Origin: Actinomycetota bacterium
Lineage (GTDB): Bacteria > Actinomycetota > Geothermincolia > Geothermincolales > RBG-13-55-18
Reading direction: 5' to 3'
DNA length: 64,000 nt
Assembly: GCA_028697145.1 (NCBI GenBank)
Contig: JAQVFR010000010.1
Span: forward strand, 1-64,000
The notes under the pieces were generated by a model. That model did no database searches. It had not been told where the DNA came from and saw only the letters and a program-made list of their open reading frames with translations. The first letter of the stretch is position 1. Each line of letters opens with the position of its first letter. Shown here piece after piece: positions 1 through 64,000 of the stretch. The position numbers were made by a program, and so were the translations under genes.

Positions 1-1
1 C

Positions 2-607
2 GGCTCCAACGGCGCGGGAAAGACCACCTTGCTCAGGACGATCTCGGGCCTGAAAGAACCGCAGTCCGGAAACATCACCTGGAACGGCAGGGAGATCGCC
101 GGCATGCAGCCCAACAAGATCTGCGAGTTGGGGATAATCCATGTTCCCGAGGGCAGGAAGATCTTCCCGAACATGACGGTTAGGGACAACCTGGAAATGG
201 GGGCTTATCTTCAAGTCAACCGGAAGCACTTGAAGGACTCACTGCATTTCGTTTTCGAGGTCTTCCCCCTCCTGGAACAGCGAAGAAAGCAATACGCCGC
301 GACCCTGAGCGGCGGAGAGCAGCAGATGCTCGCGATCGCGAGGGGACTGATGGGAAAACCGGAATTGCTCATGCTGGATGAACCCTCCCTCGGGCTGTCG
401 CCAAAGATGGCGGGGGAGGTCTTCGAGCGTCTCGGCGTCCTTTCCTCCAGGGGGCTTTCCATACTGCTGGTATCCCAGGAAATACCAAAGAGCCTGAAGC
501 TCTCTGACACGGCCTATGTTATGGAAAACGGGCGCATCATGATGCAGGGGTCGGGCGAGGAGCTATTGAAGGATAACCAGATCCGTAAGCATTACCTCGG
601 TATCTAG
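2..607 (+). CDS. livF: ABC transporter ATP-binding protein, LivF type (5' partial)
   Basis: ATPase subunit of a branched-chain amino acid or related (HAAT-family) ABC importer, acting at the cytoplasmic face of the membrane. The gene enters from the left edge. The first readable codons are the Walker A loop (GSNGAGKTT), so only about 30 N-terminal residues are missing. Further in are the LivF-typical stretch VPEGRKIFPNMTVRDNL, the ABC signature LSGGEQQMLAIARG, and Walker B LLMLDEPSLGLSP. The stop is TAG at 605-607. The permease, LivG and binding-protein genes would lie to the left, outside the window. LivF is favoured over LivG by the short C-terminal end (HYLGI). The substrate cannot be read from the sequence. 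Its closeness to the methyltransferase cluster leaves open that it imports a methylated compound, which is speculation. Confidence 0.88.
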   Translation, partial: GSNGAGKTTLLRTISGLKEPQSGNITWNGREIAGMQPNKICELGIIHVPEGRKIFPNMTVRDNLEMGAYLQVNRKHLKDSLHFVFEVFPLLEQRRKQYAATLSGGEQQMLAIARGLMGKPELLMLDEPSLGLSPKMAGEVFERLGVLSSRGLSILLVSQEIPKSLKLSDTAYVMENGRIMMQGSGEELLKDNQIRKHYLGI

Positions 608-615
608 CAAGCACG

Positions 616-635
616 TTGCCGTGCGGCCGCGGCAA
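616..635 (+). terminator. Weak hairpin after the ABC ATPase
   Basis: TTGCCG (616-621) pairs with CGGCAA (630-635) a few bases after the livF stop, and is followed by GCCCCTTTCG. The stem is short and the T-run poor, so it is only a candidate terminator. The remaining sequence to 898 shows no gene, only a purine-rich run before the next start. Confidence 0.3.
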
Positions 636-898
636 GCCCCTTTCGATTTCGTCTTCTTTGTATGCGTGACTGCATGAACGACACAAGGAGTCCGCGCAGA
701 CTTTCAGGCAACCGCCTCCGCTGGTGCGGGAGGAAACACGAGCGTTGAGACCCGGCCCCTTCTGCTTCGTGGGCTCCGGGGTCGGGGGTTGAAGAAAGGC
801 GACCGCGCCGGGGGGATGTGGAGAGGAAAAGGGGGAAGGAAAAAGGAGGACGGGGGTAGAAATCAGTAGCGAGAAAGCGCGGGAGAGGAGGGAAAAGG

Positions 899-1561
899 AT
901 GCTTTTCGCCTACACCGAAGCTTCCCAGAGGGCCCTGGAGGGTTTGCGGGACCTCAACATGCTCAAGTGGTACGTGGTTCCGCTGCTTCTCGTAGTGGTC
1001 TATATATTCACGAAGGAGATAAAGGAGTCACGGCAGACCGGGAACTGGGACCCCATCCTGGCCGCCCTGGTCCTCTTCGGATGCGATTTCTTCAACGAGA
1101 CCTGGAACGGGTGGGTGTTTCACCTCTCCGAGAGGTCGGCGGTATGGACCACTCCGGGGGATACCGCTTACCGGGTCATGGTAGGCTGGAACATCGAGAT
1201 AATCTTCGCCTTCCTTCTCTTCGGCCTGGTCTATTATCATACCCTCCTTCCCGACCCGAAAAAGAAGGTCCTGGGACTGCCCAACCGCTGGTTCTTCGCC
1301 CTCTTCTTCGCCGTGCTGGCGGTGGTCATCGAGGTGCTCCTGAACATGGGCGACCAGCTCATCTGGGAATACCCGTGGTGGTTCCGCTCCTGGGGCGGGG
1401 TGTGGATAATATTTATCCTGGGATATTTCTACTGGTTCGTGGCCGTCAACATCATGCTCGGCATGAAGACCCTGAAGAGCAAGCTGATATTCGTGGGAGG
1501 CATCTACGCCGTACCCATCGTGCTCAACGTGCTCGCGGCCATACTTGGCTTCCGCTACTGA
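899..1561 (+). CDS. Polytopic membrane protein of unknown function
   Basis: A 220-residue integral membrane protein that I do not recognise. Hydrophobic segments can be seen near residues 23-40, 53-68, 98-118, 132-150, 163-187 and 195-215, which suggests about six membrane spans. Between spans 2 and 3 there is a conserved-looking aromatic and acidic loop (FFNETWNGWVFHLSE), and W and Y residues are frequent. The ATG is preceded by GGAGGGAAAAGG, a good ribosome binding site. It stands alone between livF and the leftward Fe-S protein gene, to which it converges. No catalytic motif is visible and no function is proposed. Confidence 0.75.
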   Translation: MLFAYTEASQRALEGLRDLNMLKWYVVPLLLVVVYIFTKEIKESRQTGNWDPILAALVLFGCDFFNETWNGWVFHLSERSAVWTTPGDTAYRVMVGWNIEIIFAFLLFGLVYYHTLLPDPKKKVLGLPNRWFFALFFAVLAVVIEVLLNMGDQLIWEYPWWFRSWGGVWIIFILGYFYWFVAVNIMLGMKTLKSKLIFVGGIYAVPIVLNVLAAILGFRY

Positions 1562-1658
1562 ACCGCGGCGACGGGACAGCGCCCGTGCGAAACGCAGGAT
1601 AAACCGGCTGTCAGCATTTTCTTCCTGGCCTGGTCGATCTCGCCCGAGTCTTATCCGT

Positions 1659-3098
1659 TCACGGAGCCTTCATGCCCAGGAGCTTGCGCTCCTCTCTCGC
1701 GAGCCAGGCTCTGTACAGGGTTATCAGTGATTTGACGGCGAGAGATATCAGCTTCCTGGAGACGGGATTCTGCACCAGGGCGCCGTGGTACAGTCTGCCG
1801 AACATCCTGATGCGCGCCGCGTCGCCCCGCCCCGCCTGCGGAAGCGGCTTATCTATATCTACGGGCCTGGGGACGAAACGCCTGGGGGAGAAGAACCACT
1901 TGAGGACGAGGTTGGTGGTCGCGGCGAGGATGTCCCACGCCCGCTCCTGGTTACTGTGGACCGGTGTTTCCCCCGCGGCGGTCTGTACCAGCTCCAGGGG
2001 CAGGTAAACGTCCACCCTGCTGCCGGTCAGCACCTTGATGAGCGAGAGGAACGCGTAGCATCCCGGGCACGGGACCACCAGGACGTCGGCTCCCGTCTCC
2101 TCGGCCTCCTGCATCCTGAGGTACAGGCTCTGCAGGAGGTTGAGCAGGGTATGGAAAGGGTTGCTCGAGGTCGAGCCGAAGAGGGTGGGCACGGTGCCGG
2201 CCCAGCCGCAGCAGAGGGCGTCCTCCCGGCAGTGCCGCATCTCGACGACCTCGCAGCCGATGCGCTCCATTATCTCCCTGGTGGTGTCCTGCAGTATCCC
2301 GTCCATGTATCTGCCGCAGCAATTGTCGTGGACGGTCACCTTAAGGTCCAGCTTGTCCTTGACCGCTATCTCTCCGCTCTTCAGCCTCTGCAGCAGCCAG
2401 GTGTCCAGAAGCTCCACCTCGAAGCCGACGTCGATGCCGAACTTCTTGGGCAGGACGTCGGTGAACATCGAGGCCTCTACCACCATGAAGCAGTACATCT
2501 TCTCCACGCCCATCGCGGAGAACTTCTCAACGGCAAGGCGGCCCAGGCGCTCCGCCTCCTCCAGGAAGCCGATCCTGTAGGCGTCCTCTCCCATGCCGAA
2601 CATGCTGTCGCTACCCACGATGGCGGGCTTCAGCTCGCCCAAGAGCGACGTCTGGGCGATGTACGGCACGAGGTTGTTGTAGAAGCCGGTCAGCAGCACC
2701 TCCTTCCTGGGTTTTTCCAGGTTCTCCTCCCAGGAACGCAGCAGCGAGAGCTCGTCGCTTCCCATCAGCACGCGGGTGGTGGTCCACATGTTCTCGGGCT
2801 CGTTGGGGAAGATGAACTTGGTGATGTAGGGAAGGCCTTCCGCCTTTCCGGTCTCGTTGTGCCTTTCCAGGACGAGCCCGTAAGGGTTCGCGTCCCGGGG
2901 ACACGCGAATTCACAGATGTTGCAGGTAACGCAGCGCCGCAGCACGAGCGACGCGTCCTTTTCTCCACGGATGAGGATATCGATCTGCCTCTTTGCCTCG
3001 TCCTCCGCAAGCTCGAGCACGGGGCAGCGCTGGAAACAGATGCCGCAGCGGTCGCATGAATCCTCCCGGAAGAGGCGGAAATCGGATCCTGGGTTCAT
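1659..3098 (-). CDS. HdrD/GlcF-like iron-sulfur oxidoreductase
   Basis: A 479-residue protein with an N-terminal pair of ferredoxin-type 4Fe-4S motifs (CDRCGICFQRCP and CVTCNICEFACP, within residues ~15-70). Two cysteine-rich CCG-type domains follow: HDNCCGRYM with CREDALCCGWAG, and CPGCYAF. Heterodisulfide reductase subunit D and glycolate oxidase subunit GlcF share this layout and pass electrons to disulfides or organic acids. It is the last gene of a leftward run after a corrinoid protein and a UroD-fold methyltransferase. A role as electron donor for reductive reactivation of Co(II) corrinoid is therefore attractive, but that is inference. The start is taken at ATG 3098, since TTG 3101 gives only one more residue. 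No membrane segment is evident. Family certain, physiological partner unknown. Confidence 0.85.
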   Translation of the reverse strand: MNPGSDFRLFREDSCDRCGICFQRCPVLELAEDEAKRQIDILIRGEKDASLVLRRCVTCNICEFACPRDANPYGLVLERHNETGKAEGLPYITKFIFPNEPENMWTTTRVLMGSDELSLLRSWEENLEKPRKEVLLTGFYNNLVPYIAQTSLLGELKPAIVGSDSMFGMGEDAYRIGFLEEAERLGRLAVEKFSAMGVEKMYCFMVVEASMFTDVLPKKFGIDVGFEVELLDTWLLQRLKSGEIAVKDKLDLKVTVHDNCCGRYMDGILQDTTREIMERIGCEVVEMRHCREDALCCGWAGTVPTLFGSTSSNPFHTLLNLLQSLYLRMQEAEETGADVLVVPCPGCYAFLSLIKVLTGSRVDVYLPLELVQTAAGETPVHSNQERAWDILAATTNLVLKWFFSPRRFVPRPVDIDKPLPQAGRGDAARIRMFGRLYHGALVQNPVSRKLISLAVKSLITLYRAWLAREERKLLGMKAP

Positions 3099-3188
3099 CA
3101 AATACCCCCCTCGTTCACCTGAGCCGTCCTCACGATACGCCGGGCCACCGGGAACGCCGAGCTCCGGGGCCTCGTAGCAGCCATCACC

Positions 3189-4331
3189 TCAGGGTGTGTA
3201 CCTGTGCACCGATCCCAGCATCGCCGCGACGTTCTCCGGCCTGGCGTCCACCGGGATGGTGCAGCCGGAGCTGAGGATGAATCCGCCGCCCGCGCCCACT
3301 TCGGTGATGAGCCTGCGGCAGTAGTCGTCCACCTCCTCCGGCTCGCCCAGCTTGAGCAGGGCCGCGGGCACGTCGCCCATGATGCACATATGGTCCCCGA
3401 GCACCTCCTTGGCCTTGAAGATGTCGGAGCTGCCGTCGAGGTTCAGAATGCATTTCCTCCGGGGCAGGTTCTTCAGCAAGGGGAAGAAGGCGGTCCAGTC
3501 GCTGTCGAAATGCAGCAGGGGAGTGACCCCCTTTCCCACCCAGAACTCGCACATCTCCTGCCACTCCGGCAGTGCGAACTCCTCGAACTGGCTGGGGCTC
3601 AGGCAGGAGGCGCTGGTCCTCGTCCCCCCCATGAACACCCGTTTCAGACCGCTCATCCTCACCATCATCGAGCCCTGCATCTTCATGGGCTTCATGAGGA
3701 CGCGGCTGGCTTCCTTGACCTCCTCGGGATGGCGGAAGATGTCGAGGATGAAATCGTTGAAGGAGCGCATGAAGAGGGAGATGTACTCCATGGGGGTGAA
3801 GACGATATTGTAGGCCACCATGGACTCGATCCCCTTGCGCCGCCACCGCTTGATCGAGCCCCTGGCCTTCGTGATGTCCGCGGCGACGGCGGCGAAGGTC
3901 TTGAGCATGCCCACGGGATTTCCCAGCTGCGGGTTGCTGAGCTTCATCTTGTCCACGATCCAGCGCACGGGGCCGCGCTCCTCGATTTGCGTGTATTCCT
4001 CCCAGTCCATCACCGTCTTCTCGACGAACTGGAACTGGCCGTCCTCGGGCTCTGCGCCCACTCCGGGCATGACGGGAGGGTTGGGGAAGATCACCTGCAT
4101 GATGCGGCCGAGGCCGGCGTACGAGAGGTTCTGGCCGTCGATAGCTCCAAGTTCGCGCACGGTCTTCTCGAGGGCGGCATCGGCTTTCTTTATATCGAAG
4201 AGCATGTCGTGCTGGGTAATGCCGCCGTATTGTCCCGCGAAGAAGTCGATGATCGGGACCACCGGCACGCGGTCCGGTTTCCTCATCTCTACGGCGGCAC
4301 CTATCCTCTCCCCGGGGGTCATGATTGCCAT
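3189..4331 (-). CDS. UroD-fold corrinoid methyltransferase (MtaA-like)
   Basis: A 380-residue member of the uroporphyrinogen decarboxylase superfamily, whose MtaA/CmuA-type branch moves methyl groups to or from corrinoid proteins using zinc. The opening pattern (MRKPDRVPVVPIIDF) is typical of the branch. Candidate metal ligands are H274 in LLHFDSDW and C357 in SSGCTIPVD, with D276 where the second cysteine of MtaA would sit. True UroD is unlikely because no heme synthesis genes are near and the adjacent upstream gene is a corrinoid protein. The ATG has AGGAGG seven bases upstream. The order corrinoid protein, this gene, Fe-S protein suggests one leftward transcript. The methyl donor is unknown. 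Confidence 0.82.
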   Translation of the reverse strand: MAIMTPGERIGAAVEMRKPDRVPVVPIIDFFAGQYGGITQHDMLFDIKKADAALEKTVRELGAIDGQNLSYAGLGRIMQVIFPNPPVMPGVGAEPEDGQFQFVEKTVMDWEEYTQIEERGPVRWIVDKMKLSNPQLGNPVGMLKTFAAVAADITKARGSIKRWRRKGIESMVAYNIVFTPMEYISLFMRSFNDFILDIFRHPEEVKEASRVLMKPMKMQGSMMVRMSGLKRVFMGGTRTSASCLSPSQFEEFALPEWQEMCEFWVGKGVTPLLHFDSDWTAFFPLLKNLPRRKCILNLDGSSDIFKAKEVLGDHMCIMGDVPAALLKLGEPEEVDDYCRRLITEVGAGGGFILSSGCTIPVDARPENVAAMLGSVHRYTP

Positions 4332-4386
4332 TGCTTCCTCCTATAAGACTCGTTGCCGGATAACGGGTGGCCAGCAGCAGGCGGCT

Positions 4387-5013
4387 TCAGGGTCCCACGA
4401 ACTGGCCCACGAGCTTGACCGCTTGCGATGCGTCCATGCCCCAGGCGTCGGCGCCGGAATACTCCACCACCTTATCGTTCACCGGGCCGCCCCCGATGAT
4501 CACCTTCACCCTGCCGCGCAGGCCGGCCTCGGCGAGGCTGTCAACCGTCTCTTTCATGGAGTCGAAAGCCAGGGTGAGCAGCCCGGAGAGGGCCAGGACG
4601 GGGGCGCCCGTCTCCTTCAGCTTCCGCACGAAGGCATCCGCGGGGATGTCAACGCCCAGGTCGTGTACCTCGTATCCCCCGCAGCGCAGCAGAGTGGCCA
4701 CGATGTTCTTGCCAATGTCGTGGATGTCGCCCTTCACCGTACCGATCACCACGCTCCCCCTGGGGGCTCCGGACCCGGACGCCAGACGGGGCTCGATAAG
4801 GCCTATGGCCTGCTTGAAGATCTCCGCGGACATGATCAGCTCGGAGAGGTAATACTCCTTCTCCTCGAAACGCCGGCCCACCTCGGACATACCGTCGCGC
4901 AATCCCTCGACCAGCGCGAGCGGATCGGTCCCCGCTGCGAGGGCTTTGCCGATCTCCGCCAGCGTATCGTCCTCCCTGAGTTCCGCCAGCATGGCCGCGA
5001 TCGCCTCTTTCAT
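4387..5013 (-). CDS. Corrinoid (B12-binding) methyl-carrier protein
   Basis: A 208-residue corrinoid protein of the MtaC/MtbC/MttC type. An N-terminal helical cap (residues 1-75, with SEVGRRFEEKEYYLSELI) precedes a Rossmann-like cobalamin domain. That domain carries the lower-ligand motif DIHDIGK (D96, H98, G101) and the VIIGGGPVND glycine loop near residue 174. It shuttles a methyl group on cobalt between a substrate-specific methyltransferase and an acceptor enzyme. The start is set at ATG 5013, which has AAAGGAG at proper spacing. A longer reading frame extends to 5193, but its extra residues are arginine-rich and unlike the family. It heads the leftward trio with the UroD-like and Fe-S proteins and lies back-to-back with a second corrinoid gene. 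Confidence 0.92.
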   Translation of the reverse strand: MKEAIAAMLAELREDDTLAEIGKALAAGTDPLALVEGLRDGMSEVGRRFEEKEYYLSELIMSAEIFKQAIGLIEPRLASGSGAPRGSVVIGTVKGDIHDIGKNIVATLLRCGGYEVHDLGVDIPADAFVRKLKETGAPVLALSGLLTLAFDSMKETVDSLAEAGLRGRVKVIIGGGPVNDKVVEYSGADAWGMDASQAVKLVGQFVGP

Positions 5014-5486
5014 CCTCGGTCTCCTTTCACTTGCACGCCAACGCGAACCTCGCGGCGACGAAGTTGCCCCGCCCCTCCCGCGGCGCACCAGCCCGCCTTC
5101 CGTAGCTGCGGCGGCGGCCCGCCGCTCCTTCATGTGCGTGACTTTCTCCAGCAGACAAACGTTTATGAAAAGTTCACCTAAACAAATATACATTAAAAAC
5201 GCTTCGTCCGCCCGCAGCCGGGAAAGCGAGACGTCCGTCTCGTGACCGCGCGTCCCCGCTTCGCCCGTAGGAGCGTGCCCCGCAGGTTAAAGTTGGGCAG
5301 CTTGGGAACAATAATATTAGCGATGTCGATATTTGGAAACCGTTTTTATGGTTATTCCGTGGACATCGCGGCGCTGGAGGTCCATGCCTCACGGACAGAA
5401 GCATCCACGGTTGGGTGCCATGGATATTCAAGCAAAGGTGAGCCGGGAAAAATCCGTGGGGCTCCGAGCGATAAGGAGGTAGGAAG
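5014..5486. other. Divergent control region between two corrinoid operons
   Basis: 473 bases without a gene separate the two divergent corrinoid genes and must hold both promoters. AT-rich stretches occur near 5165-5200 and 5310-5355, but I could not pick a convincing -35/-10 pair. A perfect dyad CGAGACG-TC-CGTCTCG lies at 5227-5242 and could be an operator or a short hairpin. I looked for a cobalamin riboswitch B12-box and did not find one. Confidence 0.45.
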
Positions 5487-6119
5487 ATGGGTGATGACCT
5501 GGTGAAAGCGTTGGTGGACCTGGACGAGGACAAGGTGCGTGACGTGGTGAAGAGCAGGCTGGAGGCGGGAGATGACCCCCTGGGCATAATGGACGACGCC
5601 AGGAAGGCCATGGAGGTGGTGGGCGATCGCTTCGCCGAGGGCGAGTACTTCATCCCCGAACTCGTGTTCGCCGGGGAGATACTGAAGGACATGACCACCG
5701 CCGTCAAGCCCTATCTCAACAAGGCCTCGGAGCAGAAATACATGGGAAAGGTGGTGCTGGGAACGGTAGCCGGCGACATCCACGACATTGGAAAGGACAT
5801 CGTGGGATTCATGCTGGACGTGAACGGTTTCGAGGTCCATGACCTGGGGGTGGACGTACCACCCCGGAAGTTCGTGGAGAAGGTGCAGGAGACCGAGTCG
5901 CCCATCCTGGCCTTGAGCGGATTTCTCACCCTGGCCTACGACTCCATGAAGGAGACGGTGGAGGCGCTAGCCGATGCGGGCCTGAGGGATAAGGTCAAGG
6001 TGATGATAGGCGGTGGCCAGATAAGCGATGAGATAAGGGCATATACCGGTGCGGATGAGTTCGGCAAGGACGCCATGGCGGGAGTGGCGCTTGCCAAGAA
6101 GTTCATCGCGGCCGAATAA
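5487..6119 (+). CDS. Corrinoid (B12-binding) methyl-carrier protein
   Basis: A 210-residue paralogue of the divergent corrinoid gene. It has the helical cap (GDRFAEGEYFIPELVFAGEI), then the cobalamin domain with DIHDIGK (D97, H99, G102), LALSGFLTLAYDSMKETV, and the glycine loop MIGGGQISDE. Histidine 99 would be the lower axial cobalt ligand. AAGGAGG lies just upstream of the ATG. It is followed 30 bases later by a UroD-like gene, so each of the two corrinoid proteins has its own UroD-like neighbour. The cap and domain order are those of methanogen and acetogen methylamine, methanol and O-demethylase corrinoid proteins. Substrate specificity lies with the partner, not with this protein. Confidence 0.93.
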   Translation: MGDDLVKALVDLDEDKVRDVVKSRLEAGDDPLGIMDDARKAMEVVGDRFAEGEYFIPELVFAGEILKDMTTAVKPYLNKASEQKYMGKVVLGTVAGDIHDIGKDIVGFMLDVNGFEVHDLGVDVPPRKFVEKVQETESPILALSGFLTLAYDSMKETVEALADAGLRDKVKVMIGGGQISDEIRAYTGADEFGKDAMAGVALAKKFIAAE

Positions 6120-6149
6120 CATTCGTCAGCGTAGAGGGAGGCGTTAAGG

Positions 6150-7490
6150 ATGGAAGAGAGGAAATGGGAGGAAATGACACCCGAGCAAAGGAGGGAAGCG
6201 CTCTTCGAGGCCTGGCTCTCGCCCCAGGGGATCGAGTTCGCCGGCCCGGATGCGGAGAAGGCCTACAGGGAGCGCGTTACCCGCATAAAAGACGCCATCG
6301 AGCTCAAGAAGCCCGACAGGGTACCGGTCTTCCCCGTCATCGGCTTCTTCCCCGCCTTTTACGCGGGGATGACGGCGCAGGACGTGATGTACGACTACGA
6401 GAAGCTCATCTCCGCGTACAAGAAGTACACCCTGGACTTCGAGCCAGACGCGCACGGAGGTGCTTTCAATCCCAGCCCCGGCCGCATCTTCGAGATCCTC
6501 GACTACCAGCTGTATATCTGGCCCGGGCACGGCGTGTCGCCCAACCACTCGTACCAGTGCCTGGAGGAGGAGTACATGAGGGCGGACGAGTACGACGACC
6601 TCATCCGCGATCCCTCGAACTACTTCATGAGCACCTATCTGCCGCGCGTCTTCAAGGCCCTGGAGCCCCTGCAGAAGATACCGCCCCTGACCGGCATCCT
6701 GGAGATGTACTCCGCGTTCTCGGCGGTCAACTTCATCCCCTTCGGCATGCCCGACGTGCAGGAGGCCCTGCAGGCGCTGATGGAGGCGGGCAACGAGGCC
6801 GTCAAATGGATAGGATACGTGGGCACTCACGACAAGGAGGTAACGGCCGCCGGGTTCCCCGCCTTCTTCGGGGGAGGGACAAAGGCACCCTTCGACATCA
6901 TCGGGGATACGCTGCGTGGGACGAGAGGGATGATGATGGACATATTCCGCAGGCCCGAGAAGATCCTGGAGGCGGTGGAGGCTCTCACTCCCATCGCGAT
7001 AAAGATGGGAGCCACCGCGGCCAGGAACAACGGTAACCCCATCGTCTTCATGCCCCTGCACAAGGGGGCCGACGGGTTCATGTCCGACGAGCAGTTCAGG
7101 AGGCTCTACTGGCCCAGCCTGAAGGAAGTGATGCTGGGGCTGGTCGAGCAGGGCTGCGTCCCCTTCCTGTACGCCGAGGGAGGCTATAACTCCCGGCTGG
7201 AGGTGATCAAGGAGTTCCCGGCGGGCAAGGTCTTGTGGGGATTCGACCAGACGGACATGTCGAAGGTGAAGGAAAACCTCGGCGGCGTGGCCTGCGTAGG
7301 CGGGAACATGCCCATCGACCTCCTGAGCGTGGGGAAGGCCGAGCAGGTGAGGGAGTACGCGAAGAAGCTCATAGAGACTGTCGGCGGCGACGGCGGCTAT
7401 ATCATGATGTCGGGGGCGGTGATAGACGAGGCGAAGCCTGAAAACGTCAAGGCGATGATAGAGGCCACCAAGGAATACGGGGTCTATTGA
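6150..7490 (+). CDS. UroD-fold methyltransferase-like protein with altered metal site
   Basis: A 446-residue UroD-superfamily protein, longer than its neighbour by an N-terminal extension of about 45 residues. It keeps the branch opening (IELKKPDRVPVFPVIGFF) and the C-terminal GGDGGYIMMSG...KPENV pattern. Compared with the 380-residue relative, the H-x-D...C site is replaced. The LLHFDSDW equivalent is FLYAEGGYN (Y341, E343), and the cysteine is A423 in SGAVIDEA. A zinc-thiolate mechanism as in MtaA is therefore unlikely, and a glutamate may take part instead. It lies between a corrinoid protein and a MetH-activation-like protein in one rightward operon and is probably the substrate-side methyltransferase of that set. 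The reaction is unproven. Confidence 0.8.
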   Translation: MEERKWEEMTPEQRREALFEAWLSPQGIEFAGPDAEKAYRERVTRIKDAIELKKPDRVPVFPVIGFFPAFYAGMTAQDVMYDYEKLISAYKKYTLDFEPDAHGGAFNPSPGRIFEILDYQLYIWPGHGVSPNHSYQCLEEEYMRADEYDDLIRDPSNYFMSTYLPRVFKALEPLQKIPPLTGILEMYSAFSAVNFIPFGMPDVQEALQALMEAGNEAVKWIGYVGTHDKEVTAAGFPAFFGGGTKAPFDIIGDTLRGTRGMMMDIFRRPEKILEAVEALTPIAIKMGATAARNNGNPIVFMPLHKGADGFMSDEQFRRLYWPSLKEVMLGLVEQGCVPFLYAEGGYNSRLEVIKEFPAGKVLWGFDQTDMSKVKENLGGVACVGGNMPIDLLSVGKAEQVREYAKKLIETVGGDGGYIMMSGAVIDEAKPENVKAMIEATKEYGVY

Positions 7491-7524
7491 GCCGGCGGGT
7501 GAAGGGAGAAAGGACGAATACTGA

Positions 7525-8226
7525 TTGCCGGTCATAAAGGACATATCGATCGAGATAGGAATGGAGGAGGTCCTCCGCCGCGAGGGCATCGACGCCGGTA
7601 AGGACATGCGGCCGCGCATAAAGGAAGCCCTGGACGAGGCTTTGGAGGAAGCGGGATCTTCCGGGTTGATAGAGCCGGTGGCGGCCTACGAAAGCTACCG
7701 CAGCACCGGGATGTCCGAGGCGGGCGTCCGCCTGGAGGGCGGTGGCGAAATAACCGGAAGCCTGATACCCGAGGTTTTCCCCGGAGCTGACGGCCTGGTG
7801 GCCATGGTCTGCACCATAGGGCAGGGTCTGGAAGATAGAGTGCGCGAACACTTCGAAAATGGCGAGCAGATGCGGGGACTGATGCTGGACGGCATAGGAA
7901 GCGCCGCCGTGGACGTCTTGAGTATAGAGGCGTGCCACAGGGTGATGCAGTCTCTCTCCGCGCGAGGCGCGGCCGTGAGCAGCCCGGTAAATCCCGGGAT
8001 GCCGGGCCTGCCACTGACGGAGCAGGCCCATATCCTGGAGCTGGCCCGGGCCGGGGAGATAGGCGTGAGCCTTACCTCGGGAGGGATGCTGGTGCCGCGC
8101 AAGTCGGCGTCCATGGTTATCGGCGTAGGCGAGAACATGCCGCGGTGGACACAGGAGCAGGTCTGCGCGAAGTGCTTTCTGAGGAAGAACTGCCTCTACA
8201 GAGTGCGTCCGGCGACCAGGGGCTGA
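7525..8226 (+). CDS. MetH activation-domain-like protein
   Basis: A 233-residue protein resembling the reactivation domain of cobalamin-dependent methionine synthase, which binds S-adenosylmethionine and helps restore inactive Co(II). Supporting stretches are VAMVCTIGQGLEDRV, LDGIGSAAVDVLSIEAC, and a MLVPRKS segment near residue 195. The C-terminus carries three cysteines in CAKCFLRKNC, which might hold a metal or cluster. The start is a TTG at 7525 with GGGAGAAAGG upstream. No ATG occurs in a useful place. Stand-alone versions of this domain are common in corrinoid methyltransferase clusters, where they are presumed to serve reactivation. It follows the UroD-like gene by 34 bases and precedes the folate-side methyltransferase. 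Confidence 0.7.
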   Translation: MPVIKDISIEIGMEEVLRREGIDAGKDMRPRIKEALDEALEEAGSSGLIEPVAAYESYRSTGMSEAGVRLEGGGEITGSLIPEVFPGADGLVAMVCTIGQGLEDRVREHFENGEQMRGLMLDGIGSAAVDVLSIEACHRVMQSLSARGAAVSSPVNPGMPGLPLTEQAHILELARAGEIGVSLTSGGMLVPRKSASMVIGVGENMPRWTQEQVCAKCFLRKNCLYRVRPATRG

Positions 8227-8275
8227 ATGGAGGCGGCACGCTGAATGCCGCCCCGCGCGGCCGGAGAGGAGAGGG

Positions 8276-9121
8276 ATGGCGATGGAAACCATGCTCAGCA
8301 GCGCTTCCAGGGAAGTGGTCGTAGGCGGGGAGCGGCCTACCGTGCTCATCGGGGAGAGGATCAATCCCTCCGGGAAGAAGTGGCTCAAGGAGGCCCTCAT
8401 GAAGGACGATCTCGACGTGGTGAGGCGTGAGGCCGTGGCCCAGGCAGAGGCGGGAGCTGACGTCCTGGACGTCAATGTGGGAGTGTTCGGGATCGACGAG
8501 AAGGCGATGCTCCCCAGGGTGGTGGAGACCGTCATGGGAGCGGTCGACCTGCCCCTGTGCATAGACACCACGGACTCCGCGGCCCTTCAGGCCGCCCTCG
8601 AGGCCTACGACGGCAAACCGCTGGTGAATTCGGTGACCGGGGAGGAGGCAAGCCTTTCCAGTGTACTGCCGCTGGTGAAGGAATACGGCGCCGCCGTGGT
8701 GGGGCTGGTGCAGGACGACGAGGGCATACCCAAGGACGCGGTGCGCAGGTTCCAGATCGCCGAGAAGATCCTGCGGCGCGCCGAGGACGCGGGTATCCCG
8801 CGCCAGGACGTGATCATCGACTGCCTCGTGTTCTCCGTGGGAAGCGATACCTCATCCGGTTCGCAGGTCCTGGAGGCCATAAGGAGGGTAAGGGGTGAAC
8901 TGGGCTTGAACGTCACCCTGGGGCTCAGCAATATCTCCTTCGGCCTCCCGGATCGCGATCTCATCAACGGAGCTTTCGCGGCCATGGCCGTTCTTGCCGG
9001 GGCCGGCTGCCTTATCGTGGACGTGGAAAAGGTCCGTCCCTGCGTGCTGGCCGCCGACCTCGTGGCGGGGAAGGACTCACATGCGAGGCGCTACCTTGCC
9101 GATTACCGGCGGCGCAAGTAG
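8276..9121 (+). CDS. Methyltetrahydrofolate:corrinoid methyltransferase (MtgA/AcsE-like)
   Basis: A 281-residue TIM-barrel pterin-binding enzyme. In this family (AcsE, MtgA, the MetH folate domain) the enzyme transfers a methyl group between a corrinoid protein and tetrahydrofolate. The barrel shows LIGERINPSGKKW at the start, AGADVLDVNVG, PLCIDTTDSAALQAAL, PLVNSVTGE, and the LGLSNISFGLP segment typical of the family. It lacks the loops of dihydropteroate synthase. The ATG has GGAGAGGAGAGG in front. As the last gene of the rightward operon it would put methyl groups taken from the upstream corrinoid protein onto tetrahydrofolate, or run in reverse. This completes a full methyl-transfer route to the folate pool. 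Confidence 0.88.
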   Translation: MAMETMLSSASREVVVGGERPTVLIGERINPSGKKWLKEALMKDDLDVVRREAVAQAEAGADVLDVNVGVFGIDEKAMLPRVVETVMGAVDLPLCIDTTDSAALQAALEAYDGKPLVNSVTGEEASLSSVLPLVKEYGAAVVGLVQDDEGIPKDAVRRFQIAEKILRRAEDAGIPRQDVIIDCLVFSVGSDTSSGSQVLEAIRRVRGELGLNVTLGLSNISFGLPDRDLINGAFAAMAVLAGAGCLIVDVEKVRPCVLAADLVAGKDSHARRYLADYRRRK

Positions 9122-9215
9122 GGGGTCCTTCCGGCGGGAAGACATGTTCGAGCACGGGCTCCCGGAGCCAGTGCTCCTCGTCTGATCGCGCTTCATGCCT
9201 CAGCGGACTCACCCG

Positions 9216-9239
9216 CGCCGCGATATCCCCATCGCGGCG
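9216..9239 (+). terminator. Hairpin after the methyltransferase operon
   Basis: A perfect 9-bp stem CGCCGCGAT / ATCGCGGCG with a 6-base loop, 95 bases after the operon's last stop, followed by ACGAGTTTCCC. It is strong but lacks a long T-run, so termination is likely but not certain. Confidence 0.45.
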
Positions 9240-9376
9240 ACGAGTTTCCCGCATCAGGTTCATGCGAGGCCCCGGTTTGTGTTGCGGCCCGCAAGCCTTG
9301 CGGTTAGGCTGTAGGCATAAAGGCGGTCGCGCCGCGCGGGGTTCGCGGCGCGCGGAGGTACGGGGGTCGAGAGACG

Positions 9377-10882
9377 ATGAACCTGGCAGACTTTCTCACC
9401 GAAACGGCGAAACGCGCACCCGACCTGGCGGCCATACGCTTTAACGGCGAGGAGATGTCCTACCTGGAGATGGACCGCCGGGTGGACGCCCTCGCGCGCG
9501 GGCTGCGGGGGCTGGGCTTGAGGCCGGGAGACAAGTGCGTGCTCATGATGCCGAACTGCATAAACTGGGTGCTGGCGTACTACGCCCTGGCCCGCATGGG
9601 AGCGGTGGTGGTGCCGGTCAACTTCATCTACCGCAGGGGGGAGCTGCAGCACATCTTCAGCGATTCCGGGGCGAGGGCCTTCATCGGGCACCGCGACCAC
9701 CTTGCCGAGGCCATGCCGGTCATCGAGTCGCTGCCGGAGATGGGCATCCTCGTGGCGGAGGGAGAGGACGCGCCTGCGGGGTTCACGCCCCTGCCCGAGC
9801 TCTTCGATCACTCGCGGGACTCCGTCCCCTATGCGGCCACCGCCGCGGGGGACCCCTTCGCCATCATCTATACCAGCGGGACCACCGGGCTCCCCAAGGG
9901 GGCCGTGCTCACCCACGGTAACCTCATGAGCGACGTGCTCTCAGTGTCGGGGCTGCGCTCCTCCGAGCCGGGGGACGTCGTGATCTCCGCCCTGCCCCTC
10001 TTCCACATCTACGGGCAGACCCACGCCCTCAACCTCACCATCTACAGCGGGCTCACCCTGCGCATGTGGGACCACTTCGATCCCGCCGAGGTCATGGCGG
10101 CGATCGAGGAGGAGGAGAGCACCATCCTCTACGCCGTGCCCACCATGATCAACCGCCTGGTGGAGCTGGGGAGCGCGAAGCCGCCCCGGAGGTCGAGCCT
10201 GCGCTTCTGCGTCTCCGGCGGAGCCTCGCTGCCGGTTGAGGTCTTCAAGCGTTTCGAGAGCATATTCGACACCTGGATCATGGAGGGATACGGCCTCACC
10301 GAGTGCTCGCCCACCTGCCTCGAGAACCCGCCCGGCCGCACCCGCACCGGCTCCATCGGTTTCCCCATACCCGGGTTCCGGGCCCGCGTGGTCGACGAGA
10401 ACGACGTCGACGTGCCGCGGGGCGAGGTGGGGGAGCTCGTCATCGCCGGGCCGGGGGTCATGAAGGAATACCTCAACCAGCCGGAGGCCACCGCCGTCAC
10501 CCTCAAGGGGGGATGGCTTCACACCGGAGACCTCGCGCTGCAGGACGAGGACGGCTACTTCTTCATCGTAGACCGTAAGAAGGAGCTGATCATCCGGGGA
10601 GGCTACAACGTCTATCCCCGCGAGGTGGAAGAGGTCTTCTACCAGCACCCGGCCGTCCTCGAAGTCGCGGTGCTGGGCATCCCCCACGCGGACCTGGGGG
10701 AGGAGGTGGCGGCCGCCGTGGTCCTCAGGCCGGGCGCGGTGGCGCAGGCGGAGGAGCTGCGGGACTTCGTCAAGGAAAGGATCGCGCCCTATAAGTACCC
10801 GCGCGTGATAGAGTTCGTGGGCGAACTGCCGAGGAACTCCGCGGGAAAGGTGCTCAAGCGGGAGATCTCGCTGGGGGGATGA
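9377..10882 (+). CDS. AMP-forming acyl-CoA synthetase/ligase
   Basis: A 501-residue adenylate-forming enzyme that activates a carboxylic acid with ATP and joins it to coenzyme A. The sequence shows the P-loop YTSGTTGLPKGAV (near residue 166), GYGLTECSP for adenylate binding, TGDLALQDEDGYFFIVDRKK with the hinge aspartate, and the C-terminal GK lysine in NSAGKVLKRE. The size fits the medium/long-chain fatty acyl-CoA ligase group. Chain length cannot be told from sequence alone. It starts with ATG at 9377 after a 250-base gap and ends eleven bases before a convergent HMG-CoA reductase gene. Soluble, with no membrane segment. Confidence 0.92.
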   Translation: MNLADFLTETAKRAPDLAAIRFNGEEMSYLEMDRRVDALARGLRGLGLRPGDKCVLMMPNCINWVLAYYALARMGAVVVPVNFIYRRGELQHIFSDSGARAFIGHRDHLAEAMPVIESLPEMGILVAEGEDAPAGFTPLPELFDHSRDSVPYAATAAGDPFAIIYTSGTTGLPKGAVLTHGNLMSDVLSVSGLRSSEPGDVVISALPLFHIYGQTHALNLTIYSGLTLRMWDHFDPAEVMAAIEEEESTILYAVPTMINRLVELGSAKPPRRSSLRFCVSGGASLPVEVFKRFESIFDTWIMEGYGLTECSPTCLENPPGRTRTGSIGFPIPGFRARVVDENDVDVPRGEVGELVIAGPGVMKEYLNQPEATAVTLKGGWLHTGDLALQDEDGYFFIVDRKKELIIRGGYNVYPREVEEVFYQHPAVLEVAVLGIPHADLGEEVAAAVVLRPGAVAQAEELRDFVKERIAPYKYPRVIEFVGELPRNSAGKVLKREISLGG

Positions 10883-10892
10883 CCCCGGGGGA

Positions 10893-12077
10893 TCAGCCGG
10901 AGTCCCGAGGCCGGTTGCGGCCCAGCTTCTCGTGGGCCCCGACCCATTCGTCGGAGGTGATCGCACCGACCAGGGATATCTCGCCAGCCAGCACCACCGC
11001 CGTCACTATCTCGGCGAATTTAAGTGCGTTGCCTCCGCCCTTGCACCCCAGGATACTCAGGCATTCGCTTTGCGTGGGGAGGCTGGTGCCGCCGCCCACG
11101 GTGCCCACGATGAGGGAAGGCAGGGTGACGCCGAAGTAGAGGCCCCCCTCCGACGGCCTGAGGTCCAGGATGTCCGCGTGGGACTCCGCCACGTTCGCGG
11201 GGTCGTTGCCGCAGGCGATGAAAAGCGCGGCGATGCCGTTGGCGGCATGGAAGCCGTTGCTCACGCAGCCGGCGTAGATGGCGCTAAGGGTCCCGCTGAG
11301 GAAGTTGTCGAGGACGACATCGGTGGTGGTCCTGAGCCTTTCCCTCAGCACCTCGTCGGGTATCTCCACCTCGGCCGTGACCTTCTTGCCCCGGCTCTTG
11401 AGCACGTTCACCTGCGAATACTTTTTATCGGAGCAGAACTTCGAGGCCAGGTTGAACGACTCCACCGCTTCCCAGCCCGGATAGGCCTCCGCGATGTCCC
11501 GGCATACCTGGCTGGTGGCCAGGTTCACCATGTTCTGGCCGGCCGCGTCCCCGGTGTGGAAACCGAAGCGCACGTACACGTTGCGGCCGAGGTTGAAGAC
11601 GTCCACCTCGGTGAGCCTGCCGTGCGAGGTGGTCTTGGCGACGGCGGTGTCCATGACGTCGCGGTTTTCCTCGAGCCACCTGGTGAACCTCTCCGCCTCC
11701 TCGAGGGACGCGAAGCGGAATACCGGGGCGCGCTCCATGTGGTCCTCGAATACCTTGACGCGGCACCCCCCGGATTCCCCGATCACCCGCATGCCCCGGT
11801 TATAGGACGCGACCAGCGAGCCCTCGGTGGTGGCGAGGGGTATGTAAAACTCGCCCCGGGCGTGGTCGCCGTGGATGAGCAGGGGACCGGCGAGGCCGAT
11901 GGGGACCCTGGCCGTGCCGATGTAGTTCTCGATGTTCCCCTTGACCACCTCGCCCGGGTAGGGGTCTTTCTTTATCCACTCGATGCCCGTCCCCATCTCC
12001 TCGATGAAGGCCTGCCGCGCGGCGACGTCCTCTTCCCCGCTGCCGCGGGAGATATGCCGCTCTTTTTCTTCAGACAT
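10893..12077 (-). CDS. Hydroxymethylglutaryl-CoA reductase, class I
   Basis: A 394-residue soluble HMG-CoA reductase, which makes mevalonate from HMG-CoA with NAD(P)H. Family signatures are ENYIGTARVPIGLAGPLL, the catalytic glutamate in TTEGSLVASYNRG, DAAGQNMVN, the lysine in CSDKKYSQVN, GTVGGGTSLPTQ, and the C-terminal histidine in GAHEKLGRNRP. The TRG/NKP pattern and total length fit class I (archaeal, eukaryotic and some actinobacterial), without the membrane anchor of eukaryotic forms. The start is placed at ATG 12077 with AGGGGGCGG upstream. The frame extends to 12161 but reads as low-complexity leader. It suggests a mevalonate route, though no other gene of that pathway is in the window. 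Confidence 0.92.
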   Translation of the reverse strand: MSEEKERHISRGSGEEDVAARQAFIEEMGTGIEWIKKDPYPGEVVKGNIENYIGTARVPIGLAGPLLIHGDHARGEFYIPLATTEGSLVASYNRGMRVIGESGGCRVKVFEDHMERAPVFRFASLEEAERFTRWLEENRDVMDTAVAKTTSHGRLTEVDVFNLGRNVYVRFGFHTGDAAGQNMVNLATSQVCRDIAEAYPGWEAVESFNLASKFCSDKKYSQVNVLKSRGKKVTAEVEIPDEVLRERLRTTTDVVLDNFLSGTLSAIYAGCVSNGFHAANGIAALFIACGNDPANVAESHADILDLRPSEGGLYFGVTLPSLIVGTVGGGTSLPTQSECLSILGCKGGGNALKFAEIVTAVVLAGEISLVGAITSDEWVGAHEKLGRNRPRDSG

Positions 12078-12300
12078 GATGTCCGCCCCCTGGAATCGGC
12101 TCCGTCCATCGTGAACAGCGGATGGAGTCCCCGCGCGGGTGCGCGGAGACCCTCCCCCCAAACGTTATTATATACAGGAATGCGGCTTCATTCCCTCCGG
12201 CTGTCGCCTCCCATGTGCGGCGCATCCGGGATCCGCGTGGATGAGGCAGATGGTGCCGGCGCGGACCCCCCGCCGCCTCGATATGCGCCCTGGCATCTCC

Positions 12301-13542
12301 TCACCTCCCCCCGCGAAAGACCGCGTTGAACTCCGACACCATGCGCTCAGCGAAAGCGTCGTCGTTTATGTGGCAGTCGACCTCGACTACCCGGCCCTTG
12401 TCCTCGAGGGCTTCCTTGACCGCGTCGATAAAGGCGCGGTCGGCCCGGGGGTCGAAGAGGGGGGCGCCCTCCCGGCTGGCATCGGAGAAGCCGCGCAGGG
12501 GTATCACCATCTTTATCGCTCCCCGCGCCGCGTTCATGGCCTCGGCGATACGCGCGCCAACTTTCTCCAGCTCCTCCGCGCTGGTCCTGGCCAGGACGAT
12601 ATAAGGTCCGTGCATGGTCCAGGCGCGTTCCCTGAACTCCTCGGGGACGGCCTCGATCCCCGTGCCGGGAAAGACGTGCATGTCCAGGCCTCCGGGTGCC
12701 AGTACCTGGGGAAGCCCCATCTCCGCCGCGCCGCGCAGCCTTTCCCTCCTCTCCTCCGGGCTCCCCACCAGGCGGGCGATGTATTCCGGCGGGTAGAGGG
12801 TCATGGGGACGTACTCGAAGGTGGTGATGTCGATGATGCCATCGATCATGCCCGCCTCCACCAGGCGGTCCAGCACAGTGGTCTTGGCGTGGAAGACCAC
12901 CCCGTCCCTGCCGCCCGCCTCCAGGCGGGAGATGATCTTCTGCACGGCCGGCGTGGTCACCCCCAGGGCGGTGAGGCCTACGAGGGGCCTGGCGCCGGCC
13001 ATGTCCAACTCGCGCGCGAGCATGCCGATCACGGCCCCGGCCGCGTTAGAGAGCGTCTTCTCCACCACCTTGTTCGTGCCCACGAGGTCGATGGGCGTCT
13101 GCATGACCGTGATGTCCTCGTCCCCTATGGCCGCGGAATCGATGAACGTGGTCACCAGCAGCTTGGGCATCCCGATGGGCAGCTCCTTCATGGCGGCGGT
13201 GCCCAGCGCCGTGGCCGTGGTGCCTCCCAGGCAGATGACTCCATCCAACTTGCCGGTAGAATGCAGCACCCTGACGATGGACCTCACGCCCTCCACCATC
13301 ACCCGGATGGCCTCGGACCTGTCCGCCCCCTTTTCCGCTGCCTCGACCAGCTCGGCCAGGGGCCTGCCCCCGGCTTCGGCCACCCTCTCCCGCGGGTAGT
13401 CGCCGGGGAAGGGGGGATCTCCGAGCACGCCGGCGTCCACGGTCAGCGCCGTGTGCCCGCTCTCCTCCAGGATATCCTTCAGGTACTCGACCTCGTCGCC
13501 CCTGGTGTCCAGGGTGGCGATGATCACGACCGTCTTGCCCAT
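12301..13542 (-). CDS. Tm-1-like ATP-binding protein (UPF0261)
   Basis: A 413-residue member of the UPF0261/Tm-1 family. It opens with VVIIATLDTRGDEVEYLKDIL, the hallmark of the family, and carries the glycine-rich LDGVICLGGTTATALG near residue 105, followed by PKLLVTTFIDSAAIGDEDI. The C-terminal half (MIPLRGFSDAS, LFDPRADRAF) resembles a phosphoenolpyruvate-type TIM barrel. The plant Tm-1 protein binds ATP and viral RNA helicase. Bacterial members have no settled function. It starts with ATG at 13542 and is separated from HMG-CoA reductase by 223 bases. I assign family, not activity. Confidence 0.82.
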   Translation of the reverse strand: MGKTVVIIATLDTRGDEVEYLKDILEESGHTALTVDAGVLGDPPFPGDYPRERVAEAGGRPLAELVEAAEKGADRSEAIRVMVEGVRSIVRVLHSTGKLDGVICLGGTTATALGTAAMKELPIGMPKLLVTTFIDSAAIGDEDITVMQTPIDLVGTNKVVEKTLSNAAGAVIGMLARELDMAGARPLVGLTALGVTTPAVQKIISRLEAGGRDGVVFHAKTTVLDRLVEAGMIDGIIDITTFEYVPMTLYPPEYIARLVGSPEERRERLRGAAEMGLPQVLAPGGLDMHVFPGTGIEAVPEEFRERAWTMHGPYIVLARTSAEELEKVGARIAEAMNAARGAIKMVIPLRGFSDASREGAPLFDPRADRAFIDAVKEALEDKGRVVEVDCHINDDAFAERMVSEFNAVFRGGR

Positions 13543-13691
13543 TGCCTCAACCCCTTTCAGGATCGATACGAACGCGCCGCCCGGCTCCCGTCACGGCCCC
13601 ACTATATCAGCCTGGTGGCGGTGGCGCCTCCGTGGATCGCGCGGAACGATTTGAGCTCTCGACACACGATCTTTCGAAATGGCCAGACCCC

Positions 13692-14096
13692 TCAAGCGAA
13701 AAGGCGGGTGAGGGACACAGCGATGATGCTCACCACACCGGTCAGCGCCGCGCCCCATATGAGGTCGATGACGGTCACCTCGGTCGGCCACTCCCTCAGG
13801 GTCGCCTGGTTGGTGAGGTCGTAGGTGGCGTAGGCGAAGAACCCCAGGATAGCCCCGAGCCCGAAAGTCTTGAGGTAACCGGTCTCGTTGCTCACCGCCC
13901 TCACCACCACCAGGACCGTGGCCCCGAAGGCATAGACGAGATAAAAGACGGCGGCGGGGATCAGCCGCGGTTTCTCCGCCAGGAGGGAGCCTATGCGCGG
14001 GGCGTAGAGACGTTTCGACGTGGTGAACAGCCACACCGAGTCGATGGCCAGCATGGGGACGAGGAAGGTGAAATAGCCGATGACGTATTCTTTCAT
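13692..14096 (-). CDS. DUF2177 membrane protein
   Basis: A 134-residue polytopic membrane protein with four hydrophobic segments. It carries the family's conserved loops AIDSVWLF near the N-terminus and AYATYDLTNQATLREWP in the second half, both recognised from DUF2177. Function is unknown. It lies 18 bases downstream of a DUF1295 gene in a leftward run of membrane and lipid genes (DUF1295 protein, PlsC-like acyltransferase), which hints at a role in lipid or sterol-like metabolism. The stop is TGA-free TAG-type and the start ATG is preceded by GACAGGAGAG. Confidence 0.78.
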   Translation of the reverse strand: MKEYVIGYFTFLVPMLAIDSVWLFTTSKRLYAPRIGSLLAEKPRLIPAAVFYLVYAFGATVLVVVRAVSNETGYLKTFGLGAILGFFAYATYDLTNQATLREWPTEVTVIDLIWGAALTGVVSIIAVSLTRLFA

Positions 14097-14114
14097 TGGA
14101 CTCTCCTGTCTTCT

Positions 14115-14915
14115 CTAGGCCGGCTTCTTGAACCAGGGGATGAAAACGCTCGTCCTCTTCTTGTATTCCTCCCAGCCCGGGGTCTTCTCCATGAGCCTCT
14201 CGGTCATGGGTATTCCGGAGACGAAGAGGAGCATGGAGGTGATGACCACGGGCCCGATGACCCCGATCCATCCCCACGGCTGGTTGACCGCGATGACGAA
14301 GATGCCCCACCACATGGTCGCCTCGCCGAAGTAGTTGGGGTGACGCGTATATCTCCACAGCCCCTGGTCGATGATGGTGCCGCGGTTCTCCGGCACCTCG
14401 AGAAAGGCGTCGAGCTGATGATCGCCTACCGTCTCGAAGAGGAAACCGATGATCCAGACAGCCAGTCCGAGATAATCGGACCAGGCGAGATTTTCCCTGA
14501 TGCCGGACATGATGATGAGCACGGGGGTGACGTTGAGCATGAGGATGACGCCCTGAAAGAGGAAGAGCTGGAAATAGCTGCGCAGGACGAAGTACTTCCC
14601 CCACTGCTCGCGGAACTTGACGTAGCGCGGGTCCTCGCCCCGGCCCCGGTTGCGGCGGTATATGCGTATGCCCAGGCGCAGTCCCCATACCGTCACCAGC
14701 GCGGCGACCAGGAACTGGCGCGCGCCGATAGCGGCGCCCTCCGGTCCGGCGGCAGTGTTTACGATCAGCACCACCCACGCCGTGACGATAAAGCTGGGTC
14801 CCCAGGCGATGTCCAGGATGCTGTTGTCCTTGAGGATGACGGCGGCGACGAAGAGGATGGTGAAGTAGCAGAAAGCGATTATCGCCGCGTACATAATGGT
14901 CTCGGGGATGTTCAT
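14115..14915 (-). CDS. DUF1295 family membrane protein (steroid 5-alpha-reductase-like fold)
   Basis: A 266-residue integral membrane protein with six to seven spans. The C-terminal part carries the DUF1295/ICMT-type signature GLWRYTRHPNYFGEATMWWG, where histidine and arginine residues bind NADPH or a methyl donor in relatives. The N-terminal NSILDIAWGPSF and the tail PGWEEYKKRTSVFIPWF are also typical. DUF1295 proteins are thought to reduce double bonds in lipids, but no substrate is established. It lies between a PlsC-like acyltransferase and a DUF2177 protein in a leftward cluster. Confidence 0.85.
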   Translation of the reverse strand: MNIPETIMYAAIIAFCYFTILFVAAVILKDNSILDIAWGPSFIVTAWVVLIVNTAAGPEGAAIGARQFLVAALVTVWGLRLGIRIYRRNRGRGEDPRYVKFREQWGKYFVLRSYFQLFLFQGVILMLNVTPVLIIMSGIRENLAWSDYLGLAVWIIGFLFETVGDHQLDAFLEVPENRGTIIDQGLWRYTRHPNYFGEATMWWGIFVIAVNQPWGWIGVIGPVVITSMLLFVSGIPMTERLMEKTPGWEEYKKRTSVFIPWFKKPA

Positions 14916-14936
14916 GATTGCCCTCCTGCTTTCAGG

Positions 14937-15722
14937 TCAAAGAGGCTCCTCCAGTCCCTTGCGGATGACCTCTCTCACGTCACGGATGAGTTCGTCCACG
15001 GAGTTCTCGCCGTACGCGCCGGTATCGACCGGCGCATGGATGCGCAGGGTGGCGCGGCCGGGGAAGAGGTCCAGGGTCTTGGGCGGCAGGATCTTGCGGG
15101 TGCCGCTGATACTGACGGGCAGGATGGGCAGGGCCAAGTCGCGCGCGAGCACGAAGGCGCCCTTCTTGAACTCGCCCAGCTCCCCGGTGCGGCTGCGCGT
15201 CCCTTCCGGCAGCATGATGATCGAGGTACCTCCCTGGATCTTCTGCCGCGCCCTCTGCAGTGATCTGTAGGCCTCCTTCGGGTTCGAGCGGTCGATGATG
15301 ATGTTCCCACCCTTCTCGGTGGCGTAACCGAAAACGGGATATTTCTTCAGCTCCTTCTTGATGACCCACTTGAGGTCGATGCCGAGCCAGCCGAAGAGGA
15401 CGAAGATGTCGTAGGAGCTCTGGTGGTTGGAGGCCACGATATAGGACTGTTCACGGGCGATGTTCTCGCGGCCGATCACCGTGACCCGCATGGGGGTGAT
15501 AAAGGCGTTGAAGCGTGACCACCACACGCCCGTGGTGCGGTTGGCCACGCGGTCGTCGAAGAGAAAGATAAAGACGACGCCCAGTCCGACGAAGAAGCAG
15601 GTGGAGATGATGAGCAGCGGCAGGAAGACGAGCCATTTATACGGCTGGTACAGCAGCCATAGGATCCTTCGCGAGAACTTCACGGTACCCGTAGCTGTCC
15701 CTGGACTCTCGGCACCCCTCAT
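14937..15722 (-). CDS. plsC: 1-acyl-sn-glycerol-3-phosphate acyltransferase family protein
   Basis: A 261-residue PlsC-type acyltransferase that places an acyl chain on lysophosphatidate or a related lipid at the membrane. One membrane segment (residues ~27-55, rich in W, L, I and F) precedes the catalytic block. Motif I is SNHQSSYD (H-x4-D), and motif III is LPEGTRSRTGE. Motif IV is seen as LPILPVSISG. The start is ATG at 15722. A GTG thirteen codons further in (TVKFSRR) is an alternative that would drop a proline/glycine-rich leader. It heads the leftward lipid-type cluster with the DUF1295 and DUF2177 genes. A second PlsC paralogue lies at 30353. Confidence 0.9.
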   Translation of the reverse strand: MRGAESPGTATGTVKFSRRILWLLYQPYKWLVFLPLLIISTCFFVGLGVVFIFLFDDRVANRTTGVWWSRFNAFITPMRVTVIGRENIAREQSYIVASNHQSSYDIFVLFGWLGIDLKWVIKKELKKYPVFGYATEKGGNIIIDRSNPKEAYRSLQRARQKIQGGTSIIMLPEGTRSRTGELGEFKKGAFVLARDLALPILPVSISGTRKILPPKTLDLFPGRATLRIHAPVDTGAYGENSVDELIRDVREVIRKGLEEPL

Positions 15723-15884
15723 AGATGATCCCCCCGTCAGGCGCCCGCTGGGCCGGCGGCTGAGCCATGATGCAATACTACCAGAATATCACAGGGACGT
15801 TCGGCGCGATCAATGAGATAGGTCAGGCGCGCGGGCGGGCCATCCGCGGTAAAAAAGATACACCGCAAACGCCCGAGCGGAGGC

Positions 15885-16967
15885 TCAGACCACGACCATT
15901 TCAGGTGAGACTTCGAGCTCCAGCACCCCGTCCTTCGTGTACTCCCAATCCACGGTGGAATCGAGGTCGAGGGCGGCATCGAAGATGCCCTGCATCATGC
16001 CCACGAGCATCAGGTGCAATACGGCGTTTTCCATGCGCATGCGCAGGCCGGTCCTCTTTATCACCAGCTCTTTAATATTTCCCAGTCCCCTCATGGCAAG
16101 GCCGGCTCGGAACTCGTCAACGTTGGCATAATCGCTCATGGCGTAGAAACCGGTCTTGGTGAAGCGGCGCTGGGCTTCCACCACCACCCGGGGGATCTCA
16201 TCCCCCAGCTCCATCTCCAGCTCGCGGAAGATGGGGTCGATCTGGCTCGGCCCCATCACTGCCATGCGCCTGCAGGTCGACCTGCTGGTTATGATCCCAC
16301 GGTCAAAATGCCACTGGTAGCGGGAGAGAGAACTGGGGCCTCCGCAGGTGGCGCACCTGTCGAGTGTGATGTCTCCCTGGTCGTGGCTGTAGCGCTCAAA
16401 GGTGAGCCTTCCTTTCAAGCCCTCGGGATGAGGAGACGGGAAAGCGGTGATCTCGAAGACGCCGGGAGTCTTCTCGGCGTATCTCACGCCGTGGTCGCGC
16501 CCCTGTATCGCCTCGATGGCGCCGCAATGGGCGGCTACGCACATGGGAATCGAATTCGGTTCGCTGACGCTCACGGTGTAGAAATCGCCGTCGTCCCACT
16601 CGCAGCGCATATCCACGAAGCCGTACCTCCCGACACCCATGGGAGCCGCGAGCGCCGCGAGCCCGTCGTCCAGAGACTTCAGATCCAGTCTCTTTTTCTT
16701 CACGAGTTCGTCCACGTTCTTGGGGAGGAAGAGCCCGCAGTAGGTGCGGTAGGTCCTGCGCACGCAGTCTATCACAACATGTGAGATGGGCGTGGCGATG
16801 ATCTCCTCTATGCCGCGGAAGAGGGGGTCGAGGTTCTCGCACTCGGTGAAGACGATACGGTCCCTCTGGTCTCTCGCCTGGACGATATCCCCGTTGTCCA
16901 GCCAGAGGTATTCCTTGGTCAACACGCGCGGAACGCCGCATTCCTTACAGGCCTTCCACTCGCTCAT
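15885..16967 (-). CDS. Unknown protein built of two tandem CxxC-headed domains
   Basis: A 360-residue protein that I do not recognise, made of two related halves. Repeat 1 starts at C7-K-E-C10 and repeat 2 at C205-A-T-C208. Each CxxC is followed by the same order of elements: a Y/W-rich strand (EYLWLDNGDIV versus RYQWHFDRGII), an L/I-DP-x-F-R element (NLDPLFRGIEE versus QIDPIFRELEM), P-I-x-x-VV (ISHVVIDCVRRTYRT versus IPRVVVEAQRRFTKT), VDE (VDELV versus VDEFR), and a final acidic beta region. Each half therefore looks like a zinc-ribbon plus an alpha/beta domain that may bind a ligand, somewhat like V4R-type sensors. No catalytic motif or membrane segment is visible. It lies alone, divergent from an alpha/beta hydrolase gene. 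Confidence 0.6.
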   Translation of the reverse strand: MSEWKACKECGVPRVLTKEYLWLDNGDIVQARDQRDRIVFTECENLDPLFRGIEEIIATPISHVVIDCVRRTYRTYCGLFLPKNVDELVKKKRLDLKSLDDGLAALAAPMGVGRYGFVDMRCEWDDGDFYTVSVSEPNSIPMCVAAHCGAIEAIQGRDHGVRYAEKTPGVFEITAFPSPHPEGLKGRLTFERYSHDQGDITLDRCATCGGPSSLSRYQWHFDRGIITSRSTCRRMAVMGPSQIDPIFRELEMELGDEIPRVVVEAQRRFTKTGFYAMSDYANVDEFRAGLAMRGLGNIKELVIKRTGLRMRMENAVLHLMLVGMMQGIFDAALDLDSTVDWEYTKDGVLELEVSPEMVVV

Positions 16968-17208
16968 CCAGCACCTTCCTTTTCTTTCGCTTGCGTTGTC
17001 TGCGGTGGGATTGCTCCGTCATAGTATCATCTTCGGTGGATCGGACCAGAGCTATAGCTGAATATGACAAAAATGTATGATAGGGCATGGGATGTCGCGC
17101 ACGCCAGTTACGGCTGCATGGAAGATCGTTTATCGGGGCGAGGCGATCGTTTGGAATCATGGACCGGGGCTGGGAGCGGGAGAGCGCGCGTTGAGAAAGG
17201 AGGCTGCT

Positions 17209-18222
17209 TTGAAACGGATGGCCTGGGCTGCCGCAACGGGTATGGGGGTGTGGCTGGCGTACAGCTATGCGAAAACGAACAAGACGGTCCCCGCGAGCGA
17301 GGAGGCGGAGGCATACGCCAGGTCCCTGCTCGAGAGGGTCGGACTGGGGGAGCTCTACGGGAGTTGGAGCGAGAGCGAGATGGAGCTGACTGACCGCACA
17401 CTGGCGCTTTACCACTTCAAGGGCGGGCCGGGCGACCCGGTGATGGTCTTCGTCCCAGGGACCAGCGTGTACGCCCTCCTCTATACCGAGTATATGTATA
17501 AGCTGAGCAAACAGGGCTTCAACGTGGTGGGCTTCGACCCGCGCGGCCACGGCGGGAGCAGCGGCAAACGTGGCGTCTATACCCTGGGCGAACTGGTGGA
17601 GGACGCCATGGCGGTGATCGACTACGCCATCGCGACCTACGGCGGCAGGGTGGCGGTCTCCGGCTCCAGCCAGGGCGGCATGGTCGCATTCTACTGTGCG
17701 GCGGCAGAACCGCGGCTGAAGGCGGCCGTCTGCCATAACGTCATCGCGCCCGATGAGCCCGACAACGAGCGCATGACCCGCTGGCCGCTACTCTTCCGCC
17801 CCATGATGCCGTTCCTCGCGCAGCTGCGGCCGGTGATGGCCTCACCGCTAGGGAGCCTGATGACGCCCGTCTCTCTCTACCTGGACCTCAAGGCGGAGAC
17901 CAGCCGGCTCATACCTGACGTGGGCCGTTTCCTCAAGGAAGACCCGCTGGCGGTCAATGCCGTCAGCATCTCGGCCCTGCACTCCCTGGCGTCGACCCCG
18001 CTGGCGAGAAGGGTAGAGGAGATAGAGACACCGGTCATGGTCATCCATGCCGGGCGGGACAACATCTTCCCCGAGGACTACGTGCGCCGGGTTTACGATC
18101 GCCTTACCTGCGAGAAAGAGTTTCTCTACCTGCCGGACGCGCCGCACCTGGTGATTACGGACTACGTGGACGACATCATCCCGCCCGTATCCTCGTGGCT
18201 GAAGAGGGTGATGGAGAGGTAG
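17209..18222 (+). CDS. Alpha/beta hydrolase, monoglyceride lipase-like
   Basis: A 337-residue alpha/beta-fold hydrolase with the nucleophile elbow GSSQGG, the acid in HAGRDNIFPED and the histidine in DAPHLVI. The oxyanion region is VFVPGTSVYALLYTEYM, followed by GFDPRGHGGSSGKRG as in lysophospholipase/monoacylglycerol lipase relatives. The start is taken at TTG 17209 because AAAGGAGG lies six bases upstream. The frame stays open to 17077 but its extra residues look non-coding. Residues 5-22 are mildly hydrophobic and may act as a membrane anchor. The substrate is unknown and an ester or lipid is most likely. Confidence 0.82.
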   Translation: MKRMAWAAATGMGVWLAYSYAKTNKTVPASEEAEAYARSLLERVGLGELYGSWSESEMELTDRTLALYHFKGGPGDPVMVFVPGTSVYALLYTEYMYKLSKQGFNVVGFDPRGHGGSSGKRGVYTLGELVEDAMAVIDYAIATYGGRVAVSGSSQGGMVAFYCAAAEPRLKAAVCHNVIAPDEPDNERMTRWPLLFRPMMPFLAQLRPVMASPLGSLMTPVSLYLDLKAETSRLIPDVGRFLKEDPLAVNAVSISALHSLASTPLARRVEEIETPVMVIHAGRDNIFPEDYVRRVYDRLTCEKEFLYLPDAPHLVITDYVDDIIPPVSSWLKRVMER

Positions 18223-18262
18223 CGCACGGGCGGCACTTATCCCCGAGCCTCAGCCGTAATCC

Positions 18263-18300
18263 TTGACGTGCAAATATTATAATAATAATATTACACACGT
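18263..18300 (+). promoter_or_regulatory. Promoter covered by a long operator-like dyad
   Basis: TTGACG at 18263-18268 and TAATAT at 18286-18291 are spaced by 17 bases and make a good sigma-70-type promoter for the Fe-S protein/TetR pair. Across it lies a dyad: ACGTG (18266-18270) with CACGT (18296-18300), and inside it AATATTAT (18273-18280) with ATAATATT (18285-18292). A regulator bound here would block RNA polymerase. The TetR gene 1.2 kb downstream in the same transcription unit is the obvious candidate. Confidence 0.65.
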
Positions 18301-18349
18301 AATATAAGTTTGTCTGTGGCGGACGAGCGACGCGCCGAGGGAGGTAAGG

Positions 18350-19408
18350 ATGAGCGAGAATATCTACGAGGAGCTGGGCCGGCACCTGGACAAGGCCGTG
18401 GCGGGAGTGCCCATGTCGCCGAAGCTGCTGGAGATCCTGAAGATACTCTATCCGGGCGAGGAGGCCGAGGTGGCTTTGAAGCTCGCCATCTACGAGAACC
18501 GGACCCTGGCCGACGTGGAGGCGGCACTGCCGGAGAAAGCGGGGCGGCTGGAGGGGATCCTCGACGCCATGGCGCACCGCGGCACCGTTTTCACGGAAGA
18601 GAAGCCGGGCCGGGACAGGATATACCGCCTGCTCCCCAGCATCGTGGGCTTCGTGGAGGTGCCGTTCCTGGACGGTGTGGATACACCGGTGAAACGCGAG
18701 TTGTCGCGCCTGTGGAAGGAATATATAGACGAGGGCTTTGGCGAGGAGATGGCGCGTGGCATGCCGCTGATCAGGGTCGTGCCCATCGCGGAATCACTGC
18801 AGGACTCCTCACAGGTGCTCCCCTTCGATGCCCTTGCCGCGAAGCTGGACGAGGCGACCTTCATGGCCGTGGGACACTGCCCCTGCCGCCAGATCGGCAA
18901 GTACACAGGCGAGGGCTGCGACCGTCCCACCGAGAGGTGCATGCATTTCGGGAGCCTGGGCCGCTACATGGTGGAGATGGGCAAGGCGAGGGAGCTGACC
19001 AGGGACGAGGCGCTCGACATGCTGCGGAGCGCGACGGAGGAGGGCCTGGTGCACGTCTGCGACAACGTGGAGGGGAGCCTGCGCACCATCTGCAACTGCT
19101 GCCCCTGTTGCTGTGGCTTCTTCCGGGTGAGGTCCCAGAGGGGACTCGCGACCTACGCCCGCTCCAACTACGTGGCGGTGGTGGAGGCGGACGACTGCAT
19201 CGGCTGCGGTACCTGCGAGGAGAGGTGTCCCGTGCACGCCATCACCCTCGCAGGTGACGTGGCGCAGGTGGACGAAGACCTCTGCATCGGCTGCGGCGTG
19301 TGCACGCCAACCTGCGAGGGTGACGGCGCTATCCTGCTCAGGCAGCGAGAAGAGACCGGCCCGCCCCCCGATTTCGAGCGATTCCTGGCCACGAGGATGA
19401 AGGCGTAA
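18350..19408 (+). CDS. Cysteine-rich 4Fe-4S ferredoxin-domain protein
   Basis: A 352-residue iron-sulfur protein. Residues ~1-100 look like a winged-helix-type domain (PKLLEILKILYPGEEAEVALKL). A cysteine-rich middle follows, with HCPCRQIGKYTGEGC, RCMHFG and CNCCPCCCGFFR. The C-terminal 2x[4Fe-4S] ferredoxin domain has CIGCGTCEERCPVHAI and CIGCGVCTPTC. This layout is common in anaerobes for proteins annotated only as 4Fe-4S binding. Electron transfer or a redox-sensing role is likely, with partner unknown. A good ribosome site (GGGAGGTAAGG) precedes the ATG. It shares a promoter with the TetR gene 53 bases downstream, so it may be under that repressor. Confidence 0.85.
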   Translation: MSENIYEELGRHLDKAVAGVPMSPKLLEILKILYPGEEAEVALKLAIYENRTLADVEAALPEKAGRLEGILDAMAHRGTVFTEEKPGRDRIYRLLPSIVGFVEVPFLDGVDTPVKRELSRLWKEYIDEGFGEEMARGMPLIRVVPIAESLQDSSQVLPFDALAAKLDEATFMAVGHCPCRQIGKYTGEGCDRPTERCMHFGSLGRYMVEMGKARELTRDEALDMLRSATEEGLVHVCDNVEGSLRTICNCCPCCCGFFRVRSQRGLATYARSNYVAVVEADDCIGCGTCEERCPVHAITLAGDVAQVDEDLCIGCGVCTPTCEGDGAILLRQREETGPPPDFERFLATRMKA

Positions 19409-19461
19409 GGTGGGCGGTGCCCGCGGGCTCAACGGTGTCCATAGTCAGGGGTGATGGGAAG

Positions 19462-20046
19462 ATGACGAAAGCGAAGACGGCCAGAAAAGAGATGAGCCGG
19501 GAGAGGATACTCGCATCCGCGGGGTCGCTGTTGCGCGAAAAGGGCATCTCCGGGTCCAGCGTCGCGGACGTCATGGAGGGCGCCGGGATGACCGTGGGCG
19601 GTTTCTACGCCCATTTTCCGTCCAAGCGGTCCCTGGTGGCGGAGGCCCTGAGGGAGGCCTTGCGCAAATCGCGCGGCCTCCTCGCGTCAAGCCTGGCCGG
19701 TAAAGATGGCGCCGCGTGGGTGAAGGCGATGGCCGGCGGCTATCTCTCCAGGTCGCATCGGGACAACCCGCAGTCGGGATGCCCTCTGCCGGCCACCCTC
19801 TGCGAGGTGGCGAGGGAGGACGCGCAGGTGCGGGAAGCACTGGCCGGGGAGATAGGTGACATGGTGGACGAGATCGCCTCGCACCTGGAGGCCGCGGGAT
19901 CGCACGATCCCCGCAGCGAGGCGCTGGCAACTCTATCCACCATGGTCGGGAGCCTGACCATGGCCCGCGCCCTCGCGGGCACGCCCCTTTCCGACGCGGT
20001 CCTGCGTGCCTGCCGGCGGCATATAGAACGGTCGTTGCCGGGATGA
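19462..20046 (+). CDS. TetR/AcrR family transcriptional regulator
   Basis: A 194-residue regulator. The N-terminal helix-turn-helix (residues ~8-55) reads RERILASAGSLLREKGISG, SSVADVMEGAGMTVGGFYAH, FPSKRSLVAEAL, the standard TetR pattern. The C-terminal ligand domain contains SGCPLPATLCEVAREDAQVRE, as in AcrR/YxaF-like members that act on xenobiotics or lipids. The start is ATG at 19462. The frame stays open upstream to 19417, but those residues do not match the family. The likely operator is the dyad over the promoter at 18263-18300. The next bases after its stop hold a GNAT remnant in the same frame, which suggests that a deletion ended close behind this gene. Confidence 0.88.
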   Translation: MTKAKTARKEMSRERILASAGSLLREKGISGSSVADVMEGAGMTVGGFYAHFPSKRSLVAEALREALRKSRGLLASSLAGKDGAAWVKAMAGGYLSRSHRDNPQSGCPLPATLCEVAREDAQVREALAGEIGDMVDEIASHLEAAGSHDPRSEALATLSTMVGSLTMARALAGTPLSDAVLRACRRHIERSLPG

Positions 20047-20211
20047 ACCCTCACATTTCAGCGGAAAGCTGCCCTGCGGCTGGAGATAGGCATCATCTCG
20101 GACCAGCACGAACTGCGCGACTGGTACACGCGGCTCGACTTCAGCGAGAAGGGAAGAAAGAGCTTCGAGCACCTTCCCTTCGAGGTTACCTTCATGGGCC
20201 TCGAGTTATAG
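20047..20211 (+). pseudogene. C-terminal remnant of a GNAT N-acetyltransferase
   Basis: Directly after the TetR stop, the same frame reads about 50 codons up to TAG at 20209-20211 and encodes the end of a GNAT-family acetyltransferase. It includes LEIGIISDQHELRDWYTRLD, then FSEKGRKSF and EHLPFEVTFM, the typical last beta strands of this family. No start codon with a ribosome site is present, and the acetyl-CoA binding loop (QxxGxG/A) is missing. About two thirds of the gene is therefore gone. It is best read as a decayed fragment left by a deletion. The following bases up to 20389 show no gene. Confidence 0.72.
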
Positions 20212-20389
20212 AAGCGGCCGCAGTCTCGAGCTGTCGGCGGCAGGGCGTCACCGTCCGCGGCGGCGAGAGCCGGTAGATGGTTAGCATTGCAAATCACCCC
20301 TCAGGCCGGTAAGTTGAGATAGTACCCGTGGATCTCCGCGAAAACGCGAGGACGGGACCAGGGAGATATATCCATATCGGGAGGAGAAG

Positions 20390-21442
20390 ATGGAACCGGA
20401 AAGGAACCTGAGGCTTATCTCCGCAGAGGCCTTGGGAGAAGAGGAGAGAAACGAGACCTCATCCGTCCCGTATGAGGACGGATACCTGATGGACGCGTAT
20501 TCCAGCGCCGTCTCCGGCGCGGCGGAGAGGGTCAGCCCCGCGGTGGTCAACATCTCCGTCACCCACAAGACGCAGGGGCGGCGCCGGCCCGGTACCTCAC
20601 CCTCGCAGGAAGTCCTGGGCACCGGCTCCGGTTTCGTCTTCACCGGCGACGGCTTCATCCTCACCAACAGCCACGTGGTACAGGGGGCCCGCAAGGCGGA
20701 GGTCACCCTGCCCGACGGCAGGGACTTCCGCGCGGACATCGTGGGGGAGGACCCGGACACGGACCTCGCCGTGGTGAGGATAAGCGCCCCCGCCCTGGAG
20801 CCCTTGTGCCTGGGGGACTCGCAACTCCTGCGCGTGGGACAGCTGGTCATAGCAGTGGGCAACCCCTACGGCTTCCAGTGCACGGTGACCGCCGGGGTGA
20901 TAAGCGCCCTGGGGCGTTCGCTGCGCTCGCGCTCGGGCCGGCTCATCGACAACGTCATCCAGACGGACGCGGCCCTGAATCCCGGCAACTCCGGGGGACC
21001 CCTGGTGAACTCGCGGGGCGAGGTCATCGGGGTGAACACGGCGGTGATCTATCCCGCCCAGGGGCTGTGCTTCGCCATCGCCGTGAACACCGCGAAGTTC
21101 GTGGCGGGACGGCTGATACAGTTCGGGCGGGTCAAGCGCTCCTATATCGGGGCGGCGGGGCAGGACGTGTCCCTCAACCGGCGGGTGGTGCGCTATCACG
21201 ACCTCGCGGTGAGCAAGGGGTTCCTTGTGACCCACATGGAGCCGGGCAGCCCGGCCGCGCGGGCAGGCCTGAAAGAGGGGGACATCATCGTGGCCTTCAA
21301 TGGCTGCCCCGTGGCGGGCGTGGACGACCTGCACCGCATGCTCTCGGAGGAACAGATCGGGGTCAAGTCCAGCCTGACGGTGATCAAGCGGGCCAACAAG
21401 AGGGAAGTGGAGATAGTGCCGGCCGAGAGGAAGGCGGGCTAG
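20390..21442 (+). CDS. HtrA/DegP-like trypsin-type serine protease with PDZ domain, no membrane anchor
   Basis: A 350-residue HtrA-family protease. The catalytic triad is visible: H95 in TNSHVV, D125 in DTDLAVV, and S201 in NPGNSGGP. A single PDZ domain (residues ~255-345, GFLVTHMEPGSPAARAGLKE) follows. HtrA proteins degrade or check misfolded proteins, usually outside the cytoplasm behind a signal or anchor. This one starts MEPERNLRL with no hydrophobic N-terminal segment, so it may act in the cytoplasm or be exported by other means. A good ribosome site (GGAGGAGAAG) sets the ATG. It is followed after 14 bases by the AhpD-like selenoprotein gene and is probably co-transcribed with it. Confidence 0.88.
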   Translation: MEPERNLRLISAEALGEEERNETSSVPYEDGYLMDAYSSAVSGAAERVSPAVVNISVTHKTQGRRRPGTSPSQEVLGTGSGFVFTGDGFILTNSHVVQGARKAEVTLPDGRDFRADIVGEDPDTDLAVVRISAPALEPLCLGDSQLLRVGQLVIAVGNPYGFQCTVTAGVISALGRSLRSRSGRLIDNVIQTDAALNPGNSGGPLVNSRGEVIGVNTAVIYPAQGLCFAIAVNTAKFVAGRLIQFGRVKRSYIGAAGQDVSLNRRVVRYHDLAVSKGFLVTHMEPGSPAARAGLKEGDIIVAFNGCPVAGVDDLHRMLSEEQIGVKSSLTVIKRANKREVEIVPAERKAG

Positions 21443-21456
21443 GGAGAAAGGCCTGT

Positions 21457-22074
21457 ATGCGCAGGGCGTTTCTTGCCGCTACTGTGGGGGTTGCCGCCGG
21501 TGCGGCGGCCGTGAGCCGCCTGCAGCCGAGGCTTGCGCTTCATCCCTGCGACTGGTCGCTCTACGAGGAAGGAGAGACCCGTCGCAGCTACCGCAGCCCC
21601 TCACATTTTCTCTACCACCTGAGGGAACTGCTGGCCGTCCAGGTCCCCGTCGCGGAGGTCTATCTTGCGCGCGCCATCACTCCGGCGTTGCGGGAACGCA
21701 TCATGCTGGTAACGGCATACGCCAACGAGTGTTCGTGGTGACGATCCGCCCATCGGCGGTTCGGTCGGATCGCGGGGATGACGAGGGAGGAGATGCACGA
21801 CCTGGCCAGCCTGGACCCGTCTGCGTTCGACGCGCGCGAATACGCGGCGCTGTGCTGGGTGCGGGAGACGCTGACGCGGAGAGAAGGCGCCTCAGCGCAG
21901 ACGCTCGAGGGGTTCGAGCGCTTCTTCGATGAGCGGCAACGCGCGTATATAGTGGCCGCCATGAAGTCGATGTACTTCTTCAACCTGGCCGGCAATACCC
22001 TGGACGGATGGCTGCGACGACTGGCGGGCGGGCGCGGGGGAAAAGCGGCCGCCTGCGATATAATCCAGGCTTGA
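21457..22074 (+). CDS. AhpD-like alkylhydroperoxidase selenoprotein (in-frame TGA, CxxU)
   Basis: Read through the TGA at 21739-21741, this is one 205-residue AhpD/carboxymuconolactone-decarboxylase-fold protein. AhpD proteins use C-x-x-C-x3-H to reduce peroxides or disulfides. Here the upstream half ends in TPALRERIMLVTAYANECSW, the TGA falls on the second cysteine position (U95), and the same frame goes on with RSAHRRFGRIAGMTREEM, giving C92-x-x-U95-x3-H99. A hairpin starts right after the TGA. The downstream half (residues 96-205) keeps family character (REYAALCWVRETL) and ends in TGA at 22072. Taken at face value the first TGA would cut the protein just at its active site. Start ATG 21457, GGGAGAAAGG upstream. 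A nonsense mutation of a TGC/TGT codon is the alternative. Confidence 0.75.
21742..21772 (+). promoter_or_regulatory. Candidate bacterial SECIS hairpin
   Basis: Immediately after the in-frame TGA, CGATCCG (21742-21748) pairs perfectly with CGGATCG (21766-21772). CC (49-50) and GG (63-64) extend the stem with one bulged T, and GGT lies in the apical loop at 21758-21760. Position, size and a G/U-bearing loop fit the loose bacterial SECIS pattern read by SelB. An inner alternative, CCGCC-CATC-GGCGG (21746-21759), competes with it. Confidence 0.55.
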
Positions 22075-22109
22075 TAGGTGGTATGAGCTGGGAGTCCACC
22101 GCCTAAAGG

Positions 22110-23714
22110 CTAAGCCGGAAATACGTCGGTATTGCAGCCGGGGATCTTCATGTCGTTTACGGGAGCGGCCGCGGCGAGGAGGTACTCCGCCGCCTTGAGG
22201 CCGCTGAGCATAGCCGAGGGCACGCCGCCCAGGGCGAGCATGGAATAGGCCTGGTACCCCGCCATGTACAGCCCCGCGACGGGGGTGCGGATGAGCTCCA
22301 CGGCGCCACCTTCCACACCTTCCATATAATCCCAGGACCAGCCCGCCACGGCGCCCCCGCTCCTGCCGCCCCTCTCCTCGAAGGTGAGGGGGGTGGCCAC
22401 GTCCACGTAGATGACGGCGTCTTCGAGGCCGGGGATGAAGCCGGACACCTCCTCGGCCAGCGCCCGGGCAAGGGACGTCTTATACGCGAAATAGCCGGGA
22501 AGCCTGCGCCCGGGCCGCGGCCGGAAACGCGCGAAATGGCGGTGGGGCACCGCCACGCGGATGACGAGCACGGCGCGCCCCGGGGGGGCGAGCAGGGGGT
22601 CGTCCGCGGAGAGAAGGGTGGCCTCGAGCTCCTCGCCCGCAAGGGCACGCGGATCGATCTCGGGCGTGTCCCAGTCGGGACCCGTATCGTCGGGAGGCGT
22701 GTCTTGCGGGCCCCCTCGGTAGATGATGCGGCTGGCGTCGCCGTAGGCCGAGAGGTCCACCCGCGAGGCGTCGAAGCCCAGGCATACCTGCAGGCTGGAG
22801 GAGGTCTGCCGGGCGGACGCAACGGCACGGCGAAGAGAGGCGGGGAGGGCGTCGGGGGGGAGGAGCCGCAGGAAGGTGGCTTTGAAATCGGCGTTGGATA
22901 TCACCGCGCCGGCCTCCAGGAGGGTACCGTCAGCCAGGAACGCCCCCCTGGCCCTGCCGCTCTCGACCTTGATGCCAGCGACCTCCGTACGCAGAAAGAG
23001 TTTGCCGCCGTCGCGGGCAAAGATAAGGTCCCTGCCGTTCCGCGCCTCTTCTTCGGCGGGTGCCTCCCACCCGAGCCTGCCCGCCAGCATGTCGCCGAGG
23101 CGGCGCATGCCACCCGCCGGGTAATGTATGCCCTCACCAGAGAGGAGCGACCACATGGCCGCGAGCAGGACGGTGCTGGAATAGGGCTCGCGGCTGCCCA
23201 TGCTGCCCAGGATGCGGCGCAGCCGCCAGTCCCCGATCAGCCTGTCCAAGTACGAGGCTGCGCTGATGGACTCCTCCTTGCGGGAGCGGGACGAGCCCTC
23301 CGCCGCCAGGCGGTCCCGCTGCGGGGACATCTGCCGCACGTGCACGAAGAAGCGGCTGATGGCGGCCTCCTCCTCCGGAAAGAGGGATGCCAGTGCGGTT
23401 ATCATCTCCGTGTAGGGAAGGGAGAGGGGAGCGCGCAAACCGAAGGCGCGCAGCTCGTAGTGGACTCGCTCTAGCTCCAGGGGCGCCGTGATACCTGCCC
23501 GCTCCAGGATCTCTTCGACCAGTCCCGGGCTGCTGAAGCCCAGGGGTCCCATGGGGAAAGCGAAATCCTTGCGGTGATAGACGTAGGCGGTGCCGCCGGG
23601 ATGGGGGTCTGCTTCCAGGACCGCGACCCGCAAGCCCTCCCCGAGCAGGCGCGCCGCCGCGGTGAGCCCACCGAGGCCTGCGCCTATGACCAGGGCATCG
23701 TATTTCTCCACCAC
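22110..23714 (-). CDS. FAD-dependent oxidoreductase, phytoene desaturase/CrtI-like
   Basis: A 534-residue flavoprotein with an N-terminal dinucleotide-binding fold (ALVIGAGLGGLTAAARLLGEG, then VLEADPHPGGTAYVYHRK). The C-terminal FAD segment reads AGLYMAGYQAYSMLALGGVPSAMLSG. This is the arrangement of phytoene desaturases and carotenoid isomerase/retinol saturase-like enzymes, which act on polyunsaturated lipids. No other carotenoid gene is near, so the substrate is open. It converges with the selenoprotein gene, 35 bases apart. Short GGTGG/CCACC arms in that gap could end transcription from both sides. Confidence 0.85.
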   Translation of the reverse strand: MVEKYDALVIGAGLGGLTAAARLLGEGLRVAVLEADPHPGGTAYVYHRKDFAFPMGPLGFSSPGLVEEILERAGITAPLELERVHYELRAFGLRAPLSLPYTEMITALASLFPEEEAAISRFFVHVRQMSPQRDRLAAEGSSRSRKEESISAASYLDRLIGDWRLRRILGSMGSREPYSSTVLLAAMWSLLSGEGIHYPAGGMRRLGDMLAGRLGWEAPAEEEARNGRDLIFARDGGKLFLRTEVAGIKVESGRARGAFLADGTLLEAGAVISNADFKATFLRLLPPDALPASLRRAVASARQTSSSLQVCLGFDASRVDLSAYGDASRIIYRGGPQDTPPDDTGPDWDTPEIDPRALAGEELEATLLSADDPLLAPPGRAVLVIRVAVPHRHFARFRPRPGRRLPGYFAYKTSLARALAEEVSGFIPGLEDAVIYVDVATPLTFEERGGRSGGAVAGWSWDYMEGVEGGAVELIRTPVAGLYMAGYQAYSMLALGGVPSAMLSGLKAAEYLLAAAAPVNDMKIPGCNTDVFPA

Positions 23715-23949
23715 GAACCCGTCCCTTTATGCGGAAGTCTGCGAGCGCCGCCAGAGACATTATTCCCAGGGCCTCGCGCCCATAAGCGCCTGGTGGTCGC
23801 GCCCGCAGGCTCGTACCCCTCGTTGAGAATCGGGCGGATGTCCTGAGCCGCGGGAAACGGGGAAAGGCACCTGCCCCGCGGCGGAGATGATGCCCCCGGG
23901 GGCGGTGATACAATATGAAGACGTGACGGATCAGGCAAGGGGGAAAACG

Positions 23950-25494
23950 ATGAACGTATTAGCCAGGATGTTGGCGAAGGCGTCGGCCCTGGGCGCGCTC
24001 TTGGCCGTGGCAGAGCCCGTACTGGCGGCGCGCCGCTTCCGCAGCGAAAAAAGAGAATCCCAGGTATGGGAGCCGGGGGCGGATGAGCTTGTCCTGCTGA
24101 AGAACGCGGAGGTCGTTGACGTGCTCACCGGCACGGTGCTTCACAAGCGGGGGATAGCGATAAAAGCGGGGAGGATCGAAGGCATCCTCACGGAGAAGAA
24201 AGCCGCAGCGCTGGAGGGAGCGAAGGTCCTGGATGCGGCGGGGAGTCATGTGATACCGGGGCTTATCAACGCCCACTGCCACATGCTGCTGGCAGGGACC
24301 CTGGTCTTCACCCCGGAGGTATTCGCTGCCATGGGCAGGCAGATAGAACGCAACTTCGAGGAGTGCGTAATCCACGGCGTGACCACGGTGAGGGACGTGG
24401 GAGCGATGCCGCTTCTGCTGCGCCGCTATATCGACCGCATAGAGGGAGGCGACCTGCTCGGGCCGAGGGTGTACCACGCCGGTGCTTTCATCAACGCTCC
24501 GGGAGGATACCCCGGTATGATCCCGGCTCTGCCCCCGCTGATCGCGGACAAGATCGGCGATTTCGAGTTCGGGGTGAAGACGCCGGCCGAGGCCAGGGAG
24601 GCGGTGGAGAGGAACGTCGCCGCAGGCGCGAGCCTGATAAAGACCGCCTTCGACGAACACACCCTGTTCGTGGGCCAGAAGCCCCTGCCCATCCTCGACG
24701 ATGCCTCGCTGCGGGCGCTGGTGGAGGCGGCGCACGAGCGCGGCATGAAGGTAGCAGCCCACCACCGTTTCCGCGCGGGCTTCCTGCGCGGCATCGCGTT
24801 CGGCCTGGACGGCATGGAGCACCTGCCCATGGACGAGGTGCTGGAGGACGCCGAGGTCGATGATTTCGTGGCGGGCGACCGCTATATAGTGCCCACCGCG
24901 CACGTGGGCTGGGCGCTGTGCGGAGTGAGCGACGGCGACCCCTACCTCGACCACCCGCAAGTGCAACAGGCCCTGGCCAGCCGCCTCGACGTGGTGAAGA
25001 CCCTCTACCCCTCCGTTTGCGAGACGGCTATATACAAGGCCCTTCTCGGATTCGAAAGGAACTACCGCGACCCCTCCTTCACGCAAAAGCGCCACCTCCT
25101 CTTCACGCTGGAGCCGAAGATATTCACCGAGGCGATGGTGAAAGGGGTGGAGAACCTGAATAAGCTGTATCATGCCGGCGCCCTCATCGGCTGCGGCAAC
25201 GACGGGGGCACGCCCCAGGCTTTTCCGGGCATCCTGGGTCTGGAGATGATCATCCTGGAATCCTACACCGACATGAAGCCCCTCGACGTCCTGCAGGCCG
25301 CCACCATCAACAACGCCCGCATCGTCGGCATGGAGGACGAGTTGGGTACGGTGAGCAAGGGCAAGCTCGCCGACCTGGTCCTGCTTCCCGGCAATCCCCT
25401 GGAGAACATGGAACACGTGCTTTGGCCAGACGCCGTGTTCAAGCAGGGCAAGCTCGTTTATACGAACCACCGCCGCGAGCTCCTGGGAGCGTAA
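23950..25494 (+). CDS. Amidohydrolase family protein (imidazolonepropionase-like)
   Basis: A 514-residue metal-dependent hydrolase of the amidohydrolase superfamily. The metal-binding HxH is in INAHCHMLLAG, further histidines occur in AAHHRFRAG and GMEHLPMDE, and the catalytic aspartate is in GCGNDGGTPQ. The beta-sandwich start (NAEVVDVLTGTVLHKRGIAI) and end (KLADLVLLPGNPLENMEHVL) complete the fold. Residues 1-27 carry a basic residue and then a hydrophobic run ending in VLAA, so a signal peptide is possible. Otherwise a cytoplasmic location is likely. The ATG at 23950 has AAGGGGGAAAAC upstream. Peptidase or cyclic-amide hydrolase activity is possible and the substrate is unknown. Confidence 0.85.
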   Translation: MNVLARMLAKASALGALLAVAEPVLAARRFRSEKRESQVWEPGADELVLLKNAEVVDVLTGTVLHKRGIAIKAGRIEGILTEKKAAALEGAKVLDAAGSHVIPGLINAHCHMLLAGTLVFTPEVFAAMGRQIERNFEECVIHGVTTVRDVGAMPLLLRRYIDRIEGGDLLGPRVYHAGAFINAPGGYPGMIPALPPLIADKIGDFEFGVKTPAEAREAVERNVAAGASLIKTAFDEHTLFVGQKPLPILDDASLRALVEAAHERGMKVAAHHRFRAGFLRGIAFGLDGMEHLPMDEVLEDAEVDDFVAGDRYIVPTAHVGWALCGVSDGDPYLDHPQVQQALASRLDVVKTLYPSVCETAIYKALLGFERNYRDPSFTQKRHLLFTLEPKIFTEAMVKGVENLNKLYHAGALIGCGNDGGTPQAFPGILGLEMIILESYTDMKPLDVLQAATINNARIVGMEDELGTVSKGKLADLVLLPGNPLENMEHVLWPDAVFKQGKLVYTNHRRELLGA

Positions 25495-25600
25495 TCGTGC
25501 CGGAGCTGTTTCCCAAGCAAGGCAAGCCGTTGTATCTTAATGGGGTTACCTATACGCGGCCGGAGATCGCCGCACTTCAGATTGAAGCAAGGAGGGGGAG

Positions 25601-25996
25601 ATGAGCCTTATCGACGTGGAAAAGTTCGTGAGTGCCCTGAACGAGGACCCCGAGTTCGCCATCGCGGCGCGCTACTGGGACGCGACCCTCAAACTGACCA
25701 TGGGCGAGAGCAAGTACATGGTGTTTATCAGCGGCGGCAGGGTGGAGAGGATCGATGACGCGCCGGGACTCATGCAGGACTGGGATCACGATTTCCATAT
25801 CACCGCTCCCCTGGAGGAATGGGAGAAGATGCTGCAGCCGGTGCCCCGGCCCTTCTACCAGGCCCTCCTGCCGGCGGTGCTCCTGCACGGCTTCGACTTC
25901 GGCGGGGACTTCGAGACCTTCTGCGCCTACTACCGCGCCTTCTCGCGTTTCATCGAGGTCATGCGCGAGAACACCGTAACGGTGGGGGAGGGATGA
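25601..25996 (+). CDS. Small unknown protein, possibly SCP2-like
   Basis: A 131-residue protein without a motif I can name firmly. The pattern is DPEFAIAARYWDATLKLTMG, a beta hairpin (KYMVFISGGRVERI), then an acidic and aromatic stretch (DHDFHITAPLEEWEKML) and a helical tail. That is reminiscent of the SCP2 sterol-carrier fold, which binds lipids in a hydrophobic tunnel. The start has GGAGGGGGAG six bases upstream. Its stop overlaps the start of the next gene by four bases (ATGA at 25993-25996), so it is translationally coupled to an alpha/beta hydrolase and probably works with it. Confidence 0.65.
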   Translation: MSLIDVEKFVSALNEDPEFAIAARYWDATLKLTMGESKYMVFISGGRVERIDDAPGLMQDWDHDFHITAPLEEWEKMLQPVPRPFYQALLPAVLLHGFDFGGDFETFCAYYRAFSRFIEVMRENTVTVGEG

Positions 25997-26853
25997 GCAT
26001 GGCCAGGTTCGAGAACATCACCGGCAGGTACGTGTACCTGGACGTGGACGGCGGTGAATACCGGGTATATTTCGAGGAGAACGGCAGCGGGATACCCCTG
26101 CTGCTGCAACACACGGCCGGCTCGGACGGGCGGCTGTGGAGGCACCTGCTGGCGGACGAGGAGATCGCGCGGCATTTCCGCATGATCGCCTACGACATCC
26201 CCTACCACGGCAAGACCCTGCCCCGGCTCGACCACGAGTGGTGGAAGGAGGAGTACAAGCTGCGGCGGGATTTCCTCACCTCCTTCGTGGTCACCCTGGC
26301 GCGCGAGCTGGAGCTGGAGCGGCCGGTGTACATGGGCTGCTCCATCGGGGGGCACCTGGCGGCCGACCTGGCCTACTATTACCCGGACGAGTTCCGGGCG
26401 GTGATCGGCATCGAGTCCGCCCACCTCACGCCTGGCCTGGACCAGAGATGGCTCTACCACCCCCGCATCAACAGCGAGTTCAATGCGAACATATCCCTGG
26501 ACATGATGGGCCCGGCCTCGCCCGAGTACAGCAAGCGGGAGACGTGGTGGTGCTACAGCCAGGGCGCGCCCATCGCGGTGCTGGGAGCGCTCAATTACCA
26601 CTGCGTGGAGCACAACCTGCTGGGCCTGGCCCAGGACATCGACACCTCGAAGGTGGCCGTATACCTGCTCACCGGCGAATACGATTTCTCCTGCCCGCCC
26701 ATGCTCACCCAGATGCTCGCCGACGACATCAAGGGGTCCAGGTTCCAGGTGATAGAGGGCATGGGGCATTTCCCTATGAGCGAGGACCCGGCGCGCTTCC
26801 GGGAATATATCCTCCCCGTCCTCGACGAGATCCGCCATGGGGTCAGCCCTTAA
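25993..26853 (+). CDS. Alpha/beta hydrolase
   Basis: A 286-residue alpha/beta-fold hydrolase. The oxyanion region is LLLQHTAGSDGRLWRHLL, the nucleophile elbow is GCSIGGH, the acid is probably the aspartate in TGEYDFSCPP, and the histidine is in EGMGHFPMSEDP. This matches carboxylesterase or C-C hydrolase (MhpC-type) relatives. It begins with ATG at 25993, overlapping the preceding small gene by four bases, which implies coupled translation and a joint role on a hydrophobic ester or cleavage product. The end of the reading frame runs into an inverted repeat at 26839. Confidence 0.83.
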   Translation: MSMARFENITGRYVYLDVDGGEYRVYFEENGSGIPLLLQHTAGSDGRLWRHLLADEEIARHFRMIAYDIPYHGKTLPRLDHEWWKEEYKLRRDFLTSFVVTLARELELERPVYMGCSIGGHLAADLAYYYPDEFRAVIGIESAHLTPGLDQRWLYHPRINSEFNANISLDMMGPASPEYSKRETWWCYSQGAPIAVLGALNYHCVEHNLLGLAQDIDTSKVAVYLLTGEYDFSCPPMLTQMLADDIKGSRFQVIEGMGHFPMSEDPARFREYILPVLDEIRHGVSP

Positions 26854-26919
26854 CATTCGTCATTTAGGGTCAGCCACCCATGTCGCGTGGCCATTACATC
26901 ACCGAGAAGGGCTGACCCC
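26839..26919. repeat. Inverted repeat GGGGTCAGCCCTT/AAGGGCTGACCCC
   Basis: Perfect 13-base arms at 26839-26851 and 26907-26919 with a 55-base spacer. The left arm covers the last codons of the hydrolase gene. The core GGGGTCAG resembles arms seen near 60.7-60.9 kb, so it may be a REP-like unit as well as a bidirectional terminator between the convergent genes. Confidence 0.6.
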
Positions 26920-26920
26920 A

Positions 26921-27694
26921 CTAGGCGGTCCAGCCGCCGTCGATGTAGATGACCTGGCCGGTGATGTAGTCCGCGGCGTCGGAGGCCAGGTACGCGACGG
27001 CCTCGGCGAGCTCGTCCGGCTTGCCCATCCTTCCCAGGGGGGTACGGGAGACGATGGCCTCGGTCAGCTCGGGGCTCTTGGTGATGTACTCGCTCAGGCC
27101 CACCTCGAAGAAGGAAGGGCCCAGGGCGTTGACGGTTATCCCGTGGGGGGCAAGCTCGAGCGCCAGGGTGCGGGTGAGGTGGTTCACGCCGGCCTTGGAT
27201 GCTCCGTACACGGAGCCCAGGGGAGTTCCCGCCGCGGCGGCGGCGGATGAGATGTTGACGATACTGCCCCTGCCCCGCGGTATCATGTGCCGGGCCACCG
27301 CCTGGGAGAAGAAGAAAAGCCCCTTGAGGTTGGTGTCCAGGATCTTGTCCCACGACCATTCCTCCACCTCCACGGCGGCGCAGCGGATGGGGTTGGTGCC
27401 GGCGTTGTTCACCAGGATGTCGATGGCCCCGAACTCGTCCACGGCTCTGTCGACGGTGGCGCAGATCTCCTCTACCTTCATGATGTCGGTGGCGAGGGGC
27501 AGGGCGCGCCTCCCCATGACGCGGATCTCCTCCGCCAGCTCCCGGTTGAGCTCGAGCTTGCGCGAGGCGAGCACGAGGTCGGCGCCGTGGCGCGCCAGCC
27601 CCAGGGCGATGCCACGCCCCAGTCCGCGGCTGGTGCCGGTGACCAGGGCGACCTTGCCCGTGAGCGTATCCGGTTTCAAGACCTCGGGTTCCAT
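26921..27694 (-). CDS. SDR family NAD(P)-dependent oxidoreductase
   Basis: A 257-residue short-chain dehydrogenase. The nucleotide-binding TGTSRGLGRGIA, NNAG, the catalytic serine in NISSAAAA, and the Y-x3-K pair in VYGASKAG are all present, and the protein ends in TGQVIYIDGGWTA. Such enzymes reduce ketones or oxidise alcohols, and the 3-oxoacyl-ACP reductase/gluconate dehydrogenase branch is closest. ATG 27694 is chosen. ATG 27703 (three codons more) lies too near the ribosome site. It follows a racemase gene by a few bases in a leftward operon that also has an HpaB-like gene, so it probably works on a product of that pathway. Confidence 0.88.
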   Translation of the reverse strand: MEPEVLKPDTLTGKVALVTGTSRGLGRGIALGLARHGADLVLASRKLELNRELAEEIRVMGRRALPLATDIMKVEEICATVDRAVDEFGAIDILVNNAGTNPIRCAAVEVEEWSWDKILDTNLKGLFFFSQAVARHMIPRGRGSIVNISSAAAAAGTPLGSVYGASKAGVNHLTRTLALELAPHGITVNALGPSFFEVGLSEYITKSPELTEAIVSRTPLGRMGKPDELAEAVAYLASDAADYITGQVIYIDGGWTA

Positions 27695-27709
27695 GGCGAC
27701 CATACCTTT

Positions 27710-28507
27710 CTATTCAAAGCCCAGGCTTGCGCGTATGCCGTCGAATATCGGCCTGGGAAGTGACTGGTACTTCAGCGCCTTGCTGGTGGAGAGGCCGAGG
27801 TTTTCGCTGAGGTAAGCTGCGGCCTCGGCGAACTTCACCGCGGCCGCGGTGGCGTTGACCACCGGCACGCGCGTGCCCTCGACCTTGTTGTAGCCGGCAA
27901 GGGACAGGGCCGGACCCAGGGAGGCGCATCCCACCACCACCACTTCCGCCCCGTCCTCGGCCATCAGTCTGGCCTGTTCCTCGAAGGGCGGCACGGCGGT
28001 CCTGGCGGGAAGGTCGAACATGGCGGGATACAGCTTCTCGTCCAGCTCGCAGGAGCGGATGGGGTCGCGGCGGATGAGGCGCGACTCCAGGCCGTAGCGC
28101 CTGACGTTGTCCTCGATGATGGGGATGAGCTTCCTGCGCACGGTGACCACGCCGAAATTGCGCCCCAGCATGCAGGCCAGCAGCATCCCCGCCTCGCCGA
28201 CCCCGATGACCGGGATGGACAGCGACTCGCGCGCCTCCTGCAGGCCGGGGTCGTTGAAACACCCGATGATGGCGGCGCCGTGCCCCTCCTCGTTCTTTAT
28301 CAGCCGGTCCAGGATGCAGGCGTCGTTGAGAAGCTCCATGTACTTCGAGGCCACGAAATAGGAGGCCCGGGGAAGATAATCGAAGTCGAAAGAGTTGTGC
28401 GGGAAGGCCAGGCCCGCGATGTGCTTTTCCAGCGCCGCCCACATCGTCCCGGCCTCCGGCATGCCCGGGACGTCCCTGGTCGAGATGTTCTGCCACAGCA
28501 ACCTCAC
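27710..28507 (-). CDS. Aspartate/glutamate-hydantoin racemase family protein
   Basis: A 265-residue member of the Asp/Glu/hydantoin racemase superfamily, which inverts a stereocentre with two cysteines. The first active-site region is AAIIGCFNDPG (near residue 83) and the second is VVVGCASLGPAL (near residue 200), so both catalytic cysteines are present. The middle PVIGVGEAGMLLACMLG is typical of hydantoin racemases. The start is set at GTG 28507 with GGGAG eight bases upstream. GTG 28516 would sit on the ribosome site. It lies between an HpaB-like gene and an SDR gene in one leftward operon. With the HyuA-like gene 4 kb away, a cyclic-amide route is conceivable. Confidence 0.85.
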   Translation of the reverse strand: MRLLWQNISTRDVPGMPEAGTMWAALEKHIAGLAFPHNSFDFDYLPRASYFVASKYMELLNDACILDRLIKNEEGHGAAIIGCFNDPGLQEARESLSIPVIGVGEAGMLLACMLGRNFGVVTVRRKLIPIIEDNVRRYGLESRLIRRDPIRSCELDEKLYPAMFDLPARTAVPPFEEQARLMAEDGAEVVVVGCASLGPALSLAGYNKVEGTRVPVVNATAAAVKFAEAAAYLSENLGLSTSKALKYQSLPRPIFDGIRASLGFE

Positions 28508-28541
28508 GGCAACCACTCCCTTCTCTTACCATCTATCCCGC

Positions 28542-29978
28542 TCAGGCAGGCGCTATGCCCGCCTCTCTCTCAGTCATCCTCTTGTACCGCTGGATCTCGT
28601 CCTGGGATTCCAGGTAGATGGTCATCCTCTGGGCCTGGAAGGAGCCCTCCCCCTGCACCGCCAGCACCTCTATCTCCTGGCACAGGATGCGGCGGATGAA
28701 CTGGAGCATGCGCAGCCGCTGCTCCGCCGTCGCTCCCCCCGCTCCCCCCAGGTACTTCTCGATGAAGCCGCCGATCTCGGGGTTGGCGAAATCGGCATAG
28801 GTCGGCGCGGTGGAGAGCAGGCCCCCGGCGACGTCCTGCACCATCTCCACGCAGCGGTGGAAGTTGCTGGCGAAGTAGTACTTGGCCATGTTGGTGATGA
28901 CCGGGTTGGGGGTTGGGATACCGCCGTGTACCACGAAGTCGACGCAGGCCGCGCGCGAGAGGGACTTGAGCATGTTCACGTAGATGACCAGGTCGGTGAT
29001 CTTCTCGATGATGTGGGTGGCCTTATCGACGCCGTTGTACTCCGCCATGGCCTGGGCCATGCCCACCATCATCTCCGAGACGGGCACGCGGTAGCTGGCA
29101 GCGGTATGGCGGTGGAAATAGGCAAAGTTATAGACGAGGGGCATGGCGAAAGCCCATTCGCCGCAGAGGAAGACCCTTTCCCACGGCACGAATACGTCGT
29201 CGAAGATCACCAGGGAGTCGGTGTGCCAGCGCAGGGGTATGCCCTCCACCGGGAAATCCAGGGGGCCGAAGTCGGCCTTGATGGGATGGGCGATCTGCAC
29301 GACCCCCGCCGTGTCCACCGGGATGGCGAAGGACACGGCATAGTCGGCGTCGTCCTCGCTCATGTTGCGGCAGGGTACCACGAAGATCTCGTTGAAGTAG
29401 GCGGCGGCGGAGATATGCGCCTTGGCGCCGCGAACCACGATGCCCTCGTCGTTTCTGTCCACCACGCGCAGGTAGTAGTCGGGGTGCCCCTGCCGGGGGG
29501 AAGAGGGGCGCTGCGAGCGGTCGCCCTTGACGTCGGTCATGGCTACCGCCACCGAGAGGTCGCTGTCCTGGAGGTAGCGCCGGTAGGCCTCGGCGCGCCG
29601 GGCGTATTCCTCGTTGCCCATGAGGGCGGCGGTGATGTTGACCGCGTTCATGGCGTCGGAGGCGATGTCGTGGGTGAAGGGGATGGCCCCGCTCCCCAGG
29701 CGCGTGGCCTCCACCATGAGCTCGTGACGCTTGAGCAGGTCGTCGCCGCTGCGGGGGACGTGGTAATACCTGCTGATGGGGTTGCCGTCCTCGCGGGTGA
29801 CCACCGCCAGGTCGCGGTATGCGGGCATCTCCGTCATCTCGTAATCGATGGCCGCCGTCTCGATGCACGTCCTGAGTATGGGATTGGCGAGGACATCCGT
29901 AACCCTCTCCCCGCACAGGTAAACGACCCTGCCGTCCCTCAGGCTTTCTCTATACTCCTGTGCCGTCTTCAATGCCAT
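28542..29978 (-). CDS. 4-hydroxyphenylacetate 3-monooxygenase/HpaB-family flavoprotein
   Basis: A 478-residue protein of the HpaB/4-hydroxybutyryl-CoA dehydratase family. It shows AMTDVKGDRSQRP, WHTDSLVIFDDVFVPWERVF (the FAD/substrate region) and the C-terminal GGLLSTAPTYADF of the family. HpaB uses reduced FAD to hydroxylate phenols. The dehydratase branch needs a 4Fe-4S cluster held by CxxxC and H...C. I see no CxxxC, and the HRHTAASYR loop has no cysteine, so a cluster is unlikely. ATG 29978 has GGAGGGAGGACT upstream. It is the first gene of a leftward operon with racemase and SDR. No flavin reductase (HpaC) is adjacent. Confidence 0.82.
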   Translation of the reverse strand: MALKTAQEYRESLRDGRVVYLCGERVTDVLANPILRTCIETAAIDYEMTEMPAYRDLAVVTREDGNPISRYYHVPRSGDDLLKRHELMVEATRLGSGAIPFTHDIASDAMNAVNITAALMGNEEYARRAEAYRRYLQDSDLSVAVAMTDVKGDRSQRPSSPRQGHPDYYLRVVDRNDEGIVVRGAKAHISAAAYFNEIFVVPCRNMSEDDADYAVSFAIPVDTAGVVQIAHPIKADFGPLDFPVEGIPLRWHTDSLVIFDDVFVPWERVFLCGEWAFAMPLVYNFAYFHRHTAASYRVPVSEMMVGMAQAMAEYNGVDKATHIIEKITDLVIYVNMLKSLSRAACVDFVVHGGIPTPNPVITNMAKYYFASNFHRCVEMVQDVAGGLLSTAPTYADFANPEIGGFIEKYLGGAGGATAEQRLRMLQFIRRILCQEIEVLAVQGEGSFQAQRMTIYLESQDEIQRYKRMTEREAGIAPA

Positions 29979-30352
29979 GATCAGTCCTCCCTCCCTGCTG
30001 TGCGATGAATGTTCATAACTCCCCTGCTCCTGTGGCGGCCGCCATCGTCGACCTGCCGGCCGGGCACAACGTCCATGATGCCCCATGGCTTGCCGGGTGC
30101 GCTTCGGGTGAAAGGGTCATGTTGATGGTGCAGCGTGCCGGCCCCCGAACCCTGCTTTGCTTACAGATGCGCCCGGACTGGCGTTCCAGCCATAGTAAAC
30201 GCCTAATAGAGTTTAAACCAAAGGGAAAGACAATGACAAAATATGAAGGCGGTCGGGGAGTAAGGACGCTCGTGATATGGACGAGCGGGCGCCGTTTCCC
30301 TTAATCTTAGGGAACGAGGGGTAGAGATAAGAGGAGAGAAAGGCCGTTTCGC

Positions 30353-31204
30353 ATGTGGTGGAGATATATCATCTTTCGCCCCTTCTTCGCGATCGTGGGC
30401 AATTCGAAGAAATACAACCTCAAGGTCTCGGGGGTTGAGAACGTGCCTCGCTACGGGCCCTTTATCGTCGTGTCCAACCACCAGAGCAGCCTGGATATCG
30501 TAGCCATCGCGCTCGCGCTGAAGCCCGCCCTGATCCACAGCCATATGTGGCCCTGGGCGAAGACGGACATCGAGAAGGGCAGGGAGGGCCCCCTGGGATG
30601 GGCGTTGTGGAGGGTTTTCGGGGTCATCCCCATCGACCGCGAGAAAAAGGACCACTCCGAGGCCATCCTCCTCAGCCTGAAGTACCTGCGCCGGCGCGAG
30701 CTGGTGTTCGTGTTTCCGGAGGGGACGCGCAGCAAGGCCAAGGAACTGAGGCCTTTCCAGTTCGGGGTGGCCAACCTGGCGCGGGCGGCCCCCGCGCCCA
30801 TCCTGCCCGTGGCCGTTTACCGCAGGGACGAGGACGGCGGGATACAGGTGAACATCGGGATGCCGTTCACCCTGCCGCCCAAGAAGAAGATGCTCGAGGT
30901 CCTGGGCGACCTGCAGGAGAAAGCGGAGGGGCGTTTCATCCAGCAGGTGGAGACCCTGCGCCAGTGGGCGGACACCGTGCCCCATGACAAGAAGGGCATG
31001 AAGCTCATCTCCAGGATGGTGCGGATAGTCACCGACTTCGTCAGCCGCAAGGACATCTCGTTCGATCTCTTCTTCCGCCTGGCCGAGGAGGAGGACAACG
31101 AATACATCCGGGACCGCATATGCGAGCTGCTTCCGAGCGACTGGAAAAAGGTGGATACTGCAGGAAAGCCCGGGCCGCTCTCCATTGTCAAGAAAGAGCA
31201 GTGA
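30353..31204 (+). CDS. plsC: 1-acyl-sn-glycerol-3-phosphate acyltransferase family protein
   Basis: A 283-residue PlsC-type acyltransferase, paralogue of the gene at 14937. Motif I is SNHQSSLD, followed by the GVIPIDREKKD element, motif III is FPEGTRSKAKEL, and motif IV is APILPVAVYR. Unlike the other copy it has no clear N-terminal membrane span. It carries a C-terminal extension of about 70 residues (RMVRIVTDFVSRKDISFDLF) that I cannot assign. It probably acylates a glycerol phosphate or related lipid at the membrane surface. It starts after GGAGAGAAAGG and is 46 bases upstream of a C45-type acyltransferase gene, so the two may be co-expressed. Confidence 0.88.
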   Translation: MWWRYIIFRPFFAIVGNSKKYNLKVSGVENVPRYGPFIVVSNHQSSLDIVAIALALKPALIHSHMWPWAKTDIEKGREGPLGWALWRVFGVIPIDREKKDHSEAILLSLKYLRRRELVFVFPEGTRSKAKELRPFQFGVANLARAAPAPILPVAVYRRDEDGGIQVNIGMPFTLPPKKKMLEVLGDLQEKAEGRFIQQVETLRQWADTVPHDKKGMKLISRMVRIVTDFVSRKDISFDLFFRLAEEEDNEYIRDRICELLPSDWKKVDTAGKPGPLSIVKKEQ

Positions 31205-31250
31205 CGGTGTCCCCGGCAGCTGCCGTCCTCATAGACGAGGAGGATGAAAC

Positions 31251-32651
31251 ATGCTCTGGACCATCAAGGCCAAGGACGAGTACGGTTTCGGCCGCGAGGC
31301 GGCGAGGGGGAGGGAACGCCTCTTCCGGGCGGCGCTCGACCAGGCCGCGAGATACCTGGGGAAGAGGGGCGCGGACCCGGCTGCGACCGCGGAGAGGACA
31401 AAGCGCCACCTGGCGCTGCTGGCGCAGAGGTATCCCGCTCAACTGGAGCGCATGCAGGGGCTGGCGCGGGCCTTGGGAGTGGAGACCCGCGAGGTGGCGG
31501 CTGGAGGGATGGCCCTGGCGTCGCTGCACGGCACGGGATGCACCAATTTCGTCGCTGTGCCGCCGGCGACCCGCGGCGGCGCGGTCTACGTATCCTGGAA
31601 CTTCGACCTTGCTCCCTTCATGCGGCTCCTCGTCGGAAGGATGCCCCTGTACGTGAGGGACATCGCCGGCAGCAAGCCCTACGCATGCATGGGACTGCCG
31701 GTCCTCTTCGGGATCGGAGTGATGAACGGGGACGGCCTCTCCGCCTGCGTGAACTCGGTGGGAGCCATGGACAGCGGGGAGGGGCTGACCTTCTTCGAGC
31801 TCAACAACCTGGCCATGGAGTCCCAGTCAACTGTGGACGGGGCGGTGAGCGTGTGGAACGACAATCCCCGCGAGGTGGTCCCCGGCCTGGCCATCGCCAT
31901 CATCATGAACGCCAACAACATCTTCGCGGACATGAACGGCGACGCCGTGGTGATCGAGCATTCACACAACCACATGGCGGTGGAGAATGCGGCGGACCAC
32001 GGCGGAGTGCTGGCTTCCGCCAACCACCACCAGTTCCTGGACCGCACGCTCTCGGGAGGGGCCGACCCCTTAAGCGAGCCCCTGATCACCGGGTCCTATG
32101 CCCGCCTGGCCCGCATGTGGGAGCTGCTGGAGGTCTTCAAGGGGAACATCGACCGCGGCGCGGTGAGGATGATCACCACCGACCACGGTGTCAACTATTC
32201 TACCCTGGCGGAATTCGGGATCGAGCGCAGCATCTACGGGGAGCGCGTGGACGACGCCACCATCTGCTGCCACCCCTGGAACTTCTTCCGCCACCTGCGG
32301 CGGCTGGAGCTCGTCGATGCCCTGGTGGAGGTCAACGTGGCCAGGACCCTCAACAACATCCTCATGGACCCGGCGCGCTGCACCATCTATATCACCCCGG
32401 GAAACCCGTGCCGCAAACAGTACGTGCCGGTGTGGGTCGGGGATGCCCTGCGCATGGAGTGGGCCGACAAGGCCAGGGAGGAGATGGATTATGTGCCGGA
32501 GTGGCGCCCGGAGACGCGCGCGAAACGCATCGATGTCTTCCGCCGGCCTGACGCCACGGCCACCAGCGACCGCATGCGCTCCATCGGCCTCAACGCTTTC
32601 GGGGCCATGGACCGGCTGATGGAATCGGTGATAGTCAAGGAACAGGGCTGA
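31251..32651 (+). CDS. C45-family autoproteolytic acyltransferase/hydrolase (Ntn fold)
   Basis: A 466-residue Ntn-hydrolase of the acyl-CoA:6-aminopenicillanate acyltransferase (peptidase C45) family. Members cut themselves before a cysteine and then use that N-terminal cysteine for amide transfer or hydrolysis. Here the cleavage point is G96/C97 in LHGTGCTNFV, followed by the family's GGAVYVSWNFDLAP and a second-half pattern FGIGVMNGDGLSACVNSVG and SANHH. Residues 1-96 would be the released propeptide. ATG 31251 has AGGAGG eight bases in front. It lies behind a PlsC gene. Its last codons overlap the end of the convergent HyuA-like gene by 17 bases. The substrate may be an N-acyl amino acid or lipid amide. 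Confidence 0.78.
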   Translation: MLWTIKAKDEYGFGREAARGRERLFRAALDQAARYLGKRGADPAATAERTKRHLALLAQRYPAQLERMQGLARALGVETREVAAGGMALASLHGTGCTNFVAVPPATRGGAVYVSWNFDLAPFMRLLVGRMPLYVRDIAGSKPYACMGLPVLFGIGVMNGDGLSACVNSVGAMDSGEGLTFFELNNLAMESQSTVDGAVSVWNDNPREVVPGLAIAIIMNANNIFADMNGDAVVIEHSHNHMAVENAADHGGVLASANHHQFLDRTLSGGADPLSEPLITGSYARLARMWELLEVFKGNIDRGAVRMITTDHGVNYSTLAEFGIERSIYGERVDDATICCHPWNFFRHLRRLELVDALVEVNVARTLNNILMDPARCTIYITPGNPCRKQYVPVWVGDALRMEWADKAREEMDYVPEWRPETRAKRIDVFRRPDATATSDRMRSIGLNAFGAMDRLMESVIVKEQG

Positions 32652-34593
32652 CCCTCGGGCGGCCGTAGGCGCGAACGGTCAACTTGCGCTCCAACACTGT
32701 CGCGTTACCGGCGGAATCGTATACTGTGAAATCGTCCGCGTGCTCATCGCGCTCTATCTCGCCCGCCCCCGCCAGGCGGGCGGCCTCCTCGGCCAGTCCG
32801 CAGGCTTTTTCTTCCGCCCAAGACGTGGCCGAGGCGAGGTCGGGAAAATCACATATTCCGTCCGAGGCGAAGGCGCGCCAGGTCTCGTCGGTCTGGCGCC
32901 GCATGATGACCTCTTCGCGGTGGCTGACCACGCCGGCCACAGCTCCTACGGCGTTGGCCACTTCCATGTGGGGCGGCACCACGCATTCGCATGACAGGAA
33001 GGACGCCACAGGGGCGAGGAAGAGCGCGGCGGGGGCCCCCGCTGCGAGAATGGGGGCCTCCAGCCTCAGGTCCAGCTTCACCCCGCGCGTTTCCCCGCCC
33101 CCCATCCATCTCTCCAGCAGTGTCCTGTCCCGGCCGTCCAGTTCCAACAGGAAGACGAGGATTTCCCCGGCTATGGCCTCCAGGGCGGCGCGCTTGACCT
33201 TTGCGATCAGCTCGGGTGGAGGGACTCCGGTCAGGCCGGATGCCGCCTCCACGGCTGCCCGCGATAACCCGGCGCTGCCCACCAGGGATTCGCCGGCCGC
33301 GTTGAAGACGTCGGTGGGGGTGAGGGAGGAACGCAGGACGGCTCCGGCGTGCTCCATGCTCAGGAGGCGCAGCGATTCCTCCGCGCCCACAGCGGAGGAT
33401 TTGAGCTCGAGATGGGAGAGCGGCCTCTCCTCCAGAAGGCGCGATAGGTCCGCACCCGCGGCATCGCATGCGGAGATGTCTCCGTCTCCAGCCCCTATCC
33501 AGAAGGTGAGCATGTCCGGAAGCGGCCACCGCGAGCGGGAGGCGGCGATGCGCCCCAGGTCTTCGAGTACTCCCTCTCCGCCCGGCAGCATGGCGATGGG
33601 GAGCACCCTGCGAGGGCCGAGTTCCAGGCTTCCGTCGCGGGAGAGCCTGATCCATGAATCGCCGCCCAGGCCTATGGTGCGTATGTCGATGGCCTCCACG
33701 CGGGTTGCGAGTCCGCCCACAACGGCGCCCTCGCCGTTGATGGGTGGCAGGCCGCCGGACACCCAGGCTATATCGGTGGTGGTGCCCCCGATATCGATGA
33801 CCACGCCCTCGCGGCGCCCCGACAGGGTCAGGGCCCCCACCACGGAGGCGGCGGGGCCTGAGAGGATGGTCTCCACCGGGCGCTCCAGGGCCATCTCCGC
33901 TCCCATGAGGGTGCCGTCGCCGCGCACCACCATGAGAGGGCAGCGGATGCCTCGTTTGTACAGTATGGACAGGGTCGACGAGATGAGCGCGGTGATGAGG
34001 GGGATGAGGCGGGCATTGACCGCGGCCGTGGTGGCGCGCCGGGGCGCATCGAGCTGCATGGAGAGCTCGTGCCCGCACACGATGGGCTTGCCCGTCTCCC
34101 GCGAGATGATGTCACGGGCGCGCATCTCGTGGGCAGGGTTGCGCACGCTGAAATAACCGGATACGGCGAAGGCGTCGGCCCATTCGCCGTTGCCGCGAGC
34201 GGCGGCCCGCAGGCCCTCTTCGTCCAGCGGTTCCGTCTCCTCGCCCCGCACGTCGTGTGCACCGCGCAGGCGTATCACCCGTGCTCCGAAGGGGGAGACG
34301 GTCGCGGCCGCCTCGTAGCCGAGCAGGATGAGGCAGGCCTTGCCGCCCTTTCCCTCCACGATGGCATTTGTCGCCAGGGTGGTGGAAAGGCAGGCCAGGC
34401 AGGACAGCCGCAGCAGGTATCCCGGCAATTCGCCGAGGACCCCGTCTATGCAGCGCGTGAGGTCGTGGTGGCTGGTGGGGAACTTGGCGGAGGCGAGCAC
34501 TTCTCCCGAGTCCATGTCGTAGACGACGGCATCGGTGTAGGTGCCGCCACAGTCCACCCCCAGTCCCAGGCGCCCGCCGTTATCCTCTCCCAA
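32635..34593 (-). CDS. Hydantoinase/oxoprolinase HyuA-like protein
   Basis: A 652-residue protein of the hydantoinase A/5-oxoprolinase family, ATP-dependent cyclic-amide hydrolases with an actin-like fold. N-terminal phosphate loop GLGVDCGGTYTDAVVYD, the mid-protein second loop VVIDIGGTTTDIAWVSGG, and SGPAASVVGAL place it clearly. The start is taken at TTG 34593 (reading GEDNGGRLG), with AGGAAGGGAAG upstream. The frame runs on to 34803 but overlaps the promoter area of the divergent gene. HyuB, the usual partner, is absent, so the protein may act alone, as some monofunctional members do. Short overlap (17 bases) with the end of the C45 gene. Confidence 0.83.
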   Translation of the reverse strand: MGEDNGGRLGLGVDCGGTYTDAVVYDMDSGEVLASAKFPTSHHDLTRCIDGVLGELPGYLLRLSCLACLSTTLATNAIVEGKGGKACLILLGYEAAATVSPFGARVIRLRGAHDVRGEETEPLDEEGLRAAARGNGEWADAFAVSGYFSVRNPAHEMRARDIISRETGKPIVCGHELSMQLDAPRRATTAAVNARLIPLITALISSTLSILYKRGIRCPLMVVRGDGTLMGAEMALERPVETILSGPAASVVGALTLSGRREGVVIDIGGTTTDIAWVSGGLPPINGEGAVVGGLATRVEAIDIRTIGLGGDSWIRLSRDGSLELGPRRVLPIAMLPGGEGVLEDLGRIAASRSRWPLPDMLTFWIGAGDGDISACDAAGADLSRLLEERPLSHLELKSSAVGAEESLRLLSMEHAGAVLRSSLTPTDVFNAAGESLVGSAGLSRAAVEAASGLTGVPPPELIAKVKRAALEAIAGEILVFLLELDGRDRTLLERWMGGGETRGVKLDLRLEAPILAAGAPAALFLAPVASFLSCECVVPPHMEVANAVGAVAGVVSHREEVIMRRQTDETWRAFASDGICDFPDLASATSWAEEKACGLAEEAARLAGAGEIERDEHADDFTVYDSAGNATVLERKLTVRAYGRPRVSPVP

Positions 34594-34796
34594 GTCGCTT
34601 CCCTTCCTGCTGAGGACCGCCTCTATATTATTAGCAGGAATCGACGGGCGTTGCGATACCCGCGGGCGGACGGAAGCGGGTTTCGTGATATATTTGTGCC
34701 CGGAATATTTGTCGCGCGCGGCCGGAATTCGAGCGGAGAGAGCGATGTCCGCCAGGGGAGCCGCGGCGCGGTCGTGTGGAAAGGACGGAAGGCGGT

Positions 34797-36251
34797 ATGG
34801 CATCTGGGGTCGTCCCGGAGGCGTGCGCGGACCTCCGCCCCTTCTTCACCCCCCAAGGGGTGGTCATCGTGGGGGCGCGGCGCTCGCCGGGTTTCGGTTT
34901 CGTCCTGCCCCTCTCACTGCGCAAGCAGGGCTGGGGAGACCGCGTATACCTGGTGAATCCGGCCGGAGGAGAGCTGCACGGATTCCCTCTCCACGAGAGG
35001 ATCGCCGACGTCCCCGCGGGTCCCGACCTGGCCGTGGTCATCGTGCCCGCTCCGGTGGTGCCCCAGGCCCTGATCGAGCTGGGGGAAAGGGGCATCAAGC
35101 ACGCCATCATCGAGAGCGCGGGCTTCGCCGAGATAGGAGAAGGGGGGAAAGCGCTGCAAGAGGAGGCGAGGGAGGCTGCATCACGCTACGGCATCCGCGT
35201 CATCGGGCCCAACTGCGTTGGGGTGATCAACACCGCCAACCACCTCCACACCGTGGAGGTTGTGGAGGAAGCCTTCACGCCCGGTCCGGTGGCGGTCATC
35301 GCTCAGAGCGGGGTCTTCGGCAACATCCTCCTGGACGGCCTGCACCAGAAGAGCCTGTTTATCTCCAAGGCTGTGACCCTGGGCAACCGCATGGACGTCA
35401 ACGAATGCGAGGTCCTGGATTACCTGCACCACGACCCGGATACCGGGGTGATCATGATGTACCTGGAGGGGGCGGCGGACGGGAGGCTGCTCAAGGAGAC
35501 ACTGGAGCGGGTGACCCGGGACAAGCCGGTCCTGGTGCTCAAGAGCGGCCGCACCGGGGCGGGGAGGCAGGCGACGGCGTCCCATACCGGGAGCATGTCC
35601 GGCGAGGACGAAATCTACGAGGCGGTGTTCAGGCAATCCGGCGCCATCCGGGCGCGCAGCCTGGACGAGCTGGTGGACATGGCGCGTGTCTTCGCCACCC
35701 AGCCCCTCCCTCCGGGCAACCGCTTGGGGATCGTCACTTCCAGCGGCAGCCTTGGCGCGCTGGCGACCGACACGGCCATCGAGACCGGGCTGGAGCTTCC
35801 CGCCCTGGAACCCGCATCGGTGGAGAAGGTGCGCGGCGTCGCCCCGCAGTGGATGAACGTGCGCAACCCCCTGGACGTGGGGCCGTCCGGGCAGTTCCTT
35901 CCAGCCATGACCGCCATGCTCGAGGACCCCAACATAGACATGGTGCTCTCCATCGCGGTGATGCCCTTCGCGGTGTTCCGGGAGTTGCTGGAGCGCGGCA
36001 TATCCGTGAAAAACTGGTTGGGAGCGGCCCCCGAACTGCGGGAACTCGCGCCGCAAAAACCCCTCGTCCTGTGTTCCCTGGGGGACCAGGGTTTCGTATC
36101 GGACCTGGACGAGGCCATCGGCCCGGACGTGCCCGTGCTCACCTCTCCCGAATCAGCCGCGCGCGCCCTGGCCGCCCTTTACCGGTACGGGGCGGCGCGG
36201 GAGAGGCGGCTGCCGGCGGGGTCTCGAGAGGGAGGAAGAGATCTTCACTGA
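34797..36251 (+). CDS. ADP-forming acyl-CoA synthetase, alpha-type chain
   Basis: A 484-residue protein with a CoA-binding domain (FTPQGVVIVGARRSPGFGF), a central succinyl-CoA-ligase-type domain (RVIGPNCVGVINT, AVIAQSGVFGN) and the phosphohistidine loop ASHTGSMSG. This is the alpha part of ADP-forming acetyl/acyl-CoA synthetases, which make ATP from acyl-CoA. The ATP-grasp beta part, fused or adjacent in working enzymes, is missing here and next door. Another such alpha chain is at 48079. The start is ATG 34797. GTG 34776 would add seven residues. The beta chain may be encoded elsewhere, or the protein may act as a CoA-acyl transferring or regulatory protein. Confidence 0.84.
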   Translation: MASGVVPEACADLRPFFTPQGVVIVGARRSPGFGFVLPLSLRKQGWGDRVYLVNPAGGELHGFPLHERIADVPAGPDLAVVIVPAPVVPQALIELGERGIKHAIIESAGFAEIGEGGKALQEEAREAASRYGIRVIGPNCVGVINTANHLHTVEVVEEAFTPGPVAVIAQSGVFGNILLDGLHQKSLFISKAVTLGNRMDVNECEVLDYLHHDPDTGVIMMYLEGAADGRLLKETLERVTRDKPVLVLKSGRTGAGRQATASHTGSMSGEDEIYEAVFRQSGAIRARSLDELVDMARVFATQPLPPGNRLGIVTSSGSLGALATDTAIETGLELPALEPASVEKVRGVAPQWMNVRNPLDVGPSGQFLPAMTAMLEDPNIDMVLSIAVMPFAVFRELLERGISVKNWLGAAPELRELAPQKPLVLCSLGDQGFVSDLDEAIGPDVPVLTSPESAARALAALYRYGAARERRLPAGSREGGRDLH

Positions 36252-36306
36252 AGAAGGCAGCCACAGGCCGACGCTTTCCGCGCGCAGGGTTGAGAGATGG
36301 CTTTGC

Positions 36307-36954
36307 GTGATCCTGCTGATCCTGGGGGCAATACACCTGCTCACCTGGTACCTGAACTTCTACACTTCGTTGGACATCTTTACCATCTTCCGCGTTTTCG
36401 ATTTCGACGAGGAGACCAATATACCCACCCTCTTCAACACGGCGCTCTTCGTCATATCCGCTTTGCTCATGCTGGTCACGGGGGGATATCTACGCAGGGA
36501 AAGACGGCCGTACGCCTGGCACTGGATCTTCCTCGGCGCGCTATTCGTCTTGCTTGCAATAGACGAGTTCACCTCGATACACGAGACGCTGGTCGAGCCC
36601 ATGAGGGATCTGTTCGACATAGAGGGCGGTATCTTCTACCTGGCATGGGTGATACCGGCGCTCTTCCTCTGTCTCCTCGGGGCCCTGCTGCTCCTCCGCT
36701 TCATGATCCGGCTCCCGCCCGCGGTGAGGCGGTTGTTCATCGCCGCCGCCGTGGTGTACCTCGTGGGAGCCGTGGGTCTCGAGATGGTGCAGGGCTTTCT
36801 CACCACCAGCTTCCCGGATGCCTCCGTGATGCGCCGCATCGTGACCTTCCTCGAGGAGTTCCTCGAGATGCTCGGACTGATCATCCTCATCCGAGGCCTG
36901 TTGGCCTACATGATCGGGCGCGTTCCGGCCCTGGAGGTCGAGATAGTGCCCTGA
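36307..36954 (+). CDS. Polytopic membrane protein of unknown function
   Basis: A 215-residue membrane protein, not recognised, with about six hydrophobic segments: VILLILGAIHLLTWYL at the start, TLFNTALFVISALLMLVTGG, HWIFLGALFVLLAIDEF, AWVIPALFLCLLGALLLL, LFIAAAVVYLVGAVGLEM, and a last one near LGLIILIRGLL. An FTSIHE motif sits at a loop (residue ~80) and could be functional. The start is uncertain. GTG 36307 is in frame, and the open frame continues into the end of the preceding synthetase gene with a plausible basic leader (RPTLSARRVERWL), but without a start codon. It lies 55 bases after that gene. Confidence 0.6.
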   Translation: MILLILGAIHLLTWYLNFYTSLDIFTIFRVFDFDEETNIPTLFNTALFVISALLMLVTGGYLRRERRPYAWHWIFLGALFVLLAIDEFTSIHETLVEPMRDLFDIEGGIFYLAWVIPALFLCLLGALLLLRFMIRLPPAVRRLFIAAAVVYLVGAVGLEMVQGFLTTSFPDASVMRRIVTFLEEFLEMLGLIILIRGLLAYMIGRVPALEVEIVP

Positions 36955-37030
36955 AAGATGTTGCTCTGGCTCCCGGCATGACGCCACCTGCGGCGATACC
37001 AGTCCGGCCTGAAAGCCCCGCCCATGCCTA

Positions 37031-37079
37031 TTGACGGAGAGGCTTCACGGCTATAAAATTAACTGAACATTCATTTAAT
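37031..37079 (+). promoter_or_regulatory. Promoter with TetR-type operator
   Basis: TTGACG (37031-37036) and TAAAAT (37054-37059), spacing 17, form a strong promoter 50 bases before the TetR gene. Just behind it lies a 22-base dyad at 37058-37079: ATTAA-C-TGAA-CA-TTCA-T-TTAAT, with nine of ten pairs matching. It overlaps the expected start of transcription, which suits autorepression by the encoded regulator. Confidence 0.75.
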
Positions 37080-37109
37080 ATTTCAGGGGAATGCGTTTCA
37101 GGGGGAGAG

Positions 37110-37730
37110 ATGGCCCGGCCCAGGGACAAGGCGGAAACCCGCAAGAAAGAGATCCTGGAGAACTTCTATGCCGTCCTCGCCGAGGAAGGCCTCGAGGGCG
37201 CGTCCATGGCCAAGATAGCCTCCCGCATGGGCATCCACCCCAGCCTCATCATCCATTACTTCTCGAACAGGGAGGAGATGGTCGTCGAGCTCGTGGACTT
37301 CATGCTGGCGAAGTACGAGGAGGCCTTCCTGCCCCGCTTTCGCGAGATCGACGACCCCATGGAAAGGCTGCATGCGATCATCGACGCCATCTTCGGTCAG
37401 GACTGGGCGCGGCTGGTGGACGCCGGTGTCTTCTATGCCTGTTACTCGCTGAGCTTACGCAACGACAGGGTGCGCGATAGCTTTAAGGAGATGTACACGA
37501 AGCTCCACGAGGTATTGCAGAAAGAGATCGGTGATCTCATGCGGATGGGCATGATCGTCAAAGCCGATCCAGGCAAGCTGGCAGACCTCATCATCTCCCT
37601 GCTGGAGGGGTACGATTTTTATCGCAGGGTGATGGACGATGACGCGCGCTTTGACGAACTGGGGCGGTTCCTCGGGGAGAACGCCCTGGCCATCCTGAGG
37701 GTCGATCGCCAGGGGAGCGGCCGAGTGTAA
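37110..37730 (+). CDS. TetR family transcriptional regulator
   Basis: A 206-residue TetR-type repressor. The N-terminal DNA-binding domain (residues 10-55) shows RKKEILENFYAVLAEEGLEG, ASMAKIASRMGIHPSLIIHY and FSNREEMVVELVD, the last a BetI/TetR-like helix. The rest is a helical ligand domain (FYACYSLSLRNDRVRDSF). A promoter with an overlapping dyad lies directly upstream, so it probably represses itself. The following genes on the same strand (SDR, TPP enzyme, SDR, UroD-like, nitroreductase-like) may be its regulon. GGGGGAGAG upstream sets the ATG. Confidence 0.9.
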   Translation: MARPRDKAETRKKEILENFYAVLAEEGLEGASMAKIASRMGIHPSLIIHYFSNREEMVVELVDFMLAKYEEAFLPRFREIDDPMERLHAIIDAIFGQDWARLVDAGVFYACYSLSLRNDRVRDSFKEMYTKLHEVLQKEIGDLMRMGMIVKADPGKLADLIISLLEGYDFYRRVMDDDARFDELGRFLGENALAILRVDRQGSGRV

Positions 37731-37841
37731 GTGGCAGCATGCGCGATCCGGGACATCGGGGCACTGTCTGCCGGGAGCAAGGTCTTACGTGAATACCGCA
37801 CGGTGCGGGGCAGTTGGCGAAAACGGGGAGGGGGAGAAGCC

Positions 37842-38648
37842 ATGTTCTCGCTGGACGAAAAGGTGGCGGTGATAACGGGTGCCGCCTCCGGTCTGGGGAA
37901 AGCGACAGCCCTGCGCTTCGCGCGGGCAGGAGCGAAGGTGGTGCTGGGGGACGTAAACGATGCCTCGGAAGTAGCCGGGGAGGCAGGCGGCATCTACGTA
38001 AGGACTGATGTCTCCAGCGAGGAGCAGGTACAAAGGCTGATGCAGGTGGCCGTGTCCGAGTACGGCAAGCTCACCACGGTTGTGAACAACGCCGGGATCG
38101 GTGGGCAGATGGGTACCCTGGACAGCATCACCAGGGAGGGGATCGACGAAGCCCTCAACATCAACTTCAAGGGCGTGCTGTGGGGGATAAAGCATGCCGC
38201 TCCGCTCATCGCCGACGGGGGGTCGATCATGAACACCGCCTCATACGCAGGTCTTTACGGTACCCCCACCTATGGCTGTTACGTGGCCTCCAAGGCGGCC
38301 ATCATCGCCGTCACCAAGACCGCCGCCCTGGAGCTGGCGCCCCGGAGCATCCGCGTCAACTGCATCTGCCCGGGGACCGCTGACACCCCCATGGCCTATA
38401 TCGAGGGGGCGGAGGTGGAGCTGAAGCTGGCCTGCATGCTGCAGCCCCTGGGGAGGCTGGTGCAGCCGGAGGAAGCGGCGGCCTTATACCATTTCCTGGC
38501 AAGTGACGATTGCGCCATGCTCACCGGCCTGGCCATACCCATCGACGGCGGCATGACGGCGGGGCCTGGCCTGGGCGTTATCGGTCCCCTGTACGAGAAG
38601 ATCTTCAGCGAGGGCTTTAATATCGAAGGGCCTTCCGCGAGGCCTTGA
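37842..38648 (+). CDS. SDR family oxidoreductase
   Basis: A 268-residue short-chain dehydrogenase with TGAASGLGKATA (nucleotide binding), NNAGIGGQMG, the serine in NTASYAG, and Y-x3-K in CYVASKAA, then ICPGTADTPMA. The end GLAIPIDGGMTAG is the usual SDR terminus. The last 20 residues (LYEKIFSEGFN and beyond) are unusual, since their DNA codes in another frame for the beginning of the TPP enzyme remnant. Its stop (TGA at 38646) overlaps the TTG of the next gene. ATG 37842 has GGGAGGGGGAGAAG upstream. Substrate unknown, probably a hydroxy- or keto-compound. Confidence 0.87.
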   Translation: MFSLDEKVAVITGAASGLGKATALRFARAGAKVVLGDVNDASEVAGEAGGIYVRTDVSSEEQVQRLMQVAVSEYGKLTTVVNNAGIGGQMGTLDSITREGIDEALNINFKGVLWGIKHAAPLIADGGSIMNTASYAGLYGTPTYGCYVASKAAIIAVTKTAALELAPRSIRVNCICPGTADTPMAYIEGAEVELKLACMLQPLGRLVQPEEAAALYHFLASDDCAMLTGLAIPIDGGMTAGPGLGVIGPLYEKIFSEGFNIEGPSARP

Positions 38649-39922
38649 CGGGGCGCCCGGGACCGGTGCACGTGGACATCCCCTACGACATCATCTTCGA
38701 GGAGGGCGACGACTCCGAGCTGAAGTACCTGGAGCCAAAGCAGTACAGGGCCATGGTCATGGAGGCGCCGGCGGCACAGATCGAGGAGGCGGCAAGGCTT
38801 ATCGCCGAGGCCGAGAGCCCCATGCTCCTAGCGGGAACGGGAGTGCTGAACTCCGGGGCCTGGGAAGAATTCCGTGAACTGGTAGATCTTATCAACTGCC
38901 CCGCATCCACTTCCATGTCCGCCAGGTCCGCCTATGACAACGACCACTCCAACTACCTGCTGGGCATGGGCGAAGCGGCCCTTACGGCCAGGCGGGAGGC
39001 GGACGTGGTCCTGGCGGTAGGTACCCGCCTCGGCAACCTGGACCTCCCTTACGACATATATTTCGGCGCCCCCGCGAAACAGAAACTGATCCAGGTGGAC
39101 ATAGACCCCCGCAACGTGGGGACCAACCGGCCCATTGCCATGGGTATCGTGGCCGATGCCGGCGCCACCCTGCGTGCCCTGCTGGGCAGGCTGAAGGAGC
39201 TGGGGGTCAAGCCCGCCGACGGCACGGCGGTGAAAAAATACAGGGACATGGAGGCGGAGCAGATGGCGGTCCTCGAGGCGGCGCCCAGGGGCTACGAGGG
39301 CGACAGGGTCCACCCCGCCACCTCGGTGGAGGCGGCGGCAAAGGTATTCGGTCCCCAGGCCATCAACGTGGGGGACGGCGGCAACACCAGCCTCTTCGAT
39401 GCCCTCTACCTGCGCTTCACCAACCCCAGGACATCACTGGGCATCTTCGAGTTCGGCCACCTGGGCACGGGCATCCCCATGGCCATCGGGGCCAAGCTGG
39501 CCAACCCCGACAAGGAAGTGTACGTCATCACCGGGGACGGCGCCGCGGGGTTCAACTTCATGGAGATGGAGACGGCGTTGCGGGAGAAGGTGAAGATCAC
39601 CGTCATCGTCCACGCCGAGGAGCACTGGTGCATGGAGGAGATCGAACAGATGGTCTATTTCGAGGGCGACGCCTCCAAGATCATCGCCTGCCAGCAGTCC
39701 CCGGTGCGCTGGGACAAGGTGGCGGAGGGGATCGGCTGTTACGGTGAGTTCGTGGACAAGCCGGAGGACCTGGTGCCGGCCTTCGAGCGGGCCAAGGGCC
39801 ACGAGCTCCCGGCGGTGGTGTGCGTGAAGACCGACCTGGCTTCGAACCTCATCCCGCCCCTGGCCGACAAGTTCATGGAGGTCTACGAGGGGCCGCCGCA
39901 GCCCGGGGGAGCGGCCGGTTAA
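38645..39922 (+). CDS. TPP-dependent enzyme (acetolactate synthase-like) lacking the N-terminal domain
   Basis: A 425-residue protein with the central domain and C-terminal TPP-binding domain of the acetolactate synthase family, but without the first ~160 residues (PYR domain with the catalytic glutamate). It begins TGRPGPVHVDIPYD, an internal sequence in normal relatives. Homology can be followed upstream in the same frame as RRAFREAL to a stop at 38618, all inside the end of the SDR gene. The TPP motif starts GDGAAGFNFMEMETALR but has HAEEHW where NN or N is expected. The start is TTG 38645 in a TTGA overlap with the SDR stop, so it could still be made by coupled translation. Otherwise it is a pseudogene. 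Catalytic competence alone is doubtful. Confidence 0.7.
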   Translation: MTGRPGPVHVDIPYDIIFEEGDDSELKYLEPKQYRAMVMEAPAAQIEEAARLIAEAESPMLLAGTGVLNSGAWEEFRELVDLINCPASTSMSARSAYDNDHSNYLLGMGEAALTARREADVVLAVGTRLGNLDLPYDIYFGAPAKQKLIQVDIDPRNVGTNRPIAMGIVADAGATLRALLGRLKELGVKPADGTAVKKYRDMEAEQMAVLEAAPRGYEGDRVHPATSVEAAAKVFGPQAINVGDGGNTSLFDALYLRFTNPRTSLGIFEFGHLGTGIPMAIGAKLANPDKEVYVITGDGAAGFNFMEMETALREKVKITVIVHAEEHWCMEEIEQMVYFEGDASKIIACQQSPVRWDKVAEGIGCYGEFVDKPEDLVPAFERAKGHELPAVVCVKTDLASNLIPPLADKFMEVYEGPPQPGGAAG

Positions 39923-40015
39923 CAGGCAGGAATTCGCTCGAGGCGGTCAGGCCCGGACCCGCGCCCCGGCACGTTTCCGGGCTTGACCCCCTTACTGACA
40001 GGGAGGTCGCCGGAG

Positions 40016-40855
40016 ATGAAAAACTTGACCGACAAGGCGGTGCTGGTAACCGGCGCGGCCAAGGGCATAGGCAGAGCTACCGCCCTCGCCTTCGCGCAGG
40101 AAGGCTCGAACCCGCTGGTGATCACCGATATCGACGCGAACGGGCTCGAGGGAACCGCGGACATGCTCGAGGCGATGCATCGCGAGGTCCTCGCTGTGCC
40201 CGCGGATATTTCGGATCCCGAGGCCGTCGGGATGTTGGTGGATGAGTCCCTGGAGAGATACGGGAGGATAGACGTGCTCGCCAACGTGGCGGGTGTCGGG
40301 ATCCTGGGCCCGGTGGAGGACCTGGCGATCTCAGACTGGCGGCGGGTCATCGACGTAAACCTCTGGGGTGTGATAAACACCATCCATTACGTCTATCCCC
40401 ACATGGTAGCCCGGAAGGCCGGCCACATCGTCAACGTGTCCTCCACTGACGGGCTCTTCGTGTCCTGGATCTACAGCGCACCCTACTGCGCGAGCAAATT
40501 CGGCATCGTGGGGATATCCGAAGAAATCCTGTTCGAGGCATCGCTGCACGGGATCGGGGTTACCTGCTTCTGCCCCGGGTCAGTGGGCACCACTATATTC
40601 GATACCTCGCCGGTCGTTGGCTTCAGCGAGGAGATCAGGAAGATAAAGGGGATGCTCACCAGGGGGGCCGACCCCCCGGAGGCCGTTGGCCGCATGATAG
40701 TCGAAGCGGTGAAAAAGGACAGGTTCATCGTCACCACCACGCTTTCTTTTCAAATGGAATATTTTTTGAGGAAGCACCTGCCCTTCCTGTGGTTTCCCTT
40801 CATGAAGCTGCAGGCTCGCTTGATGGCCAGGATGCTCGGCAAGTACAGGATATGA
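40016..40855 (+). CDS. SDR family oxidoreductase
   Basis: A 279-residue short-chain dehydrogenase. It has TGAAKGIGRATALAFAQEG, NVAGVGILG, the serine in NVSSTDG, and Y-x3-K in PYCASKFG, followed by CPGSVGTTIFD. The C-terminal part is longer than usual and hydrophobic/basic (residues ~245-279, FLRKHLPFLWFPFMKLQ), which suggests attachment to the membrane, as in lipid-acting SDRs. ATG 40016 is preceded by GGGAGGTCGCCGGAG. It lies between the TPP enzyme remnant and a UroD-like gene in what looks like one operon. Confidence 0.87.
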   Translation: MKNLTDKAVLVTGAAKGIGRATALAFAQEGSNPLVITDIDANGLEGTADMLEAMHREVLAVPADISDPEAVGMLVDESLERYGRIDVLANVAGVGILGPVEDLAISDWRRVIDVNLWGVINTIHYVYPHMVARKAGHIVNVSSTDGLFVSWIYSAPYCASKFGIVGISEEILFEASLHGIGVTCFCPGSVGTTIFDTSPVVGFSEEIRKIKGMLTRGADPPEAVGRMIVEAVKKDRFIVTTTLSFQMEYFLRKHLPFLWFPFMKLQARLMARMLGKYRI

Positions 40856-40917
40856 TCCACGATAAGTGGAAATAATATGCATGGAGGCAAAGGAGGTCGC
40901 AAGCGGAAGGAGATGAC

Positions 40918-42084
40918 ATGGGGGAGCAGCGCGAGCGGATAATGGCCGCACTCGAGCGGCGCGAGCCCGACCGCGTGCCGGTGATGGACGTGATGGAGGA
41001 GTACGCGAATATCTACGAAGTGCTGGGAAAGAAACCGACTCCCCTGGGCTTCCTGGTCACCAACCGCTACGCGTCGAAGGCGTTCGACCTCGTCATACCC
41101 CTGCTCAACCGCGTGGGCTTCATGGACTCCGAGATGGACCGCTTCTCCTTCGACCGCACCGCGGCGGCGGTGAAGATGGGGTACGATGCCGCCTGGGCGA
41201 TGCACGTGCCCATCTGGCGCTTCCGGGACTCCAGGGTCGCCGAGGACATCTACGGCCGCTACTACGACGTCATCGTGGACGATCGCGGGAATATCGCCAC
41301 CCCTATCTACAAGGGAGGCCTTATCGCTTCCCCCGACGACTGGAACGCCTGGGACAAGAGGTCGATCCTGCGCCTGCCGGAGAAGGCCAACCGCACATAT
41401 GCGAAGATTCAGAAGGAAATGGGCGACCGCATAGTGGTCTTCGCCAGCTTCCTCTACGGTCTTTTCGAGAACTCCTGGCAGCCCCTGGGCTTCGAGCGCT
41501 TCGCGGTCGCGGTGCGCAAGGAGAAGGATTTCATCAAGCGTATGATCAAGTTCTACGAGGATCACTACTGCTTCATGATCGAGGCCTGGGCCGACGCCGG
41601 CGTGCCCGGCGCGGTGTATTCCGACGACATGGCCTACCGCTCGGGCCCCATGGTCAACCCGCGCACCATGGACGAGCTGTACGGTGATTCCCTGCGCCGT
41701 ATCACCGAGACGGCGCACGCGGCGGGCATGAAGATAATCGTGCACACCGACGGGATGGTCTATCCACTGCTGCCGTGGTTCGCGGACTGCGGCTTCGACG
41801 GCGTGCATTCCCTCGAGCCGACCGCCGGGGTGAAGCTGGCCGAGGTGAAGGAGATGGTGGGAGACCGCCTCTGCCTGCTGGGCAACCTTGACATCACCCA
41901 CGTCCTGGTAGATGCCACGAAGGAGGAGGTCTACGAGGCGGTGCGCGAGTCCATCCGGGCGGCGGGAGGCGGCGGCGGGTACATCGTGGCCCCCACCAAC
42001 AGCCATCCCGGCATGGACATCGAGCATCTGCGCTGGATGCTGGAGGCGGTGGAGGAATACGGCCGCTATCCCCTCCAGGTATAG
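40918..42084 (+). CDS. UroD-fold methyltransferase-like protein
   Basis: A 388-residue UroD-superfamily protein of the corrinoid methyltransferase branch, opening RIMAALERREPDRVPVMDV. A possible metal site is H276-T-D278 in IIVHTDGMVYP. The position of the MtaA cysteine reads APTNSHPG, so no cysteine ligand is seen. It ends LRWMLEAVEEYGRYPLQV like many members. It lies apart from the corrinoid genes (about 35 kb away), between an SDR and a nitroreductase-like gene, so its corrinoid partner is not evident. True uroporphyrinogen decarboxylase is unlikely because the arginine-rich N-terminal substrate loop is not there. Reaction unknown. Confidence 0.78.
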   Translation: MGEQRERIMAALERREPDRVPVMDVMEEYANIYEVLGKKPTPLGFLVTNRYASKAFDLVIPLLNRVGFMDSEMDRFSFDRTAAAVKMGYDAAWAMHVPIWRFRDSRVAEDIYGRYYDVIVDDRGNIATPIYKGGLIASPDDWNAWDKRSILRLPEKANRTYAKIQKEMGDRIVVFASFLYGLFENSWQPLGFERFAVAVRKEKDFIKRMIKFYEDHYCFMIEAWADAGVPGAVYSDDMAYRSGPMVNPRTMDELYGDSLRRITETAHAAGMKIIVHTDGMVYPLLPWFADCGFDGVHSLEPTAGVKLAEVKEMVGDRLCLLGNLDITHVLVDATKEEVYEAVRESIRAAGGGGGYIVAPTNSHPGMDIEHLRWMLEAVEEYGRYPLQV

Positions 42085-42180
42085 GGGGCCGGACCCCGCC
42101 GAATGCCCGGGCGCGGTCGCGGGTTATTGTGCTATCCTGTGACGGAGCCGGCAGTCAACACCCGTCCAAGGAAAGTGAGC

Positions 42181-43293
42181 ATGGAACAGACCAAGGAGCC
42201 GACGCGGGATTACCCCTCTTACTCGTCCACGCCGTGGGGGTTGTGGGAGGTCCTCTACGGGCGCAGGTCTCACCGCAAGTACCTGCAGTACGAGGTCGGC
42301 CCGGAATGGAAGGCATCCCTCGAGAAAGTGGTGAAGCTGGCCCTGGAGACGAGGGGCGCCGACGGGGAAAGCCTGCTGGTGGTGACGGACGAGCGTCTCG
42401 TGGAGAGGATAAGGACCCGCCTGCATAAGGGCGTGCAGGGCAAGATAAACCTCTGGCTCAACCGCTCGCCGCTCCTCGGGTTCCTGGTGCTGGCTCTGCC
42501 GAAGCAGGACGTGCGCAGCGAAAGGCCGCGTGACCTCCCGCTTACCGCCATGGCTGCGGAGGACGTAGTGCTGTGGCTGACCGAGTCGGGCATGGGCACC
42601 TGCTGGCTCGGGGGCATAAACCAGGGGGAGATCAAGAGCGCCCTGGGGCTGGGACGGGAACATTTCGTCGCCGCGGTCATACCCTTCGGAAAGCCGAAAC
42701 CCCGGGTCAAGGCGAGGGACTTGGACCACCTGATGTACAGGTCCATATCCAGGAAACGCAAGCCCATCCCCGCCATCGCCTGTCTCGAGACCATCGACCG
42801 GCCATACGCCCTGCCCGACATAGCGGAGGAGAGGTTCTCCGCATCGAGCGTCCAGGACGTCGCGGGCTTGCTGCGGCAGCTGAGGGAGAAGCGCGAGAGC
42901 GCGGACGGCGTGCCCCTCGACCTCGCTGTCGACGCCTGCCTCGAGGCAGCCCGCATCGCGCCCAGTGCGGGCAATACCCAGAAATGGCTTTTCGTGGCCG
43001 TGGCCGGCGAGCAGGCGCTGCGCGGGCTTGCCGGGGCTTGCGGGGTCGATGGCGGATGGAAGGCCGCCGTCGTCGGGGTGGGGGATACCGTCACGGGGTT
43101 CCTCTACGAGAAGATGGAGAAGCCCTTCTGGATGATCGACCTCCCCATCGCCTTCTCCCAGATGTCCCTCATGGCTGCCTCCATGGGCCTCGCCCTGGAC
43201 CTGAGCCTGCGCGACATCGACGAAGCGGCGGTGAACGCGCTTGTCGGCCTGAGGCCGCCTCTGCGAGCCGTGGGCGTGATGGGTATACGCTGA
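42181..43293 (+). CDS. Nitroreductase-like protein with two nitroreductase-fold halves (TM1586 type)
   Basis: A 370-residue protein of two nitroreductase-like halves. The first (residues ~10-185) starts WEVLYGRRSHRKY and contains PLTAMAAEDVVLWLTESGMGTCWLGG. The second (~230-370) has LDLAVDACLEAARIAPSAGNTQKWLF and LPIAFSQMSLMAASMGL. This is the arrangement of TM1586-type putative nitroreductases, where one chain forms the FMN-binding pseudo-dimer. Such enzymes reduce nitro compounds, quinones or flavins using NAD(P)H. ATG 42181 has AAGGAAAG upstream, and the frame open to 42103 is not used. It lies 96 bases after the UroD-like gene. Confidence 0.75.
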   Translation: MEQTKEPTRDYPSYSSTPWGLWEVLYGRRSHRKYLQYEVGPEWKASLEKVVKLALETRGADGESLLVVTDERLVERIRTRLHKGVQGKINLWLNRSPLLGFLVLALPKQDVRSERPRDLPLTAMAAEDVVLWLTESGMGTCWLGGINQGEIKSALGLGREHFVAAVIPFGKPKPRVKARDLDHLMYRSISRKRKPIPAIACLETIDRPYALPDIAEERFSASSVQDVAGLLRQLREKRESADGVPLDLAVDACLEAARIAPSAGNTQKWLFVAVAGEQALRGLAGACGVDGGWKAAVVGVGDTVTGFLYEKMEKPFWMIDLPIAFSQMSLMAASMGLALDLSLRDIDEAAVNALVGLRPPLRAVGVMGIR

Positions 43294-43385
43294 GGCGTCT
43301 TTGACGTGAAGTGAGAGGCAGTCCCGGGCATGTCCGGGGATCGGATGCTGCAGTCGCATAAGCGCCATCCCGCCCTTCGGCAGGT

Positions 43386-43414
43386 TTGTCTTAACCCTGG
43401 AATGAATATATAAT
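43386..43414 (+). promoter_or_regulatory. Sigma-70-type promoter of the amino acid ABC operon
   Basis: TTGTCT (43386-43391) and a perfect TATAAT (43409-43414), separated by 17 bases, lie 42 bases before the binding-protein start. It is one of the best promoter matches in the window. Confidence 0.75.
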
Positions 43415-43455
43415 CTTCAACGTTGCCGAGTCTCAAGGGTAAAAAAGGAGGGAAG

Positions 43456-44274
43456 ATGAGCAGAAAAAACCTGTTTGTTGTACTGGCGCTCATGCTCGCC
43501 CTCGTCCTGGCCACAATGGCACTTGTGGCGGGATGCGGCGAGGACAAAGAGGAGCCGACGCCGGATGAGAACGGAGAGGAGGTCGCCATCGAGACCATCG
43601 AGGAGGGTAAACTCCTCATGGGCAGCGACACCACCTACCCGCCGTTCGAGAGCATAGATGACCAGGGCAATCCGGAGGGATTCGACATCGACATCGCGAA
43701 GGAGGTCGCAAAGCGCCTGGGGCTGGAGCTGGAAGTCAAGTCGGTCAAGTGGGAGGGCATCATCCCCGGCCTCAAGACCGACGATTATGACATCGTGATG
43801 TCGGCCATGACCATAACGGAGGAGAGGCTGCTGGAGATCGATTTCAGCGACCCCTACATCGATTCGAACCAGTCCATAGCCGTCCAGGAGGAGAACGAGG
43901 ATATCAAGGGAGAAGAGGACCTTGCGGGTAAGGTCGTCGGAGTACAGGTGGATACCACCGGCCAGTTCTACGCCGAAGGGATAGGGGGCATCAAGGAGAT
44001 CCGCAAGTACGATACCATCCTCCTCGCCTTCCAGGACCTGGAGCTGGGCCGCATAGACGCGATCATGAACGATTTCCCGGTGAACGCCTTTATCAGCAAA
44101 TCGAGGGGCGGGACCAAGGTGGTCGCCACCATCACGACCGATGAGCAGTACGGCATAGGCATAAAGAAGGGGAACGACGAACTGCTCGATGCCGTTAATG
44201 GAGCGCTCGCCGACATGATGGCGGACGGCACCTACGACGAGATCTTCGAGAATTGGTTCGGAGTGGCGGAGTAG
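43456..44274 (+). CDS. Amino acid ABC transporter substrate-binding lipoprotein
   Basis: A 272-residue periplasmic-type binding protein of family 3 (polar amino acids). It has a lipoprotein signal peptide: basic SRK, a hydrophobic run, then the lipobox LVAGC with C27 as the lipidated residue. The mature part starts with an acidic linker and reads GSDTTYPPFESIDDQGNPEG, FDIDIAKEVAKRL, then SAMTITEERLLEIDFSDPY, all typical. It captures an amino acid outside the cell for the downstream permease and ATPase. AAGGAGGGAAG precedes the ATG. A terminator-like hairpin after it should make this protein more abundant than the membrane parts. Confidence 0.93.
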   Translation: MSRKNLFVVLALMLALVLATMALVAGCGEDKEEPTPDENGEEVAIETIEEGKLLMGSDTTYPPFESIDDQGNPEGFDIDIAKEVAKRLGLELEVKSVKWEGIIPGLKTDDYDIVMSAMTITEERLLEIDFSDPYIDSNQSIAVQEENEDIKGEEDLAGKVVGVQVDTTGQFYAEGIGGIKEIRKYDTILLAFQDLELGRIDAIMNDFPVNAFISKSRGGTKVVATITTDEQYGIGIKKGNDELLDAVNGALADMMADGTYDEIFENWFGVAE

Positions 44275-44312
44275 GCACGGCGGGGCACAAGATCGTCTGA
44301 TCGAGAAGAGCA

Positions 44313-44346
44313 GGGCCTGCGTTCCCGCGAATGCAGGCCCTTTCTT
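44313..44346 (+). terminator. Intrinsic terminator/attenuator between binding protein and permease
   Basis: GGGCCTGC (44313-44320) pairs with GCAGGCCC (44333-44340), followed by TTTCTT. It lies inside the operon, 38 bases after the binding-protein stop, so it probably lowers expression of the downstream membrane genes without full shut-off. Confidence 0.75.
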
Positions 44347-44356
44347 CTGGCGGGAG

Positions 44357-45136
44357 GTGAAGGTAATCGGCGACAGGTGGAAGAAGGCCCTGTGGTGGGC
44401 CGGCAGCCTGACGGCCGTCGGGCTCATCGCGTTCGGGATCGTCTATCTCGTCAAGTTCGAGCGCGGCCAGGAGTTCGTCGACGAGTTCCTGAACTGGAAG
44501 ATCTTCAAGGAGACCTTCTGGTATGTATTCACGGGACTGCGCATAACCGTTACCGTCGCCCTGGTGTCTGAGGTTTTCATCCTCGTCGCAGGCCTGCTGG
44601 TCGCCCTGGTCAGGATATCCCGGGTGAAGCTCTTCCGCGGGCTGGCGGCGGTATATATCGACGTCATCAGGGGCATCCCGCTGCTGCTGCAGATATTCAT
44701 CGTCTATTACGGCGTCGCCATCCTCGGCCTCAAGATGAACATATTCTGGGCCGGGGTGCTGGCGCTTACCATCTGCTATGCCGCCTACGAGGCCGAGATC
44801 TTCCGCGCCGGCATCGAGTCCATCCACAAAGGGCAGATGGAGGCGGCGCGCTCGCTGGGCATGGGCTATTTCAAGGCCATGCGCTTCGTCATCCTTCCCC
44901 AAGCGATAAGAAACGTCATCCCCCCGCTCTCCAACGAGTTCATCGCCCTGCTCAAGGACACGGCCCTGCTCTCCGTCATCGGACTTGCGGAGATCACCAG
45001 GCGGTCTTCGGAGATGTTCGGCAAGAAGTTCAACATAACGCCGTTCGTGGTGGGGGCGGTATGTTACCTGATAGTGACCATTCCCCTCATGCGCCTGGTG
45101 CAGTATGTTAACAAGAGGCTGTCGGTGAGCGACTGA
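44357..45136 (+). CDS. Amino acid ABC transporter permease
   Basis: A 259-residue inner-membrane permease of the HisM/GlnP type with about five spans. The start of the transport domain is FWYVFTGLRITVTVALVSEV. YIDVIRGIPLLLQIFIVYYG and the EAA loop (EAARSLGMGYFKAMRFVILPQ) show the family. The EAA loop contacts the ATPase. The start is taken at GTG 44357. GGCGGGAG is directly upstream, a little close, so a slightly different start is possible. It lies behind the binding-protein terminator and about 100 bases before the ATPase gene. Confidence 0.92.
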   Translation: MKVIGDRWKKALWWAGSLTAVGLIAFGIVYLVKFERGQEFVDEFLNWKIFKETFWYVFTGLRITVTVALVSEVFILVAGLLVALVRISRVKLFRGLAAVYIDVIRGIPLLLQIFIVYYGVAILGLKMNIFWAGVLALTICYAAYEAEIFRAGIESIHKGQMEAARSLGMGYFKAMRFVILPQAIRNVIPPLSNEFIALLKDTALLSVIGLAEITRRSSEMFGKKFNITPFVVGAVCYLIVTIPLMRLVQYVNKRLSVSD

Positions 45137-45235
45137 TGACGGGGTGAGGCTTTCTGGGCGGCGCGGGACACACGTTTCAGGTGGCCTGGATGAGTTGCAC
45201 CGGTAAGGCTGGCGGATCAAGATCACGGAGTTTTG

Positions 45236-45982
45236 ATGAATAACGATTACATGGTGGAGATAGTCGAACTCCACAAGAGCTTCGGCCACCACGAGGTATT
45301 AAAAGGGGTCAACCTGAGGGTGAAGCCCTCGGAAGTGCTGGTGGTCGTGGGGCCCAGCGGCTCCGGCAAGAGCACCATGCTGCGTTGCATCAACGGTCTG
45401 GAGAGCGCCAGCGGCGGCCACATCTTCATAGAGGGCATGGACATCACCGACCACAGGTCGGACATCAACGTCATCCGCCAGAAGGTGGGCATCGTCTTCC
45501 AGAGCTTCAACCTCTTCCCGCACCTGACCACGCTGCGCAACATCACCCTTGCGCCCGTCAAGGTGAGGAACATGGAGTCCGAGGAGGCAGAGGAAAAAGC
45601 CTTGCGCCTGCTGGACCGGGTGGGTCTGAGGGAAAAGGCCGGCGCTTATCCCGCGCACCTCTCCGGGGGGCAGCAGCAGAGGGTGGCCATCGCCCGCGCC
45701 CTGGCCATGGACCCCGACCTCATGCTCTTCGACGAGGTCACCTCGGCCCTTGATCCCGAACTGGTTTCCGAGGTCCTGGACGTGATGAAGGACCTGGCGC
45801 GCGAGGGCATGACCATGCTGGTTGTGACCCACGAGATGGGTTTCGCCAAGGAGGTGGGGGACCGCCTCATCTTCATGGACGACGGCCTCATCGTCGAGGA
45901 GGGACCGCCCGAGGACATCTTCACCAACCCCAAGAGCCCGCGGGCCATCGACTTCTTCTCCAAGATCCTCTCTCACCTGTAA
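45236..45982 (+). CDS. Amino acid ABC transporter ATP-binding protein (GlnQ type)
   Basis: A 248-residue ATPase that drives the preceding permease. Walker A is [18 protein letters not shown], the Q-loop is [12 protein letters not shown], the signature is [15 protein letters not shown], Walker B is [16 protein letters not shown], and the switch histidine is in [12 protein letters not shown]. This is the PAAT (polar amino acid) subfamily. ATG 45236 is preceded by ACGGAG, and the adjacent TTG 45233 would add one residue. It completes the three-gene transporter set (binding protein, permease, ATPase). A single permease gene implies a homodimeric channel. Confidence 0.94.
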
Positions 45983-46086
45983 GGGTACCTGTCGCCCGTT
46001 GTGGATGGGAGAAACAGCGGCGAGAATAGGAATGGCGGATCGCATCGGCCATGCGGCCGGCTCCAGTCGCCGGAAGAGGAAAAGGG

Positions 46087-47070
46087 ATGAGCGGTTCGAG
46101 TATAGTCCTGGTCGTGGCGGGAGGCCTGAACACCGACATCGTCGCGCTGGGTGTGGACAGGCTCCTGTCCGCTGGAGAGCTTACGCGCAGCGGCCGCCTG
46201 CTCATTGGGCCCGGCGGCAAGTCATGTAACCTGGCGCGCATGGCGGCTGCCCTGATGGGTCCGGGCAGGGTGGCCATGATGGGAAAGACGTCGCGGGACC
46301 CTTACGGACTCTGGAGGGTGCCGGTGCGCGCCCTCGAGGATGACGGGGTCGATACCAGGTTCGTCAATATCGAGGACTTCGAGGTCGCGAGGGAATTCCC
46401 GGGCATCGCTCTCATCCCCGTGAACCGCGACGGCGAAAACCAGATCTATTCCTTGCCGGGCATTAACGACGCCTTCTCCCCGCGGGACGTAGACGGCGCG
46501 TCGACGTTGTTCGACGCGGACAGCGGCGCGCGCATGCTCGCCCTGACCCTCGGAATGCCGCTGCGCACCGCCGTGCACGCGGTACGCAAGGCGGCCTCCG
46601 CGGGGATGATGGTCGTCCTGGACCCGGGAAACGTAAACGAACGCGACGACTACGGCGAACTGCTTGGACTGGGCATATCGGTCCTGGCCCCGAACGAGCA
46701 CGAAGCCCGCGTGCTGACCGGTGTAGAGATAAGGGACATGAGATCGGCGCGCGAGGCCGCCCGCGTCCTGCGCGCACGCGGCATCGAGAACACGGTCCTG
46801 ACCCACGGGGCGAAAGGGGCCTACGTCTTCGCCGGGAGCGAAGAGATACACGTAAAGACGCCGCGGTTGCCCGAAACGGGGATCAGGGACGCAACCGGAT
46901 GCGGGGACCAGGTGACGGCGGTGCTGTGCGCGGAGCTGCTGCGGGGCAAGGACCTGTGGCAGGCCAGCGAGGCGGCGGTTCGCGCCGGCGTCATGCAGTA
47001 TCACCGCCCCGGTATCCGGCCGGTCAGCGCGGAGGAACTGGAGGAATCACTGAGGCGGGAGGAGCGATGA
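46087..47070 (+). CDS. PfkB-family (ribokinase-like) sugar kinase
   Basis: A 327-residue PfkB-family kinase. The N-terminal GGLNTDIVALGV and GPGGKSCNLARMAAAL motifs bind the sugar. VLAPNEHEARVLTGVE and LTHGAKGAYVF follow. The C-terminal DATGCGDQVTAVLCAEL carries the catalytic aspartate in a GCGD variant of the usual GAGD anion hole. It phosphorylates a sugar or nucleoside with ATP, with substrate unclear and ribokinase-like most probable. ATG 46087 has GAGGAAAAGG upstream. It is downstream of the amino acid transporter by about 100 bases and converges with an EamA transporter gene. Confidence 0.88.
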   Translation: MSGSSIVLVVAGGLNTDIVALGVDRLLSAGELTRSGRLLIGPGGKSCNLARMAAALMGPGRVAMMGKTSRDPYGLWRVPVRALEDDGVDTRFVNIEDFEVAREFPGIALIPVNRDGENQIYSLPGINDAFSPRDVDGASTLFDADSGARMLALTLGMPLRTAVHAVRKAASAGMMVVLDPGNVNERDDYGELLGLGISVLAPNEHEARVLTGVEIRDMRSAREAARVLRARGIENTVLTHGAKGAYVFAGSEEIHVKTPRLPETGIRDATGCGDQVTAVLCAELLRGKDLWQASEAAVRAGVMQYHRPGIRPVSAEELEESLRREER

Positions 47071-47095
47071 AGCCCGGGTGAGCCGGCGGCTGAAT

Positions 47096-48007
47096 TCACG
47101 CGCTCGCCGCCGTCGCGCCGTCCCGCTCCCGCCTGCGCTCGGGCCTGATCTCGGTGATGAGCATGCCCGCCAGCATCAGCGAGCACCCCAGCCAGCCCCG
47201 CCAGGTGAGTGTCTCGCCCAGGAGGACGATGCCGAAGAGCACCGAGAACACCGGCTCCATGATGAGCACCACCGAGGTGCGCACCGGCGAGATCTCCCTC
47301 TGCGCCCAGGCCTGCACGAAGAAGGCCACGGCGGAGGCGAGGACGCCGCACACGATGATCGTGGTCCACGCGTAACCCCCGGCGGGCATCACGAAATCCT
47401 CGAAGATGAGGGCGGAGCCCGTCTGCAGCACCGCTACCACCCCCATCTGCAGCAGGGTCAGCAGCATGAGGTCATGACGCTCCACGAAGCGGTCCATGTA
47501 GATGATGTGCAGCGCCAGGGCGAAGGCACACGCGAGCAGGAGGGCGTCTCCCGCGTTCACCCCCAGCCCCGGCTGCAGCGAGAGCATCCCCAGTCCCACG
47601 GTGGCGACGATCACGGAGAGCACCGAGCGCAGGTTCGGCCGCTTGCGCAGGATGACGGTGGAGAGTATGGGGACGAAGACCACGAAGAGGCCGGTGATGA
47701 AGCCGGCGTTGCCGGCGGATGTGTACTGCAGGCCGAAGGTCTGGAAGGAGTAGGCGCCGTAAAGGAACACTCCCAGCAGTAAGCCCGCGGCGGCGGTCCC
47801 GCGGTCGATGCGGGCCAGCCTCCTGCCGCTTACCGCGGCCAGGACCAGGAATGCCAGGATGAAGCGGTAGGACATGAAGACGAAGGGGGGTATGGACTCC
47901 AGGGTCTCCTTGACCATGGAGAAGGTGAGCCCCCACACCACGGTTACCGCGATGAGGGAGAGTTCCGCCCGCCTCGCCCTGCTGAGAAAAGCGCTTCTTC
48001 CCGGCAT
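47096..48007 (-). CDS. EamA/DMT family transporter
   Basis: A 303-residue drug/metabolite transporter superfamily protein with about ten spans in two EamA repeats. The first (residues ~15-145) contains VTVVWGLTFSMVKETLESI and FQTFGLQYTSAGNAGFITGL. The second (~160-290) contains VFSVLFGIVLLGETLTWRGWLG. Family members export amino acids, nucleosides or drugs, or import nucleotide sugars. The C-terminus is arginine-rich (RPERRRERDG), as expected for a cytoplasmic tail. The substrate cannot be assigned. ATG at 48007 is preceded by GAGGATTTTC. Confidence 0.9.
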   Translation of the reverse strand: MPGRSAFLSRARRAELSLIAVTVVWGLTFSMVKETLESIPPFVFMSYRFILAFLVLAAVSGRRLARIDRGTAAAGLLLGVFLYGAYSFQTFGLQYTSAGNAGFITGLFVVFVPILSTVILRKRPNLRSVLSVIVATVGLGMLSLQPGLGVNAGDALLLACAFALALHIIYMDRFVERHDLMLLTLLQMGVVAVLQTGSALIFEDFVMPAGGYAWTTIIVCGVLASAVAFFVQAWAQREISPVRTSVVLIMEPVFSVLFGIVLLGETLTWRGWLGCSLMLAGMLITEIRPERRRERDGATAASA

Positions 48008-48078
48008 GAAAATCCTCCTCGCTCCGCTGAGATGCCAGCCGGGAGACGAGAATAATATATATAGCTGCGGGGATCAGC

Positions 48079-49533
48079 TCACAGCTGGCGGAAGGAGTAA
48101 TGGTCGGCCATGGCCCTGATGGCCCGGCAGGCGGACTCCACGCTGGGGAAGTTGAGGGGCCTCTCCCCGCCCTGATTTTCGCCGTTCTCCTCGCCCTCCC
48201 CGGGCTGTATGCTGGTCGAGATGTAGAGAGGGACCCGCAGTTCCCACATGAGGTCATACAGCTCGGCCATGAAGCCTTGGAAGTGCTGGTCCATTATGTC
48301 CCACACCTTCGAGATGTCTATGCTGTGCTCGCCCACGATGACCTCGGCCTTGTTGTAATCCCGGGGCGCGCCTATCCACAGGAACATCACCGCGTCCACG
48401 TCGCCGCTCTTCATGAGTATCTCGATCACCGGTTTGAGGATGGTGAAGTCGAGCCCCGCGACGAGGTCTACGGGATTCCCCGGGACCCACCAGTCGGGGA
48501 GCAGCTTTTCCAGTTCGTCCAGGGTCTTGCTGGAGAGCTGCACCACGTCCAGTCCGATCTCCGTGCAGTAATCGGCGGCGATGACCCCCAGGCCGCCTCC
48601 GCCGGTGATGATCCCCACCCGTTTGCCGGCCGGGAGAGGGCGGCCCACGAAGGAAGCGGCGGTGATCCCCGCCTCCTCGATGGTGGAGGTGGTCACGATG
48701 CCCGCCTGCCGGCACGCCGCCTCGAAGAGCTTCTCGCTCACGGCCATGGATCCGGTGTGGGAACGGGCCGCCGAGACGCCGGATTGCGTGCGTCCTCCCT
48801 TGAGGACCACGATGGGCTTGCGGCGCGAAACGGAGCGGGCCTGCTCGATGAAGCGGCGGCCGTTCCTTACTCCCTCCACGTAGGACACGATGACCTCGGT
48901 TTCGGGGTCGTCGCCGAAGTATGAATAAAAGTCCTCTGTCTCCATGTCGGCCTCGTTGCCGCTGGAGACCGCCATGGACACCCCTAGTCCCGCGGAAACG
49001 GTGCGCTCAACGAGCATGTTGAGGATATTCCCGCTCTGGGCGACGAAAGCCACCTTTCCCGGAGCGGGATGGAAGAGTATGGGCATCCACGGGTAGAGGC
49101 GGTTTCTGGGACAGCATATGCCCTGGCAGTTGGGTCCTATGAGCACCATGCCGGCGTCACGAGCCTTGCGCACCATCTCCTTTTCCATCTCGGCGCCCTC
49201 CGCGCCCAGCTCCTTGAAGCCCGCGGTGATGACCAGGCCCGCTTTCGCCCCCTTGGCGATGCAGTCGTCGAGGGCGCTCAGCACCATGCGTGCGGGCACG
49301 GTGAAGATCGCAAGGTCCACGTCACCCGGGACGTCGAGCACGGAGGCATACACCGGCAAGCCAAGGATGGTCTCCCGCCCGGGATTTATGGGATAGAGAG
49401 CCCCTCCGTAACCCCCGGTGATGATGTTGTTGAGGATGAGGAACCCCCACTTGCGGACGTTCTCCGAGGCGCCGATGAAGGCTATGGAGCGGGGATTGAA
49501 GGCGTGATCGAGACCCCTCAGCCTACCGTCCAT
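48079..49533 (-). CDS. ADP-forming acyl-CoA synthetase, alpha-type chain
   Basis: A 484-residue CoA-binding/succinyl-CoA-ligase-like protein, paralogue of 34797-36251. It shows FNPRSIAFIGASENVRKWGF, VLIGPNCQGICCPRN, VAFVAQSGNILN, and the phosphohistidine loop in SAARSHTGSMAV. As with the other copy, the ATP-grasp beta domain is absent and no beta-subunit gene is next to it. An insertion near residues 395-450 and an acidic glutamine/asparagine-rich loop (GEGEENGENQGGE) are particular to this copy. ATG 49533 follows an in-frame stop, so it is the true start, with AAGGAG at a rather long 12 bases. The partner may be elsewhere in the genome. Confidence 0.84.
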   Translation of the reverse strand: MDGRLRGLDHAFNPRSIAFIGASENVRKWGFLILNNIITGGYGGALYPINPGRETILGLPVYASVLDVPGDVDLAIFTVPARMVLSALDDCIAKGAKAGLVITAGFKELGAEGAEMEKEMVRKARDAGMVLIGPNCQGICCPRNRLYPWMPILFHPAPGKVAFVAQSGNILNMLVERTVSAGLGVSMAVSSGNEADMETEDFYSYFGDDPETEVIVSYVEGVRNGRRFIEQARSVSRRKPIVVLKGGRTQSGVSAARSHTGSMAVSEKLFEAACRQAGIVTTSTIEEAGITAASFVGRPLPAGKRVGIITGGGGLGVIAADYCTEIGLDVVQLSSKTLDELEKLLPDWWVPGNPVDLVAGLDFTILKPVIEILMKSGDVDAVMFLWIGAPRDYNKAEVIVGEHSIDISKVWDIMDQHFQGFMAELYDLMWELRVPLYISTSIQPGEGEENGENQGGERPLNFPSVESACRAIRAMADHYSFRQL

Positions 49534-49760
49534 TTACGATGTTCACTCCTTATATGCCGTGTCGTTTACGCCTGTTTACTGCGATGTCGCTGCGTCGCGG
49601 TAGCCGCTTTCTCCAAGACAATATTAAACCCGCCCTTCGCGGAATTAACAAGACGTTACTTCAAGGCTGCGTGCCTGCATCGGTCGCAGCCCGGCCCGGG
49701 GCCTCTTCGCGCAGGGACGGCTGGGGCCCTTATCCATACTGAATCGAAAAGAATGTATTG

Positions 49761-49801
49761 TTGACTTTGGGTTAGCGTATATTTATAGTAATGACATGTC
49801 A
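49761..49801 (+). promoter_or_regulatory. Strong promoter and TGACATGTCA palindrome
   Basis: TTGACT (49761-49766) and TATAGT (49784-49789) with 17-base spacing form a near-consensus promoter. A perfect 10-base palindrome TGACATGTCA follows at 49792-49801, over the expected transcription start, as an operator might. The rest of the 375-base gap (49534-49760 and 49802-49908) shows no gene. A GC-rich hairpin near 49690-49730 may end upstream transcription. Confidence 0.7.
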
Positions 49802-49908
49802 GTACCGTAAAGTAATCGGGAAGGGCTTCGGGACAACGCGGCAGGTTGAAGCATTGCCCGTATCCATATGCAAGGACGTTTTCAAGGCGATCGGCAAAGG
49901 AGGTTGGA

Positions 49909-50484
49909 ATGGAAGTATCCGAGAACATCGGCGTGAAGGAGTACTTCGAGGAGGTAGTGCCCAAGATGGTGGAGGAGCAGCTCGCGGGGAGCGCCATCAC
50001 CGGCATGGATGGCACCGTCTTCACGGTGGAGTTCGACGTAAAGGGCGACCGGGAGTACGTATACGGCATCACCGTCAAGGACGCCAAGGACCTCGCGGTC
50101 AGCGAGGGCGCCCTGGAGAGCCCGATGATCAAGGTCGAGGTCAGCGAGGATGTCTGGCGCAAGGCGGTGACCGGGAAGCTGGAGGGCGCCATGGACATGT
50201 TCATGGACATGGGCCAGAACGCCAACCGCAAGAGGTACGATACTCTCGACTCCATCCGCGGCACCATGAACGTGGAGCTGGCCGTCCCCGACGGGTCCCA
50301 GGCAGACCTCAAGGTCGCATTCAACGACGCCGCCTCTCCCGAGGTTACCTTCAAGATCGGCCTGGAGGACTGGGCACTGATGCAGAAGGGCGAGCTTGCC
50401 GGACCCACCGCTTTCATGACCGGAAAGATGAAGATCGAGGGCGACATGCCCTTCGCCATGGCCTTGGGCAACCTGATGACCTGA
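49909..50484 (+). CDS. SCP2 sterol-binding domain protein
   Basis: A 191-residue protein of the SCP2 sterol-carrier fold, which binds acyl chains or sterol-like lipids in a tunnel. It has two related stretches: the classical end (LDSIRGTMNVELAVPDGSQ, VTFKIGLEDWALMQKGELAG, MTGKMKIEGDMPFAMALGNL), and a preceding half (DGTVFTVEFDVKGDREYVY, VSEDVWRKAVTGKLEGAMDM) that may be a degenerate second copy. AAAGGAGG precedes ATG 49909. It is transcribed from a strong promoter and closed by a perfect hairpin. Lipid handling fits the many acyl-CoA and acyltransferase genes here. Confidence 0.8.
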   Translation: MEVSENIGVKEYFEEVVPKMVEEQLAGSAITGMDGTVFTVEFDVKGDREYVYGITVKDAKDLAVSEGALESPMIKVEVSEDVWRKAVTGKLEGAMDMFMDMGQNANRKRYDTLDSIRGTMNVELAVPDGSQADLKVAFNDAASPEVTFKIGLEDWALMQKGELAGPTAFMTGKMKIEGDMPFAMALGNLMT

Positions 50485-50534
50485 TCGTCAGCGCGGACGC
50501 GAAAGGCCTTTTCCCGCCGTTGAGGGGCGATGAG

Positions 50535-50560
50535 AAGGCGGGGCCCGGCGGCCCCGCCTT
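50535..50560. terminator. Bidirectional hairpin terminator
   Basis: AAGGCGGGG (50535-50543) pairs perfectly with CCCCGCCTT (50552-50560) over an 8-base loop. It lies between the SCP2 gene and a small convergent gene. The arms end in AA/TT but no long T-run follows. Confidence 0.65.
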
Positions 50561-50588
50561 CACGATTCTCTCGGAACGGCTCTGCCGC

Positions 50589-50714
50589 TCAGCGGCGCTT
50601 TGACTCCAAGGCCATTTCCCTCATGCAGGCCTGGATGAAGAGGTGGAAGCTGGGGTGAAGCGAACAGGAAGAAATCGGGCATTCGCCGCAGAGCCGCGTG
50701 CACTTTATCTCCAT
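50589..50714 (-). CDS. Small cysteine-rich protein, 41 residues
   Basis: A very short gene, easily missed, with a textbook ribosome site (AAGGAGG six bases before ATG 50714). The product starts MEIKCTRLCGECPISSC and ends in a basic tail (ESKRR). Cysteines at 5, 9, 12, 17 and 30 give a C-x3-C-x2-C-x4-C pattern that could hold zinc or an Fe-S cluster. I do not recognise a family. It converges with the SCP2 gene across a hairpin and lies beside an AT-rich control area. Coding status rests on the ribosome site and the cysteine pattern, so comparative data would be decisive. Confidence 0.55.
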   Translation of the reverse strand: MEIKCTRLCGECPISSCSLHPSFHLFIQACMREMALESKRR

Positions 50715-50814
50715 TTGCCGCCTCCTTCGTACTTGTGGCGCTTGACGTTCTCCTAATATATATTTCCACGGGAACCGTAATATTCCTTCTCCAATATAAG
50801 GTAATAATCTCTTA

Positions 50815-50835
50815 ATATGCATCAGATCTGCATAT
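50815..50835. promoter_or_regulatory. Operator-like dyad ATATGCA...TGCATAT
   Basis: Perfect 7-base arms (50815-50821 and 50829-50835) around a 7-base centre, in the AT-rich 279-base gap between the small cysteine-rich gene and the FGGY kinase. Either gene could be controlled from it. I found no other gene in the gap. Confidence 0.5.
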
Positions 50836-50993
50836 CAGCAGTACAACCTGTACGTGACAACCGCTCATCTTTCTGAAGTGCTTGGGCCGATGGCCCGCGG
50901 GAGGGACAGCGCGCGCGCGGCGGGAGAGCCACGGCCGCAGCAGCCGCCGCGCATGCATTACAATGTATCTGGGAGTGGGAGGGAGGAAATGCC

Positions 50994-52532
50994 TTGGAGG
51001 ATTACGTAATCGGCCACGACATCGGGACGGGCGGCTGCAAGAGCGTGCTGGCGAGCACGCAGGGCGAGCTCGTCGCCTCGGCCTTCGAGCCCTACCCCGT
51101 CTATCATCCCAGGAATAACCAGGCCGAGCAGGACCCCGACGACTGGTGGCGCGCGTCGGCGAGGGCTACACGGGATTTGATGGCAGGGAGCGGCGTCGAC
51201 CCCGCAAGGGTGATCGGGATAGGGTTCGCAGGCCAGATGCTGGGGGTGGTCCCCGTGGCAGAGGACGGCGCCCCCTTGCGCAGGGCCATTATATGGCTGG
51301 ACAGCCGCGCCGACGAGCAGGCGGCGAAGCTCATACGCCGTTTCGGCGGCAGGCGGGTGGTCATGCGCGTGGCGGGCGCTATCCCGTCTGGGAAGGACGT
51401 GGTCTGCAAGATCGTGTGGCTGCGGGAGAACGAGCCGGAGGTCTTCCACGCCACCCGCTTCTTTCTCGATGCCACGGGATACCTCGTTTACCGCGCCACG
51501 GGAGAGATGGTCTTGGACCACACCGGAGCCGGGGGAACGGGGATGTTAGGTGGCCGTAAGCGACAGTGGTCCCGCCTGCTGGCGGAGCTGGCCGGCCTGC
51601 CGCTCGAAAAGATGCCTCCCATCAGTTCGAGCATCGACATCATGGGTGCCCTGGGGGATGATGCCGCGCGCGTAATGGGGCTGGGGAGCGAAACGCAGGT
51701 GATCGCGGGTATGGCCGACATCCCCGCGGCCGCGGCAGGCTCAGGCGCCCTGGAGGATGGGGAAGCCCATATCAATATCGGCACCTCGAGCTGGCTCTGC
51801 ATCTCCGTGTCCCGGCCGCGCAACCTGGGGAAATACGGGATCGCGCCCGTAGTCTCCGCGGACCCGGAGATGTACCTCATGATAGGCGAGTCGGAGACGG
51901 CAGGGGCCTGCCTGGGGTGGTTCGCGAAGAACCTCTGCCGCTGCGCTGACGCGCGGGGACCGGCCGGAGAGGGCGAGACATTCCGGGACCTGGACGAGAT
52001 CGCGCGGCAGGTGGAGCCCGGCGCGGGCAGGCTGCTCTTCGCGCCCTGGATGTTCGGGGAGAGGTCGCCGGTGACCGACACCAGCATCCGCGCTGCTTTC
52101 GTAAACCTCGGGCTGGAACACAAGAGAGAGCACCTGCTGCGGGCCGTGTACGAGGGGGTGGCTTACAACCTGCGCTGGCTGCTGGATGCGGCCGCGGGCG
52201 CCGGTCTGGCCTGCGACCCCCTGCGCGCCATCGGTGGGGGTGCCAAGAGCGACGTGTGGATGCAGATCGTCGCGGACGTGACCCGGCGCCGCGTGGATGC
52301 CGTCGAGCATGCGCAGGAAGCGGGAGCGATGGGTTGCGCCCTGGCGTCGGCGCTGGCCGTGGGGGGAGGAGGCTCCTTCAAGGAGATAAAGAGAGCGGTA
52401 CGTGTCAGGGAGTCTTTCGAGCCGCGCGAGGAATGCTGCCGCATATATGACGGGATGTACGGCGCTTTCCGCCGCATCTACCCCGGGCTCCGCGGCGCCT
52501 GCGCCAGGCTCAACTGCACGGCCGCCCCTTGA
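50994..52532 (+). CDS. FGGY-family carbohydrate kinase (xylulokinase-like)
   Basis: A 512-residue sugar kinase with the actin-like fold. The phosphate 1 loop is VIGHDIGTGGCKSVLAST, FAGQMLGVVPVAEDG carries the substrate site, WLDSRADEQ is typical of xylulokinase-like members, and AIGGGAKSDVWMQIVADV is the adenosine site. It phosphorylates a pentulose or related polyol with ATP. The start is TTG 50994, with GGGAGGGAGG about eight bases upstream. An ATG four bases before it is out of frame. It is followed by a DUF1638 gene, with no sugar isomerase or transporter near it, so the substrate is not indicated. Confidence 0.88.
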   Translation: MEDYVIGHDIGTGGCKSVLASTQGELVASAFEPYPVYHPRNNQAEQDPDDWWRASARATRDLMAGSGVDPARVIGIGFAGQMLGVVPVAEDGAPLRRAIIWLDSRADEQAAKLIRRFGGRRVVMRVAGAIPSGKDVVCKIVWLRENEPEVFHATRFFLDATGYLVYRATGEMVLDHTGAGGTGMLGGRKRQWSRLLAELAGLPLEKMPPISSSIDIMGALGDDAARVMGLGSETQVIAGMADIPAAAAGSGALEDGEAHINIGTSSWLCISVSRPRNLGKYGIAPVVSADPEMYLMIGESETAGACLGWFAKNLCRCADARGPAGEGETFRDLDEIARQVEPGAGRLLFAPWMFGERSPVTDTSIRAAFVNLGLEHKREHLLRAVYEGVAYNLRWLLDAAAGAGLACDPLRAIGGGAKSDVWMQIVADVTRRRVDAVEHAQEAGAMGCALASALAVGGGGSFKEIKRAVRVRESFEPREECCRIYDGMYGAFRRIYPGLRGACARLNCTAAP

Positions 52533-52694
52533 GGTACGGGCGCACGGAAGCCCCGGCTATTAGGCGGAAGACTCGCAGGAGTCCGAACGCGGGGCTGCCC
52601 CATGTGCTCCGCCCCGCCGGGGGGTACAATACTGGCGGAACGGAAACACGGTCCACGGGGATGACGAGCGCGAGCATCCGGATGGGAGAAAGCA

Positions 52695-53363
52695 ATGGGT
52701 GAAGACAACGGAACCGCGAGGAAGATAATCGCCTGCGCTACGGTTGCGGAGGAACTGCGCCTCATGGGCGTTCCCGAGGGCGAACTGCTGGAGCTCGAAT
52801 TCGGTCTGCATGTTTATCCGGATAAACTGCGCGAGACCCTGCAGGGGGAGATAGACGCCGTGCCGGGCGAGGGAGACATAGTCCTGGGTTACGGCCTGTG
52901 CTCCAATGCCGCGGTGGGGCTGGTATCGCGGACGCACCGCATCATCATCCCCCGCGTTGACGACTGCATAGCGCTCTTCCTGGGCTCGAGGCGGGAACAC
53001 CTGAGGAGGCTGCGGGAGGAGCCAGGCACCTATTTTCTGACCAAGGGATGGATCAGGGCCGCGGAACTGCCCATAAACGATTACCTGCGCATGGTGGAGA
53101 GATATGGAGAGGAAAGGGCGCTGCGCGTGACCAGGGTGATGCTGGCGAACTACAAACGCGTCGTCCTCATCAACACCGGAAACTACCGGCTGGACGAATT
53201 CCGGGCGGCGGCTCGATCCATGGCCGATACCCTGGAGCTGAACTACGAGGAGATCCCCGGGTCCAACCGCATGCTGCGCGCCATGCTCGACGGGGACTGG
53301 GATTCCGAGTACGTGATCGTCGAGCCCGGCGAAGAGACCACCCTGGCGATGTTCCTGGAATAG
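52695..53363 (+). CDS. DUF1638 family protein
   Basis: A 222-residue DUF1638 protein. It begins with the family's KIIACATVAEELRLMGV, then LHVYPDKLRETLQGEID, VLGYGLCSNAAVGL, and IPRVDDCIALFLGSR. C-terminal EPGEETTLAMFLE is similar to relatives. DUF1638 genes are often seen beside corrinoid methyltransferase genes in anaerobes and may bind a corrinoid or methyl substrate, but no activity is established. Here the neighbours are a FGGY kinase and the tRNA/tuf region, although three UroD-like genes are in the same window. ATG 52695 is preceded by GGGAGAAAGCA. Confidence 0.82.
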   Translation: MGEDNGTARKIIACATVAEELRLMGVPEGELLELEFGLHVYPDKLRETLQGEIDAVPGEGDIVLGYGLCSNAAVGLVSRTHRIIIPRVDDCIALFLGSRREHLRRLREEPGTYFLTKGWIRAAELPINDYLRMVERYGEERALRVTRVMLANYKRVVLINTGNYRLDEFRAAARSMADTLELNYEEIPGSNRMLRAMLDGDWDSEYVIVEPGEETTLAMFLE

Positions 53364-53405
53364 GACCTGACCCCATCTTACCTACAGACCACGGCTCCCG
53401 GATTG

Positions 53406-53434
53406 TTGTTTCGTCGATTTCGTTGGTGTAACAT
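53406..53434 (+). promoter_or_regulatory. Promoter of the tRNA-tuf operon
   Basis: TTGTTT (53406-53411) and TAACAT (53429-53434), spacing 17, lie 25 bases before tRNA-Thr. Plausible as start of the tRNA-tuf transcript. Only moderate agreement with consensus. Confidence 0.5.
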
Positions 53435-53458
53435 AATTAGCGCGCTGGAGATTGACGA

Positions 53459-53534
53459 GCCCGCTTAGCTCAGCAGGTAGAGCACATCCATGGTAAGGAT
53501 GGGGTCAGCAGTTCGAATCTGCTAGCGGGCTCCA
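53459..53534 (+). tRNA. tRNA-Thr (GGT anticodon)
   Basis: A full 76-base cloverleaf with CCA encoded. Acceptor arm GCCCGCT pairs with AGCGGGC, the anticodon stem CATCC/GGATG holds loop ATGGTAA with anticodon GGT, and the T-loop is GTTCGAATC. Followed 16 bases later by tRNA-Met. tRNA genes ahead of tuf match the classic tufB arrangement. Confidence 0.95.
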
Positions 53535-53550
53535 TTTTTTCCACCCGCGT

Positions 53551-53627
53551 GGCGGTGTAGCTCAGTTGGTTAGAGCGCACGGTTCATACCCGTGAGGTCA
53601 GAGGTTCAAATCCTCTCACCGCTACCA
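53551..53627 (+). tRNA. tRNA with CAT anticodon (elongator Met most likely)
   Basis: A 77-base cloverleaf with CCA encoded. Acceptor GGCGGTG with CACCGCT, anticodon stem CACGG/CCGTG, loop TTCATAC, anticodon CAT. Position 1-72 forms a G-T pair rather than the mismatch of initiator tRNA, so this is elongator Met. An Ile2 tRNA (lysidine-modified CAT) cannot be excluded by sight. Confidence 0.92.
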
Positions 53628-53715
53628 GCGATCTGATACGGGCGCAGCCGTACATATAAGGGTGTCAGTCGGAGCCCCCATGTCGGGCTTCGAGCCATTA
53701 TCCAGGAGGAATAAA

Positions 53716-54918
53716 ATGGCCAAGAAGAAATTCGAGAGGACCAAGCCCCATGTGAACGTGGGAACCATCGGACACGTGGACCACGGCAAGACCACGCTCA
53801 CCTCGGCCATCACCATGTGCCTGTCCAACCAGGGCCAGGAGGTGGAGGTGCGGTCCTTCGACTCCATAGACAACGCCCCAGAGGAGAAGGAGCGCGGCAT
53901 CACCATCGCCATCGCCCACGTGGAGTACCAGACGGAGAAGCGGCACTACGCCCACGTTGACTGCCCGGGGCACGCCGACTACATCAAGAACATGATCACC
54001 GGCGCCGCCCAGATGGACGGGGCCATCCTGGTGGTCTCCGCGGCCGACGGCCCCATGCCCCAGACGCGCGAGCACATCGTGCTGGCCCGCCAGGTGGGCG
54101 TCCCCGCCATGGTGGTCTACTTGAACAAGGCGGACATGGTAGACGACCCCGAGCTGCTGGAGCTGGTGGAGATGGAGGTGCGCGAACTCCTCACCGAGTA
54201 CGAGTTCCCCGGCGACGACATCCCGGTCATCGCGGGCTCGGCCCTCAAGGCCATGGAGTGCGGCTGCGGCAAGAGGGAGTGCGAGGCCTGCGGGTCGGTC
54301 ATGGAGCTCATGGACGCCGTGGACGACTACATCCCCACCCCCACCCGCGACGTGGACAAGCCCTTCCTCCTGGCCATCGAGGACGTATTCTCCATCACCG
54401 GCCGCGGCACCGTGGTCACCGGCCGCATCGAGCGCGGGGCCATCCACACCGGGGACGAGGTGGAGATCGTGGGCATCCGCCCCACCAAGAAGACGGTGGT
54501 CACCGGGGTGGAGATGTTCAGAAAGATCCTGGACGAGGGACAGGCCGGGGACAACGTGGGGCTGCTCCTGCGCGGCATCGGCCGCAAGGACGTGGAGCGC
54601 GGCCAGGTGGTGGCCATACCCGGCTCCATCACCCCCCACACCGAGTTCAAGGCCCAGGTCTACGTGCTCTCGCGCGAGGAGGGGGGCCGCCATACTCCCT
54701 TCTTTTCCGGCTACCGCCCCCAGTTCTACTTCCGCACCACCGACATCACCGGCACCGTCACCCTCTCCGAGGGAGTGGAGATGGTCATGCCCGGCGACAA
54801 CACGGAGATGGACCTGGAGCTCATCAACCCCATCGCCATGGAGGAAGGCCTGCGCTTCGCCATCCGCGAGGGGGGCCGTACCGTGGGAGCCGGAAGGGTC
54901 ACGGAGATAAAGAAGTGA
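53716..54918 (+). CDS. tuf: Translation elongation factor Tu
   Basis: A 400-residue EF-Tu, the GTPase that delivers aminoacyl-tRNA to the ribosome. GTP-binding motifs are [21 protein letters not shown] and GSALK. Domains 2 and 3 are complete ([14 protein letters not shown] to the C-terminal [12 protein letters not shown]). Unusual is a cysteine-rich insertion after the SALK motif: C182-G-C184, C189 and C192 in [13 protein letters not shown], which could hold a metal ion. The ATG has AGGAGG eight bases upstream. It is located behind two tRNA genes and before rpmG and secE, as in tufB operons. Confidence 0.98.
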
Positions 54919-54956
54919 TCGGAAAGACCAGGGATTTGATGTTTGTTCGATCGCAT

Positions 54957-55090
54957 ACGTGCCAGGCCTGCATGATGGAAGACGGGTATCAGGTCTCCAC
55001 ATGAAAACATGGAGGCGCTGACACGCCGAGTAATCAATGCGCTGGCACCGTGTCACCGTCCTTCGGAGGCGCCTTCGCCTTAGCGACGCA
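54957..55090 (-). repeat. Structured intergenic repeat, copy A (inverted, degenerate)
   Basis: Reverse-oriented relative of the 86-base repeat at 59034 and 59183. It starts with ACGTGCCAGGCCTGCA and ends with a CCTTCGG...GCCTTCGCC...GCGACGCA part. About 48 extra bases separate the two parts. It fills most of the tuf-rpmG gap. Confidence 0.65.
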
Positions 55091-55171
55091 GGCTGTAGGC
55101 CTTTTTAATTGACACCGACGCAGGGTTTTGATAGCGTAAAGCTTCGGTTTTCGAACGGAAGGTGAAGATAG

Positions 55172-55321
55172 ATGAGAGTACTGGTGACGCTGGCATGCAC
55201 CGAGTGCAAGAGGCGTAACTACGCGACGAAGAAGAACAAGAGCAACGATCCGGACAGGATAGAGCTGAAGAAGTACTGCCGGTGGTGCCGTGCGCATACT
55301 TTGCACCGCGAGACACGCTAG
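55172..55321 (+). CDS. rpmG: 50S ribosomal protein L33
   Basis: A 49-residue L33 of the zinc-binding type, with two CxxC pairs (C9-TE-C12 and C36-RW-C39) that hold zinc in the large ribosomal subunit. The sequence ([20 protein letters not shown], then [17 protein letters not shown]) is diagnostic. ATG with GGAAGGTGAAGAT upstream. It lies before tRNA-Trp and secE, the usual place of rpmG in this operon. Confidence 0.96.
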
Positions 55322-55396
55322 GCTAATATATTGTAGAGCGAGGAGGGTGCTTGAAGGCTGCCCGCGCAGTGAGCACCCGGCTTTAGGGATAAGCGT

Positions 55397-55473
55397 AGGC
55401 CTGTAGCTCCAACTGGTAGAGCGCCGGTCTCCAAAACCGGAAGTTGGGGGTTCGAATCCCTCCAGGCCTGCCA
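55397..55473 (+). tRNA. tRNA-Trp (CCA anticodon)
   Basis: A 77-base cloverleaf with CCA encoded. Acceptor AGGCCTG pairs with CAGGCCT, anticodon stem CCGGT/ACCGG, loop CTCCAAA with anticodon CCA. Placement between rpmG and secE is common in bacteria. Confidence 0.95.
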
Positions 55474-55500
55474 TTATTTTTGTGAGGAAGAGGAGGCGAA

Positions 55501-55794
55501 GTGCCGAGTCGAGAAATGCGCCGCATGCAGCAGAAGCTGGGCATGGAGAAAAAGCGTGAACAGCTCAAGAAGTCCCGCGGCGGCCGCAAGAAGAGCGGAC
55601 CCAAGAAGCAGAGGGTGACCGTTTCGCAATTCCTCACGGAGGTCCGGGCGGAGATGAAGAAAGTCACCTGGCCGACCAGGGACGAAGTGGTCTCCTACAC
55701 GATAGTGGTCATGGTGACGGTGGTCATCATGGGCGGATTGATCTACTTCGCCGACATCCTGTTCACCAAGCTGGTGGACATAGTCATTTTCTGA
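55501..55794 (+). CDS. secE: Preprotein translocase subunit SecE
   Basis: A 97-residue SecE with one C-terminal membrane span (YTIVVMVTVVIMGGLIYFADI), preceded by the conserved amphipathic helix FLTEVRAEMKKVTWPTRDEV. SecE clamps SecY in the SecYEG channel. A basic N-terminal extension (about 40 residues rich in K, R and G) is typical of actinobacterial-type SecE. The start is GTG 55501 with GAGGAGG upstream. It lies between tRNA-Trp and nusG. Confidence 0.96.
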   Translation: MPSREMRRMQQKLGMEKKREQLKKSRGGRKKSGPKKQRVTVSQFLTEVRAEMKKVTWPTRDEVVSYTIVVMVTVVIMGGLIYFADILFTKLVDIVIF

Positions 55795-55809
55795 TGCAGG
55801 AGCGAGAGC

Positions 55810-56334
55810 ATGGATCCTAGATGGTACGTGATCCACACATACGCCGGTTATGAGAACAAGGTGAAGAGCAATCTCGAGCACCGCATTGAATCCATGGACA
55901 TGGGGGAGATGATCTTCAGGGTGGTCGTCCCCACCGAGGACGTCATGGAGATCAAGGGCGGAAAAAAAGAGGTGGTCCAGAAGAAAATGCTGCCGGGATA
56001 TATCCTGGTGAATATGGAACTCGACGACGACAGCTGGTACGTGGTGCGCAATACCCCGGGCGTTACCGGCTTCGTGGGCTCGAGCGCCAAGCCGACGCCC
56101 CTCACCGAGGGCGAGGCATTGAAGCTGCTCAAGCGCCCGACTACGGAGAAACCGCGGCCGAAGACCGAGTTCGAGGAGGGGATGAGCGTACGGGTGTCCG
56201 CCGGTCCTTTCGCCGACATGAGCGGCACCATTTCCGAGATCAATATCGACCAGAGCAAGCTCAAGGTGATGGTCTCCATATTCGGGCGCGAGACACCGGT
56301 GGAGCTCACCTTCGACCAGGTGAGCAAGCTGTAA
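55810..56334 (+). CDS. nusG: Transcription termination/antitermination protein NusG
   Basis: A 174-residue NusG. The NGN domain ([49 protein letters not shown]) binds RNA polymerase. The KOW domain ([20 protein letters not shown]) binds Rho or ribosome. The start is ATG 55810, just after secE (15 bases), and the next gene is rplK, the usual order. It regulates elongation and couples transcription with translation. Confidence 0.97.
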
Positions 56335-56351
56335 GGAGGAACAGGAAAAAA

Positions 56352-56777
56352 ATGGCCAAGAAGGTCATAACCAAGATCAAGCTGCAGATAGCCGCCGGCC
56401 AGGCGAACCCCGCCCCTCCGGTCGGCCCTGCCCTGGGCCAGCACGGCGTGAACATCATGGAGTTCTGCAAAGCCTATAATGCCCAGACCCAGTCCCAGGT
56501 GGGGACCATAATCCCGGTGGAGATAACCGTCTACGAGGACCGCAGTTTCTCTTTCGTGACCAAGACCCCGCCGGCGGCGGTCCTGCTCAGGCAGAAGGCG
56601 GGGATCGAGAAGGGCTCCGGCGAGCCCAACGTGCAGAAGGTAGCAAGCATATCCCACAAGGACCTGCTGGATATCGCCGAGCAGAAGATGGCCGATCTGA
56701 ATGCCAGGGACCTGGAGGCGGCCGCACGCATTATCGAGGGGACAGCCCGCAGTATGGGCATAGTGGTAGAACCATAG
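56352..56777 (+). CDS. rplK: 50S ribosomal protein L11
   Basis: A 141-residue L11, standard in length, with [22 protein letters not shown] and the C-terminal RNA-binding part ([26 protein letters not shown]). L11 forms part of the GTPase-associated centre. AAGGAGG lies upstream of the ATG. A duplicated L1-binding leader sits between this gene and rplA. Confidence 0.98.
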
Positions 56778-56793
56778 GAGAGAGACCATCGCG

Positions 56794-56822
56794 GTGGGAG
56801 GGCGACAGCCCGCGAGGACCAC
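56794..56822 (+). promoter_or_regulatory. L1-binding mRNA motif, copy 1
   Basis: GTGGGAGGGC...GCCC...ACCAC can fold with GTGG/CCAC and GGGC/GCCC stems, mimicking the L1 site of 23S rRNA. Here it precedes a ribosome site and a 13-codon reading frame (GTG 56836 to TAA 56877), rather than rplA itself. Confidence 0.6.
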
Positions 56823-56835
56823 GGAGGTGAACAGA

Positions 56836-56877
56836 GTGAACCCCTGTCGGATATCTCGACCCCATGCGATTGTGTAA
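56836..56877 (+). other. Possible 13-codon upstream reading frame behind L1 motif copy 1
   Basis: GTG at 56836 with the same ribosome-site context (CGGAGGTGAACAGA) as rplA reads 13 codons (MNPCRISRPHAIV) to TAA. It looks like a decayed or regulatory duplicate of the rplA start. Translation is unproven. Confidence 0.35.
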
Positions 56878-56908
56878 ACAACGGATACACCCTTACTTTC
56901 CGCTTGAT

Positions 56909-56936
56909 GTGGGAGGGTGAGAACCCGCGAGCACCA
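56909..56936 (+). promoter_or_regulatory. L1-binding mRNA motif, copy 2 (rplA autoregulation)
   Basis: GTGGGAGGGT...ACCC...CACCAC, the second copy, ends next to the rplA ribosome site (CGGAGG). L1 bound here would block rplA translation, as is known for L1 autoregulation in other bacteria. Confidence 0.65.
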
Positions 56937-56950
56937 CGGAGGTGAACGGA

Positions 56951-57673
56951 GTGAAGAAGAGAAGCAAGCGTTATCAGCAGGCGCTCGAGCTCTACGACCG
57001 CCAGAAGTTGTATCACCCCAGGGAGGCGGTGGCCATAATCGTAAAGATGCCCGGCGGCCGCTTCGATGAAACGGTGGAGGTAGCTTTCCACCTGGGTGTC
57101 GACCCCCGCAAAGCCGACCAGATGATCCGGGGCACCGTGAGCCTGCCCCACGGTACGGGCAAGGAGATGCGGGTGCTCGTCATAGCGCAGGGGGACAAAG
57201 CGCGAGATGCAGAAACAGCGGGTGCGGATTACGTGGGCGGGCCCGAGATGCTGGAGAAGATCCAGGGCGGATGGTTCGAATTCGACGCCATGATCGCCAC
57301 CCCGGATATGATGTCACAGGTCGGGAAGCTGGGCAAGCTGTTGGGTCCGCGCGGCCTCATGCCCAACCCCAAGGTCGGCACGGTGACCTTCGAGGTCGAA
57401 AAGGCGGTGAGGGACATCAAGGCGGGAAAGATCGAGTACCGTGTCGACCGCCAGGGAAACCTGCACCTCATCCTGGGCAAGAAGAGCTTCGACGAGCAGA
57501 AGCTGCTCGAAAACTACGTGACGGTGCTGGAGGAGATCATCCGCGCCAAGCCGGCCGCGGCCAAGGGACGTTATATCAAGAGCATCACCCTCGCCGTCTC
57601 CATGGGGCCGGGGGTGAAGGTGGACCCGACCATAGTCAGGGATATCCTCGCGGAGGAGGAAGCCACGGCCTAG
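56951..57673 (+). CDS. rplA: 50S ribosomal protein L1
   Basis: A 240-residue L1, which forms the mobile stalk at the E site and also regulates its own mRNA. It reads [20 protein letters not shown], then [20 protein letters not shown] and [20 protein letters not shown], the L1 signature. GTG 56951 is preferred, as CGGAGG is nine bases upstream. GTG 56942 would overlap the ribosome site. The gene follows a double leader motif and ends before repeat copy B. Confidence 0.97.
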
Positions 57674-57714
57674 AGGCAACGAACGTCGGGAATTTTCTCA
57701 TGCGATTGACGGAA

Positions 57715-57834
57715 TGCATCGCGAAAGCGACGGCGCCGCCCGAAGGAAGGTGACGCAGTGTCCCAGCGCCTGGACTCTGGTCGCGAGCAGCGAAGCGATG
57801 TGATGGTCTTGAGTTTAATCCAGGCCTGGCACGT
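57715..57834 (+). repeat. Structured intergenic repeat, copy B (degenerate)
   Basis: Plus-strand relative of the 86-base repeat. It starts TGCATCGCGAAAGCGA and ends CAGGCCTGGCACGT, with an extra segment of about 35 bases in the middle. It lies between rplA and the L10 leader. Confidence 0.7.
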
Positions 57835-57844
57835 GTGCGTTCCG

Positions 57845-58003
57845 GCCAGGGCAGAAGCTTGACTGACGGGTGCGTCCGTGGTAGGTTTGTCGCTGTCGGG
57901 CCTGAGAAGCGGGCGTCCGTAAGGGCTTAATCCGTACCCGCGGAGGCTGGAGGTACACGAACAAGTGACCCCTTGCTCTTCGCGAGGGGTTTTAGTTTAC
58001 GGG
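57845..58003 (+). promoter_or_regulatory. L10 leader region with attenuator hairpin
   Basis: The 160 bases before rplJ show a GC-rich folded part (near 57900-57955, with CCGCGGAGGCTGGAGG) where an L10(L12)4-binding leader is expected. They end in a terminator-like hairpin: a 9-bp stem at 57968-57976/57982-57990 (one G-T pair), then TTTTAGTTT. L10-controlled attenuation of rplJL is known in other bacteria. The detailed fold here is inferred. Confidence 0.6.
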
Positions 58004-58011
58004 AGGAAAGT

Positions 58012-58536
58012 ATGGCGAAAGCGGAAAAGATGGCCAGGGTTGAGGAGATCAGGCGGATGTTCCTCGAACACCGGGTGGTCTTCCTGACCGACTTCAGCGG
58101 ACTGACCGTGGAGGAGATCAACAACCTGCGCTTCCAGCTGCGCGATACGGGAGCGGAATACCGCGTGCTCAAGAACACGCTCACCCTGCGGGCGATCACC
58201 GGCACCGATTACGAGGACATGGGGGAGCTCATGACCGGACCGATCGCGGCCGCGTTCGTCGCGGGAGATCCCATGACCGTGGCCAAGGAGCTGATCGCCT
58301 TCGCGCGCAACAACCAGAAACTCGAGATCAAGGGCGGCTTTATGGAGGGCAAAGTGCTGAAGGCCGCCGACGTGCGCAGCATCGCGACGCTGCCCTCCCG
58401 CGAGGTCCTGTTGGCGAAGGTCGGCGGCGCCCTCAAGTCACCGTTGTATGGGCTGCATAACGTGCTTTCCGGGCCGTACCGCAAGCTCGCCTATGCTCTG
58501 CAGGCGGTGGCGGATTCTAAGTCGGAGGCTGCCTGA
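58012..58536 (+). CDS. rplJ: 50S ribosomal protein L10
   Basis: A 174-residue L10, the base of the L7/L12 stalk. It reads RMFLEHRVVFLTDFSGLTVE, LRDTGAEYRVLKNTLTLRAI and PIAAAFVAGDPMTVAKELIA, diagnostic of L10, with a C-terminal helix (LHNVLSGPYRKLAYALQAV) that binds L12 dimers. ATG 58012 with GGGAGGAAAG upstream. The leader with attenuator precedes it and rplL follows by 61 bases. Confidence 0.98.
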   Translation: MAKAEKMARVEEIRRMFLEHRVVFLTDFSGLTVEEINNLRFQLRDTGAEYRVLKNTLTLRAITGTDYEDMGELMTGPIAAAFVAGDPMTVAKELIAFARNNQKLEIKGGFMEGKVLKAADVRSIATLPSREVLLAKVGGALKSPLYGLHNVLSGPYRKLAYALQAVADSKSEAA

Positions 58537-58597
58537 TAACGCGGCTCCCCACGGGGACGCCGGTATTGAGGCGATATCTTACCTGGAGGTGTGAGAA

Positions 58598-59002
58598 TTG
58601 GCGGAAAAGAAGAAGATCAGCCCGGAGGAAATGCTCGATGCCATCGATGCCATGACCGTGCTCGAGCTCAACGAGCTGGTTAAGGCGCTCGAGGAGAAGT
58701 ACGGCGTCACCGCCGCGGCCCCGATGGCCGTGATGGCGGGCGGCGCGGCCGCTGCCGCGGGAGGAGAGGAAGGCGGCGAGGAAGCCGAGAAGACGGAGTT
58801 CGACGTCGTGCTCCTGGCGGCCGGGGACCGCAAGGTCCAGGTCATCAAGGAGGTTAAGGCAATCACCGGGCTGGGCCTGAAAGAGGCAAAGGCGTTGGTG
58901 GATGATTCTCCCAAGGCCGTCAAGGAGAAGGTCTCGAGGGACGAGGCCGACCGCCTCGCCGAGCAGCTGCGCGAGGCCGGCGCCCAGGTAGAGATCAAAT
59001 AA
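58598..59002 (+). CDS. rplL: 50S ribosomal protein L7/L12
   Basis: A 134-residue L7/L12, slightly long because of a glycine/alanine/glutamate hinge ([18 protein letters not shown]). N-terminal dimer domain [21 protein letters not shown]-terminal factor-binding domain [20 protein letters not shown] and [17 protein letters not shown]. The start is TTG 58598 with CTGGAGGTG upstream. The protein recruits EF-Tu and EF-G to the ribosome. Confidence 0.98.
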
Positions 59003-59033
59003 CCGACGATTTAATACTTACGTAACGATAGTC

Positions 59034-59119
59034 TGCATCGCGAAAGCGATGGCGACGCCCGAAGGGCGGCGACACAGTGCCAGCGCCTTCACGCCTCCGA
59101 GCGTGCAGGCCTGGCACGT
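59034..59119 (+). repeat. 86-bp structured repeat, copy C
   Basis: Identical over all 86 bases to copy D at 59183. It contains hairpins CATCGC-GAAA-GCGATG, CGCCC-GAA-GGGCG and CGTGC...GCACG. The gap of 305 bases after rplL (59003-59307) is made almost wholly of copies C and D, with 63 unrelated bases between them. Confidence 0.92.
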
Positions 59120-59182
59120 ATGCATCTGCGCAACCCACGCTCGATCGATAATCCGCTTGTCTGCGCACATACCTCCGTGGTT

Positions 59183-59268
59183 TGCATCGCGAAAGCGATG
59201 GCGACGCCCGAAGGGCGGCGACACAGTGCCAGCGCCTTCACGCCTCCGAGCGTGCAGGCCTGGCACGT
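59183..59268 (+). repeat. 86-bp structured repeat, copy D
   Basis: Perfect direct copy of 59034-59119. Perfect identity in a non-coding region implies recent duplication or active spread. Confidence 0.92.
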
Positions 59269-59307
59269 GTACGTTTGGATCATGGAACGAACGGATGTAC
59301 GCAGACA

Positions 59308-60426
59308 TTATTCCCCTTCCAGCGCCGACCTTATCTCTTCCGCGACGCTGTCTTCCTCGACCCCCAGCCTTTTTTCCAGCAGGGAGCGAGCTTTCTTTCC
59401 CCCGATACGTCCCAGGGACCAGGCGCTCATCCCCCGCACGTTAGGGAAGGGGCTCTCGGTCAGGGACCTCTCCAGGTCCGGTATAAAGCAGGAATCCCCG
59501 AGGTTACCCAAGGCACGGGCGGCGTTCATCTGCCAGCGGTCCATGCGCGACCGGGACATGTAGAAGAACCGTGGCCACACTTTCTCCTCGTAATGTTCGC
59601 GATCCATGTGCAGCAGCGTCATGAGGCCATAATCGGAAGCCCTGGAGTCCAGGTCGGGATCAGCGGGCAGGTCCTTCTTCATCCAGGGGCGATTGCGGGG
59701 GCATGCTTCCTGGCACAGGTCGCAGCCGTATATCCAGGTGCCCATGGGCACGCGCAGCTCTCGCGGGGTGATCTCCTCTCCATAATAGGTGTGGAAGGCG
59801 ATACAGCGCAGGGGGTTCATCTTGAGGGGTCCGTAAAGAGCGCCCGTGGGACACGCTTTTATGCAGCGATCGTCGCACTTGGGGGGACAGCCGACTTCCA
59901 GGGAGGAATCGTCGGGATCCAGTTCCACGTCCAAGACCAGCGGCATGATCTCGATCCACGAGGAGCCCTCCATGGCGGCGCCGAAGAAGGCGAAACAGTT
60001 TTTTCCGTAGTCGGCGATGCCTGAGGAGGCCGCGGCCATGCGCGCAGGCACCTCCGCGTCGAAGTACGCCTTGACGCCCTGCTCCCGGGTGAAATCGAGG
60101 AAGGCCTTGAACCTCGCGAACTCCGCCCCGCGCACCTTGCGTTCGTCCACCATGTAACAGCGCCCGTAGAGGCCGGTCAGCTCCTCGGGAAAGCGGTGTC
60201 GGTAATAATTGCGCGCCAGCACCATCAACGATCGGGACCAGGGGTGTTTGGCGCCGGGAGAAGCTCCGCGCAGGGTGCTGAAATAATCGGTGTTCACCCA
60301 GGAGTACATCTCCGGCCTCGACGCTATCTCGTCGATATAGATCGCCATCGGCTCCACGCCCGCGAACCCTGCGGCGACGAACCCGAGTTCCAGGGCTTTC
60401 TCCCGCAGCCTTTCCTTTAAGCTCAT
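59308..60426 (-). CDS. Epoxyqueuosine reductase-like (QueG-type) Fe-S protein with HEAT-like tail
   Basis: A 372-residue QueG-like protein. The N-terminal DUF1730-type domain (GFVAAGFAGVEP, WSRSLMVLARNYYR) binds a corrinoid in QueG. The middle has a double 4Fe-4S motif (CDDRCIKACPTGAL and CDLCQEACPRN). The C-terminus (RMDRWQMNAARALGNLGD) holds HEAT/PBS-lyase-type repeats. QueG reduces epoxyqueuosine in tRNA. Related proteins act in corrinoid redox chemistry or reductive dehalogenation, so tRNA specificity is not proven. ATG 60426 is chosen by family start (SLKERLREKALELGF), though its ribosome site is weak. An upstream start at ATG 60468 is possible. Convergent to the rpl operon. Confidence 0.78.
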   Translation of the reverse strand: MSLKERLREKALELGFVAAGFAGVEPMAIYIDEIASRPEMYSWVNTDYFSTLRGASPGAKHPWSRSLMVLARNYYRHRFPEELTGLYGRCYMVDERKVRGAEFARFKAFLDFTREQGVKAYFDAEVPARMAAASSGIADYGKNCFAFFGAAMEGSSWIEIMPLVLDVELDPDDSSLEVGCPPKCDDRCIKACPTGALYGPLKMNPLRCIAFHTYYGEEITPRELRVPMGTWIYGCDLCQEACPRNRPWMKKDLPADPDLDSRASDYGLMTLLHMDREHYEEKVWPRFFYMSRSRMDRWQMNAARALGNLGDSCFIPDLERSLTESPFPNVRGMSAWSLGRIGGKKARSLLEKRLGVEEDSVAEEIRSALEGE

Positions 60427-60519
60427 GCAGCTAATATAACCGCTATCGCAAGAACGCGCATTGAGCATCCTTCTGCCCGCCTCAACCACGTCCCAGAACG
60501 GGGCGACCCGTAGCGCTGT

Positions 60520-60930
60520 GGGCCAGGATTTATCCTGGCCCCGACCCCCATTACCTCAAGCCCAACGTAACGATACATAACCTGCCGGTCTGAGCACCCG
60601 GCGTTCGCTCAATCGCCCATCCGTCTGCCCGCCCCGGCTCGTTCTTTTCCCCGTAGGGCGGGGTCTGGTCTTGCGTTTTGCGCCGCAGGCGAGGAATGAC
60701 AAGACCTGACAACAGTCCCCATTACCTCAGACAAGGGTATCGATACATAGCCACCCCTACCGTTCGAGACCACTCCCCTCCCAGGGCAACGCCGGGAAGA
60801 ACATGGATCACCCCGGATTCATACCTTGGGGCCACGTTTTGCATGCTCGCGACAAAACCCCTGCTGCCAACAGGCGACATACCGTGGTATGCAAAAAACA
60901 AGACCTGACCCCCTTATCACCCTTATCGTA
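60520..60930. repeat. REP-like palindromes and direct repeats in the gap before rpoB
   Basis: The gap of 685 bases (60427-61111) holds no gene but several repeats. A perfect 10-bp hairpin GGGCCAGGAT/ATCCTGGCCC lies at 60520-60541. CCCCATTACCTCA occurs twice (60546-60558 and 60717-60729), each followed by CGATACATA (60571-60579 and 60741-60749). GTCTGGTCTTG/CAAGACCTGAC at 60663-60673/60700-60710 form a dyad. CAAGACCTGACCCC recurs near 60899-60912. The arms resemble the inverted repeat at 26839. Confidence 0.65.
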
Positions 60931-61019
60931 TCTCACCCTTCCGTGCGAACGCCGGGTAGTGCTATCCTCAAGGGGATGGAATCGCGCCTGAGGAGCGATA
61001 TTTTTTGCCTGCCTGGGAT

Positions 61020-61049
61020 TTGACACCCAACCCTTGATTGTCATAATAT
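61020..61049 (+). promoter_or_regulatory. rpoB promoter
   Basis: A perfect TTGACA (61020-61025) with TAATAT (61044-61049, spacing 18) or CATAAT (61042-61047, spacing 16) about 60 bases before the rpoB start. Confidence 0.7.
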
Positions 61050-61111
61050 AGTGTTTTGCGTATACGTAGGGAATTTTTGCGCCTCGTGAGGGAAAAGGAG
61101 TGAGGGAAAAG

Positions 61112-64000
<2,889 letters not shown>

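Follow-up and report, generated by a model that had tools for sequence, protein, structure and literature searches.

Results

An AhpD-like reading frame continues through an internal TGA

We analysed an AhpD-like gene at positions 21457–22074 (+ strand) of the window, the entire 64,000-nucleotide stretch of DNA under study. The gene begins with an ATG located 14 nt past the stop codon of an htrA-like gene (20390–21442, + strand; trypsin and PDZ domains), with GGGAGAAAGG 5' of the ATG, and ends at a TGA stop codon (22072–22074). Positions 21457–22071 form a single frame of 205 residues when an internal TGA (21739–21741, + strand), codon 95, is taken as a residue.

The first-pass annotation of this DNA had proposed that one frame encodes AhpD-like sequence on both sides of the TGA, and that the TGA occupies the position of the second cysteine of a C-x-x-C-x3-H active site. 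Profile searches and alignment bear out both proposals. The Pfam CMD profile (PF02627) matches residues 69–136, across the TGA (E-value 7.8e-8; 32.7 bits against a cut-off of 23), as does the TIGR00778 AhpD core domain (E-value 8.8e-8; 31.5 bits against a cut-off of 27.8). Neither half of the protein matched Pfam when searched alone, so the joined frame is required for the homology. The motif around codon 95 reads N90-x-C92-S-W-U95-R-S-A-H99, and in alignments with AhpD-like proteins the TGA falls on their second active-site Cys. A periodicity scan of the window yielded 11 candidates for TGA recoding, of which only the TGA at 21739 was judged convincing, by position and context.

Architecture and fold of the predicted protein

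The protein is a member of the AhpD/CMD superfamily, as established by profile matches above their cut-offs and by an AhpD fold. The Glu-Cys-x-x-Cys-x3-His relay is complete, with Sec95 in place of a Cys: Glu80 (21694–21696, + strand), the proton-relay Glu, and Cys92 (21730–21732, + strand), the first residue of CxxU, are invariant in the homologues and are spaced as Glu118 and Cys130 are in Mycobacterium tuberculosis AhpD, and the invariant proton-relay His99 (21751–21753, + strand) corresponds to His137 of that protein (PMC3141380). The AlphaFold2 model has a pLDDT of 85, with a disordered C-terminal tail (pLDDT below 50). The best solved Foldseek match is the Pseudomonas aeruginosa AhpD protein PA0269 (TM-score 0.70–0.80, normalized by target length), followed by further AhpD-like proteins, among them the debrominase Bmp8. 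The window protein gave no match to TIGR00777, the equivalog model for true AhpD, and we do not assign it to true AhpD, the peroxiredoxin adaptor.

Three elements lie outside the catalytic core. Residues 4–20 (21466–21516, + strand) form a hydrophobic N-terminal segment, predicted from hydropathy to be a membrane anchor or signal, and a positively charged, hydrophobic N-terminus is present in every homologue with an intact N-terminus. This segment is followed by an [LM]HxxD motif, of which H29 and D32 are invariant, and then by the AhpD-like domain. Finally, Cys200 (22054–22056, + strand) lies in the flexible C-terminal tail. A Cys in the last few residues is found in nine of ten full-length homologues, including two Cys-type sequences; the exception is L021.

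Homologues carry either TGA or Cys at codon 95

The gene was found in 10 of the 31 genomes of the class, including the window genome; its absence from most genomes of the class indicates that it is dispensable. Nine other loci in the class hold an intact gene, with TGA at codon 95 in seven (L013, L014, L015, L018, L019, L020 and L021) and Cys in two (TGT in L016, TGC in L017); no other residue was found at this position. With seven further intact genes repeating it at this very codon, the TGA is far beyond chance. The eight TGA-bearing genes are related to one another and do not amount to eight independent observations. A contig search returned three contigs of Actinomycetota metagenome-assembled genomes with a homologue (63–72% identity), which are the same genes as those of G001, G009 and G002. 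Neither a search of 99 relatives nor one of 397 phylum genomes turned up a close homologue outside the class; the latter gave two weak hits only (E-values 6e-21 and 2e-14), neither with an internal stop.

In a phylogeny built by maximum likelihood, two separate changes are required to account for the Cys genes, and the L016 Cys gene groups with the TGA-bearing L015 (support 92/91) within a supported clade (100/98).

Decay downstream of the TGA was absent from the relatives except for a second copy of the gene in genome G028 (L029/L061; C83:6177–6692). This copy starts late, has two in-frame TGAs, the second at a Gly position, and carries GGG instead of GGT in the loop described below. It is probably decaying.

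The genome encodes the selenocysteine machinery

The window organism's genome (2.98 Mb, 97.6% complete) contains selA, selB, selC and selD in one cluster on contig C3. The genes run in a single direction in the order selD (32280–33203), a yedF-like gene (TusA-type, named by sequence), selA (34047–35417) and selB (SelB wing at 37217–37351), followed by selC, the one tRNA-Sec above the Rfam cut-off (79 bits; 37492–37583). The selD gene has an in-frame TGA near its start, and SelD is itself read across this TGA (SGU; L048:5811–5813, on C3 of the same genome).

Every genome with the TGA form of the AhpD-like gene also has selA and selB. Among the genomes with a Cys form, G012 has both and neither was found in G017 (82% complete). 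The Cys codon of L017 in G017, together with selA and selB not being found there, fits a loss of the selenocysteine trait.

A conserved GGU-loop hairpin follows the TGA

The predicted bacterial SECIS element of the window gene (21756–21773, + strand) is a 7-bp stem of GCGGUUC (21756–21762) and GGAUCGC (21767–21773) closed by the apical loop GGUC (21763–21766), 21 nt past the UGA, with a folding energy of −9.0 kcal/mol. Published limits for bacterial SECIS elements are a loop of 3–9 nt, an upper stem of 4–16 bp, a G in the first two loop positions, a distance of 16–37 nt from the UGA and a minimum free energy of at most −7.5 kcal/mol (PMC13188914), and the window hairpin lies within them in loop, stem, spacing and energy.

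The first-pass annotation had pointed out a different 7-bp stem with a GGT in its loop, CGATCCG (21742–21748) paired with CGGATCG (21766–21772), as a candidate SECIS. That stem does exist directly after the TGA, but its 17-nt loop and 7-nt spacing lie outside the published limits, which rules it out as the SECIS, and the fold of lowest energy for those 31 nt is another one.

Silent sites mark the same place. The eight TGA-bearing genes share 32 degenerate codons with an invariant amino acid, and five of these keep a single codon. Three of the five are two-fold codons (D32, F102 and N176). The only four- or six-fold codons fixed in 8/8 genes are G103 (GGT) and R104 (CGG), which are adjacent, begin 21 nt past the UGA, and sit in and beside the hairpin loop. 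Neighbouring genes use GGT for 9% of Gly residues and CGG for 19% of Arg residues. At codons 103–104 the Cys genes read GGA-CGC and GCC-CGC, keeping neither fixed codon.

A 6–7 bp stem under a common GGU loop can be drawn in all eight TGA-bearing genes. L013, L014, L015 and L019 form the same seven pairs as the window gene, one of the positions alternating among A-U, G-U and G-C; the pairing register is shifted by one nucleotide in L018 and L021, and in L020 the shifted register has one mismatch. A single register for all eight genes thus fails, and two registers one nucleotide apart are required. The pairing is absent from the two Cys genes in both registers.

An Rfam scan gave no match at the hairpin. 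In naked RNA the minimum-energy fold is a different, upstream hairpin. This fold lies no more than about 22 nt from the UGA, where a ribosome paused at that codon would presumably hide most of it. Compared with synonymous shuffles of the same genes, the GGU-loop hairpin region does not clearly stand out as stronger in folding energy in this GC-rich genome (fraction 0.12–0.53 in the intact TGA-bearing genes). The evidence for the hairpin therefore comes from codon fixation and not from energy alone. On the strength of these conserved bases, we identify the GGU-loop hairpin as the predicted SECIS of the AhpD-like gene.

Two peroxiredoxin genes of the same genome carry in-frame TGAs

Both genes with an AhpC-TSA domain in the window genome carry an in-frame TGA. 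In L063 (C22:50702–51100), which encodes an AhpC-type peroxiredoxin, the TGA (at 1630) occupies the position of the peroxidatic Cys (TFVU). The protein is of PrxU type (NF040737, 384 bits against a cut-off of 270) and is, as judged from its sequence, another selenoprotein of this genome. L064 (C31:14350–14733; TGA at 1615) encodes a peroxiredoxin/thioredoxin-like protein with the motif TWUPHC. It has a perfect 7-bp hairpin, GTATGTG-GGT-CACATAC, with the GGT 21 nt past the TGA, the same offset as in the AhpD-like gene. An NCBIfam scan of L064 gave no model above its cut-off, and L064 possibly represents an unnamed subfamily.

Gene neighbourhood

The AhpD-like protein had been suggested to work beside the HtrA-like protease. 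The htrA-like gene lies upstream in the window and in three (G001, G002 and G012) of the five other family members with an AhpD-like gene; it was not found near the AhpD-like gene in the remaining two, G009 and G013. The adjacency is not kept outside the family, where no htrA was found near the gene in the more distant relatives. Neighbourhoods differ beyond the family, with no universal operon partner. No signal, leader or membrane segment is visible in the window HtrA-like protein, which makes a compartment in common with the AhpD-like protein doubtful. A joint role is conjectural, with family-level gene adjacency as its support.

Discussion

Recoding of the UGA

The internal stop codon is almost certainly read as selenocysteine. 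Homologue codons, the sel genes and the lack of decay after the TGA all agree with the earlier proposal that the gene is translated with selenocysteine, and the recoding step is strongly supported at the level of comparative sequence analysis. We hold with high confidence that the gene would encode a membrane-anchored AhpD-fold oxidoreductase with Sec95 in its active site, its UGA being decoded via SelB and the GGU-loop hairpin.

In the proposed mechanism, SelB carrying Sec-tRNA-Sec would bind the GGU-loop hairpin 21 nt past the UGA and so direct insertion of Sec at residue 95. Sec95 would be the first residue to attack the peroxide or disulfide substrate, since it stands in the place of Cys133 of M. 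tuberculosis AhpD, taken here to be the first-reacting residue of that enzyme. Cys92 would next act as the resolving residue, forming a selenenyl-sulfide with Sec95 while Glu80 and His99 relay protons, and the tail Cys200 may hand electrons onward. The AhpD-type redox chemistry is inferred by analogy with family residues; the substrate, the electron donor and the role of the tail Cys are guesses.

The most serious alternative keeps the recoding and changes the chemistry. Instead of a peroxidase, the enzyme would be a thiol-disulfide reductase acting outside the cytoplasm, or else a reductive dehalogenase of the Bmp8 kind. The N-terminal anchor would give it an extracytoplasmic location, Bmp8 figures in the list of structural matches, and Trp94 lies between the active-site residues where AhpD proteins have His132 or Tyr50. 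Against this, the closest matches are AhpD proteins of the PA0269 type, PA0269 being a weak H2O2 reductase, and nothing in the gene context points to halogenated substrates. We consider this alternative a realistic one, if somewhat short of probable.

Far less credible is a pseudogene or assembly error, in which a Cys or Trp codon was mutated to TGA in a decaying gene. Decay does occur in the family, as the G028 paralogue with its two TGAs, late start and missing GGU loop illustrates; however, the TGA recurs at one and the same codon in eight intact genes whose genomes were assembled separately and which show no further lesion, silent sites are fixed just past it, and Cys is the sole alternative residue, leaving this explanation extremely improbable. 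Equally improbable is a true stop separating a 94-residue protein from a separately started 98-residue protein: an ATG (21778) does lie 36 nt past the TGA, but splitting there would break the two-helix hairpin of the AhpD active site and exclude His99 from translation, with neither half recognized by Pfam and the Cys homologues forming one continuous frame.

Relation to known AhpD-like selenoproteins

The AhpD-like CxxU selenoprotein is of an already known kind. A 2005 study of the Sargasso Sea described 27 such sequences (PMC1088965); the GOS survey treated them as two families (PMC2398784), and a 2026 review lists them (PMC13188914). As described in the portions of the two surveys drawn on here, AhpD-like 1, AhpD-like 2 and the CMD-domain protein (PMC1088965; PMC2398784) share with the window protein and its gene the AhpD/CMD fold, Sec as the second residue of CxxU, the existence of Cys homologues and a downstream SECIS-like hairpin. 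An N-terminal anchor, HxxD and tail Cys go unmentioned in those portions.

Three NCBIfam (seleno)protein models, GSU3128 (NF041047), AhpD_rel (NF041238) and YciW-related (NF053654), belong to the same superfamily and match members of the group weakly, the lowest E-value among them being about 1e-4. Against NF053654 the window protein reaches 13 bits, where the cut-off is 310 bits, and neither NF041047 nor NF041238 was among its matches listed, so that it belongs to none of the three models. PA0269 (2O4D, 2IJC and 7XW1) and M. tuberculosis AhpD (1GU9) share its fold and the E...CxxC...H relay, with Cys where the window protein has Sec. The PA0269 alignment covers residues 74–178, and the anchor, HxxD and tail Cys of the window protein have no counterpart there.

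Judged by these models, the window protein groups with its relatives in what looks to be an unnamed branch. The new element is this subfamily, restricted to the class, in which the N-terminus carries an anchor, HxxD is invariant and a Cys is conserved in the C-terminal tail. We suggest, tentatively, that Cys92, Sec95 and Cys200 serve as three redox centres in a distinct set of membrane-anchored AhpD-fold selenoenzymes with an invariant N-terminal HxxD, where the flexible tail Cys might shuttle electrons between an external partner and the selenenyl-sulfide. The same organism would also make both of its AhpC-family peroxiredoxins as selenoproteins.

Gene callers that treat TGA as a stop split or truncate the AhpD-like gene, and a conserved catalytic protein is thereby missed. 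With the gene recovered, the selenoproteome of this little-known class of actinobacteria gains an anchored AhpD-like branch. The gene also offers a natural experiment, in which near relatives have either Sec with the hairpin or Cys without it. Together with the two Sec-type peroxiredoxins, the AhpD-like gene suggests that much of the peroxide defence of this lineage may depend on selenium.
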